DNA of 43,916 nt from a virus: positions 1 to 43,916 of IMG/VR virus record IMGVR_UViG_3300033148_001756; one strand, given 5' to 3'. Below, in pieces: positions 1 to 43,916 of this stretch (position 1 is its first letter; each line of letters opens with the position of its first letter). Both the position numbers and the translations under genes were made by a program. The notes beneath the pieces were generated by a model. That model worked only from the letters and a program-made list of their open reading frames with translations. It searched no databases and was not told where the DNA came from.

Positions 1-114
1 AGCGTAAAATTACTTACTTCTAGTGTAGCTTTGCAGAGTCTTTATAATGAGAGTGATGAAATTAAAGGCGAAACAAGAGTAGGTGGGAGTCTCACTAATC
101 CATCATTATTTAAT
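1..114. repeat. Terminal direct repeat, left copy
   Basis: These 114 bases are identical to 43803-43916. The repeat lies inside the giant fibre gene, and joining the two copies keeps the reading frame. The simplest reading is that the window is a closed circular assembly with an end overlap, not a biological repeat. It does not reveal the true packaged ends (cos, pac or terminal redundancy). Confidence 0.95.
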
Positions 115-1239
115 GGTCTTGAGTCTGGAAGATATAGCACGGCAATCAATGGATTCGGACTCGGGAAACATGCTCTTAGGGATTTAATCAGTGGTGCTCA
201 GAACATTGGGATTGGTAACAATTGCCTACGAGCCGTAACTACAGGAACAAGAAATATTATTATCGGTTATTTGGCTGGTAGTAGACTAGTAAGTGGTGAC
301 GATAATTCTGGTTTTGGAAACAATGTTTTACAGAATAATTACACTGGTAGCCGAAACGTTGCGATGGGTCGAAACTCTGGAAGGAATAACACAGGTTCGG
401 ATAACATCTTTATAGGATATGCATCTGCACAAGATGAAACTGGTAGCAATAAACTTTATATAGCAAATACAGCGACAACAACACCACTTATATATGGCGA
501 GTTCGACAATCAACTACTTACCATAAATGGTGATTTCACTGTATATGATACAGCCACAAATCACACGGTTTGTACTGGTGGATCCGTAACTACTACTTAC
601 AACATTGGAGCAAGATGGATCGGTGCAAGAGACGATGCTACAATAGAATCAGGTAATTTATTATTTTCATTTCGAGGAGCTTCAACTGTAGATACTGGAA
701 CTACTGTAAATTCAGCGGCAGCAATAAGATTTGAAGCTTTTGGTGTACATTCAACTAGTTCGTCTCCCGGCTCAATAGTATTTCAAACAGTTCCTGATGC
801 AAGCACAACACTAACAGATAGAATGGTAATAGACTCTAAGGGGTATATCGGGATAGGAACAAGTGCACCAAAGCTAAATATGCAATTTTCAGATTTTGCT
901 GGAATGTTCTCATTAGGTGCAGGAGTTGGGCAATCCTTCTGGGCTGTAAGAAATATCTATACTGACGATGCAGGAGTAACGTTTAAGAGACTTATCGCTG
1001 ACAATGATGCAAGTGCACTTGGATTTGCAGACAATGGAGATTTTAACTTTTATTCAAATTCTGATGGTAACACAGCAGCAGATAGTTTGATAACATTACA
1101 ACTGAATACAACAATTGCAAAAGATGGCGGTGTATTTATGCACCAATTAAAATCTGGAACAGATCAGTCAGATGCCGGAGCCTCAGCAAATGAGCTTTAC
1201 AGAGACACAGCAGATAATACAATAAAAATTGGAGTGTAG
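1..1239 (+). CDS. Giant fibre protein, C-terminal part (begins at 40782)
   Basis: Position 1 starts a codon of the frame that enters from 43802, so this is the last 412 codons of the same gene, not a gene starting at the TTG at 31. Nucleotides about 166-440 (residues near 1063-1154) encode repeats such as NIGIGNNCL, SGFGNNVLQNN and NIFIGYASA. They resemble the left-handed head repeats of YadA-type trimeric adhesins and are common in phage fibres. They are followed by Gly/Thr/Ser-rich beta segments (IGIGTSAPKLNMQF) and a terminal motif ANELYRDTADNTIKIGV, a usual ending for phage fibre proteins. A homotrimeric beta-rich shaft with a distal receptor-binding end is expected. The stop is four bases before the next start (1243), so the two genes are translationally close. 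Confidence 0.85.
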   Translation, partial: SVKLLTSSVALQSLYNESDEIKGETRVGGSLTNPSLFNGLESGRYSTAINGFGLGKHALRDLISGAQNIGIGNNCLRAVTTGTRNIIIGYLAGSRLVSGDDNSGFGNNVLQNNYTGSRNVAMGRNSGRNNTGSDNIFIGYASAQDETGSNKLYIANTATTTPLIYGEFDNQLLTINGDFTVYDTATNHTVCTGGSVTTTYNIGARWIGARDDATIESGNLLFSFRGASTVDTGTTVNSAAAIRFEAFGVHSTSSSPGSIVFQTVPDASTTLTDRMVIDSKGYIGIGTSAPKLNMQFSDFAGMFSLGAGVGQSFWAVRNIYTDDAGVTFKRLIADNDASALGFADNGDFNFYSNSDGNTAADSLITLQLNTTIAKDGGVFMHQLKSGTDQSDAGASANELYRDTADNTIKIGV

Positions 1240-1242
1240 AAG

Positions 1243-1764
1243 ATGGCGACTAAAAAAGTTAATTTTCCCAGAGGCAAGCGTTCTCAACGACCAGTCGGCA
1301 GCAATCAGATCAATGTCAAAGAAGTTGCTGTAGAGTTCTCAGCTTATACGAATGTAGAAAATACATTTACAGAAGATCAGATATTTACCGGCGATGTTTA
1401 TACAGTATTATGGACTGATTACGGTGCAACTTCTACAATAGTTGGATGGGCTGCAACACCAACAGCTAATATCTTCTACAAAAAAGTAGGAAATTTAGTT
1501 TGTGTTAACTTCTATATAACTGGAACAAGTGATGCAACAACGGCATCTTTTACGTTACCTTACGCGTCGGTTAACAGTACAAACGGGCTTGCTCGAGTTG
1601 CTGCAATGGCTCAAGACAACACATCTTGGCTAACAACGCCTGCGCTAGTTGCACTAGATAACAATAGTGACACCGTTAATATTTATTCGGACTTTTCAGA
1701 AGCGGTTTGGACTGCATCGGGAACTAAAATAATAAATGGTCAATTCTTTTTTGAGGCTCAGTAA
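1243..1764 (+). CDS. Small fibre or decoration protein sharing the giant fibre's N-terminal motif
   Basis: 173 residues. Residues 8-25 read FPRGKRSQRPVGSNQIN and align with the start of the giant fibre; F, P, R, K, P, V, G, N, Q, I and N are conserved. The remainder is Thr/Ser/Ala-rich and predicted beta, with a compact domain around residues 55-173 (VLWTDYGATSTIVGW near its start). GGAG lies just upstream in the last codons of the fibre gene, and the stop overlaps the next ATG (TAATG at 1764). A shared short N-terminus with different distal domains is the usual sign of two appendages attached to the same virion site. I infer a second, shorter fibre or a decoration protein. I do not recognise the distal domain. 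Confidence 0.6.
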   Translation: MATKKVNFPRGKRSQRPVGSNQINVKEVAVEFSAYTNVENTFTEDQIFTGDVYTVLWTDYGATSTIVGWAATPTANIFYKKVGNLVCVNFYITGTSDATTASFTLPYASVNSTNGLARVAAMAQDNTSWLTTPALVALDNNSDTVNIYSDFSEAVWTASGTKIINGQFFFEAQ

Positions 1765-2252
1765 TGGCAATAATTACACTAGCTGAATACAAAACTTACC
1801 CTAGTTATTCAACTACTCAATCAGATTCTATAATCTCAGAACTGATTGACGATGTTGAGGTCGACTTTCTATTTATAAGAAACAAGGAATTTAAAGAATT
1901 CACAGGGAATGTCACGAACGCAAGTGCAATAATAACAAGTGTCAATAACATTTCTGGAATTAAAAAGAATGATTGGATTGAATCAAACAATATAAACGGT
2001 AAAGTTTTAAGCATAAACACAACAGATGCAACAATAACACTTAGTACAAACGCTACAGGAACAGCCGAAGCCGACGAATTGATGGTTTATCCTGCTGGGG
2101 TAAAGAGAGTTGTATCGGAAATGATAAACTTTAAGATAGAAACTTATACAGGGATAACAACCGAATCACTAGAAAATCACAGTGTTGACTATGGCGAGAT
2201 GTCAAAAGGATACCCAAAAAGCATTGTACGGTCTATCAAAAGGTATTTATAA
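1764..2252 (+). CDS. Head-tail connector (gp6/adaptor-like)
   Basis: 162 residues. The N-terminal helical segment (LAEYKTYPSYSTTQSDSIIS, then ELIDDVEVDFLFIRN) and the C-terminal helices (VKRVVSEMINFKIETY, with SIVRSIKRYL at the end) match the pattern of HK97 gp6/SPP1 gp15-type adaptor proteins, which form the ring below the portal. Between them, residues about 48-112 form a Thr/Asn-rich beta insertion (TLSTNATGTAEADELMVYP) not present in the smallest family members. Position supports the call: it is the first of a run of four neck-sized proteins ahead of the tail tube. Start and stop are coupled to both neighbours (ATG overlaps the upstream stop; TAATG at 2252). Confidence 0.7.
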   Translation: MAIITLAEYKTYPSYSTTQSDSIISELIDDVEVDFLFIRNKEFKEFTGNVTNASAIITSVNNISGIKKNDWIESNNINGKVLSINTTDATITLSTNATGTAEADELMVYPAGVKRVVSEMINFKIETYTGITTESLENHSVDYGEMSKGYPKSIVRSIKRYL

Positions 2253-2563
2253 TGAACATACGGGCTAATTTTAAAACACCTATGCAAGTATGGAGAGTGT
2301 CGCAAGGAACAGCGCCAAACTGGGAAACTACTAAAAATTTGTTAAGTACTGTTAAATGTCTTTACAATGAAGCAAGTCATGATAAAAAGTATGCAGAAGA
2401 TGGAGAGACTTTAATACTTAGTGGTACTGCGCATATTGAACCGACTGACATTCTAAATACAGATGAAGTTGTAATTGCCGGGATAAATTACGAAGTAGTA
2501 AATAAGAAAGACCCGTCTTTAATCGGACAAAACTATATAATATCTTTAAGGGAAGTTAGATAA
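2252..2563 (+). CDS. Head closure / head-tail joining protein
   Basis: 103 residues. Small beta protein of the size and place of SPP1 gp16-like stopper proteins, which seal the head exit channel and dock the tail. Visible features are an early FKTPMQVWRVSQGT strand and a late GINYEVVNKKDPSLIGQNYI segment. The latter resembles the usual family ending, where the local quantity of interest (EVV.......G...I..LR) closes the barrel. Start overlaps the preceding stop. The call rests on gene order and a weak sequence pattern. Confidence 0.6.
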   Translation: MNIRANFKTPMQVWRVSQGTAPNWETTKNLLSTVKCLYNEASHDKKYAEDGETLILSGTAHIEPTDILNTDEVVIAGINYEVVNKKDPSLIGQNYIISLREVR

Positions 2564-2564
2564 A

Positions 2565-2936
2565 ATGTTTAAAGATTATTCCGGCAACGTCTTAAAAGAC
2601 ATAGAGAGAAAAAAGCGAAAGTTTCTTTTAATGACTGGTGTTGATGGAGTTGAGAATTGGGTAAGATTAAGCCCGGTAGTTACTGGACTATATAAAAACG
2701 CTGTAATGTTCAATACAAGTTGGGGGCGATTCTCCCCTTTCGGAACAGCAAGTGGTGAAGATGGCGGTATAGTAACACCAAAGAAAACAGTTAGTAGACC
2801 TAACCAACAAGATACTATAAGAGTCGGAGTCAATTTAGTTTACGCACAAAAAGTAGAAGATATTCACGACACGGGGTTAAAAGCGATGGATTACAGTAGA
2901 GTAAATTATAGCAAATTAGCAAAGTTGGTGTTTTAA
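2565..2936 (+). CDS. HK97 gp10-like tail completion/neck protein
   Basis: 123 residues. The phrase SPVVTGLYKNAVMFN followed later by TIRVGVNLVYAQKVEDIH is the characteristic layout of HK97 gp10-like proteins: 'P.dTG.lr.s', then a strand 'v.vg....YA..vE.G'. These proteins act at tail completion or the neck. It sits between the head-closure and tail-terminator candidates, as expected. The stop (TAA 2934-2936) directly abuts the next ATG. Confidence 0.65.
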   Translation: MFKDYSGNVLKDIERKKRKFLLMTGVDGVENWVRLSPVVTGLYKNAVMFNTSWGRFSPFGTASGEDGGIVTPKKTVSRPNQQDTIRVGVNLVYAQKVEDIHDTGLKAMDYSRVNYSKLAKLVF

Positions 2937-3317
2937 ATGGCGATAAACCAAGACAGTATATATGCGTATTTAGTCGCAGATACAGAACTTATGACATTGA
3001 TAAACAGTGAATCTATTGCATGGTCGGTTGCACCTGAAGAAATAAAAATGTCTATCGTCTGTAAAATGATGACCGACCCAAAAATAGAGGGTACGGAACG
3101 ATCTTGGCAAAGATGGCGATTCACTATAAAAGCAGATTCTAAATTATTGTGTAAATCCATAGCGGATAGACTACTTGATTTATTGCATAATGTAAAAGGT
3201 GATATAGGTGGTTGCAACATAAGTAACAGTTTTAATTTATCGAATGAAGACCCATCTTACAATGAAGAAAGACGATACGAAATACAGCAAGACTACAGAA
3301 TAAGTAAATATAAATAA
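2937..3317 (+). CDS. Tail terminator protein (gp17/DUF3168-like)
   Basis: 126 residues with an N-terminal helix (QDSIYAYLVADTELMTLI), then mixed alpha/beta. The central segment SWQRWRFTIKADSKLLCKSIADRLLDLL fits tail-terminator proteins, in which strands carrying 'q.......ads..a..la..v...l' form the ring capping the tail tube. It is the last gene before the tail tube gene, the standard place for this protein. The call rests on position and fold pattern. Confidence 0.6.
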   Translation: MAINQDSIYAYLVADTELMTLINSESIAWSVAPEEIKMSIVCKMMTDPKIEGTERSWQRWRFTIKADSKLLCKSIADRLLDLLHNVKGDIGGCNISNSFNLSNEDPSYNEERRYEIQQDYRISKYK

Positions 3318-3331
3318 CAGGAGAAAAAATT

Positions 3332-4135
3332 ATGGCAGAACCACAAACAACCGAAACCATCGCCTATCAACTTAACGGTGCAGTAATGATCGAAGTTGCC
3401 GAACTTGAAAGTTCAACATGGGTAGATGCGGGTGCAGTTATCGGAGCTAAATTCAATGAAGAATTAACAGTTTCCACAATTGAATCTGATAACGTAGAAG
3501 ACAGAAAATTAGTGACAGACCAAAAGGCAATGATTGAGTTCGAGCAAATCGAGTTCATGAATGATGATGTGAGAGAGATCACAAGAGGAGGGCTTGACCT
3601 TGTAACTAATATTCCAGCAACACCAGTTTCCGCACACAATCAAACAGCACTTGATGGAGCTTGGAGCTGGAACGTTCCTATAGCCTTAACTTTTAAAAAC
3701 AGTTCTGGAGCTATGATAACACCTACAACTGTAACTGGTGGAACAGACGGTTTGCTTGTTGAAGATACGGATTACTTTGTATCTAAAATTGGAAGTGTTT
3801 CGTATGTAACTATTGTTGACTCGGCAACGGTAACAATCGAGGGACAGGATATGGTTATAGTTTATGACTACACACCTATCGCAAGTCAAGAAGTTACAAC
3901 CGGTGGAATCTCAGTTATTCCAGAATTTCAAGCAAGATTTACAAACACCGACGAAAACGGAAAGATTGTTCAATGGCTATTCTTCAAGTGTTCAATCACT
4001 AAAGGATTCGAGCTTGAGTTTCAAAAGTACAACGCAGAAGATTCGAGAGTTAAAAACCCGACATCGTTTGAGGCTATGAAAGATAGCTCACTTGCAAACG
4101 GTGCTCAGCTTTATAAGAAAACAGAAACACTTTAA
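3332..4135 (+). CDS. Major tail tube protein
   Basis: 267 residues, preceded by AGGAG seven bases before the ATG. The last gene before the tail assembly chaperones encodes the major tail subunit in siphoviruses. The central EELTVSTIESDNVEDRKLV and C-terminal FFKCSITKGFELEFQKYN segments fit a tail-tube beta-sandwich fold, which polymerises into hexameric rings. Residues about 115-195 (GGTDGLLVEDTDYFVSKIG and following strands) form a Gly/Thr-rich insertion, possibly an exposed domain. The gene is followed by a strong hairpin (4140-4166). That would fit high expression with processing or attenuation before the low-abundance chaperone genes. Confidence 0.8.
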   Translation: MAEPQTTETIAYQLNGAVMIEVAELESSTWVDAGAVIGAKFNEELTVSTIESDNVEDRKLVTDQKAMIEFEQIEFMNDDVREITRGGLDLVTNIPATPVSAHNQTALDGAWSWNVPIALTFKNSSGAMITPTTVTGGTDGLLVEDTDYFVSKIGSVSYVTIVDSATVTIEGQDMVIVYDYTPIASQEVTTGGISVIPEFQARFTNTDENGKIVQWLFFKCSITKGFELEFQKYNAEDSRVKNPTSFEAMKDSSLANGAQLYKKTETL

Positions 4136-4139
4136 AACA

Positions 4140-4166
4140 TTGACCGTCTCAAATCGGGACGGTCAA
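4140..4166 (+). terminator. Hairpin after tail tube gene (no T tract)
   Basis: TTGACCGTCTC (4140-4150) pairs with GGGACGGTCAA (4156-4166) around a five-base loop, with one T-G wobble. No T-run follows, so it is better seen as an attenuator or mRNA-stabilising stem between the highly expressed tube gene and the chaperone genes than as an intrinsic terminator. Confidence 0.6.
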
Positions 4167-4186
4167 ACCTAAAAATGGAGATAGAA

Positions 4187-4558
4187 ATGGAAATTGTAGA
4201 TTTAGAAGAACTAAAACCAAAGACTCAGAAATTGAAAGTTAAGTCATATTTAACTAAAAAGAAATATATAATCGACATAATTTATAACGCTGGAGTGATG
4301 GCGGTTCAACAAAAGTTCAAAGACGAACCAGAAAAACAAGAAATCGAAACAGTTAGCGCTGTATGTCGTGCAAAATATCCAGAAATGGATGTCGAATGGG
4401 TAGATGCAAATTTCAGTCACGACGATATCGGAGCTATTTATATATTTGTAATGTACAACTTTAACTATGCAAGAGAGCAAGCTCAAAAACTTACTTTTGC
4501 AAAAGACGTAAAAAAAAAGAAAACAAAATCATTCTTGGCAAAATTATTGCAACGGTAA
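4187..4558 (+). CDS. Tail assembly chaperone (gpG-like)
   Basis: About 123 residues from ATG 4187. I prefer this start to the in-frame ATG at 4175 because GGAG at 4177-4180 sits six bases before it and would lie inside the longer form. The protein is Lys/Glu-rich (KPKTQKLKVKSYLTKKKYII) with no recognisable enzyme motif. Its position between tail tube and tape measure, and a canonical slippery site near the 3' end leading into the next frame, are the hallmarks of lambda G/GT-type chaperones. These chaperones coat the tape measure protein during tail assembly. Confidence 0.75.
   Translation: MEIVDLEELKPKTQKLKVKSYLTKKKYIIDIIYNAGVMAVQQKFKDEPEKQEIETVSAVCRAKYPEMDVEWVDANFSHDDIGAIYIFVMYNFNYAREQAQKLTFAKDVKKKKTKSFLAKLLQR
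4513..4519 (+). other. Programmed -1 frameshift site
   Basis: A nine-A run followed by G (4510-4519) contains A AAA AAG in the zero frame of the upstream gene. Slipping back one base enters the frame of 4558-4776, which has no stop between the slip site and that gene. The predicted fusion is 115 codons (counted from ATG 4175; 111 from 4187) plus 85 codons. This matches the G-T fusion used by many siphoviruses. Confidence 0.75.
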
Positions 4559-4776
4559 TGTCGAGTTTCTCTCAATTTAGTTTATCAAATTGCATGTATA
4601 GGCTAAGTTGGGATCAGTTACTTTATTGGTATCAAATGTCAAATTTCATAGAACATCAAATTGAACCATTAAAAGATAGAATGAACACTACAGTCAGCGG
4701 GGATGCCGAAATAAGTATAGAAGATTTCAGAGAAAATCATACATATACTAAAGATGGATGGGTAAAAAATGGCTGA
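4558..4776 (+). CDS. Tail assembly chaperone, frameshift extension (gpT-like)
   Basis: 72 codons from the overlapping ATG (TAATG at 4556-4560), but most likely expressed as the C-terminal part of a -1 fusion with the preceding gene. The frame is already open upstream to the slip site at 4513-4519. The segment LSWDQLLYWYQMSNFIEHQ is typical of the T part of such proteins, which are short, aromatic and helical. It overlaps the start of the tape measure gene by eight bases. Independent initiation at 4558 is not excluded, since no good Shine-Dalgarno site precedes it. Confidence 0.7.
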   Translation: MSSFSQFSLSNCMYRLSWDQLLYWYQMSNFIEHQIEPLKDRMNTTVSGDAEISIEDFRENHTYTKDGWVKNG

Positions 4777-7132
4777 ACAAGTTGGCGAACTATACTATGA
4801 TTTAACTATAAAAGATGACAAGTTTAACAAGTCACTTAAGACAGCCACAAATAATACTCAAAATTTAGATAAAAAAATAACTAAAACGGGCAAATCTTTA
4901 AAGAAATTTAGCACACTTGCCAAAGTTGGTGCAGTTGTAGCAATCGGTTCTTTCGCCCTTGCAATGAGAAAAGCCGTCAAAGATGCTAGCGACCTTGAAG
5001 AAACTACAAATAAATTCAATGTTGTTTTTTCCGATGTGCAAGATTCTGCAAACGAAATGGCTAAAGTCTTAGTCGATAGCTATGGGGCGAGCAAAGAGGG
5101 TGCACTAGACGCACTTTCTGCAACCGGTGATCTACTTACTGGAATGGGACTACAGCAAGAGAAAGCATTGGAGCTATCGTTCGCAACAGCAAAACTAGCT
5201 GAGGATTTAGCAAGTTTCACCAATATCGAAGGTGGTGCAGAAAGAGTTACAAGAGCATTAACTAGCGCATACACCGGAGAACGTGAAGCATTGAAAAGCG
5301 TTGGAATCGTTATTTCGGAAAAAGCAGTAAAAGACAAGCTTCTGTTAAATGGTCAAGAAAATCTAACCGGTTCCGCATTGCTACAAGCAAAAGCCGAAGC
5401 AACTCTTGCGCTTGCAATTGAACAGTCGGGAAACGCAATTGGAGACAAAGAACGATCTTTTGATTCGTTCGCAAATGTGCAAAAGCGTATAGCAAATAGA
5501 ATGACGGATATTAGTGCGGAGCTAGGCAAGGAATTGTTACCGGAACTTTCGAAACTTGGAGTGCTATTTCTTGAAGTGTCTGGCGACGGTAGTGTGTTTA
5601 TGTCGGCATTAAAAGGCATGCTGAAAATAATCATCAATGTTGCAAAAGGTATTGCAAAAATAATCGGGGCGGTCGATCTTTGGAATAAAAATAGAAATCT
5701 TGACAAGATAACAGAAAAGTTAGAGATATATAGAAAACAACAAATTGCTTTGTTGGTTGGAATGAAGCAATTTGAACAGGCTGGGTTTTTTAGTTCAACA
5801 GTAAAAAAGAAAGGTGAGAAATTTATTCTTTTTCTAGAGAGAGTAATAAAAAATACCAAAAAACACTCAAACGAGCAAAGAAAAGCATTATATTTTTATG
5901 ACAGACTTGTCGCAATTGGGAAAGCAATAAACAGATTAAGTGGTGCGCAAAACGAATCCGTTCAAGAGATGCTTGGTTCTGCCCAAAGTCTTTCTAAATT
6001 AGATCACATCCAAACAAAAGAACAAAAGAAACAACTTGCATTAAGACTAAAAGCAGCAAAACAAAGAGATAGAAATCTAAATACATCTAAAAAACAAGTT
6101 AAATCTGAAAAAGATAGAAATGAAGAAATAAAAAAACGTGCAGCACTTGAAAAAGAAGCGTCAGCATTTGCATTGGGATTTGCAGATCCAATTGCTCAAA
6201 TAGAAGCACAAGAAAAAGCAAAACTTGACAAGCTTGATGAATACAGAAAAAAGAATTTAGACGCTGTTAAAAACGCTCAAGGAATCGAAGAGAAAATTAA
6301 AGCAGAATCCGCAAGAAAACAAATAGAATTGAGAGCACAACAAGCATTCACAACCTTATCAACTGTAGCGAGTCAGTTAGGACAACTAAGTGAATTATAC
6401 GCAATGTCCGCACAAAACGATACAATGAGAATAGATAACGCAACGCAAGTTAAAATGACAGCACTTACAAGTGAATATGATGCCGAAGTTGAAGCCATAA
6501 ATAATAGTGTACTGTCGCAAGAAGACAAAGATAAAAAATTAACAGCTCTTGATGAAAAAAGAGCTAGAGACGAAAAAGCGATTGAAGACAAGGCGTCAAA
6601 GGACAAACGAAAAATAGCATATGATTTAGCCGTTGCGCAAAAGAAATTAAGAATTGCAGAGACATTGCTAATGATTCCGCAGGCATCTATGGCGGCATGG
6701 ACAAGTGCAATGACTTTACCATATCCATACAACCTGATTGCCGGTGGTTCGTCGGTTGCAGCAACAGTAGCACTTGGTGCTGCAAAAGTTGCAATGATAA
6801 GTCAACAGCCATTACCTCAGCTTGCCAACGGTGGTTTTATCGGGGCAACAGCTGGAGGAACTGACGTAACAGTCGGAGAGGGACGATTTGATGAAGCGGT
6901 TATTCCATTGAGTGATGTGTTTTATAATCGACTTGCAAGTGGAATTACAAACGCATTAAGTGGGGTTAGTACAGAAACTGGTGGAACTATTGAACCAGTT
7001 ACAAGCAATAATCAAGCTATAAATTTAAACTTGACAATTGATACAGGAAGCGAAACATTTTATACTAAGATTGAAAACGCAATAGCAAACAGAGAAATTG
7101 TTATTGAACTAGATAATTTGGCGGTACAATAA
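4769..7132 (+). CDS. Tail tape measure protein
   Basis: 787 residues, the longest uninterrupted gene of the tail module. Residues about 75-260 match the conserved tape-measure core (DLEETTNKFNVVFSDVQDSA, TGDLLTGMGLQ, LTSAYTGEREALKSVGIVIS). Long Lys/Glu coiled-coil stretches follow at about 420-600, a hydrophobic Ala-rich segment at about 630-680 (IPQASMAAWTSAMTLPYPYN), and a Gly-rich piece ending in GGFIGATAGGTDVTVGEG. Tape measure proteins set tail length at roughly 0.15 nm per residue, which would suggest a tail of about 120 nm. No lysozyme or peptidase domain is recognisable. Start is ATG 4769, overlapping the chaperone extension. Confidence 0.9.
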   Translation: MAEQVGELYYDLTIKDDKFNKSLKTATNNTQNLDKKITKTGKSLKKFSTLAKVGAVVAIGSFALAMRKAVKDASDLEETTNKFNVVFSDVQDSANEMAKVLVDSYGASKEGALDALSATGDLLTGMGLQQEKALELSFATAKLAEDLASFTNIEGGAERVTRALTSAYTGEREALKSVGIVISEKAVKDKLLLNGQENLTGSALLQAKAEATLALAIEQSGNAIGDKERSFDSFANVQKRIANRMTDISAELGKELLPELSKLGVLFLEVSGDGSVFMSALKGMLKIIINVAKGIAKIIGAVDLWNKNRNLDKITEKLEIYRKQQIALLVGMKQFEQAGFFSSTVKKKGEKFILFLERVIKNTKKHSNEQRKALYFYDRLVAIGKAINRLSGAQNESVQEMLGSAQSLSKLDHIQTKEQKKQLALRLKAAKQRDRNLNTSKKQVKSEKDRNEEIKKRAALEKEASAFALGFADPIAQIEAQEKAKLDKLDEYRKKNLDAVKNAQGIEEKIKAESARKQIELRAQQAFTTLSTVASQLGQLSELYAMSAQNDTMRIDNATQVKMTALTSEYDAEVEAINNSVLSQEDKDKKLTALDEKRARDEKAIEDKASKDKRKIAYDLAVAQKKLRIAETLLMIPQASMAAWTSAMTLPYPYNLIAGGSSVAATVALGAAKVAMISQQPLPQLANGGFIGATAGGTDVTVGEGRFDEAVIPLSDVFYNRLASGITNALSGVSTETGGTIEPVTSNNQAINLNLTIDTGSETFYTKIENAIANREIVIELDNLAVQ

Positions 7133-7887
7133 TGAGAATAATTTACGAAAATAATGTTTTCGATTCAGTAATTTCTACCAACTCAGTAGATCTTAACTAT
7201 CCACTCGAAAACATACAAGACACAAGACTTTCTAGGTTGTATCGCTCAGAAACAAAGACAGGTGTTGAAATTGATCTCTACAACGAAAATATAGACAAAG
7301 AGCTTAATTACATATTTCTACTTAACGACAACTTGACAGCCACGGCAACGGTAACAATCGAAGCTAACACCGTTGACAGTTTCACGAGTCCACCGTTCTC
7401 TAAATCTTTGACATACGAAAATGGTTTTTATTCTGCATATTTTACAGATGCACTAGACACATATAAATACTGGAGACTGACAATTACAGATACTTCAAAC
7501 ACTAACGATTATATCCAAATCGGGATGGTAATTATCGGGGACTATCTTCAATTGCCTGCTATGAAGCAAGACCAGTCATTCCCAACCGTCACAAAAAGCA
7601 GAAAGTCAATATCAAATAGCGGTCAAGTCTATGGTTCAAAACGATACAAATACAAGCCTGTTAAGGCAAACTTTCCTTTTGTATCTAGACAACAGAAAAC
7701 AGATATTGAGTCAATGTTTGATGAAGTAGAAAACTATCAACCGATTTTAATGTTAATGTATGAAAGCGACCTATCAATACTAGCACCGCTTTATTGTACG
7801 CTAGATTCGGACACTTTAAAAATGGATCGAAACGGTACAACTTTATTGCCGTTTAAGTCAAGTTTTGATTTTATACAAGCATTTTAG
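7132..7887 (+). CDS. Distal tail-like protein
   Basis: 251 residues, starting within the tape measure stop (TAATG). Placement directly after the tape measure gene is that of distal tail (Dit) proteins, which join tube to hub. The N-terminal half is beta-rich (NLTATATVTIEANTVDSFTS, YKYWRLTITDTSNTNDYIQ) with a discoidin-like look. The C-terminal half (KPVKANFPFVSRQQKTDIES, LLPFKSSFDFIQAF) resembles minor tail proteins with a gp-type barrel. Function is inferred from order. After this gene the tail operon is interrupted by about 130 non-coding bases and a promoter. Confidence 0.55.
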   Translation: MRIIYENNVFDSVISTNSVDLNYPLENIQDTRLSRLYRSETKTGVEIDLYNENIDKELNYIFLLNDNLTATATVTIEANTVDSFTSPPFSKSLTYENGFYSAYFTDALDTYKYWRLTITDTSNTNDYIQIGMVIIGDYLQLPAMKQDQSFPTVTKSRKSISNSGQVYGSKRYKYKPVKANFPFVSRQQKTDIESMFDEVENYQPILMLMYESDLSILAPLYCTLDSDTLKMDRNGTTLLPFKSSFDFIQAF

Positions 7888-7888
7888 C

Positions 7889-7918
7889 TTGACATATGTT
7901 AAGCAATATGTTTATTTA
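7889..7918 (+). promoter_or_regulatory. Possible sigma70 promoter upstream of lipoprotein gene (distal)
   Basis: TTGACA at 7889-7894 and TATTTA at 7913-7918 are 18 bases apart. A 6-bp inverted repeat (ACATAT 7892-7897, ATATGT 7906-7911) overlaps it. Weaker than the promoter at 7960. Confidence 0.35.
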
Positions 7919-7959
7919 TTACAAATAATTAACTTAACTAGAAATAGTGTAGTTTTTAT

Positions 7960-7988
7960 TTGACAAGAGTTATCATCTATTTTAGAAT
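7960..7988 (+). promoter_or_regulatory. Sigma70-type promoter for lipoprotein gene
   Basis: TTGACA (7960-7965), 17-base spacer, TAGAAT (7983-7988). The lipoprotein ATG follows 31 bases after the -10 element, with AAAAGGA upstream of it. An internal promoter in a tail operon marks an independently expressed cargo gene. Confidence 0.7.
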
Positions 7989-8019
7989 AAAGTAAATAAA
8001 ATAAAAGGATGGTAACGCC

Positions 8020-8898
8020 ATGAGAAGATTAGTTTTAAGTTTAGTAATGATTTTTAGTTTAATAGGATGTGAGATGGCTGGAACGCAATATAATTTATCA
8101 ACACCGACAGACCCAAACCCAGAGAATATTATAGAGACAGCAGATAAGGACGCTAAAGGCAAATTAGCACTTAGTTTAACTAATTTCGATAATTCCACAA
8201 TTCCTCAGATTGAGAAAGGTAGCGTTGCCGAGGTATCGGGGACAAGATTTGTATTTGATGCACTCGAAACAATAGTTGGCTCAGCAAGTGACGGGACAGC
8301 TTATATTTACATCGATGGCGCAGATGGTACGGCTAACTGGACGAATACAGCACCAGTGTGGAATGGAGAAAAACAAGGTTATTACCATAGTACAAGTAAT
8401 TATAGATATGTTGCTAGGATTATAAAAGAAGGAACAAATTACAATAACAAAACTATTTTATATTTCCCTGAGAATAGTGGATATAAAACACGAATATCTG
8501 CATATGTTGACAACTTAAGCAATGGCACGAACTCATATAGCCCATTAGTTTACAATAATGAAATATTTGACACTAAGAACGAGTACAATCAATCAACCGG
8601 ATTAGTAACAATAAAAGAAGATGATTATTATGATTTATCTGCATCCTTAACTTATGAAACTGATGACAATTTAATACTTTCAACTGTCTATATCGAATTA
8701 AAGGTAAATAGTTCCGTAATAAGAAATATTCCGGAAGCGTCAAAAGCAAAAGCAGATACAAATCATATAGTATTGGGAGGTATTTTTTATTTTAACAAGG
8801 GGGACATAATAGAAATAAAAATACAGAAATTTAATTCCCCTTATGCTAATTGGATACAAAGCAATCAATGTATATATTTGGCAATACATCAATTATGA
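8020..8898 (+). CDS. Predicted lipoprotein with C1q/TNF-like C-terminal domain
   Basis: 292 residues. The N-terminus is a textbook lipoprotein signal: RR, a hydrophobic run, and lipobox LIGC with the lipidated Cys at 17. A short disordered linker follows (about 20-45). A beta module (about 50-125, with GTAYIYIDGADGTANW and VWNGEKQGYY) is of a kind I associate with phage fibre proteins. The C-terminal 130 residues have the strand order of C1q/TNF-like jelly rolls: YNQSTGLVTIKEDDYYDLSA, then VYIELKVNSSVIRN, ILGG-type strand, GDIIEIKIQ and a final CIYLAIHQL. It has its own promoter and overlaps the next tail gene by four bases (ATGA). Export and lipidation point to action at the host cell surface, for example superinfection exclusion or host-surface modification. 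A virion role is less likely. Lipobox is clear; domain call is moderate; role is inferred. Confidence 0.7.
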   Translation: MRRLVLSLVMIFSLIGCEMAGTQYNLSTPTDPNPENIIETADKDAKGKLALSLTNFDNSTIPQIEKGSVAEVSGTRFVFDALETIVGSASDGTAYIYIDGADGTANWTNTAPVWNGEKQGYYHSTSNYRYVARIIKEGTNYNNKTILYFPENSGYKTRISAYVDNLSNGTNSYSPLVYNNEIFDTKNEYNQSTGLVTIKEDDYYDLSASLTYETDDNLILSTVYIELKVNSSVIRNIPEASKAKADTNHIVLGGIFYFNKGDIIEIKIQKFNSPYANWIQSNQCIYLAIHQL

Positions 8899-10742
8899 CA
8901 TACTCTTTAGAGCTAAATAAAAACGTCAATCATAAGATTGTAATATTTGAATACGACTTGCCCGTTCTCATAACTGAGTTTATCAATTATGAGTCTGGTA
9001 TTTTTTACAAACAATTCTACAAATCAAGAAACATTCCAGAGGGTGCATTATTCCCGCAAGCTTATTATAACGACAATATCGACAATGAAGAGTATACGAA
9101 TATAGGTAGTCTTTCTGTAGACAATACAGACTACACAAAAGTTTTTAACTTAGCAGACCTAAGGACTCAAAACGAATCATTCTATTTTAATTATGCAGAA
9201 CAAAGATTGTATATTCACTTCGACAATATGACTTGGCACTTTGGCGAAACTGTCCGGATGGGTTCTGTTCAAGGTCTAATCGACAACATAGACATGGAAC
9301 GACCAGACGGTGCTTACTACAACGACATATATTATGAGCCACGAATAACTAAGCTACCTACGTTAAATTCAGCAAAAGATCCTTTATTTTGGGGTTTGCT
9401 AAGCTATAAAGGGCTATCTATTAACATAGAAAACGCAGATGGAGCTTACGATAATTTCACAGAGCTTGATGTTTTCGGTCAGTCGGCAAGATGGAAACTT
9501 GGATTTAGTGGAATAGAATATAGTGAATTTGTAACGGTCAAAACAGGATATATCACAAATCCAAAGTGGGACAATTACAGCCTTACTCTTAACATGCAAG
9601 ATCCTAGAGACAGACTATCTGCAGACATTGCAACGAACAAACTAGACAAAGCAACTTATCCAAACTTAAGTGATGACAATGTAGGGGAATCAAAGCCTGT
9701 ATGTTATGGAGTAGTTAGGAGTGCTAAGAGTATTTGTCTTGATGAATTAGCAAGCAGTCCTACAAATAATACGTTTCTGATCGCAGACACTGAATTTAAT
9801 GCTATATCAGCACTGACTAAAGTCTACAGAAAAGTCGATAATGATACACAAGATATAACGGCAAGCGTTGTAAGTTCAGACTTAAGTGAGGGAACGTTTC
9901 TTTTGCCACACTCGACGGTATTTGATGGCGATTCTCTATATGAGATTACAATAGACTTTACCGGTTCAACGATTGAAAACGGTTTTGATGTTATGCAAGA
10001 CATTTATGAAAACTATGGAGAGATTCAATTTCTATCTAGTAATTATAACATCGATGAATGGAACGACGAAAAAACAGGGGCGTCTGATGTAGGAATTTAC
10101 TTAGGCAAGCCGACTACAATCAAAAAAGCATTTGAGGAAATTACAAAATCAATCCAATCATTTTGGCTTATTCAAGATGATGGTTTAATTTCTAATAGAA
10201 TCTTTAACGAAAATAGAACGATAAAAAAACGCATTGAGAACGACGAATGGGAAAACGAGCCTAAATTTTCAAAACCAGAAAAAGAATATCTATCAAGCTC
10301 AACATGTGAATACGACAAAAAGCAAGACGCAAACTCTTATCGTAAATATGAGAATCTTGACTACAGTGTAGAAGCACAAAGAAAATATAAAGTTCAAAAG
10401 TCAAAGTCATTTAAAACATTATTGACAAATAAAACTGACGCTACCAAATTTACGCAAAACATATTAGATCGAAGTGCAAATGTTCAAACTACAGTAAAAA
10501 GAAGAACATTATTAAAGCATATTGATTTGCAAATAATGGATTTTATAGAATGTAGCCATGATAGAAGCGAAAAAGAATTTAATGTTTATGAGGTTATCGG
10601 AAAAGTGGTCAATCTTGAACTAGGTACAATTGATTTGATCATGAAATATGTAAAAGAAGCGGTAGAGATAACAGAACATGTATTAACGCTTGACGCTTTA
10701 TATGGATCTCTGGACACCGAATATTATGAAATATCAAAATAG
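8895..10742 (+). CDS. Tail hub/tail-tip protein
   Basis: 615 residues from ATG 8895, which overlaps the lipoprotein stop as ATGA; an in-frame ATG at 8850 lies inside the lipoprotein gene and has no ribosome site. Placement after the distal tail gene and before the collar-domain fibre fits the hub or tail-associated protein. Visible segments include LDVFGQSARWKLGFSGIEY, VKTGYITNPKWDNYSLTLNM and ALTKVYRKVDNDTQDITASV. The C-terminal part (LLKHIDLQIMDFIECSHDRS, YEVIGKVVNLELGTIDL) has the layout seen in hub domains that contact the distal tail ring. No peptidase or lysozyme motif is apparent. Confidence 0.6.
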   Translation: MTYSLELNKNVNHKIVIFEYDLPVLITEFINYESGIFYKQFYKSRNIPEGALFPQAYYNDNIDNEEYTNIGSLSVDNTDYTKVFNLADLRTQNESFYFNYAEQRLYIHFDNMTWHFGETVRMGSVQGLIDNIDMERPDGAYYNDIYYEPRITKLPTLNSAKDPLFWGLLSYKGLSINIENADGAYDNFTELDVFGQSARWKLGFSGIEYSEFVTVKTGYITNPKWDNYSLTLNMQDPRDRLSADIATNKLDKATYPNLSDDNVGESKPVCYGVVRSAKSICLDELASSPTNNTFLIADTEFNAISALTKVYRKVDNDTQDITASVVSSDLSEGTFLLPHSTVFDGDSLYEITIDFTGSTIENGFDVMQDIYENYGEIQFLSSNYNIDEWNDEKTGASDVGIYLGKPTTIKKAFEEITKSIQSFWLIQDDGLISNRIFNENRTIKKRIENDEWENEPKFSKPEKEYLSSSTCEYDKKQDANSYRKYENLDYSVEAQRKYKVQKSKSFKTLLTNKTDATKFTQNILDRSANVQTTVKRRTLLKHIDLQIMDFIECSHDRSEKEFNVYEVIGKVVNLELGTIDLIMKYVKEAVEITEHVLTLDALYGSLDTEYYEISK

Positions 10743-10753
10743 AAGAGGATTAA

Positions 10754-11677
10754 ATGGCAACAACTAAAAAAAACATATCAGAAATAGACTTAACAAAAAC
10801 TACACTGGATGGTACCGAATGGCTGGTGGGTAGGGATCAGTTAGGGAATGATTTTAAGATATCAACTGATAATTTCTCTAGTTCGCTAAGTGCTTTTCCA
10901 GTTGGCTCTGCAATTCCATTTATGGGAATAACGATTCCAGCAAATTACTTATTAGGAGACGGTTCAAGTTTAAATAGAACAACTTATGCACCTTTATTTG
11001 CAGCAACAACAAAAGAAATAGGAACGTTTACAGTAACGATTGCAACAGATGCAGTATTTACATTGTCGACACACGGATTATCTACAGGCGATAATATAGA
11101 ATTGACCACAGATGGAACTTTGCCTACTGGGCTTTCAGAATACATAAACTACTTCATCGACAAAATAGACACGGACACTTTTTATTTATGCCCAACAAGA
11201 GCAGATGCAATAGCGAGTACAAATAGAATAGATACAAGTGCAACTCAATCTGAAGTTCATACGTTAAGATATACGCCTTATGGAGTGAATAGCTCAAGTG
11301 AATTTTTAGTTGTAGATTTAAGAGGTGCTGGAATTATTGGTGTCGGTGAAAACGGTCAATATTTGATGGCTGACGGCAATCCTTATACGGGGAATCGGTT
11401 GGGTATTGGTGAATTGGATGCTATGCAAGGATGGCAACTAGGAGCGAGTGCAGATGATACAGGAGCAAGGGACTATTACGGGAAGGCTGGACTTCGAGAT
11501 TATTACAATGGGGCTGTTGTATCAGCTGGATCGGCAGAAATGCGAGTAGATACAACAGCACAGGGGGGCTCTAATATGCTAAAAGCCGTGAATGACGGAA
11601 CTCGCGGGGACATAAGAAGTAACTTCAAGACAACACAGTTCAATCTACCATCTCAATTAATAATTAAATACAAATAG
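10754..11677 (+). CDS. Phage tail collar-domain fibre protein
   Basis: 307 residues; AGAGGA precedes the ATG. Residues about 50-75 read PVGSAIPFMGITIPANYLLG DGS, a collar-domain signature (V G .I .P ...... P .... L. .G), continuing LNRTTYAPLFA. A beta insertion (about 85-175) is followed by FLVVDLRGAGIIGVG, the usual second part of the collar domain ('f.lPDlRG.f..g'). The domain is thus split by an insert. The end is Gly/Asn-rich (LDAMQGWQLGASADDTGARD). It probably forms the receptor-binding tail-tip fibre, working with the fibre-assembly-like protein encoded next. Confidence 0.75.
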   Translation: MATTKKNISEIDLTKTTLDGTEWLVGRDQLGNDFKISTDNFSSSLSAFPVGSAIPFMGITIPANYLLGDGSSLNRTTYAPLFAATTKEIGTFTVTIATDAVFTLSTHGLSTGDNIELTTDGTLPTGLSEYINYFIDKIDTDTFYLCPTRADAIASTNRIDTSATQSEVHTLRYTPYGVNSSSEFLVVDLRGAGIIGVGENGQYLMADGNPYTGNRLGIGELDAMQGWQLGASADDTGARDYYGKAGLRDYYNGAVVSAGSAEMRVDTTAQGGSNMLKAVNDGTRGDIRSNFKTTQFNLPSQLIIKYK

Positions 11678-11686
11678 GATAAATAA

Positions 11687-12211
11687 ATGATAGTTTACAC
11701 ATACGACGAACAAACAAAAAAAGAAACAGGAACTCATATTTGCCAAAAATGCCCAGAGTCCAAAGAGTGGCTTTATCCTCAATTTTATAGAAAAGATGAG
11801 CCACAGAATATTCCTAGCGAAATAAAAAACAAGTCTAATTTCTACATAAACAAGAAATGGAAAATAAAAGACGACTTTAAAAACGCAAAAACATGGAATA
11901 AAAAAACAGGAGAAGTAAAAATAAATACTGAATTTGAACTTGAAAAAGGATATACAGAAAAAGAAAAACCGTCCGAGTATCATGTTTTCAAGAAAGATGA
12001 CTGGGGTATTGACGAAAAGCTTAAAAAAGAAGTTGAGAAAATAAATAATAACAATAAAATCAAAGCCGAATTATTGCAAACTGACATAGAAATATCACGA
12101 TCTCTTGAAAATGTAATTGATGTTTTGATAAAAGATGGGAATAAGTTTGATAAAAAAATAACTGACCTGGTTAAAAAGAAAAAAGAACTAAGAAAGAAAA
12201 TAAAGGTCTAA
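11687..12211 (+). CDS. Tail fibre assembly-like protein
   Basis: 174 residues. It begins IVYTYDEQTKKETGTH, has WKIKDDFKNAKTWNKKTGE in the middle, and continues to a Lys/Glu helix with a coiled coil at the C-terminus. That order resembles tail fibre assembly chaperones ('Y.yd..tge..g', then 'W..k.d.r...ywnk.tge'). It follows the collar-domain fibre directly, the normal place for such a chaperone. Resemblance is modest, so it could also be a minor structural protein. Confidence 0.5.
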   Translation: MIVYTYDEQTKKETGTHICQKCPESKEWLYPQFYRKDEPQNIPSEIKNKSNFYINKKWKIKDDFKNAKTWNKKTGEVKINTEFELEKGYTEKEKPSEYHVFKKDDWGIDEKLKKEVEKINNNNKIKAELLQTDIEISRSLENVIDVLIKDGNKFDKKITDLVKKKKELRKKIKV

Positions 12212-12212
12212 C

Positions 12213-12560
12213 ATGGAACAAGAATTAAGAATTTTACTTACATCAATAAAAGAATCACAGGAAAAATCTACAGGCATAAACGAGAAGGTATTAGATGACT
12301 TAGACGAAATAAAACTAAATATAAAAAATATAGAGTTGAAAGTAACTGACATAAATAACACGTCAATTAGACATGAATTAAGAATAGAGAATCTAGAAAA
12401 CCAAATAAAGACAGAAAAAGAGAACATGAGTAAACATATTGACGATAAAATTAAAATTGCTATATCTGGAGTTTCAATTAAATTTTACATTGCTGCAATA
12501 TCGGCTCTGGTTACATCAATAGGATTTGCTTTAATGACAATAAAGGATTTAATCAAATGA
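12213..12560 (+). CDS. XhlA-like membrane protein of lysis cassette
   Basis: 115 residues. Long charged coiled coil (about 1-80, with repeated heptads around LDEIKLNIKNIELKVTDINN), then one hydrophobic segment (FYIAAISALVTSIGFALMTI) near the C-terminus. This matches haemolysin XhlA-type proteins that accompany holins. It overlaps the M23 peptidase gene as ATGA, so the two are translationally coupled. Confidence 0.6.
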   Translation: MEQELRILLTSIKESQEKSTGINEKVLDDLDEIKLNIKNIELKVTDINNTSIRHELRIENLENQIKTEKENMSKHIDDKIKIAISGVSIKFYIAAISALVTSIGFALMTIKDLIK

Positions 12561-12985
12561 TAAAAAGAGCCAGTCAAGTCATAACATCAAGATATGGCTA
12601 CAGAACGCACCCTATAACAAAAAAGAAAAAGAAATTTCATTATGGTGTAGATCTTAGAAGCTGGAGTCATTTAACATGGAAACCTCAGCTAATTATATTT
12701 CCAGAGACTTGTAAAGTAACAAGAATTTCAAAGACCTCAAAGTGGGGTTATAAAATTGAATATCTGGGACTTGACACTGGTCATGAATTTGTATCATTGC
12801 ACGTAAAGCCGATAAACATAACACAAGGTCGAATATATCCAACTCATTCAATTATAGGTCAAAGTCATATCACATGGTACATGAAACAACACCATGAACA
12901 TTTTGAAGTTCTAAAGAATGGATTAAACATTGATCCTGTAGATTATTTCATACTAAAAAAAATAAAATTCAAATACAAGAGGTAA
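12557..12985 (+). CDS. M23 family peptidase (endolysin)
   Basis: 142 residues. The start SRYGYRTHPITKKKKKFHYG VD carries the first zinc ligands (His28, Asp32), and HHEHFEV near residue 113 supplies the second (HxH, His113/His115). These are the LytM/M23 motifs of endopeptidases that cleave peptidoglycan cross-bridges. There is no signal peptide, so release through a holin is needed; the adjacent membrane proteins provide candidates. There is no separate wall-binding domain, and the Lys-rich loop (22-26) may aid binding. The short length is typical of a bare catalytic domain. Confidence 0.85.
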   Translation: MIKRASQVITSRYGYRTHPITKKKKKFHYGVDLRSWSHLTWKPQLIIFPETCKVTRISKTSKWGYKIEYLGLDTGHEFVSLHVKPINITQGRIYPTHSIIGQSHITWYMKQHHEHFEVLKNGLNIDPVDYFILKKIKFKYKR

Positions 12986-12989
12986 TAAA

Positions 12990-13082
12990 ATGAAAGTAAC
13001 ATTTGTTCTAATATCGGGAATAACAACGATGGCTTTGTTCTCATATTTCCTATATAAATTAGTGGAAAGTGGAGCGATATAA
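12990..13082 (+). CDS. 30-residue single-pass membrane peptide
   Basis: ATG 12990 to TAA 13082. One hydrophobic helix (residues about 4-23) with a Lys near each end. GAGG lies upstream and the stop overlaps the next start (TAATG). Placement between the endolysin and holin-like genes suggests a lysis accessory or pinholin-sized peptide. It is too short to assign by similarity. Confidence 0.5.
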   Translation: MKVTFVLISGITTMALFSYFLYKLVESGAI

Positions 13083-13267
13083 TGAAGAAGTTTTTTAAAA
13101 AAATATCAAAAAAACTATCAAGTAGAAAATTTCAAGCGTGGATAGTCGCAACAACATTATTACTATTCGACAAGATAACAAGTAATGACTGGGTAATAAT
13201 AACAGGGATTTATATCGGAATAAATTTAATACAAAAAGTGATAGAGAGTAGGAATGAAAATATTTAA
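13082..13267 (+). CDS. Small holin-like membrane protein
   Basis: 61 residues. Basic N-terminus (KKFFKKISKKLSSRKFQ), a first hydrophobic helix (WIVATTLLLF), a short turn (DKITSNDW) and a second helix (VIITGIYIGINLIQKV). The phrase KITSNDWVIITGIYIG is common in small phage holins. Two helices with basic ends and an N-in topology fit a class II holin. It overlaps the next gene by 14 bases. Confidence 0.65.
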   Translation: MKKFFKKISKKLSSRKFQAWIVATTLLLFDKITSNDWVIITGIYIGINLIQKVIESRNENI

Positions 13268-13592
13268 TTTTATAAAAAAGTGGGACTTTATGTTTATCAT
13301 TGCGGGAATATTGACAATGTTAATATTGTTCAACGTTTCTTGCAAGTCCTTAAAAGTTTACAATATAGAAAATGAAACCTCACCTTGTAACAAAATGTAT
13401 ACGCAAATGGACTTCGACATTAAGAAGAACAATAAAACAACAACATTGGTGACTTTATGGCAAACCAAATGTAGTGAATCGCTAGACAGAAAAACAAAAG
13501 AAGATTGCAAGCGTTGGATTTTTAAAGATAATGAAATAGATAAAAAACAACATCAAAAATATTCTTATTATCTGGAATGCATAGCAAAATAA
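13254..13592 (+). CDS. Cys-rich lipoprotein or spanin-like protein
   Basis: 112 residues. One hydrophobic segment (about 12-28) runs into NVSC with Cys at 30. The Asn at -3 makes a poor standard lipobox, though relaxed lipoboxes are known in some bacteria. Four more Cys (45, 73, 85, 109) lie in the mature part, which fits two disulfides outside the cytoplasm. As the last gene of the lysis cassette it may be an outer-membrane lysis (spanin-like) factor, or simply a membrane-anchored protein. It overlaps the holin-like gene. Confidence 0.5.
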   Translation: MKIFNFIKKWDFMFIIAGILTMLILFNVSCKSLKVYNIENETSPCNKMYTQMDFDIKKNNKTTTLVTLWQTKCSESLDRKTKEDCKRWIFKDNEIDKKQHQKYSYYLECIAK

Positions 13593-13604
13593 AACAAATA
13601 ACAG

Positions 13605-13632
13605 TTGACAATAATATACTTTAATATATAGT
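13605..13632 (+). promoter_or_regulatory. Sigma70-type promoter of the 13659 gene
   Basis: TTGACA (13605-13610), 16-base spacer, TATAGT (13627-13632). It lies 27 bases before the gene start. Confidence 0.7.
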
Positions 13633-13644
13633 AGTAAGTATATT
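13613..13644. promoter_or_regulatory. Inverted-repeat operator overlapping the -10 element
   Basis: AATATACTT (13613-13621) and AAGTATATT (13636-13644) are exact inverted 9-mers, spaced so that they flank the -10 element. The geometry is that of a dimeric repressor site. The downstream protein or one of the small HTH proteins could bind it. Confidence 0.55.
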
Positions 13645-13658
13645 AAGGGAGTCAACGA

Positions 13659-13970
13659 ATGTATATCTTAGAAGAGTTAGACCGACAATTAGAATTAGCA
13701 AGAGCTATTAAAATTGAAAAAGAAATTACCATTGAAAGCTATATTGACAGTTTCGAAAATAAAATAATTTTTTTTGATGATGGACTTTTAACTGACCTAA
13801 AAAAGCCTACAAGTGACGTAGACAAGAATATTGAGATTGCAGAGATAGAAGAAAAAGCTATTGCTCGAAGTGGATCAATTGAAAAGTTCGTCAAGGAATC
13901 AATTGCAGATTTGAGAGATGAAGAAGAGTATCAAAATCAATTACGAAAAATGAAGCCCGCTATTAGATAG
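13659..13970 (+). CDS. Small acidic protein, single-gene transcription unit
   Basis: 103 residues, preceded by AGGGAG. Predicted almost wholly helical and rich in Glu/Asp/Lys: an N-terminal EELDRQLELARAIKIEKE and a C-terminal helix VKESIADLRDEEEYQNQLR. I do not recognise it. It has its own promoter with an operator-like inverted repeat and its own terminator overlapping its stop codon. It separates the late lysis cassette from the early genes. Such an isolated, controlled unit may encode a regulator or an accessory product. Confidence 0.7.
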   Translation: MYILEELDRQLELARAIKIEKEITIESYIDSFENKIIFFDDGLLTDLKKPTSDVDKNIEIAEIEEKAIARSGSIEKFVKESIADLRDEEEYQNQLRKMKPAIR

Positions 13971-13981
13971 TCGGGTTTTTT
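13953..13981 (+). terminator. Intrinsic terminator after the 13659 gene
   Basis: CCCG (13956-13959) pairs with CGGG (13972-13975), extended inward by CTAT/ATAG across one bulged T, followed by six T (13976-13981). It includes the stop codon of the gene. It insulates the early genes from late transcription. Confidence 0.75.
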
Positions 13982-14002
13982 ATATTTAAAAAAGGGGGAA
14001 TT

Positions 14003-14161
14003 ATGGCAAAAGAAATTGTCAAAAAAAGCACATTAAAAATTGACTTTGAATTAAGTAATGAGTTTTCAGATTATTGTAATGAAAATGATTTAATTAAAGA
14101 GAGAGTTACCAACAAAATCATTAAAGAATTTCTAAAAGAAAAAACAAGCGAGGAACTATGA
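14003..14161 (+). CDS. Small ribbon-helix-helix-like protein
   Basis: 52 residues; strong AGGGGGAA upstream. A strand-like STLKIDFEL is followed by two helices (NEFSDYCNENDL, ERVTNKIIKEFLKEK), the order of Arc/MetJ-type DNA-binding proteins. It is the first gene of the early block and overlaps the ERF gene start as ATGA. The fold call is weak; the gene itself is well supported by its ribosome site and coupling. Confidence 0.55.
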   Translation: MAKEIVKKSTLKIDFELSNEFSDYCNENDLIKERVTNKIIKEFLKEKTSEEL

Positions 14162-14733
14162 AAAACGTAGTTAAAAAATTACAAGAAGCGAGACACCATA
14201 TTAAGTCAAGCAACATGAAAAAAGATGGTCAAAATAAGTTCTCAAAGTATTCTTATTTCACACCAGAGCAAATAAACATTCTGGTTGCACATGCCGAGAA
14301 AGAAAACACATTATTGCATAAGTTCGATTTGATGCAAGATGAATATGGATATTTGGGAGTGTTGGAAATTATAGATTATGAGTCTGGCGAGTCTGTAAAG
14401 TTTTATCAAAGAACAGCTATTCCAGAAATGAAAGCTACAAATATTACTCAACAAATGGGCGGAAGTGTAACATATACAAACAGATATATGTTGATGACAG
14501 CCTATGACATAGTTGAGAATGAGGACGATTTTGACGCACAAGACAACCGACCACAAGTAAAAGAAAAAGGCAATCTGAACGAGTCTTTAGAAGAAATTAA
14601 AAACTCTAAAAGCAAAGAAAGTATGTCCAAAACTTGGAACCATGTCTGGTTTAAAGAATGGGACGAAAACGCCACAGGGACGCTTAAAACAGCATTTAAC
14701 GACAAATTGAAAGAGTTTGAAAACCAAAATTAA
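14158..14733 (+). CDS. ERF-type single-strand DNA annealing protein
   Basis: 191 residues. The ERF family core is evident: KLQEARHHIKSSNMKKDGQN, then FSKYSYFTPEQINILV, and the later TAIPEMKATNITQQMGGSVT YTNRYMLMTAYDI. These proteins anneal single-stranded DNA during phage recombination and replication. The SSB gene 1 kb downstream and the DUF1351-like gene between them form a typical recombination cluster. The Glu/Asp-rich tail may contact SSB. Confidence 0.85.
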   Translation: MKNVVKKLQEARHHIKSSNMKKDGQNKFSKYSYFTPEQINILVAHAEKENTLLHKFDLMQDEYGYLGVLEIIDYESGESVKFYQRTAIPEMKATNITQQMGGSVTYTNRYMLMTAYDIVENEDDFDAQDNRPQVKEKGNLNESLEEIKNSKSKESMSKTWNHVWFKEWDENATGTLKTAFNDKLKEFENQN

Positions 14734-14745
14734 AGGGGTGGAGAG

Positions 14746-15660
14746 ATGAATGCAGTAGAAGAAATGGAACACGCCAAAAACAATGATGGCGAAATTTTAG
14801 AAGGTGAAGCGCTCAGCAAAAGACAAATGGAAGCTATTGTTTTGGATCAAGAAGTTGGAAAAGAGACAGCGGTTTTAATCAAAGATAGTTTTGGTTTGTT
14901 TTTGGAAAACATGGACGAATACGAGAAAATCGCAAAGGCTATTATTGTTACAGACTCAACACAAAGTGAGCTGATGGGTAAAGCCAAAATGTTGAGAGCT
15001 GAAATTCGTAAAATTAGAACAGACGCAGACAAGCAAAGAAAGTTGATGAAAAAAGAAAATTTGGCTTATTTAAAAACAGTTCAAAATGTTTTCAACTTTG
15101 TAGAAGACAAGACGAAACCATTAGAGCAACATTTACTAGAACAAGAAAAATTCACAGAATTGCAAGAAGAAAGAAGAATAGAAGAGGTAATGAAAAAAAG
15201 GAACGTTGAACTAGAGCCTTTTCAAGAGTTTATTTTCGATGGTATAAATATTGGTGAAATGATAGAACCAGAATATCAAAGATATTTATTAAGCTTAAGG
15301 GCTCAAAAAAGACAAAAAGAAGATGAAGAGTTCAAACTCAAAAAAGAAAATGAAGAACGTGAAAAGAAAGCACAAATCGAGAACGAAAAATTAAGAAAGC
15401 AGATTGCAGAAAACAAGAAAGAAATAGAAGAGATAGAAGCAAAAGCAAAAAAAGAGAACGAAGAAAAAGAACGACTTAAGCAGGAAGAAATCAAAAAAGA
15501 GGAATCTTTAAAATCTGCATCTGATAGCGATAAAATGCAAATGCTGAAAGGGCAACTCTTGAGTCTCAAATATCCAGAAATTTCAAGCAATGAGAATATT
15601 GAAAAGATGGATATAATTAGAACACAAATAAATAAAATAATAAAATATATTGGAGAATAA
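14746..15660 (+). CDS. DUF1351-like coiled-coil protein
   Basis: 304 residues; AAAGGGGTGG upstream. The middle part (VTDSTQSELMGKAKMLRAEI, then RKIRTDADKQRKLMKKENLA) resembles phage DUF1351 proteins, which sit beside ERF/RecT genes and may take part in recombination. The rest is a long charged coiled coil (about 185-255, heptads around EEREKKAQIENEKLRKQ). It lies between ERF and SSB. The exact role is not known for the family. Confidence 0.65.
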   Translation: MNAVEEMEHAKNNDGEILEGEALSKRQMEAIVLDQEVGKETAVLIKDSFGLFLENMDEYEKIAKAIIVTDSTQSELMGKAKMLRAEIRKIRTDADKQRKLMKKENLAYLKTVQNVFNFVEDKTKPLEQHLLEQEKFTELQEERRIEEVMKKRNVELEPFQEFIFDGINIGEMIEPEYQRYLLSLRAQKRQKEDEEFKLKKENEEREKKAQIENEKLRKQIAENKKEIEEIEAKAKKENEEKERLKQEEIKKEESLKSASDSDKMQMLKGQLLSLKYPEISSNENIEKMDIIRTQINKIIKYIGE

Positions 15661-15661
15661 A

Positions 15662-15793
15662 ATGACTAAAATTATTAAATGTACTTGTAAAAATGACTTT
15701 CAAGACCAGAAATACGGACAAGGAAAGCGAGTCCATAATCAAACAAAAAATGACACATTTAGATGTACAATTTGCAAAAAGGAGCAAAAATAA
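15662..15793 (+). CDS. 43-residue zinc-ribbon-like protein
   Basis: ATG 15662 follows the upstream stop by one base. An early CTC pair (Cys7, Cys9) and a late CTIC pair could hold one zinc. The remainder is basic. It sits between the DUF1351-like and SSB genes and carries the ribosome site for SSB in its last codons (AAGGAG). Similar short Cys proteins are common in phage early regions; function unknown. Confidence 0.55.
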   Translation: MTKIIKCTCKNDFQDQKYGQGKRVHNQTKNDTFRCTICKKEQK

Positions 15794-15794
15794 A

Positions 15795-16217
15795 ATGGCA
15801 ACAAACAACGATTTAAACCAAACAATACTTACAGGACGATTAACAGCAGACATAGAAATCTCATATTCTGGAGCTGGAAAAGAAATAGGCAAATTCTCAC
15901 TTGCGGTCGGTTTTAAATATGGGGATACCGAAAAGACATCATTTATCAACTGTACAGTATTCGGAAAAACAGCAACCTTTCTTAGTCAATACACTGGAAA
16001 AGGCAAAAGGGTTTCAGTGGTTGGTAGATTAGATCAATCAACTTGGACAGATAGCAATGACAATAAAAAATCAGCTATTGGAGTGGTATGCAACACGGTT
16101 CATATTATAGACTGGAAAGAAGATGGTCAGCAACAAGCACCAGCACAATCAAAACCAGTTCAACAAGCACCAGTAATGACAGACAATCCATTTGACGAAT
16201 CGGAAATTCCATTTTAA
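15795..16217 (+). CDS. ssb: Single-stranded DNA-binding protein
   Basis: 140 residues from ATG 15795. I chose this start because AAGGAG lies upstream and the family begins here (LNQTILTGRLTADIEISYSG); a longer in-frame version would overlap the previous gene by 100 bases. The OB-fold signatures GKFSLAVGFKYGDTEKTSFI and RVSVVGRLDQSTWTDSNDNK are clear. A Gln/Pro-rich linker leads to the acidic tip DNPFDESEIPF, the motif through which SSBs recruit partner proteins. Confidence 0.92.
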   Translation: MATNNDLNQTILTGRLTADIEISYSGAGKEIGKFSLAVGFKYGDTEKTSFINCTVFGKTATFLSQYTGKGKRVSVVGRLDQSTWTDSNDNKKSAIGVVCNTVHIIDWKEDGQQQAPAQSKPVQQAPVMTDNPFDESEIPF

Positions 16218-16228
16218 TCTAAATAAAA

Positions 16229-16256
16229 AATCGGGTAGAAATAATTCTACCCGATT
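16229..16256. terminator. Perfect 12-bp hairpin after ssb
   Basis: AATCGGGTAGAA (16229-16240), a four-base loop, TTCTACCCGATT (16245-16256). A-runs flank both sides, so the T tract needed for intrinsic termination exists only on the - strand transcript. On the + strand it may block exonucleases or attenuate instead. Confidence 0.6.
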
Positions 16257-16342
16257 AAAAAAAGAGATGAAAGCAAGTGCGAGGACACTCAATCAACTTA
16301 TAAAACCCACACCTAAAAAAGTCAACCAAAAAAAGAGATACA

Positions 16343-16861
16343 ATGAAAACTTTAATAATCAGCAAACTAATCGGTCAACGAATTAAATTGGACAACGACA
16401 CTTACAACGAAATAAAAGACTTTGATCTAATTATATCTAACGATAAAATAATAATACAATTTGAAAACCACCAACAACTACTTAAAAATTACATAATGAA
16501 AATCGAAAACAAAAACAAAAATTATGCGAAATTCAAAAATGACATATTCGACTTTCAGAGAGATAATTTATATATTGTGACAGCTTCAAGTGTGCGAGAC
16601 CAAAAACCACAAAGTTACGATGTTGAATATAAAGGCGTCGCAACCCACAATAGAAAAGATCGTTACACAAAATATTATATTGCAGTCAAAAATTATAAAT
16701 CAAATAAAGTTTATCTTAAATGCAACAGCGTCTATGAATCGGCTCAAAAATACAACGCAATCTGCGACCTTATCGGAGTTGCCGGATATAGAAACGATGT
16801 TGAAAAATATGAACTCTCTCAAGACGAAAAAGAAAAAGTGAAAAAAAAGTTAGAATTATAG
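16343..16861 (+). CDS. Hypothetical early protein
   Basis: 172 residues. Not recognised. Begins with hydrophobic/beta segments (TLIISKLIGQRIKLDN), has a Lys/Asn-rich helix (about 50-75) and a later region rich in Tyr and Lys (VKNYKSNKVYLKCNS). It ends in a charged helix. A weak AAAGAG precedes the ATG. It lies alone between the ssb hairpin and the promoter at 16881, so it may be the last gene of the recombination operon. Confidence 0.65.
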   Translation: MKTLIISKLIGQRIKLDNDTYNEIKDFDLIISNDKIIIQFENHQQLLKNYIMKIENKNKNYAKFKNDIFDFQRDNLYIVTASSVRDQKPQSYDVEYKGVATHNRKDRYTKYYIAVKNYKSNKVYLKCNSVYESAQKYNAICDLIGVAGYRNDVEKYELSQDEKEKVKKKLEL

Positions 16862-16880
16862 GACGAATGTGGTTTTTTAT

Positions 16881-16909
16881 TTGACGGGATCGAGTGTGTT
16901 TGATATGCT
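16881..16909 (+). promoter_or_regulatory. Sigma70-type promoter for the small-gene chain
   Basis: TTGACG (16881-16886), 17-base spacer, TATGCT (16904-16909). It lies 37 bases before the ATG of the first of a chain of very small genes. Confidence 0.6.
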
Positions 16910-16945
16910 AACTTACGAGGAAATAAAAAAATAGAGAGGTTTAAG

Positions 16946-17098
16946 ATGGAAGCAAGAACATTGACTAACGATTATGATTTAGCAATGCCATATTACAGAC
17001 TGTTGCTGAATAAATTTCTTGACAGTATGCAAAAACAGAGAGCAGAAAAAGAAGCATATATTGCAACTAAAAAATTATGGAGAGGTTTTGAGATATGA
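16946..17098 (+). CDS. 50-residue helical protein
   Basis: ATG 16946 with GAGAGG upstream. Helical and charged toward the C-terminus (LLLNKFLDSMQKQRAEKEAY). Overlaps the next gene as ATGA. It is first in a chain of six coupled small genes under the promoter at 16881. No family recognised. Confidence 0.55.
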   Translation: MEARTLTNDYDLAMPYYRLLLNKFLDSMQKQRAEKEAYIATKKLWRGFEI

Positions 17099-17238
17099 AA
17101 AATGAAAATAAAGAAAAAACACTTGCTTATGTATTTATGAGAATTAAAGGGAAAACAACAAAGAGAAAAGGATTTCTGTCTAAATTCAGAAAGGCAAAAG
17201 TTCACGACATGACAGCAAAAAAAGAGGAATTGAAATGA
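17095..17238 (+). CDS. 47-residue basic protein
   Basis: Starts inside the upstream stop (ATGA) and ends inside the next start (ATGA). Strongly basic centre (RIKGKTTKRKGFLSKFRKAK), suggestive of nucleic-acid contact, but no family recognised. Confidence 0.5.
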   Translation: MKNENKEKTLAYVFMRIKGKTTKRKGFLSKFRKAKVHDMTAKKEELK

Positions 17239-17312
17239 TATTTTCAAGAAATTTAGAAGATTTTATTTTCTCGTTAGAAATTGAACTAGAGTGGACCAAA
17301 AGAAAAAAATAA
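17235..17312 (+). CDS. 25-residue peptide
   Basis: Coupled to the upstream gene by ATGA; amphipathic NLEDFIFSLEIELEWTKRKK. Real only if the coupling is used. It may serve mainly to carry ribosomes across to 17323. Confidence 0.35.
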   Translation: MIFSRNLEDFIFSLEIELEWTKRKK

Positions 17313-17322
17313 AGGAAATGAT

Positions 17323-17559
17323 ATGAGAGAAAACTTAACACTAGAAGAAATAGACAAATTCGTCTATGGCAATAACGGACTACTTGACAGAGTAGTAAAT
17401 GAAATAAAATTACTTGGCTTCACAGGTTGTGTCGAAAAGACAGGAATCAAAAGACAATTCTTCTGGAATCTTGTAAAGCGATACAATGATGATAAAATAA
17501 GAAACCACATAAAGGTTACAACTATCTTTGAAACTGCTAAAAAACTAGAGGTAGATTGA
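17323..17559 (+). CDS. Small helix-turn-helix protein
   Basis: 78 residues; AAAGGA upstream. Residues about 33-75 (CVEKTGIKRQFFWNLVKRYN, then KVTTIFETAKKLEV) have the pattern of Cro/XRE-like or antitoxin-type helix-turn-helix proteins: 'a..tGi.r...w.l......i.......ia..L.v'. The N-terminal part is helical and may dimerise. It neighbours a second HTH gene, so the two may form an early switch. Target unknown; the operator-like repeats at 13613, 22065 and 33184 are candidates. Confidence 0.6.
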   Translation: MRENLTLEEIDKFVYGNNGLLDRVVNEIKLLGFTGCVEKTGIKRQFFWNLVKRYNDDKIRNHIKVTTIFETAKKLEVD

Positions 17560-17807
17560 TGAATTTCCCGAAAATCACAAACATAGAAAGATTAACAGAA
17601 TTAACAGAACGAACAACAAAAGACCTTGATGAAATAAAATCAATTCTTAAAGAGGAAATTGAGCTGATGAATGATAGCGGGGTGAAGTTTAAAAAGATCG
17701 CTAGATTCTATGGCGTTTCGGATGCAACACTCAGTCAATTTAGATGCAACACAAGAGACTTAAAATATAATACAATAATGGATATAGCAAGAGGAATAAC
17801 GAGATGA
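17559..17807 (+). CDS. Second small helix-turn-helix protein
   Basis: 82 residues from ATG 17559, overlapping the previous stop (TGATG). An N-terminal helix (ERLTELTERTTKDLDEIKSI) may form a coiled coil. The C-terminal part FKKIARFYGVSDATLSQFRC continuing to KYNTIMDIARGI is a plain Cro-like DNA-binding motif. Likely a transcription regulator. Coupled to the next gene by ATGA. Confidence 0.65.
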   Translation: MNFPKITNIERLTELTERTTKDLDEIKSILKEEIELMNDSGVKFKKIARFYGVSDATLSQFRCNTRDLKYNTIMDIARGITR

Positions 17808-17950
17808 ATACAGAAATATTTACAAATGAACTTAACAAATTCTTAAAAGAGAAAGCCGAAAATAGAGGTGTTAATTCTAACGTTGTAGTGCTGCTTGAAA
17901 AAGAAGAAATCGAAAAAGTTATGTTTAATATGATACAGGTTGCAAAATAA
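17804..17950 (+). CDS. 48-residue protein
   Basis: Starts as ATGA with the HTH gene and ends at TAATG with the next. Mixed helix and strand (NSNVVVLLEKEEIEKVMFNM). Not recognised. Confidence 0.5.
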   Translation: MNTEIFTNELNKFLKEKAENRGVNSNVVVLLEKEEIEKVMFNMIQVAK

Positions 17951-18552
17951 TGCTAGAAATTAAAAACACAAAAATATATGGGCTAGAGGATTCTATTGAA
18001 CGAATGGGTTATCCTATGCGATGGGAAGAGCCAAAAGATTTGATAGACAATGATAATGAAGTTGATTTATCAAGACTTGAAAAATTAGGTTCTGTAAAAA
18101 GCGGGACTGGTCATGACAATGGACTAAAAGGAATCATAGTTCAATTTGACCTTAAATACCCTCAATACTTTACTCCTCAATTACAGAGATATAATTGGAT
18201 AGATATAGTGTCTAGCCAATCTAAGATGCATACTTTACTTAAAAGAGAATCCATTGCAGAGAGTTGTAATAATCGTGTTGATGGAAGAATTGTAGAAATT
18301 ATAAACAATATGCTAAAACGTTATGATAACGCCACCGACAAGAAACGTAAAGATGAAATATTTAAAAACATCATTTCTTCTTTGCCTATGGGATTTGAAT
18401 TATGGATGGGAATATCTACAAATTACTTACAACTCAAAACTATTTATCATCAAAGGCGAAACCATAAGCTTGAAGAGTGGCAAGTTTTTTGTGACTGGAT
18501 TGAGGGATTGACTTATTTTAAAAGTCATATTTTAGGGAATCAAGAGGTTTAA
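17950..18552 (+). CDS. Conserved phage protein, distant ThyX-like appearance
   Basis: 200 residues. The block SGTGHDNGLKGIIVQFDLKY, PQYFTPQLQRYNWIDIVSSQ and SKMHTLLKRESI is strikingly ordered, and LPMGFELWMGISTNYLQLKT IYHQRRNHKLEEW follows. I associate this arrangement with a phage family that recalls flavin-dependent thymidylate synthase (conserved Arg/Gln/Ser cluster, then an R-rich helix). The canonical RHRxxSxNExSxR motif is absent, so I do not claim that activity. Start overlaps the previous stop. Confidence 0.6.
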   Translation: MLEIKNTKIYGLEDSIERMGYPMRWEEPKDLIDNDNEVDLSRLEKLGSVKSGTGHDNGLKGIIVQFDLKYPQYFTPQLQRYNWIDIVSSQSKMHTLLKRESIAESCNNRVDGRIVEIINNMLKRYDNATDKKRKDEIFKNIISSLPMGFELWMGISTNYLQLKTIYHQRRNHKLEEWQVFCDWIEGLTYFKSHILGNQEV

Positions 18553-18554
18553 AT

Positions 18555-19001
18555 ATGAAATGCGACAGTAAAGAATGTGTCAAATATAACGATACAAAAA
18601 ATAATAATTGTAATGTGTTCGATAACATAAGAGATTGTAAACTTTTTTACCCTCTAAAAGAAAAAATGATATGTTATAATGTCGGATGCGTAAATTTTGA
18701 TGAAAAAGCTATAAATAATTGCGGGCACTTAACAGATAGGGAAATGATAAACTGCCTTGAATTTCTAGGTGATTTTGAAATTGTCACGACTAGCAAAACA
18801 AAAAATCATTACGAATCTAAAACAGGAATGCAAGCAATAGACGTAATCAACGCCTTTGACTTAAACTTCAATCTAGGCAACGTTATTAAATACACATTGC
18901 GAGCAGGCAAAAAAGACGACAAGATTAAAGACTTAAACAAGGCTATTGATTATTTAAAATATGAAATAGAAAGAACGGAATTAAAAGAGAGGATAAAATG
19001 A
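18555..19001 (+). CDS. DUF3310 protein with two N-terminal Cys4 modules
   Basis: 148 residues. The C-terminal half (HYESKTGMQAIDVINAFDLN, NLGNVIKYTLRAGKKDDKIK and DLNKAIDYLKYEIER) is a clear DUF3310 domain, a nucleotide-kinase-like phage family of uncertain activity. The N-terminus carries two Cys modules: Cys3-Cys8-Cys19-Cys28 and Cys40-Cys45-Cys56-Cys67. Each Cys from the second onward in a module is followed three residues later by Phe, Tyr or Leu. The same module recurs in the protein at 24641. The fusion suggests a zinc-binding adaptor. Overlaps the YopX gene as ATGA. Confidence 0.75.
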   Translation: MKCDSKECVKYNDTKNNNCNVFDNIRDCKLFYPLKEKMICYNVGCVNFDEKAINNCGHLTDREMINCLEFLGDFEIVTTSKTKNHYESKTGMQAIDVINAFDLNFNLGNVIKYTLRAGKKDDKIKDLNKAIDYLKYEIERTELKERIK

Positions 19002-19393
19002 ATAGAGAGATATTATTTAAAGCAAAAAGACTGGATACTGGTGAATGGGTAGAGGGCGATTTATATCATTACGACAATTGTTTTGACGGTGTAATAATAT
19101 ATCCTAAAACGATAGATAGAACGGGAATCAAAGTTGACCCCAAAACAGTATCTCAATTTACAGGAATTACAGACAGGAACAACGTCAAGATATTTGAGAA
19201 TGACATAGTTGATGGATTCTATGGACGTAACTATGTGATTAAATATGAAATAGAAACAACAAAGAAAACTGTTAGTCATGGATATAGTGCGAACTGTATA
19301 AAGTCAGGATTTGAAATGATGAACGGTAATAAATTAATAATAAGAGGGAATATTTTTGACAATTCAGAATTAGCAGACGCGCCAAATCATTAA
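18998..19393 (+). CDS. YopX family protein
   Basis: 131 residues. The YopX signature is clear: REILFKAKRLDTGEWVEGDL, DPKTVSQFTGITDRNNVKIF and ENDIV. The family is frequent in phage early regions and of unknown function. A second, more divergent YopX protein is encoded at 28917. Coupled to the preceding gene by ATGA. Confidence 0.85.
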   Translation: MNREILFKAKRLDTGEWVEGDLYHYDNCFDGVIIYPKTIDRTGIKVDPKTVSQFTGITDRNNVKIFENDIVDGFYGRNYVIKYEIETTKKTVSHGYSANCIKSGFEMMNGNKLIIRGNIFDNSELADAPNH

Positions 19394-19412
19394 AAATAAA
19401 GAGGTTTTTAAA

Positions 19413-19673
19413 ATGGATAAAAAACAGCAACTTAAAAAATGGCTAACAGATAATTACAAAGTATCTTATCACGATTTCACACTTGGTAAAATAGAATCAA
19501 TTAAAAATTACATAGAGCCATTATCTAACATAGAATTTGAGTTATATCTTCCACATCTTGAAATGATAATAAATTTCATTTGTGAGATTATAGACGAAGA
19601 AATACATGATTTTAGTTACTTCGTAGAACTAAGTATGTTTTTAAATAGATTGCATTTAAACATTGACAAATAA
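19413..19673 (+). CDS. Hypothetical 86-residue protein
   Basis: GAGG upstream of the ATG. Helical, with acidic C-terminal half (EMIINFICEIIDEEIHDFSY). Not recognised. Last gene before a non-coding gap of about 200 bases, so probably the end of this operon. Confidence 0.6.
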   Translation: MDKKQQLKKWLTDNYKVSYHDFTLGKIESIKNYIEPLSNIEFELYLPHLEMIINFICEIIDEEIHDFSYFVELSMFLNRLHLNIDK

Positions 19674-19879
19674 ACAACCACATTATACATTATAACCAGT
19701 TGCAAGAGATGGAGCTTTGCACATCGCAACAATAAAAGTATTGTATAATAATTTTGTATTTAGTAAAGTGTAAATTAAGATAATCTGAAAATGTTGTCTT
19801 TTTTTGTGTAAAAATATAATAAAGGGTTGACGATAATTCAATAGCAATGTATATTAGTATTATAATCAAGGGGGCTTGA
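19674..19879 (+). other. Non-coding leader before the antirepressor-like gene
   Basis: About 200 AT-rich bases with no credible gene. It holds a short imperfect stem (GTTGC near 19700 with GCAAC near 19727) and ends in the promoter at 19827. No further structure is clear to me. Confidence 0.5.
19827..19855 (+). promoter_or_regulatory. Sigma70-type promoter of the Bro-N gene
   Basis: TTGACG (19827-19832), 17-base spacer, TATATT (19850-19855), 24 bases before the ATG. Confidence 0.7.
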
Positions 19880-20515
19880 ATGAAAAAAGAATTAACGTTT
19901 AATTTTACGAATGAGTCAGTTGGGGTAATTGTAAAAGACAATGATCCATTATTCCGATTATCAGACATAGGAAAAGTTTTAGAATTAACTAACGTCTATA
20001 GGCAAGCTAAAGCCTTTAAAAAGGGGGTGCATACTGTGACGACCCTTACAAAAGGTGGAGAGCAAGACGTTGTATATGTTTCGGAATCTAATTTATATAG
20101 ACTGATATTTAAATCAAGAAAAAAAGAAGCCATTAGGTTTCAAGACTGGGTTGTAGAAGAAGTAATACCGTCTATTAGGAAAACAGGAAAATATTTTATT
20201 CCAGACAAGCTAAAAAAAGACTCAACTGAGAACAGAAAGCTATTGACGTCAGAATGGAAAAAGCACGGTATTTCAAAGCCTAAAGAATACAAAGATTTAA
20301 CATTAAAAGAATATGATTCTCTTGGTTTTGAAGATGGCAAAAGAAAAAAAGATTTAACAGAAAAAGAATTATTAACATTGAACGCCCTTGAAAGCGTAGA
20401 GATGTTGAAGCTATTTAGCGACGACAAAATAAACGGATTTTTAGAATGTAGCGATAGTATAAAAGAAACATCAAATTCTATAAATCAACTAACGAATAAA
20501 AAAGAGGAAGGGTAA
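19880..20515 (+). CDS. Bro-N antirepressor-like protein
   Basis: 211 residues, with AAGGGGG upstream. Residues 1-110 form a Bro-N domain: LTFNFTNESVGVIVKDNDPL, FRLSDIGKVLEL, TLTKGGEQDVVYVSESNLYR and FQDWVVEEVIPSIRKTGKY. Bro-N proteins bind DNA and act as phage antirepressors or regulators. The C-terminal half is a charged helical domain (KHGISKPKEYKDLTLKEYDS, then KKDLTEKELLTLNALESVEM) unlike KilA-C or ANT; I do not recognise it. It has its own promoter. No cognate CI-like repressor is visible, which is odd for a classical antirepressor role. Confidence 0.85.
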   Translation: MKKELTFNFTNESVGVIVKDNDPLFRLSDIGKVLELTNVYRQAKAFKKGVHTVTTLTKGGEQDVVYVSESNLYRLIFKSRKKEAIRFQDWVVEEVIPSIRKTGKYFIPDKLKKDSTENRKLLTSEWKKHGISKPKEYKDLTLKEYDSLGFEDGKRKKDLTEKELLTLNALESVEMLKLFSDDKINGFLECSDSIKETSNSINQLTNKKEEG

Positions 20516-20724
20516 TGAATATAAAGCCATGTCCATTTTGTGGTGAACCAATAAAGCCATGGACTAACAAATCAGAAAGCAGACCTAAAGGGGACTATAT
20601 ATATTCTAGCAAAAAAGGTGCTAAAACTTGTATAAATCATATATGTGAAAGCGGGTTAATAATAAAAACAGGTTACCATTTTCTAGAATACGATGCAATA
20701 AGAGAATGGAATAATAGGGTGTGA
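20515..20724 (+). CDS. Lar-like zinc protein
   Basis: 69 residues; start overlaps the upstream stop (TAATG). Starts KPCPFCGEPIKPW and ends DAIREWNNRV, the two conserved ends of the Lar (restriction alleviation) family, with Cys pairs for zinc between. In lambdoid phages Lar modulates host type I restriction. Here the role is inferred only from family. Confidence 0.7.
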   Translation: MNIKPCPFCGEPIKPWTNKSESRPKGDYIYSSKKGAKTCINHICESGLIIKTGYHFLEYDAIREWNNRV

Positions 20725-20783
20725 GATTATGAAAGGCGTAAGATTAAGGTTCACAGATAGTTTAATGATTGGAGTTAATTAAA

Positions 20784-20987
20784 ATGGAAAAAGAATTTTT
20801 AATGAAAGTTTTAATGACAAATATTTATATTTTCGCATTTGGAATTGCAGTTGTTAGAATGCTTTTAGAATACAATAGCAAAATAAACGACACTGTCTTA
20901 AGTTATATTATTGCATTATTATTGATCATATTGATTATTAGCGGATCAATTATTCCAGTTACTGGGATTTGGTCTTTATGGATATAA
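20784..20987 (+). CDS. Two-helix membrane protein
   Basis: 67 residues from ATG 20784, chosen over an in-frame upstream TTG because GGAG lies upstream of the ATG. Two hydrophobic helices (IYIFAFGIAVVRMLL; SYIIALLLIILIISG). Early-expressed membrane protein, not recognised. Confidence 0.6.
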   Translation: MEKEFLMKVLMTNIYIFAFGIAVVRMLLEYNSKINDTVLSYIIALLLIILIISGSIIPVTGIWSLWI

Positions 20988-21024
20988 TTATAAAACAATT
21001 AACAAATAAAAAGGCGGTTGAATA

Positions 21025-21246
21025 ATGAAAGATTACAACGTATGGATAGAGGGCTATAGTTTTACTGGTGGTCAAGATCAAGCAGAATTTCTAGGAACCT
21101 ATAAAGCTATATCATTCAAAAGTGCTTGCGAACGAGCAATGAATTTTAAAGATTACGACTTAAGATATTACAACAATGAGCGCAACTCACATTGGGGTTG
21201 TAAATTTTATGAAACTGAAATTGAAGCAAGAAAGAATTTTGGATAA
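21025..21246 (+). CDS. Conserved phage protein of unknown function
   Basis: 73 residues. The phrase YNVWIEGYSFTGGQDQAEFL, and later SHWGCKFYETEIEARKNFG, is characteristic of a small phage family without known role. AAGGCGG lies upstream. Confidence 0.65.
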   Translation: MKDYNVWIEGYSFTGGQDQAEFLGTYKAISFKSACERAMNFKDYDLRYYNNERNSHWGCKFYETEIEARKNFG

Positions 21247-21263
21247 AAGAGGTGGCAAATGTC

Positions 21264-21488
21264 ATGGGCGTAACTCAAAAAATGCTAGAATTACTTAGTG
21301 CAGAACTGGAAGAAGAAAAAGTAGAGAATTATGAACCTTGTCTTCATGCAGAAATGTTAAAAACAAAAATGTATATCAACGTGTTAAGCAAATACATGAA
21401 TATTTTAGAAGAGCATGATAAGAAGATAATGGAAAAAATAAAACAATATCCGAAAGGTGAAAATATTGAACAGAAGACAAAAAACTAA
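21264..21488 (+). CDS. Small helical protein
   Basis: 74 residues from ATG 21264; AGAGGTGG lies at 21247-21254. The alternative GTG at 21252 overlaps that site and is less likely. Helical throughout (KMLELLSAELEEEKVENYEP), possibly a coiled coil. Confidence 0.55.
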   Translation: MGVTQKMLELLSAELEEEKVENYEPCLHAEMLKTKMYINVLSKYMNILEEHDKKIMEKIKQYPKGENIEQKTKN

Positions 21489-21555
21489 ACAAGGTCAATC
21501 AAGCGACATAAAAGAAATAGCAAAAGATTGTGAATTTAACAAGGGAGTTAACTAA
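21457..21555 (+). CDS. Possible 32-residue basic peptide
   Basis: GTG 21457 to TAA 21555, preceded by GAAAG and overlapping the previous gene. Basic N-terminus (KILNRRQKTKQGQ). Weak support: GTG start, no family. Confidence 0.3.
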   Translation: MKILNRRQKTKQGQSSDIKEIAKDCEFNKGVN

Positions 21556-21556
21556 A

Positions 21557-22039
21557 ATGGAAGCAAATGAAATAGCAAGAATATTTATCTACAAACCAAT
21601 AGATAAAGAATATATTTGGGATAGAATCGAAGGGGTTAATTTTTCGTTTAGAGGAATACCAGAAGATGACGAGGTTTTAGTATACGACCAAAAAAACAAA
21701 TCATTGAATAATCTTGACAGCAAAAGAGAATACGAACTAGAATTATCTAACTATATATTCTTTTCGTATGAAGCTTATGATGGATTAAACAATGAAATAC
21801 GAGAATCCGAAGAAGAGTTTTTCAAAAACAAAAAATTAATAGAAGTGATAAACAATTATGCAGAAAAAAATATATTATCTGGATACTCCATGGAATATAG
21901 CTCAATAGTATTACATGTAGCATTTAATATATATGGAGTGTCGTCTATGACCGATTGTGGAGCAAAGCATGAGGTAGTTACCGACTATGTGGGAATAATA
22001 GACATGGAAAATTTAAATATATTTAAGGACGTTATATAA
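21557..22039 (+). CDS. Hypothetical acidic protein
   Basis: 160 residues from ATG 21557, with AAGGGAG upstream; an in-frame TTG at 21530 would include that site. Contains YIWDRIEGVNFSFRGIPEDD and an acidic helix (EIRESEEEFFKNKKLIEVIN). It is the last gene before the 22040-22256 non-coding region. Not recognised. Confidence 0.6.
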   Translation: MEANEIARIFIYKPIDKEYIWDRIEGVNFSFRGIPEDDEVLVYDQKNKSLNNLDSKREYELELSNYIFFSYEAYDGLNNEIRESEEEFFKNKKLIEVINNYAEKNILSGYSMEYSSIVLHVAFNIYGVSSMTDCGAKHEVVTDYVGIIDMENLNIFKDVI

Positions 22040-22044
22040 ATTAC

Positions 22045-22073
22045 TTGACTTTTTACTACATTATACTTATATA
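22045..22073 (+). promoter_or_regulatory. Sigma70-type promoter with overlapping inverted repeat
   Basis: TTGACT (22045-22050), 17-base spacer, TATATA (22068-22073). ACTTATATA (22065-22073) and TATATAAGT (22078-22086) are exact inverted 9-mers covering the -10 and start region, a likely operator. Confidence 0.6.
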
Positions 22074-22134
22074 TAACTATATAAGTAAATGATTTGACCG
22101 TCGTTTATTTATAACAACTATCCACAATAATACG

Positions 22135-22230
22135 AAAGATGTTTTTTCGTAATCTAGGGTGTTAATTTATTTTCGTGGATGAAATAGATTGACCGGTCAA
22201 ACTAGATTACAAGAAAACATCTTTTTTTTT
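22135..22230 (+). terminator. Long stem-loop with T9 tract
   Basis: Left arm 22135-22157 and right arm 22202-22224 pair at 22 of 23 positions, counting one G-T wobble. The single mismatch is C22148-A22211. The loop is 44 bases and includes a 12-base palindrome. Nine T (22222-22230) overlap the end of the stem. The T tract ends 26 bases before the ATG at 22257, so termination here would control that gene. Confidence 0.6.
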
Positions 22231-22256
22231 GATTAAAATTTATAGGAGTGAACGAG

Positions 22257-22676
22257 ATGAAGCAAATTATAAAAAGTTATTATCAGTTGAAAATTAAAAC
22301 AGATTCATATGCCGGTAATTTTGAAAGAGAAATTGCAGCTTATTGCACAGGTATAACAGGTGACTGTGGAGTAGGTAGTAAGAAAGCAGAGATCTACAAT
22401 AAAGAAGAAAGTATAAATATGAGTTACGTTATTCAGCAAATGAGCGACGATAGTACTATATATAGACCAACTGCTATAGATGATAATAATAGTATGGATT
22501 TACTTATTTTCTTTTCTGATTATTACAAGAATGACATAAGTAAATATATCAATTATATAAACATTATAAAACGTAGAGCTGATAAATTTAGTAAAATATA
22601 CAAAGAGTGCCGGATTAAAGGCTTGGAATTTGAAGAAGTTATTATTTCTAAAAAAGTTAAATCAATAAAGTTTTAA
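22257..22676 (+). CDS. Hypothetical protein downstream of the attenuator-like stem
   Basis: 139 residues from ATG 22257, preferred to GTG 22248, because GGAG (22244-22247) would overlap the GTG. N-terminal helix (QIIKSYYQLKIKTDSYAGNF), then ITGDCGVGSKKAEIYN and a long basic helix at the end. Not recognised. Its expression would depend on read-through of the stem at 22135-22230. Confidence 0.6.
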   Translation: MKQIIKSYYQLKIKTDSYAGNFEREIAAYCTGITGDCGVGSKKAEIYNKEESINMSYVIQQMSDDSTIYRPTAIDDNNSMDLLIFFSDYYKNDISKYINYINIIKRRADKFSKIYKECRIKGLEFEEVIISKKVKSIKF

Positions 22677-22719
22677 ATATTTTATGATAAATAAAAAGGT
22701 CAAACAATACAAGGAGAGT

Positions 22720-22749
22720 ATAAATAAATGGAAAATATAAAGAATATGC
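22720..22749. repeat. Direct repeat of a gene-start region, copy 1
   Basis: Thirty bases matching 23124-23153 at 28 positions. Contains an ATG at 22728 that opens only 15 codons. Confidence 0.7.
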
Positions 22750-22764
22750 CCATGTGGAAATATT

Positions 22765-22920
22765 GTGAAAGCTAACATTGTAAATATCGAGATTAAAAAA
22801 ATAACTTTATTTGCTGAAATTACTTATTTCTTATGTGATGATTGCACTAAGGAAATATTGTCAAAAGTAGATGAATTTTACGACCGTGCATATAATAAGA
22901 TTATGGATAACGGGAAATAA
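22765..22920 (+). CDS. Possibly truncated zinc-ribbon protein
   Basis: 51 residues from GTG 22765. A CDDC pair lies near residue 25. In the same frame just upstream of the GTG the codons read CPCGNIV, which would supply the second half of a zinc ribbon, but no start precedes them before an in-frame stop at 22738. The 30-base start-region repeat (22720-22749) ends exactly there. This suggests the true start was lost or replaced by recombination. Expression from GTG is uncertain because no ribosome site is evident. Confidence 0.4.
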   Translation: MKANIVNIEIKKITLFAEITYFLCDDCTKEILSKVDEFYDRAYNKIMDNGK

Positions 22921-22921
22921 A

Positions 22922-23131
22922 ATGAAACTCCAAAAAGGAAATACATTCTATGATACCGACAATTACAAATGTCACATCGTAGAGAGAATAATAGAAAAGC
23001 CATATAATTTAATAGTTTATAAATATTTCGGCAAGAACAAAAAGAGATGGTTCTATTTTGTAGAACTTGAATTTGTTATTTTAAATAGTTTCGATTGTGG
23101 ACTATATACAGAAAAGAAAAAGGATAAATAA
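22922..23131 (+). CDS. Small hypothetical protein
   Basis: 69 residues from ATG 22922, immediately after the previous stop. Begins KLQKGNTFYDTDNYKCHIVE, with a later strand KRWFYFVELEFVILN; probably a small beta fold. Adjacent to the next ATG at 23132. Confidence 0.55.
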   Translation: MKLQKGNTFYDTDNYKCHIVERIIEKPYNLIVYKYFGKNKKRWFYFVELEFVILNSFDCGLYTEKKKDK

Positions 23132-23153
23132 ATGGGAAAGATAAAGAATATGC
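23124..23153. repeat. Direct repeat of a gene-start region, copy 2
   Basis: The copy that contains the working start (ATG 23132) of the 104-residue gene. Confidence 0.7.
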
Positions 23154-23446
23154 AAAAATTTAATATGTTCTATCCTTTTGATATAAGCAAAGAAAAACAA
23201 ATCCAAGTTTCTGACGACAACACTATATCATTAACTAAATGGGATAACTGGAGTCATTACGGTCAAAAAATGTACAACAAAACAACAATTTTAAATATAA
23301 ACTTAGAACAATTTAAAAAACAATTTTTATCGGATAATTTAAAATATAAACCAAAAAGAAATGCAGATTATAAAAAACTAGAATTATCTGATAAAGAAAA
23401 ACTAAATATAGGCAAATATTTAATAAAATTTGAAGGTTTAAAATAA
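23132..23446 (+). CDS. Hypothetical 104-residue protein
   Basis: Begins GKIKNMQKFNMFYPFDISKE; strand-rich middle (TISLTKWDNWSHYGQKMYNK) and a basic helical end. GGAT is the only upstream ribosome-site candidate. Directly precedes the replication initiator gene, so a replication-linked role is possible. Not recognised. Confidence 0.6.
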   Translation: MGKIKNMQKFNMFYPFDISKEKQIQVSDDNTISLTKWDNWSHYGQKMYNKTTILNINLEQFKKQFLSDNLKYKPKRNADYKKLELSDKEKLNIGKYLIKFEGLK

Positions 23447-24445
23447 ATGAATTATAGAAAGTTTTTACAATCAACATTATCAAGCAATGCATTCTGGCAA
23501 CTCAACAAAACCTTAGTAAAAAAGCTAGGGTTTGAAAGTGCTATACTGTTATCTGATTTAATATCAAAAGAACAATATTTTACAAACAAAAACCAAATTG
23601 ATAATAAAGGCGGGTTTTTCAATACACAAGAAAACATCGAAGCTGACACAACACTATCACCACACAAGCAAAGAAAAGCATTAAAGCTCTTGATTGGCAA
23701 TGGATTGGTGGTCGTATATAAAAAAGGGATTCCGCAAAGATTGCATTATATTATAAATCATTATGACATAGCAATGTTTTTAACACAAGAGATTGAGGAA
23801 ATAAACAATAATGACTTAAAAGATAGTGAATCAGTTGTTCAAGACATAGACACCCATAAGTTAAATACTTTAACAACTGGGAGTGCAAAACCTTTACCTT
23901 ATAATAAGAATAAAGATAATAAGAATAAAGATAATAAAACTATTAGTCAAGACGTAGAAATTACAATTGAGGAAGTTGATCCAGTTAGTATAGAACCTTT
24001 GTTTGATAAATCAAACGATATTAAAATAATGTCTTCATTGAATATGATCTGGAGCAACTACTACAGAAAAAAAGATGATAAGCCTCATACTATATTTAAG
24101 AGATTACAAGACAGTTTTAATTCAGAGTATGATAAAATTTACGGTGAACCAATGTTGGATTTATTCACACCTAAAAACAACGGAATAATTAAGAACATTG
24201 AAAAGACATTGCTAAGAGCAGACAACCCATTAGAGACAGCTTATAACAAGTTAGAACTACTAAGCACTATAGCAAAGAATAAAAACAAATATCAAGACTG
24301 GAAATTTACACCAATTGAGTTACAGAAACATTTAAGTGATTTAGTAGATGGTTGTGTTAAAGGGGTTGCGGTCGAAAATAATAAAAGCAATATACCGAAC
24401 AATGAAGAGATTGCCGAAATGATGAGAAATATGGAGAGTAATTAA
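23447..24445 (+). CDS. Replication initiator (DnaD-like N-terminal domain)
   Basis: 332 residues. Residues 1-110 (NAFWQLNKTLVKKLGFESAI, LLSDLISKEQYF, FFNTQENIEADTTLSPHKQR, KALKLLIGNGLVVVYKKGIP) are a winged-helix domain of the kind found in phage replisome organisers and DnaD/RepA-type initiators. A low-complexity linker encodes NKNKDNKNKDNK, and the DNA there is a tandem 15-base repeat (23903-23932) that could be iterons. The C-terminal half (about 185-330) is helical. With no phage polymerase or helicase visible, this protein probably opens the origin and recruits host machinery with the 25245 protein. Confidence 0.75.
   Translation: MNYRKFLQSTLSSNAFWQLNKTLVKKLGFESAILLSDLISKEQYFTNKNQIDNKGGFFNTQENIEADTTLSPHKQRKALKLLIGNGLVVVYKKGIPQRLHYIINHYDIAMFLTQEIEEINNNDLKDSESVVQDIDTHKLNTLTTGSAKPLPYNKNKDNKNKDNKTISQDVEITIEEVDPVSIEPLFDKSNDIKIMSSLNMIWSNYYRKKDDKPHTIFKRLQDSFNSEYDKIYGEPMLDLFTPKNNGIIKNIEKTLLRADNPLETAYNKLELLSTIAKNKNKYQDWKFTPIELQKHLSDLVDGCVKGVAVENNKSNIPNNEEIAEMMRNMESN
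23903..23932. repeat. Tandem 15-base repeat inside initiator gene
   Basis: Two exact copies of AATAAGAATAAAGAT, then the start of a third. The repeat is AT-rich and lies within the initiator gene. Initiator-gene iterons are a known origin layout (lambda O), but codon-level expansion of a Lys/Asn linker is an equal explanation. Confidence 0.6.
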
Positions 24446-24446
24446 A

Positions 24447-24605
24447 ATGAATAATGTAGAAATTTTTGAATGGTTGAAAAAACAAAATTATCAAACTGAA
24501 TATGAGGAAACAGGGGAGTATACAATGTTTTTTGGTGTCGATATGCCAAAAATATTAAATGACTTTTATAATCATAAGTCTCAATTGACGTTCAAACAGA
24601 AATGA
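24447..24605 (+). CDS. 52-residue protein
   Basis: ATG 24447, one base after the initiator stop region; GGAGAG lies in the last initiator codons. Helix followed by strands (NVEIFEWLKKQNYQTEYEET, YTMFFGVDMPKILNDFY). Not recognised. Confidence 0.5.
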   Translation: MNNVEIFEWLKKQNYQTEYEETGEYTMFFGVDMPKILNDFYNHKSQLTFKQK

Positions 24606-24640
24606 TGAAAAATTTATAAATAAAAAATAGAGGTAGAGAG

Positions 24641-24979
24641 ATGAAAAATTGTGATAATAAAAATTGTGATGACTATAGTAATATTGGAAGAAAGAATTGT
24701 ATGGAATTTACAGAGTTAGGAATGGCAACGTGTAATGACTACATGAGTAGCGAAGAAGACCTAATAAAAAAAATAAACGACATTCCAGATCCGATTCAAG
24801 ATGAAGACGAACTAAAAACATATTTAATTGATAAATGGGCGAGTGATTACATGAACGCTTTCTTGTTGAAGTCTAAAAAATATGATTTGGAATATTTAAA
24901 CGAGAATGAAACAATAGCGAAGAGGTCATACAATCTAGCTGATGCAATGTGGAACGCAAGACAAGAGAGTTTAAAGTAA
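24641..24979 (+). CDS. Protein with N-terminal Cys4 module
   Basis: 112 residues; GAGG upstream. Residues 4-34 carry Cys4, Cys9, Cys20 and Cys31, each of the last three followed after two residues by Tyr or Phe. This is the module found twice in the DUF3310 protein at 18555. The C-terminal part (LKTYLIDKWASDYMNAFLLK, RSYNLADAMWNARQ) is a helical phage domain of unknown role. Stop overlaps the next start (TAATG). Confidence 0.65.
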   Translation: MKNCDNKNCDDYSNIGRKNCMEFTELGMATCNDYMSSEEDLIKKINDIPDPIQDEDELKTYLIDKWASDYMNAFLLKSKKYDLEYLNENETIAKRSYNLADAMWNARQESLK

Positions 24980-25245
24980 TGATAAAAACATATAACTACA
25001 AGGGAGTCACTTTTTACATAGAAGTGAGATTGAAAGAAAAAAAAATTGACGACAGTATTTATTACACCATGTTCTCAGTTGTGAGTACTGAAAATTTTGA
25101 TGGGAGAACAGACGAAAAAGATATTCGGCAAAATAGAATAGAACTAGAAGTTAAAAAAGAAGAGAATGTAATTAAAAAACATATAGACGAAAAATTAGAC
25201 GTGATCAACTCAGAAAAGATATTATTAGAGATGGGGTTTAAATAA
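24979..25245 (+). CDS. Hypothetical 88-residue protein
   Basis: ATG 24979 overlaps the previous stop; a longer in-frame version starting at 24949 would sit inside the upstream gene. Begins KTYNYKGVTFYIEVRLKEKK, then a charged helix. Not recognised. Ends at TAATG with the next gene. Confidence 0.55.
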   Translation: MIKTYNYKGVTFYIEVRLKEKKIDDSIYYTMFSVVSTENFDGRTDEKDIRQNRIELEVKKEENVIKKHIDEKLDVINSEKILLEMGFK

Positions 25246-25850
25246 TGAACACAGATAAATTCATGTTATCGCTTGTAAGTTATTATGGCAACTATGCAAA
25301 TGATATAATATCAAGCATAGTAAAAAAATATATCGAGAGCTTAGAAAAGAACGGTTCTAATCTTGAAAAGATGTTTTATGAGATTGTCAAACTTCACAGC
25401 AACCAATACAAGACACCGCCCGACGTTGCTAAAATAATTGAACTAACAACAGACAAGAACGAAGTAGAAAAGAAAGCACTTGAAGCGTGGAACGAAATAA
25501 ACAAGAATGTTAACAGTTACGCAAATGCAATAATTGAAGATGGTGCTTTACAATATGCAATAGAAAACTTAAATGGTTGGGTGAATTTCTGTCAAAGAGA
25601 CAATGATCCAGCAAAAGAAGCCTGGGTTAAAAAGCGATTCATGGAACTTTACGAAATAGGATATACCGAGAATATCGAGCCGAAAATACTAAAAGGTATC
25701 GTTTATCAACAGGGTGGCAAAGAACCACGTGTGGTGTACGTGGGCGGCTCTGAGAGGTGTCTACAGATAGAACAAGACATCAAAACAAAAGCGATTGAAG
25801 AAAACAAAGTGATGCAACAAATAAATTTTAAAAGTGGGGAAGTTAAATGA
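25245..25850 (+). CDS. DUF6475-like replication protein, possible helicase loader
   Basis: 201 residues. Helical throughout: MLSLVSYYGNYANDIISSIV, KYIESLEK.. and KTPPDVAKIIELTTDK, then ALEAWNEINKNVNSYA, and later ENLNGWVNFCQRDNDPAKEA. The order 'yg..ls......Y...L', 'P.iaki', 'A..aW', 'GGW..lc' recalls a phage family annotated DUF6475, found next to initiators. A role in loading host helicase is inferred from position only. Coupled to both neighbours by overlaps. Confidence 0.55.
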   Translation: MNTDKFMLSLVSYYGNYANDIISSIVKKYIESLEKNGSNLEKMFYEIVKLHSNQYKTPPDVAKIIELTTDKNEVEKKALEAWNEINKNVNSYANAIIEDGALQYAIENLNGWVNFCQRDNDPAKEAWVKKRFMELYEIGYTENIEPKILKGIVYQQGGKEPRVVYVGGSERCLQIEQDIKTKAIEENKVMQQINFKSGEVK

Positions 25851-26167
25851 GCAATACTGTAGATGAGGCATCCTTAAAGGCTAAGGAATGGTGTAAAAAA
25901 AACAAAGGTTGGGAAAGAATTTGTGACATTCCAGATTATACAATATATAATAAAACTTTTGAAGAGTTATCGAAAAGCGAAAAAAAAGAATGGAATGAAT
26001 ATCATCCTAGTGATCCGATTGGAGCGTGGGAAGAATTTGGAATAAAAGAATCTAAGATAAGATCAGGTTTAATTGGTTCCGATGGAATATTCTACAATGA
26101 TATATTTGAAGCAATAAAAAATAAAATGGACTTCATGACTGTAATGAAAACCGGGAAAGGAAAGTAA
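25847..26167 (+). CDS. Hypothetical 106-residue protein
   Basis: Starts as ATGA with the previous gene. Contains CKKNKGWERICDIPDYTIYN and YHPSDPIGAWEEFG. Not recognised. Sits in the replication/recombination block. Confidence 0.55.
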   Translation: MSNTVDEASLKAKEWCKKNKGWERICDIPDYTIYNKTFEELSKSEKKEWNEYHPSDPIGAWEEFGIKESKIRSGLIGSDGIFYNDIFEAIKNKMDFMTVMKTGKGK

Positions 26168-26168
26168 A

Positions 26169-26651
26169 ATGAAAATAACAGCAAAGGCGCAAGCCAACTG
26201 GTATCAAACAAACACTAGCGATATACAATCACTACAAAGTTTCTGTAAAAAGAACGATGGAAAAGAATTGACTATTGAGTTTAAAGTAAAAAGCAATAGT
26301 CGGTCAGTACAGGCAAACAGATTTTATTTCGGAGTAGTCATTAAAGCATTTGAGAGACTCAATGGTTATCAAAGCGACAGCAACCACAGACTACTCAAAG
26401 AACAGTTTTTAAAATATCGTAGACCAGAAGAAGAAATTGAAGCTATTAAGCAAATGAAACAAAAAGCTAACTTAAAATTAGAGGAAGCCGACAAGTACTA
26501 TATTAAATCGTCAGCAGACTTAAAGGTTATTGATTTTATAAGATATATTGATCTATGCTTAGAACTACTATATGAATATGGCGGTCATTTAGATATGCAA
26601 GAGGGTAGCGAGTACAAGGAATTAAAAAAAGATGACAAGGGTAGTTTTTAA
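26169..26651 (+). CDS. NinB-like recombination protein
   Basis: 160 residues; GGAAAG upstream. ELTIEFKVKSNSRSVQANRF continuing FYFGVVIKAFERLNGYQSDS NHRLLKEQF matches the layout of NinB/Orf-type and related phage proteins ('.rs..QNr.yw......a...g......h..lk..f'). Lambda Orf (NinB) assists RecBCD-independent recombination. Later residues are helical with a basic stretch (KQMKQKANLKLEEADKYY). The RusA gene downstream supports a recombination role. Confidence 0.55.
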   Translation: MKITAKAQANWYQTNTSDIQSLQSFCKKNDGKELTIEFKVKSNSRSVQANRFYFGVVIKAFERLNGYQSDSNHRLLKEQFLKYRRPEEEIEAIKQMKQKANLKLEEADKYYIKSSADLKVIDFIRYIDLCLELLYEYGGHLDMQEGSEYKELKKDDKGSF

Positions 26652-26652
26652 G

Positions 26653-26681
26653 TTGACAGATTAGGAAAGAATAAATATATT
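26653..26681 (+). promoter_or_regulatory. Sigma70-type promoter before the 26707 gene
   Basis: TTGACA (26653-26658), 17-base spacer, TATATT (26676-26681). Starts within the last bases of the NinB-like gene region and 25 bases before the next ATG. Confidence 0.75.
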
Positions 26682-26706
26682 GAATTAAATAAAAGAGGAG
26701 AAGAGA

Positions 26707-26997
26707 ATGAATATATCTTTAAATGAAATAGAAGCGGAAGCCCACAGGGCAAGTAAAGACAAGTTCGATAGTCGCCAAGACAGGAAGGCTAATCAATATG
26801 GCGGGTGGACACGTAAAGAAGGGTTTACAGCAGGAGCCTTATGGATGCAGGAGCAAGTAAATAAAAACATTAAAAATATTTTATTGGGAAAAGTTCAAAC
26901 TTTAGACATTGAAGATTTTCACACTGAAGAAGACTGGATTAAGAAAAGTGAAGTTGAAGAAATAATAGATATGCACTATGGCAATAAAACAGGATAA
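26707..26997 (+). CDS. Conserved early phage protein
   Basis: 96 residues; AGAGGAG upstream. EIEAEAHRASKDKFDSRQDR continuing to GGWTRKEGFTAGALWMQEQV resembles a common small phage protein ('g.....k..f..Ga.wm'). No function known. First gene of the operon from the promoter at 26653. Confidence 0.6.
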   Translation: MNISLNEIEAEAHRASKDKFDSRQDRKANQYGGWTRKEGFTAGALWMQEQVNKNIKNILLGKVQTLDIEDFHTEEDWIKKSEVEEIIDMHYGNKTG

Positions 26998-27000
26998 ACA

Positions 27001-27204
27001 ATGAACATATTAACAGCAACACAAGAACAAAGAAAGAATTACTTTAAAGAACATGCACCGGATAAATGTTTTGATTGCTTACACTGCCAATTTAGTTTTG
27101 CGGGTAGCATAGTTTGCATGGAAAGCGTGAAGAGTCATGATGATTTTCCAAGAATAGTTGAAGGGAAAAAGATAACAAGTTGTAATAAAAAAGAGAAAAT
27201 GTAA
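27001..27204 (+). CDS. Cys-rich small protein
   Basis: 67 residues. Cys23, Cys26, Cys29, Cys39 and Cys61 suggest a zinc site. Begins LTATQEQRKNYFKEHAPDKC. Function unknown. Confidence 0.6.
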   Translation: MNILTATQEQRKNYFKEHAPDKCFDCLHCQFSFAGSIVCMESVKSHDDFPRIVEGKKITSCNKKEKM

Positions 27205-27205
27205 T

Positions 27206-27535
27206 ATGGATTACAGAATAGAAGATCAATTAAGGCGAGTCCACGAAAGAGATAACTGGACATGTCAAAAATGTGGAAAGCCGTCAAACCAAGCAGCGCA
27301 TCGGATAGGAAAAGGAAAGGTTAATCATAAAGCATCAATGAGATATGTTATGGAAAATCATCCAGAAATGACACATTTGAAAAGTGACGACATTATACAC
27401 CATTTATTAAATATGGTGGCAACATGTAGTACCGAATGCAATAGTAGTTATAATATAGGAAACAACATAATAGAAACAAACAAATTGATAGAAAAAATAT
27501 TAAAGGAGTTGAGGAATGGAAAAAGTAGAGCTTGA
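27206..27535 (+). CDS. HNH-type protein
   Basis: 109 residues. CQKCGKPSNQAAHRIGKG supplies a Cys pair and the first His; DDIIHHLLNMVATCSTECNS continues with the second Cys pair typical of HNH domains ('H..N....C..CN'). May be a nuclease of the NinG/HNH type acting in recombination, or a structural relative. The third catalytic position is an Asn-rich stretch (NSSYNIGNN). Overlaps the next gene. Confidence 0.65.
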   Translation: MDYRIEDQLRRVHERDNWTCQKCGKPSNQAAHRIGKGKVNHKASMRYVMENHPEMTHLKSDDIIHHLLNMVATCSTECNSSYNIGNNIIETNKLIEKILKELRNGKSRA

Positions 27536-27818
27536 TTTAGTACATTATGAAAAAATGAAGAAAGAGATTAGAGACCTGAAAGAAAAAAATAAAAAACTTA
27601 AAAATGGTCAAATTGTAATTGCTTTTGGACATTTAAATGGATGGATGGGATTTGACTGGACAAGAGAAGAATTTAGCAACCCTAAAAAATTAAATGAAAT
27701 AGAAGCAATTAAAAACATAGACATGCGAAACAAAAAAAAGATCGCAGGATTAGAAAATGAAATAAAAAAACTAAAATCAAGAACGATATTTGATTTTATA
27801 AGAGGCAAAAATAAATGA
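27516..27818 (+). CDS. Coiled-coil protein
   Basis: 100 residues with two charged coiled-coil stretches (YEKMKKEIRDLKEKNKKLKN; KKIAGLENEIKKLKSR) around a short aromatic region (GHLNGWMGFDWTREEF). Overlaps both neighbours by a few codons. Not recognised. Confidence 0.55.
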   Translation: MEKVELDLVHYEKMKKEIRDLKEKNKKLKNGQIVIAFGHLNGWMGFDWTREEFSNPKKLNEIEAIKNIDMRNKKKIAGLENEIKKLKSRTIFDFIRGKNK

Positions 27819-28243
27819 TTAAATTTCAAGATGATAGTTCACATTCAAAACCAAACTTCTACAAGAAACACAAAGAAGACGGTGGATTCGATATTCTAAG
27901 TGATGAAAACATATGGTTGATGCCACACGAATCTGCTATAATTGAGACTAATTTAAAAATTGATTTACCTTTTGGGAAAAGTGGGATAATTAAAGGAAAA
28001 AGTGGAATGTGTTTCAACCATGATATAGTTGTAGACCAAGATGGGACTATAGACCCGGGATATGAGGGATATATTAAGGTTAAATTGAGAAATAATGGAA
28101 GTCAAAAATTTGAAATAAACAAAGGTGATAAAGTTGCGCAAATGCTTATTGTAAATGTTTACACAGGTGATTTTGTCAAGGTTAAAGAAATTGAATCTAA
28201 AAGCACTAGGGGAGATGGTGGCTATGGGAGTACTGGCAAATAA
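27815..28243 (+). CDS. dut: dUTPase
   Basis: 142 residues, starting as ATGA. All five motifs are seen in order: GGFDIL (near 23), GKSGM (near 60), DQDGTIDPGYEGYIKVKLRN, NKGDKVAQMLI and RGDGGYGSTGK at the end. Trimeric dUTPase hydrolyses dUTP to dUMP and keeps uracil out of phage DNA. The last motif lies beyond the start of the next gene, so that gene must begin within the final codons of this one. Confidence 0.9.
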   Translation: MIKFQDDSSHSKPNFYKKHKEDGGFDILSDENIWLMPHESAIIETNLKIDLPFGKSGIIKGKSGMCFNHDIVVDQDGTIDPGYEGYIKVKLRNNGSQKFEINKGDKVAQMLIVNVYTGDFVKVKEIESKSTRGDGGYGSTGK

Positions 28244-28733
28244 AAGCTTAACACAGAAAGAACTAATGAAAGATTTAAGTTATGATTGTGATACTGGAAT
28301 CTTTATACGAAAAATATCAAGGTCTAATGTGAATATTGGGGATATTGCAGGAGGTACAGAAAAAAATGGATATAGAGTAATAAGATTAAAAGGTAAAAAG
28401 TATAAAGCTCATAGACTAGCTTGGCTTTACATTTATGGTAAATTTCCAGATGATCAGATAGACCATATAAATCATATTAGAAACGACAACAGGATATCAA
28501 ACTTGAGAAGTGTTACACGATCAGAAAATTTAAAAAATCAATCAATGTTTAAGAATAATACAAGCGGTTTTTCTGGGGTGAAATGGGATAAAAGAGACAA
28601 GGTGTGGAAATCTCAAATAGGTGTAAATGGGAAAAGAATTCATTTAGGGGAATTCACGGATAAACAAGATGCAATAAAGGCAAGAAAAGAGGCAAATATA
28701 AAATATGGATTTCATGAAAATCATGGCAAATAA
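28224..28733 (+). CDS. HNH homing-type endonuclease with AP2 domain
   Basis: About 169 residues from ATG 28224, with GGGGAG upstream; another in-frame ATG lies at 28215. Overlaps the dUTPase end by about 20 bases. The N-terminal part (ELMKDLSYDCDTGIFIRK) is the usual lead-in. The HNH motif is KAHRLAWLYIYGKFPDDQID, HINHIRNDNRISNLR. Residues about 115-165 (SGFSGVKWDKRDKVWKSQIG, GKRIHLGEFTDKQDAIKARK) form an AP2-type DNA-binding domain. This is a free-standing homing endonuclease layout, probably a mobile cargo gene. Confidence 0.8.
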   Translation: MGVLANKSLTQKELMKDLSYDCDTGIFIRKISRSNVNIGDIAGGTEKNGYRVIRLKGKKYKAHRLAWLYIYGKFPDDQIDHINHIRNDNRISNLRSVTRSENLKNQSMFKNNTSGFSGVKWDKRDKVWKSQIGVNGKRIHLGEFTDKQDAIKARKEANIKYGFHENHGK

Positions 28734-28951
28734 TGAAAACTAAAAGATATTTCAGTAAGATGCTTAATCAATTTTTCACTAGAAACGAAAAAGGTATAAA
28801 CTTTGAAGACGGAATAAATTACAGCAATAACGAAATAAAACGATTGCAAAATGTAGACACTGATAGTAAAGTAGCAATACATAATTTAAAAAAAGTATTT
28901 AGCGGGGAGCTGATAGATGGGGAGAGAAAAAAAAAGAGAGATAATATTTAG
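28733..28951 (+). CDS. Conserved small phage protein
   Basis: 72 residues, starting at TAATG. KRYFSKMLNQFF, FEDGINYSNNEIKRL and VAIHNLKKVFSGELI follow the order of a common phage protein of unknown function ('i..lk..f.G..i'). Overlaps the YopX gene. Confidence 0.6.
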   Translation: MKTKRYFSKMLNQFFTRNEKGINFEDGINYSNNEIKRLQNVDTDSKVAIHNLKKVFSGELIDGERKKKRDNI

Positions 28952-29315
28952 AGCTTGGAACGAAAAAAGAAGAAAGTTTTATTATTTTAAAGATGGAAGA
29001 TACTTTAAAAACTTAGAGTTAAAAAACTGTATACCAGATAGACTATACAGCGGAGAATTTAATTGGGAAAACAAAGAGCAATATATAAATATAAACACAA
29101 AAGATAATGTAATGATATTTGAAAATGATATTATTGACAAATACTGGAATCATTTATTCATCATAGAGCATAATATCAAAGATGGTTATGAAGCAGGACA
29201 TGGGTATAATGAAGTTGTTAAGAAATCTGGATTTGAATTCAAGTTTGACAGTGTTGATTTTAAGGTAGTAGGGAATATTCACGAAACGCCAGAGTTGATA
29301 AAGGATGCAAGATGA
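28917..29315 (+). CDS. Second YopX family protein
   Basis: 132 residues; GGGGAG upstream. REIIFRAWNEKRRKFYYFKD and NTKDNVMIFENDII fit YopX, and the end (FKVVGNIHETPEL) matches the family close. It differs clearly from the first copy at 18998, so it is an old paralogue or separate acquisition. Coupled to RusA by ATGA. Confidence 0.75.
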   Translation: MGREKKREIIFRAWNEKRRKFYYFKDGRYFKNLELKNCIPDRLYSGEFNWENKEQYININTKDNVMIFENDIIDKYWNHLFIIEHNIKDGYEAGHGYNEVVKKSGFEFKFDSVDFKVVGNIHETPELIKDAR

Positions 29316-29743
29316 TTAAGATTTTAGATATATCAAATATAAAAGTAGTAGGGATAAATAAGAAGTTTGGTGCTAAGTGCATGTTAGTTAAGAAAAGATG
29401 GTCGGCACGTTTATTTCTAGCTAAAGAATACAGGGAGTTTAAAAAGCTTATTGAATTAAGCGCAAGAGACAAGAAAATTAAACCACCTTTTAAGCTTATA
29501 ATGATTACAGAAATGTATGCAGACATAGATGCACCAATTAAAGTAGTTCTTGATGGATTAGAAAAAAAACTTGGAAATGATAGAGACGTGCTTAATTTAG
29601 ATGCTAGAAAAATACTAATCAAGCGTGGAGCAGTCGGTCAACTGAGAGTTTATGCCGATACTATGATAAATCAATGTAGAGAGTGTGGAGCAGATAAAGG
29701 ACATGAAGAGATTTGTATTAAGTGTGGGGAAATATGTTCATAG
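29312..29743 (+). CDS. rusA: RusA-type Holliday junction resolvase with C-terminal zinc ribbon
   Basis: 143 residues. The core MYADIDAPIKVVLDGLEKKL followed by GNDRDVLNLDARKI carries the catalytic Asp pattern of RusA (D.D...K...D.L.....DD). The N-terminal strand region is shorter than usual. A C-terminal extension, CRECGADKGHEEICIKCGEI, holds two CxxC pairs that should bind zinc; classical RusA lacks this. Junction resolution fits the ERF/SSB/NinB-like recombination genes. Confidence 0.75.
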   Translation: MIKILDISNIKVVGINKKFGAKCMLVKKRWSARLFLAKEYREFKKLIELSARDKKIKPPFKLIMITEMYADIDAPIKVVLDGLEKKLGNDRDVLNLDARKILIKRGAVGQLRVYADTMINQCRECGADKGHEEICIKCGEICS

Positions 29744-29931
29744 CAAGAGACAAAAGATTAAATTTACTATTTCTATATGATAGAATGCCAGAAAGACGCG
29801 GTGGTAATATTTGGGTATTGCCAAGTAATCAAAAAAATGGGTTCTCACAAGAGATAGACAAGGATTTGTTTCCAGATTTAAGATGGGAAGATGAGCCGAT
29901 AAAGGTAGAAATAAAAGAGGTAGAGATATGA
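29734..29931 (+). CDS. Small hypothetical protein
   Basis: 65 residues from ATG 29734, overlapping RusA by ten bases, with GGGGA upstream in the RusA zinc-ribbon codons. Strand-rich (KRLNLLFLYDRMPERRGGNI), acidic at the end. Not recognised. Coupled to the next gene by ATGA. Confidence 0.55.
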   Translation: MFIARDKRLNLLFLYDRMPERRGGNIWVLPSNQKNGFSQEIDKDLFPDLRWEDEPIKVEIKEVEI

Positions 29932-30296
29932 TACATAAAAAGATAAAGATAAGACCTACAAACGAGACAGCAGCAATAATATATTCTAAAGACAGAAAGA
30001 AAGTAATAAATTATTTATCAAAGAAGCACGACATAAATATCAAAGATAACTTTAACTATTTAGACGGGAGCCAAACAACAATTACGGATCACAAAACTGG
30101 CGAAGTTTATATTTATGTAATTCTATTCGATAAGGCCCCACAAATTGTAGCTCACGAGATAGTTCATTTAATTTGGGATTTGTCAAGAGAGTCAGGAATA
30201 GAAATAAATTCCAACAGCGAAGAGTGGCAAGCATATTTAATGGGATATCTAATGACTGAGATATTAGACTTTGATAGTTATGAGAGGTTAAAGTAA
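29928..30296 (+). CDS. HExxH metallopeptidase-like protein
   Basis: 122 residues. HEIVH (His76, Glu77, His80) followed by EEWQAYLMGYL about 18 residues later gives the two His and a Glu ligand of a zincin-like site. Related small HExxH proteins are widespread in phages, with unknown substrates. The N-terminal half is mixed strand/helix. Stop overlaps the next start (TAATG). Confidence 0.65.
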   Translation: MIHKKIKIRPTNETAAIIYSKDRKKVINYLSKKHDINIKDNFNYLDGSQTTITDHKTGEVYIYVILFDKAPQIVAHEIVHLIWDLSRESGIEINSNSEEWQAYLMGYLMTEILDFDSYERLK

Positions 30297-30601
30297 TGGA
30301 AAAAGGGATAATGAGTCAAGACGAAATAGATCACCTATTAACACAAGTTGCACTTAGTGATCCTTGGGAATTTGGGAGGTCTGGGATAAATCCAAAAGAA
30401 TTACCAAATGACATCCAAAAGTTAAAAAAAAAAGATTTAATTGCAATGTGCGCAGAATACCAAAAAGAAGCATTATATAATTATAAAAAGATAGACGGTG
30501 ACGCGAAAAGATGGGAAGAAAAAGAAAAAACATACATTAAAGAGAATAAATTAGCACAAGAAGATATTAAATTTATAAAAGACTTCATATCCAGATTTTA
30601 A
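30296..30601 (+). CDS. Hypothetical helical protein
   Basis: 101 residues. MSQDEIDHLLTQVALSDP near the start, then a Lys-rich helix (about 45-101). Not recognised. Last gene before the promoter at 30618. Confidence 0.6.
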   Translation: MEKGIMSQDEIDHLLTQVALSDPWEFGRSGINPKELPNDIQKLKKKDLIAMCAEYQKEALYNYKKIDGDAKRWEEKEKTYIKENKLAQEDIKFIKDFISRF

Positions 30602-30617
30602 AGATCAAATAAATGAC

Positions 30618-30647
30618 TTGACGAATAAAACAAGAATAAGATATTAT
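30618..30647 (+). promoter_or_regulatory. Sigma70-type promoter upstream of packaging genes
   Basis: TTGACG (30618-30623), 18-base spacer, TATTAT (30642-30647); AGGAGG and ATG 30667 follow. Probably drives the small genes and terminase. Confidence 0.65.
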
Positions 30648-30666
30648 AAAACCAAAGGAGGAAATA

Positions 30667-30831
30667 ATGAAAAGTTTAATTGAAGACATAACGTGGATAG
30701 CAGTAAGAGTTTTAATAATTGTTGCTTTAATAATGCACATAAATCAAATGAAAAAAAGAATAGACCATTTAGAAAATCCATCAAACGACAAAAGAATAAT
30801 AAACGAATTGAGAGAAGTGATTATTTTATAA
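30667..30831 (+). CDS. Small single-pass membrane protein
   Basis: 54 residues; AGGAGG upstream. One hydrophobic helix (WIAVRVLIIVALIMHI) followed by a charged coil. A longer reading frame over 30693-30980 on the same strand is rejected in its favour. Not recognised. Confidence 0.55.
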   Translation: MKSLIEDITWIAVRVLIIVALIMHINQMKKRIDHLENPSNDKRIINELREVIIL

Positions 30832-30856
30832 AAAAACTTATCAAAAGGGAGAAACA

Positions 30857-30997
30857 ATGGAAAGAATTAAATGGTATTTCAAACAATTACTGCCACTATC
30901 TTACGTATCTGAATACAAAGAAAACGGGATACCGAAAAAGACTACTTTTAAGATGCGGCTTGGAAGATGCTTCGATATAGATACAAAAGATGTTTAA
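30857..30997 (+). CDS. Conserved small phage protein
   Basis: 46 residues; AAGGGAG upstream. RIKWYFKQLLPLSYVSEYKE and the end LGRCFDIDTKDV follow a familiar short phage protein ('LPL.Y.s.Y', 'm.lGRcF.i'). No function known. Confidence 0.6.
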   Translation: MERIKWYFKQLLPLSYVSEYKENGIPKKTTFKMRLGRCFDIDTKDV

Positions 30998-31175
30998 AAA
31001 TTTCTTATATATTAACAGGCATAAAAAATATTATTTTGATAGTTTGTTTTATAACGGGCATCCTAAAAAAGAAATAAGAAAATTATGGAAAGATCACAAG
31101 AAGACAATAAAAAGATGTTCTAAATTTAATAATATGTCATTGCTTAAATGTATTGCAAAATGGGAGAATTATTAA
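30990..31175 (+). CDS. 61-residue basic protein
   Basis: Overlaps the previous stop by eight bases and ends at TAATG. Basic and aromatic (HKKYYFDSLFYNGHPKKEIR). Weak ribosome site. Not recognised. Confidence 0.45.
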   Translation: MFKNFLYINRHKKYYFDSLFYNGHPKKEIRKLWKDHKKTIKRCSKFNNMSLLKCIAKWENY

Positions 31176-31450
31176 TGAATAAGAGAAAAGCAAAGAAGCA
31201 ATATAAAAGAGGGCAAAGAGAAAGCATCAAACAATTAAAAAAAATAGCAACTTTTGGCAAAAGTAGTTTATATGTCTCAGTGGCAAATATTAAAGCAGAT
31301 ACAAGTGGTTATTATAATAATGCTGGAGACTATATTATTCCGTCAGGTAAAGAAAATGAGAGTCTATGGCTAAATTTTCATACGAGAGCAGGTATTCCGA
31401 TAGAAGACACCACGAAAAGACATGTTCATGTGGACATGTCAAATGGCTAA
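31175..31450 (+). CDS. Hypothetical protein before small terminase
   Basis: 91 residues from ATG 31175, overlapping the preceding stop; a longer in-frame start at 31148 lies inside the upstream gene. Basic N-terminus (KRKAKKQYKRGQRESIKQLK), strand-rich end. Overlaps the TerS start by eight bases. Not recognised. Confidence 0.5.
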   Translation: MNKRKAKKQYKRGQRESIKQLKKIATFGKSSLYVSVANIKADTSGYYNNAGDYIIPSGKENESLWLNFHTRAGIPIEDTTKRHVHVDMSNG

Positions 31451-31916
31451 AGTAACCGAAGCCCGTTGGCAAGAGATAAAACTTGAATATTTAGCTGGTG
31501 TAAAATCAAAAGATCTATCTGAAAAGTTTAATATAGACTACACTACTTTAACTAATAAAATTAGTCGTGATGGATGGAGCGAGCTATTAAGACAAAAAAT
31601 CACAATGTTCAACAAATTATACCTTGAAACGCAAGCAGAAGAAGAAAATCAAGCTATTATTGACATGAAACAAAAGGAACGAGAACGAGCTGAAAATATT
31701 GCCATAGCATTAGAGAATCAATTAGTCGTCACAGATAGTGAAAGTGGCGAGAAAAAGATTAATCCTAAATTATCGTCACAAGATGTTAGTTCACTAGCAA
31801 ACACATTAGAGAAGATACAAAAAGTTAATTATAAATCACACGGTATATCAGACAAATTAGACATAGATGCCAAAGTAACACTACCAACAACAATAAACTT
31901 CATAAAGGCAAAATAG
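31443..31916 (+). CDS. terS: Terminase small subunit
   Basis: 157 residues from ATG 31443. The N-terminal HTH (RWQEIKLEYLAGVKSKDLSE, KFNIDYTTLTNKISRDGW) is of the kind that recognises packaging sites in TerS proteins. The middle is a coiled coil that would oligomerise, and the end (VTLPTTINFIKAK) is a short strand. Position directly before TerL supports the call. It selects viral DNA and loads the motor. Confidence 0.75.
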   Translation: MAKVTEARWQEIKLEYLAGVKSKDLSEKFNIDYTTLTNKISRDGWSELLRQKITMFNKLYLETQAEEENQAIIDMKQKERERAENIAIALENQLVVTDSESGEKKINPKLSSQDVSSLANTLEKIQKVNYKSHGISDKLDIDAKVTLPTTINFIKAK

Positions 31917-31920
31917 AATA

Positions 31921-33129
31921 GTGGAGCTTGATCTTGAATTAAATCCAAAAATGTGGGATTGGGCTCAAAAACTAGATAGATACAATGTGGCTTTTGGAGG
32001 AAGAGGTAGTTCTAAAAGTTGGGCTGTAGCTTCTATCATAGTCGCAATGGCTTTCAACGAAAAGCACAAAATCCTATGTACAAGAAAAATCCAAAACAAT
32101 ATCAGAGACTCGGTTTATGCACTTATAGTTGATACAATAGGACGAATGGGATTGGAGTCATTTTTTGTTATAACCGAAAAAGAGATAAGAGGACGCAATG
32201 GTTCAATCTTTATATTTAAGGGACTCGATACCAACATAAGAGAAATTAAATCAATGGAAGATGTTTCCATCTGCTGGGTTGAAGAAGCAAACAGTATTAA
32301 AGATGCAGCGTGGAAAATATTAAGACCAACCGTAAGAAAGACAGGCTCAAAATTCTTTATAGTATTTAATCCAGATGAAACTACAGATCCAGCTTATCAA
32401 ATGTTTGTAGAGAATCCAATAGACGGTACAAACTCAGTATTTATAAACTATCAAGACAATAAATGGTTTTCAGATGAATTAAAAGCTGAGATGGAATATG
32501 ATAGAAAAGTTGACTATCAAGAAAGCCTTGTAACATGGGATGGTCAATGTAGAGAGATCAGTGAAGCTGTAATATTCAAGGGTAAGTTTGAAGTCAAAGA
32601 GTTTGAGTCTGATCCAAACGAGATGATATATCAAGGTGCTGACTTTGGATTCAGTGAAGACCCTATGACTGTCAATTCTGCATTCATAAGAGACAGATGT
32701 TTATATTTAGAATACGAGGTAAACGGTGTCCATATAGAAATTAATGGTCATAAGGCAAAATATGAAGAGATCCCATATATAAGAAAATATCAAATTAGAG
32801 GTGATAATGCAAGACCAGAGTTGATATCTCATTTAAGGAAAGAAGACAAGTTTAATATAGTTCCATGCAAAAAAGGCAAGAATAGTATTGTCGAGGGAAT
32901 TGAATTTATAAGATCATTCGAGAGAGTTTACATTCACCCGAGATGCGTAAATACAATATATGAATTTGGACATTATAAATATAAAGTTGATCCAATTACC
33001 GGAGTGATTTCAAAGGTAATTGTAGATAAAGATAACCATCATGTTGACGGAATAAGATACGCACTTGAAAAAGTAAGAAAGTCGAAATATAAAAATAGTA
33101 ATTGGTCGGCAAATGATTTAGGATTGTAA
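31921..33129 (+). CDS. terL: Terminase large subunit
   Basis: 402 residues from GTG 31921. Walker A is GGRGSSKS (26-33) and Walker B is VSICWVEE (115-122), followed by FIVFNPDET. The nuclease domain shows YQGADFGFSEDPM, RGDNARPELI and HHVDGIRYAL with the expected acidic residues. The pattern is that of XtmB/SPP1 gp2-type ATPase-nucleases that translocate DNA into the procapsid and cut it. The GTG start fits because the GTG abuts the intergenic end four bases after TerS. Confidence 0.95.
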   Translation: MELDLELNPKMWDWAQKLDRYNVAFGGRGSSKSWAVASIIVAMAFNEKHKILCTRKIQNNIRDSVYALIVDTIGRMGLESFFVITEKEIRGRNGSIFIFKGLDTNIREIKSMEDVSICWVEEANSIKDAAWKILRPTVRKTGSKFFIVFNPDETTDPAYQMFVENPIDGTNSVFINYQDNKWFSDELKAEMEYDRKVDYQESLVTWDGQCREISEAVIFKGKFEVKEFESDPNEMIYQGADFGFSEDPMTVNSAFIRDRCLYLEYEVNGVHIEINGHKAKYEEIPYIRKYQIRGDNARPELISHLRKEDKFNIVPCKKGKNSIVEGIEFIRSFERVYIHPRCVNTIYEFGHYKYKVDPITGVISKVIVDKDNHHVDGIRYALEKVRKSKYKNSNWSANDLGL

Positions 33130-33165
33130 AAAAACATTAAAAAATAAGAGGAAACAGTTTTTAAA

Positions 33166-33194
33166 TTGACAAATATAGATAGGTTTAATATATT
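33166..33194 (+). promoter_or_regulatory. Sigma70-type promoter with overlapping palindrome
   Basis: TTGACA (33166-33171), 17-base spacer, TATATT (33189-33194). The 14-base palindrome TTTAATATATTAAA (33184-33197) covers the -10. A further inverted repeat TAACTT (33201-33206)/AAGTTA (33215-33220) lies in the leader. Confidence 0.7.
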
Positions 33195-33244
33195 AAATTA
33201 TAACTTAGTGAGACAAGTTAAATAAACCGAGAAAGGAAAAGATC

Positions 33245-33469
33245 ATGAAAAACGAACAAGTAAAGAACATCAGAAAGATTCAAGCAGTATTAACAAAAGT
33301 AAGTCAAGGAATCAATGTATTTTTTAATATAACCCAATATGAAAATAGAATGGGTATTGTGAGATCAGCAAAGAAGTGGGGAACAGATTCCGCAGGAAAT
33401 AAAGTTGTTATTGGTACTAATTGGTATGTGACAGAAAAAGGTCAAAGAATTTTAGATATTGCAATATAA
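33245..33469 (+). CDS. Small accessory protein after TerL
   Basis: 74 residues; AAAGGAAA upstream. Helix, then strands (GINVFFNITQYENRMGIVRS, KVVIGTNWYVTEKGQRILDI). Own promoter. Not recognised. Genes with private promoters between terminase and portal are typical phage cargo. Confidence 0.6.
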   Translation: MKNEQVKNIRKIQAVLTKVSQGINVFFNITQYENRMGIVRSAKKWGTDSAGNKVVIGTNWYVTEKGQRILDIAI

Positions 33470-33480
33470 GGATAATTAAA

Positions 33481-33720
33481 ATGATAAATAAAAATAATAC
33501 ACCAATAATAGTTTCGGAAAGCGCTGATAATGGAGAACATTCACACTTTAAACTTGTTGATGTCGAAACTGGTGACACGTTGTGGAGCGAAGAATTCAAT
33601 AAAGTTAAAGAAGGAATTGAAAATTTAAAAGAAAAGATAAGAAAGATAAGAGAGATGAGGGAAGAGGGCGATTATGATTTGCAAACTATTTTGTATTATA
33701 TAGACGAATTCCTAGTTTAA
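33481..33720 (+). CDS. Hypothetical accessory protein
   Basis: 79 residues from ATG 33481, following the previous gene by 11 bases; AAGGA upstream. Strand-rich start (TPIIVSESADNGEHSHFKLV) and a charged helical end. Not recognised. Confidence 0.55.
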   Translation: MINKNNTPIIVSESADNGEHSHFKLVDVETGDTLWSEEFNKVKEGIENLKEKIRKIREMREEGDYDLQTILYYIDEFLV

Positions 33721-33762
33721 GCCTTTCTCTCCCTGCGATAATCTCAAAGGGAGTTAAATATA

Positions 33763-33816
33763 ATGAGTGGAAGCGGCACTGGAGACGTTGTGGACATAAA
33801 GAAGAGCCATAGGTAG
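33763..33816 (+). CDS. Possible 17-residue peptide overlapping the tRNA-like element
   Basis: ATG 33763 with GGGAG eleven bases upstream opens MSGSGTGDVVDIKKSHR and stops at TAG 33816. The good ribosome site is the only support. It and the tRNA-like fold cannot easily be used by one molecule at the same time. Confidence 0.3.
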   Translation: MSGSGTGDVVDIKKSHR

Positions 33817-33855
33817 CGTAATGGTTACCATGTGGGTTCGAATCCCGCCCACTCA
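33764..33855 (+). tRNA. tRNA-like element, probably degenerate or unusual
   Basis: 92 bases. The acceptor stem is a perfect 7 bp (TGAGTGG/CCACTCA) and the T-arm is canonical (GTGGG, loop TTCGAAT, CCCGC). A short D-like arm (GCG/CGT with GG in the loop) and a long variable-like arm (GGTA/TACC) can form. The middle stem, though, can only close a 13-base loop, so no proper seven-base anticodon loop exists. A, not T, is at position 8. No CCA is encoded (the next bases are AAT). It may be a decayed class II tRNA, an unusual tRNA, or a tRNA mimic. Confidence 0.4.
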
Positions 33856-33878
33856 AATTAAATGAAAAAGGAGGTGAA

Positions 33879-34007
33879 ATGGGAAAAGCAAAACTAACAC
33901 TTGTAATCATATTAACTGGTATAATCTTAGCTGGTTCTATGCTTACACTTGATTATTTTATGAATGTGAGGTTCAAGGAATACGTTAGCGAGATATTACC
34001 TATTTAA
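33879..34007 (+). CDS. 42-residue membrane peptide
   Basis: ATG 33879 with a near-perfect AGGAGGTG site. One hydrophobic helix (LTLVIILTGIILAGSMLTL) and a charged end. Not recognised. Confidence 0.6.
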   Translation: MGKAKLTLVIILTGIILAGSMLTLDYFMNVRFKEYVSEILPI

Positions 34008-34011
34008 TGTC

Positions 34012-34043
34012 TTGACAAAGAAATCATTATGGCGCAATATAAG
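34012..34043 (+). promoter_or_regulatory. Possible promoter before 34060 gene
   Basis: TTGACA (34012-34017) with TATAAG (34038-34043) at 20 bases; spacing is long, so this is weak. The TTG at 34012 is better read as the -35 than as a start codon. Confidence 0.4.
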
Positions 34044-34059
34044 CAAAAGAGAGGACTTA

Positions 34060-34275
34060 ATGATAATTAGAATAACGATATTAGCTATATTGTTTGCTTT
34101 TTCAGTTTCTTTTAACTCAGATTATTCAGCAAATCAATACAAGAAAATTCAGATTGGTCTTGTAAGTGATTATGCAATCGAGATAAATAATATCAATACA
34201 TTTAGCTTTGAAGAAATTGAAACAAGTCTTGATTATAAAATTACTAATTTTGTCTTTAAGTCAGATTATGGATAG
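34060..34275 (+). CDS. Small protein with N-terminal signal or membrane segment
   Basis: 71 residues from ATG 34060; AGAGGA upstream. Residues 2-16 are hydrophobic (IIRITILAILFAFSV), followed by Ser/Asn and SA at 23-24, which could be a signal-peptidase site. The mature part is small and mixed. Function unknown; export to the envelope is inferred. Confidence 0.55.
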   Translation: MIIRITILAILFAFSVSFNSDYSANQYKKIQIGLVSDYAIEINNINTFSFEEIETSLDYKITNFVFKSDYG

Positions 34276-34314
34276 CTAAATTACAAACAAGAATATATAT
34301 AAATTAAATAAGAG

Positions 34315-34346
34315 AAAAGCCCTTGATGATATTGAGGGCTTTTTTA
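34315..34346 (+). terminator. Strong intrinsic terminator before portal gene
   Basis: AAAAGCCCTTGAT (34315-34327) pairs with ATTGAGGGCTTTT (34331-34343), including two G-T wobbles, around a three-base loop, with six T at 34340-34345. It separates the accessory insertion from the head genes. Confidence 0.85.
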
Positions 34347-34350
34347 TGTC

Positions 34351-34378
34351 TTGACAAAACAGTAAACATATTTATAGT
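34351..34378 (+). promoter_or_regulatory. Head-module promoter
   Basis: TTGACA (34351-34356), 16-base spacer, TATAGT (34373-34378), just after the terminator and 20 bases before the portal ATG. It shares TTGACAAA, TAAACATAT and TTTAT with the promoter at 38545. Confidence 0.75.
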
Positions 34379-34398
34379 AATTGCTATTAGAGGTTACT

Positions 34399-35757
34399 AT
34401 GAAATTAACGATAGAACAGATAGAAACAGCAATCAGAAAATTTTCGGAAACTCAAGAAAAATATAAGATACAAGACGAATACTATGCTGGAAACAACCCA
34501 CCTATTTTGGCAACACCGGACAAGAATCCAAACAACAAGGTGAGCGTTCCTTACGTTCGTAAAGCTTGCAATACGGTAACCGGTTACATGGCAAAAGTCG
34601 GGAATATCACATTTAGCGACGAAGAAAACGAAGACAAGCTGCTTGAAATAAATAACCTAAACGAAGCCGATATAACTACAAATGAAGATTTCGTTAATGC
34701 TATCGTGAACGGTAAAAGCTATGAAATACATTATGTTGACGAAGACGGGCAACCCCGATTCATTGCAATACCGGCAAATCAAATAATTCCAATCTATTCA
34801 ACGCATGCAGACAAAAACATAGAAGCATTTATTTACACATATTCAGACACAAATGAGATATATGAATCCACAACAGAAACTATCAATTATGCCGATGTTT
34901 ATTATACTGACACAGTGGAGAGATATATCGCGAAAGATAGTTCAAGTTATGAGCCGAATCTTGATGACAATGAGGAATATATTTATGATACATTTTACGG
35001 TCAAGCTCCAATTGTAGAATTTGTAATCAATAAAGACAAAAAGAATATATTTGACCATGTAACTGAATTGATCGATCAACATGATAAAGTACTAAGTAGC
35101 AATATGGCAAACGAATTGGCAAAAACAGCATTGAGTTACATAACAACATCGTTTAGCGTAGACAATACAGAAAAAGACGAAAATGGTTTAACTGACCTAG
35201 ACAAGATAAAAGATAAGCAAATATTCGACAACATGGATAGCGACGATTTTATAAAGTTCCTTGAAAAGAATCTTGACGAAGGATTTGTAAACATGGCAGC
35301 AAACCGATTCGAGAGATTGATCTATGAGATGTTGCAGATCCCAAACTTCAACGATCCGACTTTTGGGACTGCTGAAAGCGGGATAGCAATACAGTATAAG
35401 TTAATTGACTTTGAAAACTTATGTAGTTCTCTTGAGGCTTATTTTCTAAAAGGATTAAACAAGAGATACGAACTAATAAATAAGATACTGGGGACAAGCA
35501 CAAATCCAATAGTTTTAGATGTGAATGTTACCTTTAGACGTAATTTACCATTTGACATTGAAAATCTTGCATTAACTATTGAGAAGCTAAAAGAAGTTTT
35601 GAGTACTGAGACAATATTGAGAATGTTCCCTAAATCAATAATCCCAGATGTGCTTGCAGAATTAGAAAGAATTGAAGAGCAGAGAAAAAGCGACATTGAG
35701 GCTCTAACAGGACTTGAAGCAGAGCCAAATGAAGATGAAGACGATGACGAACAATAA
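34399..35757 (+). CDS. Portal protein (SPP1 gp6-like)
   Basis: 452 residues from ATG 34399 with AGAGG upstream; an upstream in-frame TTG at 34381 is less likely. It shows KIQDEYYAGNNPPIL, PNNKVSVPYVRKACNTVTGY and a long helical C-terminal region, all usual for SPP1-type portals. QIPNFNDPTFGTAESGIAIQ YK is a conserved late motif. The portal forms the ring at the head vertex through which DNA is packaged. The acidic C-terminus (EAEPNEDEDDDEQ) is probably disordered. Confidence 0.9.
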   Translation: MKLTIEQIETAIRKFSETQEKYKIQDEYYAGNNPPILATPDKNPNNKVSVPYVRKACNTVTGYMAKVGNITFSDEENEDKLLEINNLNEADITTNEDFVNAIVNGKSYEIHYVDEDGQPRFIAIPANQIIPIYSTHADKNIEAFIYTYSDTNEIYESTTETINYADVYYTDTVERYIAKDSSSYEPNLDDNEEYIYDTFYGQAPIVEFVINKDKKNIFDHVTELIDQHDKVLSSNMANELAKTALSYITTSFSVDNTEKDENGLTDLDKIKDKQIFDNMDSDDFIKFLEKNLDEGFVNMAANRFERLIYEMLQIPNFNDPTFGTAESGIAIQYKLIDFENLCSSLEAYFLKGLNKRYELINKILGTSTNPIVLDVNVTFRRNLPFDIENLALTIEKLKEVLSTETILRMFPKSIIPDVLAELERIEEQRKSDIEALTGLEAEPNEDEDDDEQ

Positions 35758-35929
35758 ACAAACACTATTACTTAAAAACAAGATAATGAGATCTGTTCTA
35801 TTACAAGAAAAGAAGATAGAAGAATTCAATAAATCTTATGGCGATTATTCTATAGTAGAGAGAGCAGAGTCAAAGATAGAAGCATTTAAGTATGTGCTAA
35901 AAACGATTGAGACGCTAGAGAATGACTGA
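35744..35929 (+). CDS. Small protein between portal and minor head genes
   Basis: 61 residues from ATG 35744, overlapping the portal stop; other in-frame starts lie further inside the portal gene. Helical, Lys-rich (LLLKNKIMRSVLLQEKKIEE). Overlaps the next gene by eight bases. Not recognised. Confidence 0.5.
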   Translation: MTNNKQTLLLKNKIMRSVLLQEKKIEEFNKSYGDYSIVERAESKIEAFKYVLKTIETLEND

Positions 35930-36899
35930 AAAGCAACTATTCAATGAGATGCTCAACAACGTAACCAAAGCAAAACTAAAGAATTATAAGTTTTATCTGG
36001 AGGCGACAAACAAGATAAAAGCATTGATTGAAAAGTATGTCAAACAGCAACTTAAAGTAAATACATTAAGAAACGGTCAAGATAAAGTTGCATTGACTAA
36101 AAAACAGCTTAAGCAACTCGAAAAAGACATTGAGAAAATAATCATAGAGCTTAATAACAAAGTGACAGACAATATTGAGTTCTATTTCGGTCTTAATTAT
36201 ACAGATGGATATTATGGATCACTGTATAACTTCGAAACATTATTGCAAACACAAACAGCTAATATCATACCATTTCTATTACTGCCAACTCAACGAATAT
36301 CTAACGAATTCAAGAAACGTATTGCTGGACTATCTACACCGGAACGATTAAAGAAAACAGCACAACACTTCAATAAGCAAATAATCGATTTAGTTATAGA
36401 GACAGTTGAGAAAGGTGAGTCGGTTGCATATTTAGAAAAGAGACTACTTGAGATAGGCTATAATGGAAAAATTAATACGACCGCTAGGACTGAACTTCTA
36501 AGATCTTACTCCGAAAGCCAAAAGATGGCGAGAGAAGAAGTTGAAGAAGCCGGGATAGAACTAGAGACAACATGGATTTCAACGTTAGATTCAAAAGTTC
36601 GCGCCACACATGCGAGAGTGGACAACCGAAAAGCAAAGATAGTTGATGGGTTGACAGCTTTCAAAGTTGGCGGTGTATTGATGCAGGCTCCAAGAATAGT
36701 CCATCCAAAAAACACATCCAGTAAAACCGCAAAAGAAGTAATTAATTGCAGATGCCGGAGCACAGACTCAATAAAAGGAATTGATAACAACAATAGACTA
36801 ATAAAGATAAATGGTAAGTGGAAAGAAACAACTGCAAAATCAAGCGATTACAAAGATTGGAAGAAATTTAGAACCCAGCCAAAAAACAAGACTAAATAG
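35922..36899 (+). CDS. Minor head protein (Mu F/SPP1 gp7-like)
   Basis: 325 residues. The C-terminal half shows TARTELLRSYSESQKMAREE, TTWISTLDSKVRATHARVDN and NCRCRSTDSI, the conserved arrangement of Mu F/SPP1 gp7 proteins. In SPP1 the protein binds the portal and affects DNA ejection. The N-terminal half is a long helical region. It follows the portal as expected. Confidence 0.85.
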   Translation: MTEKQLFNEMLNNVTKAKLKNYKFYLEATNKIKALIEKYVKQQLKVNTLRNGQDKVALTKKQLKQLEKDIEKIIIELNNKVTDNIEFYFGLNYTDGYYGSLYNFETLLQTQTANIIPFLLLPTQRISNEFKKRIAGLSTPERLKKTAQHFNKQIIDLVIETVEKGESVAYLEKRLLEIGYNGKINTTARTELLRSYSESQKMAREEVEEAGIELETTWISTLDSKVRATHARVDNRKAKIVDGLTAFKVGGVLMQAPRIVHPKNTSSKTAKEVINCRCRSTDSIKGIDNNNRLIKINGKWKETTAKSSDYKDWKKFRTQPKNKTK

Positions 36900-36907
36900 T
36901 TTTTTAG

Positions 36908-36936
36908 TTGACAAAGCTATCCTCTTATAATAGATT
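36908..36936 (+). promoter_or_regulatory. Promoter of the large accessory gene
   Basis: TTGACA (36908-36913), 17-base spacer, TAGATT (36931-36936). A TATAAT at 36926 is only 12 bases away and so less likely. Confidence 0.65.
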
Positions 36937-36959
36937 GTAATTATAGAGAGGTGGTAAAG

Positions 36960-37925
36960 ATGGATACAATAACATATCATGCTAGGCAAATGAGAGAGGC
37001 TGAAAGACAAGCAACAGAGCTTTATGCTGAAGAGAATAGTGTAGAAAAGCAGATGGAGAAATTTCTAAATAAAGTTGATGAGAAATTTTCTAAAAACGAA
37101 ACTGAAATATATGATAGCGATGTTGGATTAAATTATTCAAACATGGAATCAGTAACAACTAACTATGAATTTCAATATGAAATAAACCATGATGAAACTT
37201 TGTTGAGACTTAAAAACAATAGATACAATAATCCTTTTTCAGAAGACCAATTGCAGGAATTATTAGAAACGGTTACAGGGAAACAAAAATTGCTTTTTAG
37301 TGAAAAAATAGAAAGTTGTGAATATAGAACTTTTATAAAAGAATTTTCGGAATATGATATCAGTAAAGGTCTTTATAATTCCAGAACTTTTTTTGACTAT
37401 GAGGTAGCTTTAAATCTTATTAGTGAAAATATTTACATAGATATCGTCACAAATACAAATAGAAAATTAAAAGTATATTTCAAATCTGAGTGGGAAATGG
37501 GAATGTACTACGAAGATTTAACAAAAAAAGAATATCAGTTTAAAGATACGTCAAAAAAAGAAAAATATAACGAGGATTCCTATTATTATTTTAAGCTTTA
37601 TACTAACAAGGATTTTAATAATTTAATTTTTTCTATACAAAACGACAGGGGGTTAGAACGAACTAAATATTTATATACAGGGTCAAAGAGTGAAGAATAC
37701 AAGTGTGGAGAAGAGGTGTTTTATGTTGATTTTAATGAAGACAGTATAAAGAAAGGTAAAATTACAAATATAGAATCTGGAAGCGCTCAAAATTATTTCA
37801 ATACTTTGGACTTAGGTAGAGTTTACTACGAGATAAATAATGAGATTTTATCAGGTTATAATTTATCAAGAACAGATGATTGGATCGCTTCAAATGGAGA
37901 AAGAGTTTATAAAAAAGAATACTGA
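36960..37925 (+). CDS. Large unknown accessory protein in the head module
   Basis: 321 residues from ATG 36960 (GAGGTGG upstream; GTG 36951 overlaps that site). No known head protein fits. The N-terminal quarter is a charged coil (ARQMREAERQATELYAEENS). The middle is mixed and rich in Tyr/Lys/Glu (KKEYQFKDTSKKEKYNEDSY). The C-terminal 75 residues (KCGEEVFYVDFNEDSIKKGK ITNIES, then YYEINNEILSGYN) resemble small SH3/Tudor-like barrels found in phage accessory proteins. Own promoter, and placed between minor head and scaffold genes. A cargo gene acting on the host is more likely than a structural role. Confidence 0.6.
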   Translation: MDTITYHARQMREAERQATELYAEENSVEKQMEKFLNKVDEKFSKNETEIYDSDVGLNYSNMESVTTNYEFQYEINHDETLLRLKNNRYNNPFSEDQLQELLETVTGKQKLLFSEKIESCEYRTFIKEFSEYDISKGLYNSRTFFDYEVALNLISENIYIDIVTNTNRKLKVYFKSEWEMGMYYEDLTKKEYQFKDTSKKEKYNEDSYYYFKLYTNKDFNNLIFSIQNDRGLERTKYLYTGSKSEEYKCGEEVFYVDFNEDSIKKGKITNIESGSAQNYFNTLDLGRVYYEINNEILSGYNLSRTDDWIASNGERVYKKEY

Positions 37926-38039
37926 ATAAATATTTTAAATCATCATAAAAAGACTAAAGCAATTTGTTAACTATACGATAATAATAGTAAGCAAGGATGC
38001 AAAAAACAAACAAGGATGTTGCAATCAGGGGACATTGCA

Positions 38040-38213
38040 ATGAAAAGATGTGAATTATGCAACAACAAGATTAACAAGAGAAACGATGCAAGTATTAAGA
38101 TTTTAAGAAAGGATTTAACCGACAACATTAGAAAAAACTATCCAAAGAATCAAACCATTTGTACAGACTGCAAAAGCTCGATGCTATATGCGGGCTTGAT
38201 AACAATTTATTAA
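38040..38213 (+). CDS. Small zinc-finger-like protein
   Basis: 57 residues from ATG 38040, with AGGGGA upstream. CELCNNKI near the start and CTDCKSS near the end form two CxxC pairs. Basic middle (KILRKDLTDNIRKNYPKNQ). Function unknown. Upstream, CAAGGATG occurs twice within 30 bases. Confidence 0.55.
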   Translation: MKRCELCNNKINKRNDASIKILRKDLTDNIRKNYPKNQTICTDCKSSMLYAGLITIY

Positions 38214-38226
38214 AAAGAGGGGGATT

Positions 38227-38462
38227 GTGGATAAAGAAATGATATTTGTTTTTTTGTTGCACCACCAATAATGTTTATATTCGCATTTTTTGGAGTCATG
38301 GTGGAAAACGAAAAAATGAAGATTTGGAAGAGAATAATAAAGGGTATATTTTTTGGGGCAATGCTTGCGACTCCTTTTATATCTGCTATAATTGTTATAA
38401 TCATGGGTGTTATAATTGCGATATCGCCAATTATGTTTTTTGCTGAATGGCTAGAAAAATAA
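38227..38462 (+). CDS. Membrane protein requiring a -1 shift at a T run
   Basis: GTG 38227 has a strong site (AGAGGGGG) and reads MDKEMIFVFLLHHQ, then stops. If the ribosome slips back one base on T TTT TTG (38250-38256), or if one T is missing from the seven-T run (38249-38255), the frame continues as FFVAPPIMFIFAFFG and on to the stop at 38462. That gives a coherent protein with two to three hydrophobic helices. Without a shift, translation could restart at ATG 38271 through TAATG. Real frameshift, programmed slip and assembly error cannot be told apart here. Confidence 0.5.
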
Positions 38463-38493
38463 ATCCTTAAAAGCTACAAACAATTATAAAACT

Positions 38494-38522
38494 AAGATCA
38501 CTGTAAAAAGTGGTCTTTTTTT
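38494..38522 (+). terminator. Intrinsic terminator before scaffold gene
   Basis: AAGATCACT (38494-38502) pairs with AGTGGTCTT (38509-38517) with one wobble, loop of six, and a T-run 38516-38522. Confidence 0.8.
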
Positions 38523-38544
38523 ATGCTTGCCTATAATAAATAAC

Positions 38545-38574
38545 TTGACAAACTACTAAACATATATTTATCAT
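38545..38574 (+). promoter_or_regulatory. Scaffold/capsid promoter
   Basis: TTGACA (38545-38550), 18-base spacer, TATCAT (38569-38574). Resembles the promoter at 34351. The leader includes TAACTTAGTAAG (38589-38600), close to a leader element at 33201. Confidence 0.7.
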
Positions 38575-38624
38575 TATTCAATTAAATTTAACTTAGTAAG
38601 GCTAAGGACTTACGAGAGGGAATA

Positions 38625-39335
38625 ATGGATAAAACAGAACTTTTAAAACTAGTAGCAGATGACAGACAAGAGGATGTAAAAGTGTTTCTTGATTCAATGA
38701 CAGATATGTCAAGTATCACAAAAGACAACGCAAACGACTTCATTAGAAATAATTCAGTTTTACTTAGTGAATTTGACCGAAAAGTAACGGGCGGGATAAC
38801 TAAGTATAAAGACGAATCATTTGAACGTGAAGTAAACAGCAAAGTTGATGTATTGAAATCAGAAATGGAATCAAAATACAATCCTCAGAAATCAGACGAT
38901 CAGAAACGAATTGATGCGCTTGAAGAATTGGTAGAATCTGGAAAGAAAAAAGAAATTGCAACTCAGCAAATGGATGTGGCAAAGGCAATTTTGAAATCTC
39001 AAAAAGACTCAAAAGAAAACGATATTGACTTATCATTTTTCGATGCTTCAAAAATGGTGGGAGTTTCCGACAATGAAACAACTGAAAATGTAAACAAGGC
39101 GATACAACCATATTTGGACATGCACACAAAAAATTCTGAGGGTCTCGGCAAGGTCATTCAAGACAAAGTTGACGAAGTTCTTAAGGGTAGTCACAAGCCA
39201 GTCAAGAAAGATGGTGGTGCGACTGATACAAGTTTAGAAGCTAGAGTTCAAACAGTAAGAAATACTGGAAAGGCTGGTAACTTGAAAGACAGAGCAGATA
39301 TGTACAGGGAAATTAGAGAAAACAAAAATAAATAA
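38625..39335 (+). CDS. Scaffold protein
   Basis: 236 residues; GAGAGGG upstream. Charged and helical, with a coiled coil (EREVNSKVDVLKSEMESKYN, RIDALEELVESGKKKE) and a basic C-terminus (LKDRADMYREIRENKNK). This is the usual make-up and place of a capsid scaffold, directly before the major capsid gene. No protease domain, so it is probably released intact rather than cleaved. Confidence 0.75.
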   Translation: MDKTELLKLVADDRQEDVKVFLDSMTDMSSITKDNANDFIRNNSVLLSEFDRKVTGGITKYKDESFEREVNSKVDVLKSEMESKYNPQKSDDQKRIDALEELVESGKKKEIATQQMDVAKAILKSQKDSKENDIDLSFFDASKMVGVSDNETTENVNKAIQPYLDMHTKNSEGLGKVIQDKVDEVLKGSHKPVKKDGGATDTSLEARVQTVRNTGKAGNLKDRADMYREIRENKNK

Positions 39336-39351
39336 TAAAGGATAAAAAATT

Positions 39352-40521
39352 ATGGCTTTTGAAGTAGGACAATTTAATGAGTTTGACGATGCGAACTCGG
39401 TAGCAGATGCAAGTATATTAGTTGCAGCAAGTGCAATTAAAATGGGTAATTACAAATCAGCATTTTATCAGTCTATGGCTGCACCGTTAGTAACTCAAGG
39501 ACTTAATACGGTTGATTTTGAGGTATTCAGTAGAAGCAAGACAACCAAAGGCGGTACAGTTGATGGAGAATGGAATGCAACTGATCTTGTTGATCTTGGA
39601 TTAGATGCAACAAGCATTAAAGGGTTAACAGTTGGTTCAATACTTGAGATGGTTACAGGTGAATTTGTAATTGTAAAGAGTGTTGACAGAACAGCAGTTA
39701 CGATAGACGTATATGCTAGAGGGGCAGGTGGAACAACTGGAGCTGTTCAAGCTACATCAAGTGATTATGTAGTTCGTGGTTTTGCTGGTAAAGATGAAGA
39801 GCTGAAAAACGTTGAATCTTATAGAGAGTCAACGGGAAAGTATACTAACTATGTTCAAATGGTTATTGAAACTATTGATTGGACTAAGCGTGGTGCTGAG
39901 CTTAAGAGAATGGGACTTGATGGTGATAAGATACTACCAATCCTGATAGAAGAGGCTACGTTGAGAGTTGCTGAAATGCTTGGCGTTATGGCGATTCATG
40001 GATTACCTCAACTTGGAGTTGATGGTGGTACACCTTATATGTCAGCTGGTTTATTTTCACAGCTTGCCGATAATGCGGGAGGATCAAGACCGATATTGAA
40101 TTATAACGCATCCGGAGCACTTACAGAAGAAAAGTTGAGATTGCAGCTTAGCGAATTAACAAATACTGGAGTGCCTGATACAATCTGGCTATCTGCGGCA
40201 AATAAAGAAGTTGTTAATGATTTTAAAGGAACAATAACACAAACAAGACAAGACACAGTAGCGGGTAGTTATGTTGATACTTACAATTATGAAGGCTTAA
40301 TGTTGAATTTCAGAGTAGATTCCGACATGCCAGATTCAAAAATTGCAGTTGTTACAAGTTCATCTTGCAAGAAAAAGTGGGTTGAGGGTGATGGTCTACG
40401 ATTAGAAGACGAACCAAAAGCTTCATCGAGAGAGTTTAGACAGTCTATTCAAGGGTCGCTTGGATTTGCGATTGAGGACGTTGGTTATGCTCATTCGTAC
40501 ATGTATGGCGTGACAGTTTAA
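39352..40521 (+). CDS. Major capsid protein (HK97 fold, SU10/DUF5309-like)
   Basis: 389 residues. The N-terminal arm is short. Residues about 95-140 (GSILEMVTGEFVIVKSVDRT AVTIDVYARGAGG) are the beta insertion typical of SU10-type capsid proteins. The central YTNYVQMVIETIDWTKRGAE and LPILIEEATLRVAEML helix match the spine region. The end, GFAIEDVGYAHSYMYGVTV, is a usual family close. It follows scaffold, as expected, and is followed by a terminator. Confidence 0.85.
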   Translation: MAFEVGQFNEFDDANSVADASILVAASAIKMGNYKSAFYQSMAAPLVTQGLNTVDFEVFSRSKTTKGGTVDGEWNATDLVDLGLDATSIKGLTVGSILEMVTGEFVIVKSVDRTAVTIDVYARGAGGTTGAVQATSSDYVVRGFAGKDEELKNVESYRESTGKYTNYVQMVIETIDWTKRGAELKRMGLDGDKILPILIEEATLRVAEMLGVMAIHGLPQLGVDGGTPYMSAGLFSQLADNAGGSRPILNYNASGALTEEKLRLQLSELTNTGVPDTIWLSAANKEVVNDFKGTITQTRQDTVAGSYVDTYNYEGLMLNFRVDSDMPDSKIAVVTSSSCKKKWVEGDGLRLEDEPKASSREFRQSIQGSLGFAIEDVGYAHSYMYGVTV

Positions 40522-40535
40522 GTTTATTTAATATC

Positions 40536-40557
40536 GGGGGTGTAAAAGCCCCCTTTT
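40536..40557 (+). terminator. Terminator after capsid gene
   Basis: GGGGGT (40536-40541) pairs with GCCCCC (40548-40553), loop of six, then TTTTATTT. Partial read-through into the fibre gene is likely, since no new promoter is evident downstream. Confidence 0.75.
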
Positions 40558-40584
40558 ATTTGATTAGTTATAAAGGATTTAATA

Positions 40585-40779
40585 ATGTTTAAAAAGAAAA
40601 AAGATTCTGATGTTGTCGTTGAAACAATCATAGACACTACAAAAAATAAAAAGAAAATAAAAGAGATAATCTTTGAGGGTTCTGGCTGGTGTGAAGAGTT
40701 GCAAACATCTTACCGAAAAGGAATATATACACCAAAGACATTAAAAGAATACAATATCCTAAAAAAATACGGTAAATAA
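40585..40779 (+). CDS. Small protein between capsid and fibre genes
   Basis: 64 residues; AAAGGA upstream. Strongly basic (FKKKKDSDVVVETIIDTTKN KKKIKEI), with a compact second half (GSGWCEELQTSYRKGIYTP) ending LKEYNILKKYGK. Not recognised. Its place suggests a capsid-linked or head-fibre-linked role. Confidence 0.6.
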   Translation: MFKKKKDSDVVVETIIDTTKNKKKIKEIIFEGSGWCEELQTSYRKGIYTPKTLKEYNILKKYGK

Positions 40780-40781
40780 AT

Positions 40782-43700
40782 ATGCCTCCTATTAAATTTC
40801 CAAGAGCGAAGCAAAGACTTAAACCAGTTGGAACTAATCAAATAAACAATCGAGGTGGTGGTGCTGGTTCTGACTCTACAGCAATCCACACAAATATCTC
40901 CTCTGAAATAATCGGAATTCCAGAAAAGACAAACCCTGTAGATGCTGATTTAATAGTTATAGAAGACAGCGAAAATGCTAATAATAAAAAAAGAGCAGAA
41001 ATTGGAAATCTTCCCGGAATGAAAGCAGCAGAGTGGGGACTTGTTACAGGAATTTTATCAGATCAAACAGATTTAGATGACAGATTTAATATAATAGAGT
41101 CAAGGACGGAATACTATGAGCTATTCGAAAATATCACAAGCGGAACAACAGGAACAATCACAAAGCCAGTCGACTCGACAATCCTCCTTAACAGATACAG
41201 CGACGGAAAAGATTGTGTCATCGTCAAAGTCGACTCTAACAATAGACCTACTGAAAACATCGCTAGAGAATCAGACGGAACTATTATCACGGCAACGTTC
41301 GACACGGCTGGCGATTATGTTCTTAGTGGCACTGCAAGTGCCTATCCTGTCAGTCTTGTTTATCAAATATCTATTGCCGCTGTTAACTCGGATAATGTAA
41401 ATATAAATCAAATTGTAAATAAATTAGAATTACACGACGCAAGTGAAATAAGTGTTGATGCAAGCGGTTTTGGCGGTACATTAAGCACAGCCGATAATGA
41501 TGTACAAAAAGCGTTATCTACTCTTAATGATACGGTTGCATTCGAACAATCAACTGGATTGGTTAAAGGCGGTGTCATAAGTGTCAATGCAACAACTACA
41601 CTTATTGATATAACAGCAGGATCAGGACAAATAGTTGATACCACAACCGATCCAGACAACCCAGTCGTCACACCTATTGCATGGATAGCAAAAACAGGTT
41701 ATAATCTTACTACTACTGCTGGAGCTGGAGACGTTGTTGCTATTTTCCTTTCATTGGATTCTAACGGCGATGTCATAGAACGGTCTGAATTACCATCTGC
41801 AACAGAAAGAAGAAATACAATTGACTTAGGATTAGTTGCAAGAGATGATTCAAATGTTGTGGTTGTTGTTGCAAACACACCTACAAATATAATACACAAT
41901 CCTACAAGTTTAATGCAAGACTTTTTTGAAAACTGGGGGGCATTCAGTATTTCTGGAAATGAGATTGCACCAAACGCAACTGATTTGCAGATTAAAAAAG
42001 AAGCTGGTACATTATTCAGAAGTGGTGGTAATTTCAGAACAGACGGGAAAAACCCGAATGTTGTAATTTCAGCAGCGCAAGAACCAGTCAATCCATTTAA
42101 CTATAAACTTTCAGATGGAACAGACGTAACACTTTTGGCGTCCGCTATTGATCCAGATTATTATGACAGTGGGGCGAGTACTAAAACAGCCGTTCCAACT
42201 GGTAAATTCACCATACAAAGAATTGCAATGTTTTCTTCAAATATTTTAGAGATCATGTATGGTCAAGAATTATTTAATTTATTATCTGAAGCCAAAGCAG
42301 CATTACCAACAGTAGACTTTATTGTTCCAGCTGATTCAAAAGAAGCAATCCCATTTTCATATTTAATTGTAAAACAAGGATGTACAGATTTAACCGACGA
42401 TACTTGTGCAGAATTTTTTAAAGTCGATGCAAGAGGAGAAATTGGTGGTATTGGTTATCAGCAGTTAAATAGTGCAGGCATGGTATATGACCCCGGCTTA
42501 ACAGATAATGTAAATGGATCAATTGATGTTGGCGACGGTGTTGTAAACTTATTTCAAACAAGCGATTTTTCAGGAGATATGAAACAATATTCACTAGTTG
42601 GGTTGGACGATCAATTATTGACCAATAACGACACTAACTATATCATAGCAGATTACAACAGCGGATCACCTATCTTTAGAGTTACACTAGATGTACTTGA
42701 AGTCAATGAATCTGACGTTGTTCCCGTGTATACAATATATAGAGAAGATGACGAATTGCACACAGTTTCATGGGGTACCGTTGGAACTGGACTAGTAAAT
42801 AAACTTCATGCTAGAGTAGTAAAAACAGACCGATTTGCACATGAAAGTGGTTTAGCACTTGGCGAAGAAGCGACAAGAGAGATTACGACAACAGCTGGAG
42901 TTATATGGATTGGTGGGACTAGAACAATTCTACCAGCAGCAAATAGTGGAACAGATGAAACAGAATTCTGGTATCATGTTTCTGGCGTGTGGACTAGTTC
43001 GTCGGTCACAACTTACAATAATCAACAATACGACGACGGAACCGATCTACAGGACACTGGGAACGGTCGTTTTGTAGTCAATTGGATTTATCAAGGTGCT
43101 GAATCTGGCGATGCCCATTTATATTATGTGCTAGGTAGCGATAACTATACTTTATTAGAAGCACAAGCATCACCAGCACCATCTGATTTGCCACAAGTTA
43201 TCTCGAGTCACGCTGTATTGGTAGGACGTATTATCGTTGAAGAAGATGGAACAACAGCAACTCAGATTGACTCAGCTTTTACCACACAGTTTGCAGCGTC
43301 ACCAGTTACAGACCATGCTAATCTTAGTGGATTGCAAGGTGGAACAGCTGGAGAATATTATCATATTACGAGTGCGCAACATGGCAATATGCCTCCATTG
43401 GATTCGGCTACTAATACAGATGGTGATTTTAACATTACGGGTTCGAACACGGCACCAACACAGGGAGCCGAGCAAGTAACAAACGGAGACTTCACTACCG
43501 ACTTAACGGGCTGGACAAATGGTGGCAATTGGGCGCAAAGTGCAGGTACAGCGCTACATACAGCAGGAAGTGTGGCTACATTAAGCCAAGATGTTACCGT
43601 TGTAGCTACTAACGCATATCTTATAGCATTTGACGTTATAGGTAGAACAGCGGGTACAGTTAGAATGAGTGTGGGTGGAGCGCTTGATACATTCTTTATC

Positions 43701-43916
43701 GATCAAGATATCACAACGTATACCAAAGTTCTTTATGCTACCACAACAGGGGCTTTGACTTTTGAACCAACAACAGATTTTGATGGTGCATTAGACAATG
43801 TAAGCGTAAAATTACTTACTTCTAGTGTAGCTTTGCAGAGTCTTTATAATGAGAGTGATGAAATTAAAGGCGAAACAAGAGTAGGTGGGAGTCTCACTAA
43901 TCCATCATTATTTAAT
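40782..43916 (+). CDS. Giant fibre protein, N-terminal part (continues at 1-1239)
   Basis: The frame opens at ATG 40782 and is still open at the window end. Across the circular junction it continues in frame to the stop at 1239, giving about 1,419 residues. Residues 4-23 carry the anchor-like motif FPRAKQRLKPVGTNQIN, which recurs in the next gene (1243-1764). Around residues 50-75 is a segment typical of phage fibres (VDADLIVIEDSENANNKKR). Near residue 844 is the fibre motif ANLSGLQGGTAGEYYH. Residues about 895-1010 begin VTNGDFTTDLTGW and look like a beta-sandwich carbohydrate-binding module. The gene follows the major capsid gene and a 64-residue protein and precedes the head-tail connectors. 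That is an unusual place for a tail fibre and suggests a head fibre. Receptor or glycan binding is inferred from family resemblance. The fibre type is secure; the capsid location is a hypothesis. Confidence 0.85.
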   Translation, partial: MPPIKFPRAKQRLKPVGTNQINNRGGGAGSDSTAIHTNISSEIIGIPEKTNPVDADLIVIEDSENANNKKRAEIGNLPGMKAAEWGLVTGILSDQTDLDDRFNIIESRTEYYELFENITSGTTGTITKPVDSTILLNRYSDGKDCVIVKVDSNNRPTENIARESDGTIITATFDTAGDYVLSGTASAYPVSLVYQISIAAVNSDNVNINQIVNKLELHDASEISVDASGFGGTLSTADNDVQKALSTLNDTVAFEQSTGLVKGGVISVNATTTLIDITAGSGQIVDTTTDPDNPVVTPIAWIAKTGYNLTTTAGAGDVVAIFLSLDSNGDVIERSELPSATERRNTIDLGLVARDDSNVVVVVANTPTNIIHNPTSLMQDFFENWGAFSISGNEIAPNATDLQIKKEAGTLFRSGGNFRTDGKNPNVVISAAQEPVNPFNYKLSDGTDVTLLASAIDPDYYDSGASTKTAVPTGKFTIQRIAMFSSNILEIMYGQELFNLLSEAKAALPTVDFIVPADSKEAIPFSYLIVKQGCTDLTDDTCAEFFKVDARGEIGGIGYQQLNSAGMVYDPGLTDNVNGSIDVGDGVVNLFQTSDFSGDMKQYSLVGLDDQLLTNNDTNYIIADYNSGSPIFRVTLDVLEVNESDVVPVYTIYREDDELHTVSWGTVGTGLVNKLHARVVKTDRFAHESGLALGEEATREITTTAGVIWIGGTRTILPAANSGTDETEFWYHVSGVWTSSSVTTYNNQQYDDGTDLQDTGNGRFVVNWIYQGAESGDAHLYYVLGSDNYTLLEAQASPAPSDLPQVISSHAVLVGRIIVEEDGTTATQIDSAFTTQFAASPVTDHANLSGLQGGTAGEYYHITSAQHGNMPPLDSATNTDGDFNITGSNTAPTQGAEQVTNGDFTTDLTGWTNGGNWAQSAGTALHTAGSVATLSQDVTVVATNAYLIAFDVIGRTAGTVRMSVGGALDTFFIDQDITTYTKVLYATTTGALTFEPTTDFDGALDNVSVKLLTSSVALQSLYNESDEIKGETRVGGSLTNPSLFN
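43803..43916. repeat. Terminal direct repeat, right copy
   Basis: Second copy of 1-114, base for base. The non-redundant genome is therefore 1-43802. Confidence 0.95.

Follow-up and report, generated by a model that had tools for sequence, protein, structure and literature searches.

A gene for a giant fibre lies in the head module of the virus record IMGVR_UViG_3300033148_001756, and this raises the question of where on the virion such a fibre is attached. The window analysed here is the whole record of 43,916 nucleotides, the first 114 bases of which are identical to the last 114 (1-114 repeat 43803-43916). The fibre ORF from 40782 runs into the right end of the window; its frame is open across the join and stop-free to 1239. 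The joined gene (40782-43916 plus 115-1239) encodes 1,419 residues, of which positions 40782-43916 cover residues 1-1045 only, the remainder being encoded by 115-1239. The 114-base overlap might be regarded as an assembly repeat, in which case the window ends would come from different molecules and the fibre would be shorter or chimaeric. Such an artefact is very improbable, as the overlap is exact, the frame runs uninterrupted through both sides over 1,420 codons and a normal head-tail module is completed by the gene that follows. The preliminary description had placed a fibre of about 1,419 residues between the major capsid protein (MCP) gene and the head-tail connector genes, which was confirmed by the join, by the PF17236 match of the MCP and by the phrog matches of the adaptor. 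It had also reported a separate collar-domain fibre at 10754, following the tape measure, and the profile matches agree with this for both genes. Table 1 summarizes the features discussed.

Table 1. Features around the giant fibre gene in the circularly joined virus record
Feature	Coordinates	Strand	Basis or matches
Giant fibre gene, second part across the join, residues 1008-1419	1..1239	+	identical 114-base ends, open frame
YadA-head-like repeat region	118..444	+	phrog_6002 E=7e-15; phrog_4636 (tail spike) E=5e-10; repeats visible in sequence
Distal module related to Bdellovibrio mosaic adhesive trimer fibre Bd1334 (PDB 8OML)	643..888	+	phmmer E=3.4e-7
Short partner fibre candidate, 173 aa: anchor, linker, probably all-beta C-terminal part	1243..1764	+	shared anchor; low-confidence model
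Anchor peptide, 173-aa protein residues 6-24, VNFPRGKRSQRPVGSNQIN	1258..1314	+	common to the giant fibre
Head-tail adaptor-like connector gene	1764..2252	+	phrog_1236 'head protein' E=4e-6; phrog_1161 'head-tail adaptor' E=7e-5
Separate tail fibre, Phage Tail Collar domain, after the tape measure	10754..11677	+	PF07484 E=2.3e-5
MCP, SU10_MCP family, 389 aa	39352..40521	+	PF17236 E=1.9e-15, above curated cut-off
Terminator-like hairpin, GGGGGTGTAAAAGCCCCC then TTTTATTT	40536..40553	+	15 bases past the capsid stop codon; consensus scan, sequence
Small basic ORF, 64 aa, between MCP and fibre genes	40585..40779	+	ORF
Giant fibre gene, first part, residues 1-1045	40782..43916	+	open frame, joined protein 1,419 aa
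Anchor peptide, giant fibre residues 4-22, IKFPRAKQRLKPVGTNQIN	40791..40847	+	common to the 173-aa protein only
Body module A, residues ~254-560	41541..42461	+	matches fibres of Flavobacterium phage 11b, Stenotrophomonas phage DLP6 and Streptomyces phages
Body module B, residues ~563-945	42468..43616	+	matches ctfne034, Rhodobacteraceae phage LS06-2018-MD05, huge phages and about 80 IMG/VR contigs

The genes around the fibre are ordered MCP - 64 aa - fibre - 173 aa - adaptor. The last four are tightly coupled, by a 2-base gap, a 3-base gap and then a stop/start overlap in which the start of the adaptor-like gene overlaps the stop codon of the 173-aa gene (TAATG). The MCP also matches phrog_1328, a major head protein (E=4e-6), and its gene is preceded by an ORF in the scaffold position, a minor head protein and an SPP1-type portal. 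The product of the 64-aa ORF carries a net charge of +7 and found no family match in profile searches. On the 3' side of the adaptor-like gene follow small ORFs, a weak major tail protein match and then the tape measure (4769-7132; phrog_1538 E=4e-8). The giant fibre gene is therefore located in the head module beside the MCP gene, as is usual but not universal for head fibres; it precedes the adaptor gene, and neither a place in the tail module nor a known tail-attachment N-terminus was found for it. Gene position is circumstantial as evidence for the attachment site. The crAss001 gene order shows that a head-module position is not obligatory for head-fibre genes; in that phage the gp29 gene, unlike the fibre gene here, is found three genes before the MCP gene.

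In the tail module of the same record, a gene at 8020-8898, between 7132-7887 (Dit position) and 8850-10742 (Tal position), encodes a protein that combines a lipoprotein-type signal (MRRLVLSLVMIFSLIGC) with a C-terminal half of weak C1q/tail-fibre likeness (PF00386 E=0.095; phrog_22682 tail fibre E=5e-5). This protein is possibly a fibre mimic that is exported and anchored in the membrane, for example as a superinfection-exclusion lipoprotein.

The N-terminus of the giant fibre recurs in its 173-aa neighbour. The two anchor peptides are identical at 11 of 19 positions, with the pattern FPRxKxxx[K/R]PVGxNQIN, and they score 65, whereas the next of 3,403 N-terminal comparisons in the window scores 51 and the maximum in 5,000 shuffles is 44 (BLASTP E=2e-5). 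Six of the 11 identical residues are encoded by different codons, indicating that the similarity is kept at the protein level and is not a fresh DNA copy. Outside the anchor, no relation between the two proteins was detectable. Residues 1-21 of the fibre had no family match and no phage match other than the neighbouring protein, and the motif found no in-frame N-terminal match at any other ORF start in IMG/VR and GTDB genomes when searched as exact residues with fixed spacing, which diverged anchors would escape. The 173-aa protein had no database homologue in Pfam, PHROGs, IMG/VR and other searches, and a structure model made without alignment reached a mean pLDDT of 43. In addition, the collar fibre lacks the anchor and shows no significant match to the giant fibre. 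As neighbouring genes whose products share an N-terminal segment and have unrelated remainders, the giant fibre and the 173-aa protein have the appearance of a long and a short fibre that dock at one and the same site, which is the simplest reading of their sequences.

Both proteins carry a net charge of about +6 in their first 25 residues, against acidic values for the rest of the giant fibre (-90) and for the MCP (-17). The portal, adaptor and tail proteins are likewise acidic, so that charge does not single out the capsid.

The hairpin directly after the MCP stop codon probably lowers the expression of everything downstream, so that the MCP is probably made in larger amounts than the products that follow it, namely the 64-aa protein, the giant fibre, its 173-aa neighbour and the connectors. 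It puts the fibre on the connector side (connector/tail) of the transcription unit and suggests a low copy number. The preliminary description had likened the gene to the decoration or head-fibre genes that often follow a capsid gene. The hairpin argues against a high-copy decoration protein: a fibre present in few copies, at vertices, portal-proximal hexamers or the neck, agrees better with it than a protein that decorates the capsid several hundred times. Phage Andhra bears head fibres on no hexamers other than the five that surround the portal (PMC9710869). A fibre or whisker of the neck, with the pair docked on the portal-vertex/adaptor complex in six or twelve copies and in a position like that of T4 fibritin, has to be considered here as well. 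The pair is encoded directly upstream of the head-tail adaptor gene and tightly coupled to it, and the terminator-like site separates it from the capsid gene, so that its expression probably matches that of the low-copy connector proteins. Nevertheless, profile searches returned no match to fibritin or any other neck family, and the fibre gene is as near to the capsid gene as to the adaptor gene, a position which cannot separate the two sites. Attachment to the neck is considered quite improbable.

Beyond its anchor, the giant fibre resembles many phage fibres over residues ~244-980. Modules A and B occur in reversed order in the DLP6 fibre, and this opposite order may be taken as a sign of module shuffling. 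The distal module is homologous to Bd1334, a mosaic adhesive trimer protein of Bdellovibrio (PMC10769870); those proteins, however, are bacterial surface adhesins and not virion proteins. The giant fibre protein is long and modular, and is probably a trimeric virion fibre. Its best body homologue, in L108, is matched at E=4e-279 over residues 244-980, with 70% identity in module B, and belongs to a sheathed phage, where its gene lies between those of the tail tube and the tape measure. The homologous gene of L109 is flanked by baseplate genes, and that of 11b gp46 lies among late tail genes. Among the homologues whose gene order was checked (a minority of 80 loci), most belong to tail or baseplate modules and have other N-termini. 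The fibres of L112 and L175 are encoded a few genes 3' of the MCP gene, with intervening genes and again with other N-termini; L175 matches the first 110 residues of the giant fibre at E=4e-15, yet its own N-terminus differs. Spacer residues ~22-77 are common to a huge phage. Residues 1-21, by comparison, were matched by none of these homologues. Thus related phages do present this gene as a tail fibre, an outcome that the preliminary description had set against attachment to the capsid, but they do so for the body modules only (as in L108), with a different N-terminus. Since the body modules occur in fibres with tail or baseplate gene positions and other N-termini, body similarity cannot locate the attachment, and it is the N-terminus that decides. 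Three of the homologous-body fibres (L109 8624-11974, L140 9743-11839 and L181 7521-10196) have signal-peptide-like N-termini (e.g. MKKLFISLILLIGVYLNYASA), which points to exported adhesins or to wrong start codons; that of L109 is nevertheless encoded among baseplate genes.

Neighbouring fibre genes with common N-termini have precedents among these phages. Phage 11b encodes such a pair in genes 45/46 (183 and 930 aa) and ctfne034 another (UOF77672/UOF77673; 733 and 179 aa), each with a long and a short neighbour, a shared N-terminal attachment region and body modules homologous to those of the giant fibre. Further cases with homologous bodies were found in L131/L132, L136/L138 and L143. The shared N-terminal regions of 11b and ctfne034 are unrelated to the anchor described here, and their genes are not placed directly between MCP and adaptor. 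Therefore the long/short design with a shared N-terminus is already known, and this pair stands apart by its place directly between the capsid and adaptor genes. As a candidate for the same layout, ctfne034 (MW202484), which has an SU10-type MCP, was rejected, as its fibre pair comes after other post-MCP genes and its N-terminus differs. In the deposited annotation of that phage (MW202484.1), a minus-strand hypothetical gene at 7955-9004 overlies an apparent plus-strand SU10-type MCP gene (PF17236 E=8.5e-39 at 8024-9067). Fibre neighbours with shared N-termini in this and other loci (L001, L003, L131, L132, L136, L138 and L143) could serve to map attachment modules.

Relatives of the phage backbone were also compared. 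Single-protein queries with the MCP, the 173-aa protein and the terminase gave no matches in IMG/VR. An alignment search with the terminase found 80 loci, among which the portal is shared only by L032, L070 and, partly, L041, and the MCP by none. A search of 98 records for SU10_MCP found four carriers, and in none of these does a fibre adjoin the MCP gene. Likewise, terminase relatives in which the interval between MCP and connector could be read (L085, L107 and the listing of large ORFs) contain no fibre-sized gene there.

These comparisons bear on whether the pair is an ordinary side tail fibre, or a tail-tip pair, whose genes have moved beside the capsid gene and whose shared N-terminus docks on the tail or baseplate. 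Modules are exchanged freely among phage fibres. In other phages, A and B are found in fibres encoded among tail or baseplate genes (11b gp46, L108 and L109), and the two-fibre set of 11b with its shared N-termini lies among late tail genes. However, the readable terminase relatives lack a fibre-sized gene between MCP and connector, the anchor was found on no tail fibre, and the tail fibre of this phage itself does not carry it. Docking on the tail is regarded as unlikely.

Attachment of the pair to the capsid is the best-supported reading, and on the sequence evidence it is held with moderate confidence. The head, meaning the capsid shell or neck, is favoured by the gene order, by the basic anchor and by the presence of an independent collar fibre behind the tape measure. 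For the capsid, support comes from the tightly coupled order of MCP, 64-aa, fibre, 173-aa and adaptor genes, from a tail that has its own collar fibre without the anchor, from the terminase relatives without a fibre-sized gene in readable MCP-connector intervals, and from the charge complementarity between basic anchor and acidic MCP, as in T5 pb10. The positively charged N-terminal domain of pb10 docks on the negatively charged centres of hexamers (PMC5292684). Similarly, residues 1-38 of gp21 and 1-58 of gp29 fasten these two head fibres to the crAss001 capsid (PMC10172136). Several points reduce certainty. The body homologues of checked gene order belong mostly to tail or baseplate modules, and the hairpin assigns the fibre to the connector/tail side of transcription. 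Short N-terminal anchors also fix tail fibres, such as crAss001 gp22, held by residues 1-26 (PMC10172136); the shared-N-terminus pair of 11b is located among late tail genes; and the anchor has no homologue in anything searched, so that no phage of known structure tests the head reading. Of the capsid-attached fibre proposed by the preliminary description, what stands is a long modular fibre in the head module, a tail with its own fibre, and an N-terminus unlike known tail-attachment domains and shared only with the 173-aa neighbour, whereas the capsid shell is not told apart from the neck or tail.

The gene of phi29 gp8.5 belongs to the head set and adjoins the capsid gene, and the giant fibre gene resembles it in this. 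The gp8.5 protein is a trimer that forms a fibre on the outside of the capsid and takes part in attachment to the cell (PMC6542822, PMC7602432). It differs in having 280 aa and a two-beta-barrel base of about 110 residues, compared with 1,419 aa and an anchor peptide of ~22 residues here, and no gp8.5-type base or stem was matched by the fibre in Pfam, PHROGs, NCBIfam or PDB sequences. In crAss001, gp21 (HFT) and gp29 (HFD) are likewise two different fibres that sit in hexon pockets by short N-terminal segments (PMC10172136). Nevertheless, they are about 100-120 aa long and bind different hexon environments, as trimer and dimer, whereas here one of the proteins is giant and a single peptide is common to both. 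Agrobacterium phage 7-7-1 carries long flexible fibres at its capsid vertices for first contact (PMC12796354); their protein is not identified in structure.

On this reading, the long and the short fibre would plug into a single repeated site by means of their common short basic N-terminal peptide; the site would most likely be on the head, at capsid capsomers or vertices, rather than at the tail tip. The long fibre would extend its adhesive distal domains and may act as a reversible adhesin that keeps the virion close to the cell or to a polymer on its surface, before the fibre and hub proteins of the tail tip would commit it to injection. A part for head fibres in first contact has been described for phage 7-7-1 (PMC12796354) and proposed for the turrets of HFTV1 (PMC12494034).

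Head fibres as such are known, and a giant modular pair of long and short fibres would be a new variant among them if borne on the head. It is tentatively suggested, with chances slightly short of even, that this phage has a head-borne dual-fibre system, in which a giant mosaic adhesin of tail-fibre modules (1,419 aa per chain) and a short partner use the same capsid site via a basic anchor not seen elsewhere, so that bodies of tail fibres would serve the head as exchangeable fibres. Should the pair be bound to the head, it would show that a change in a plug of ~22 residues is enough for phages to bring whole tail-fibre bodies onto the capsid. The anchor peptide would then be a compact tag for capsid display. 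If the reading is true, it would also provide a sequence rule for finding head fibres in uncultured phages, where body similarity by itself now leads to such proteins being labelled tail fibres: the rule would be to look beside the capsid gene for a pair of adjacent genes that encode a common N-terminal peptide.
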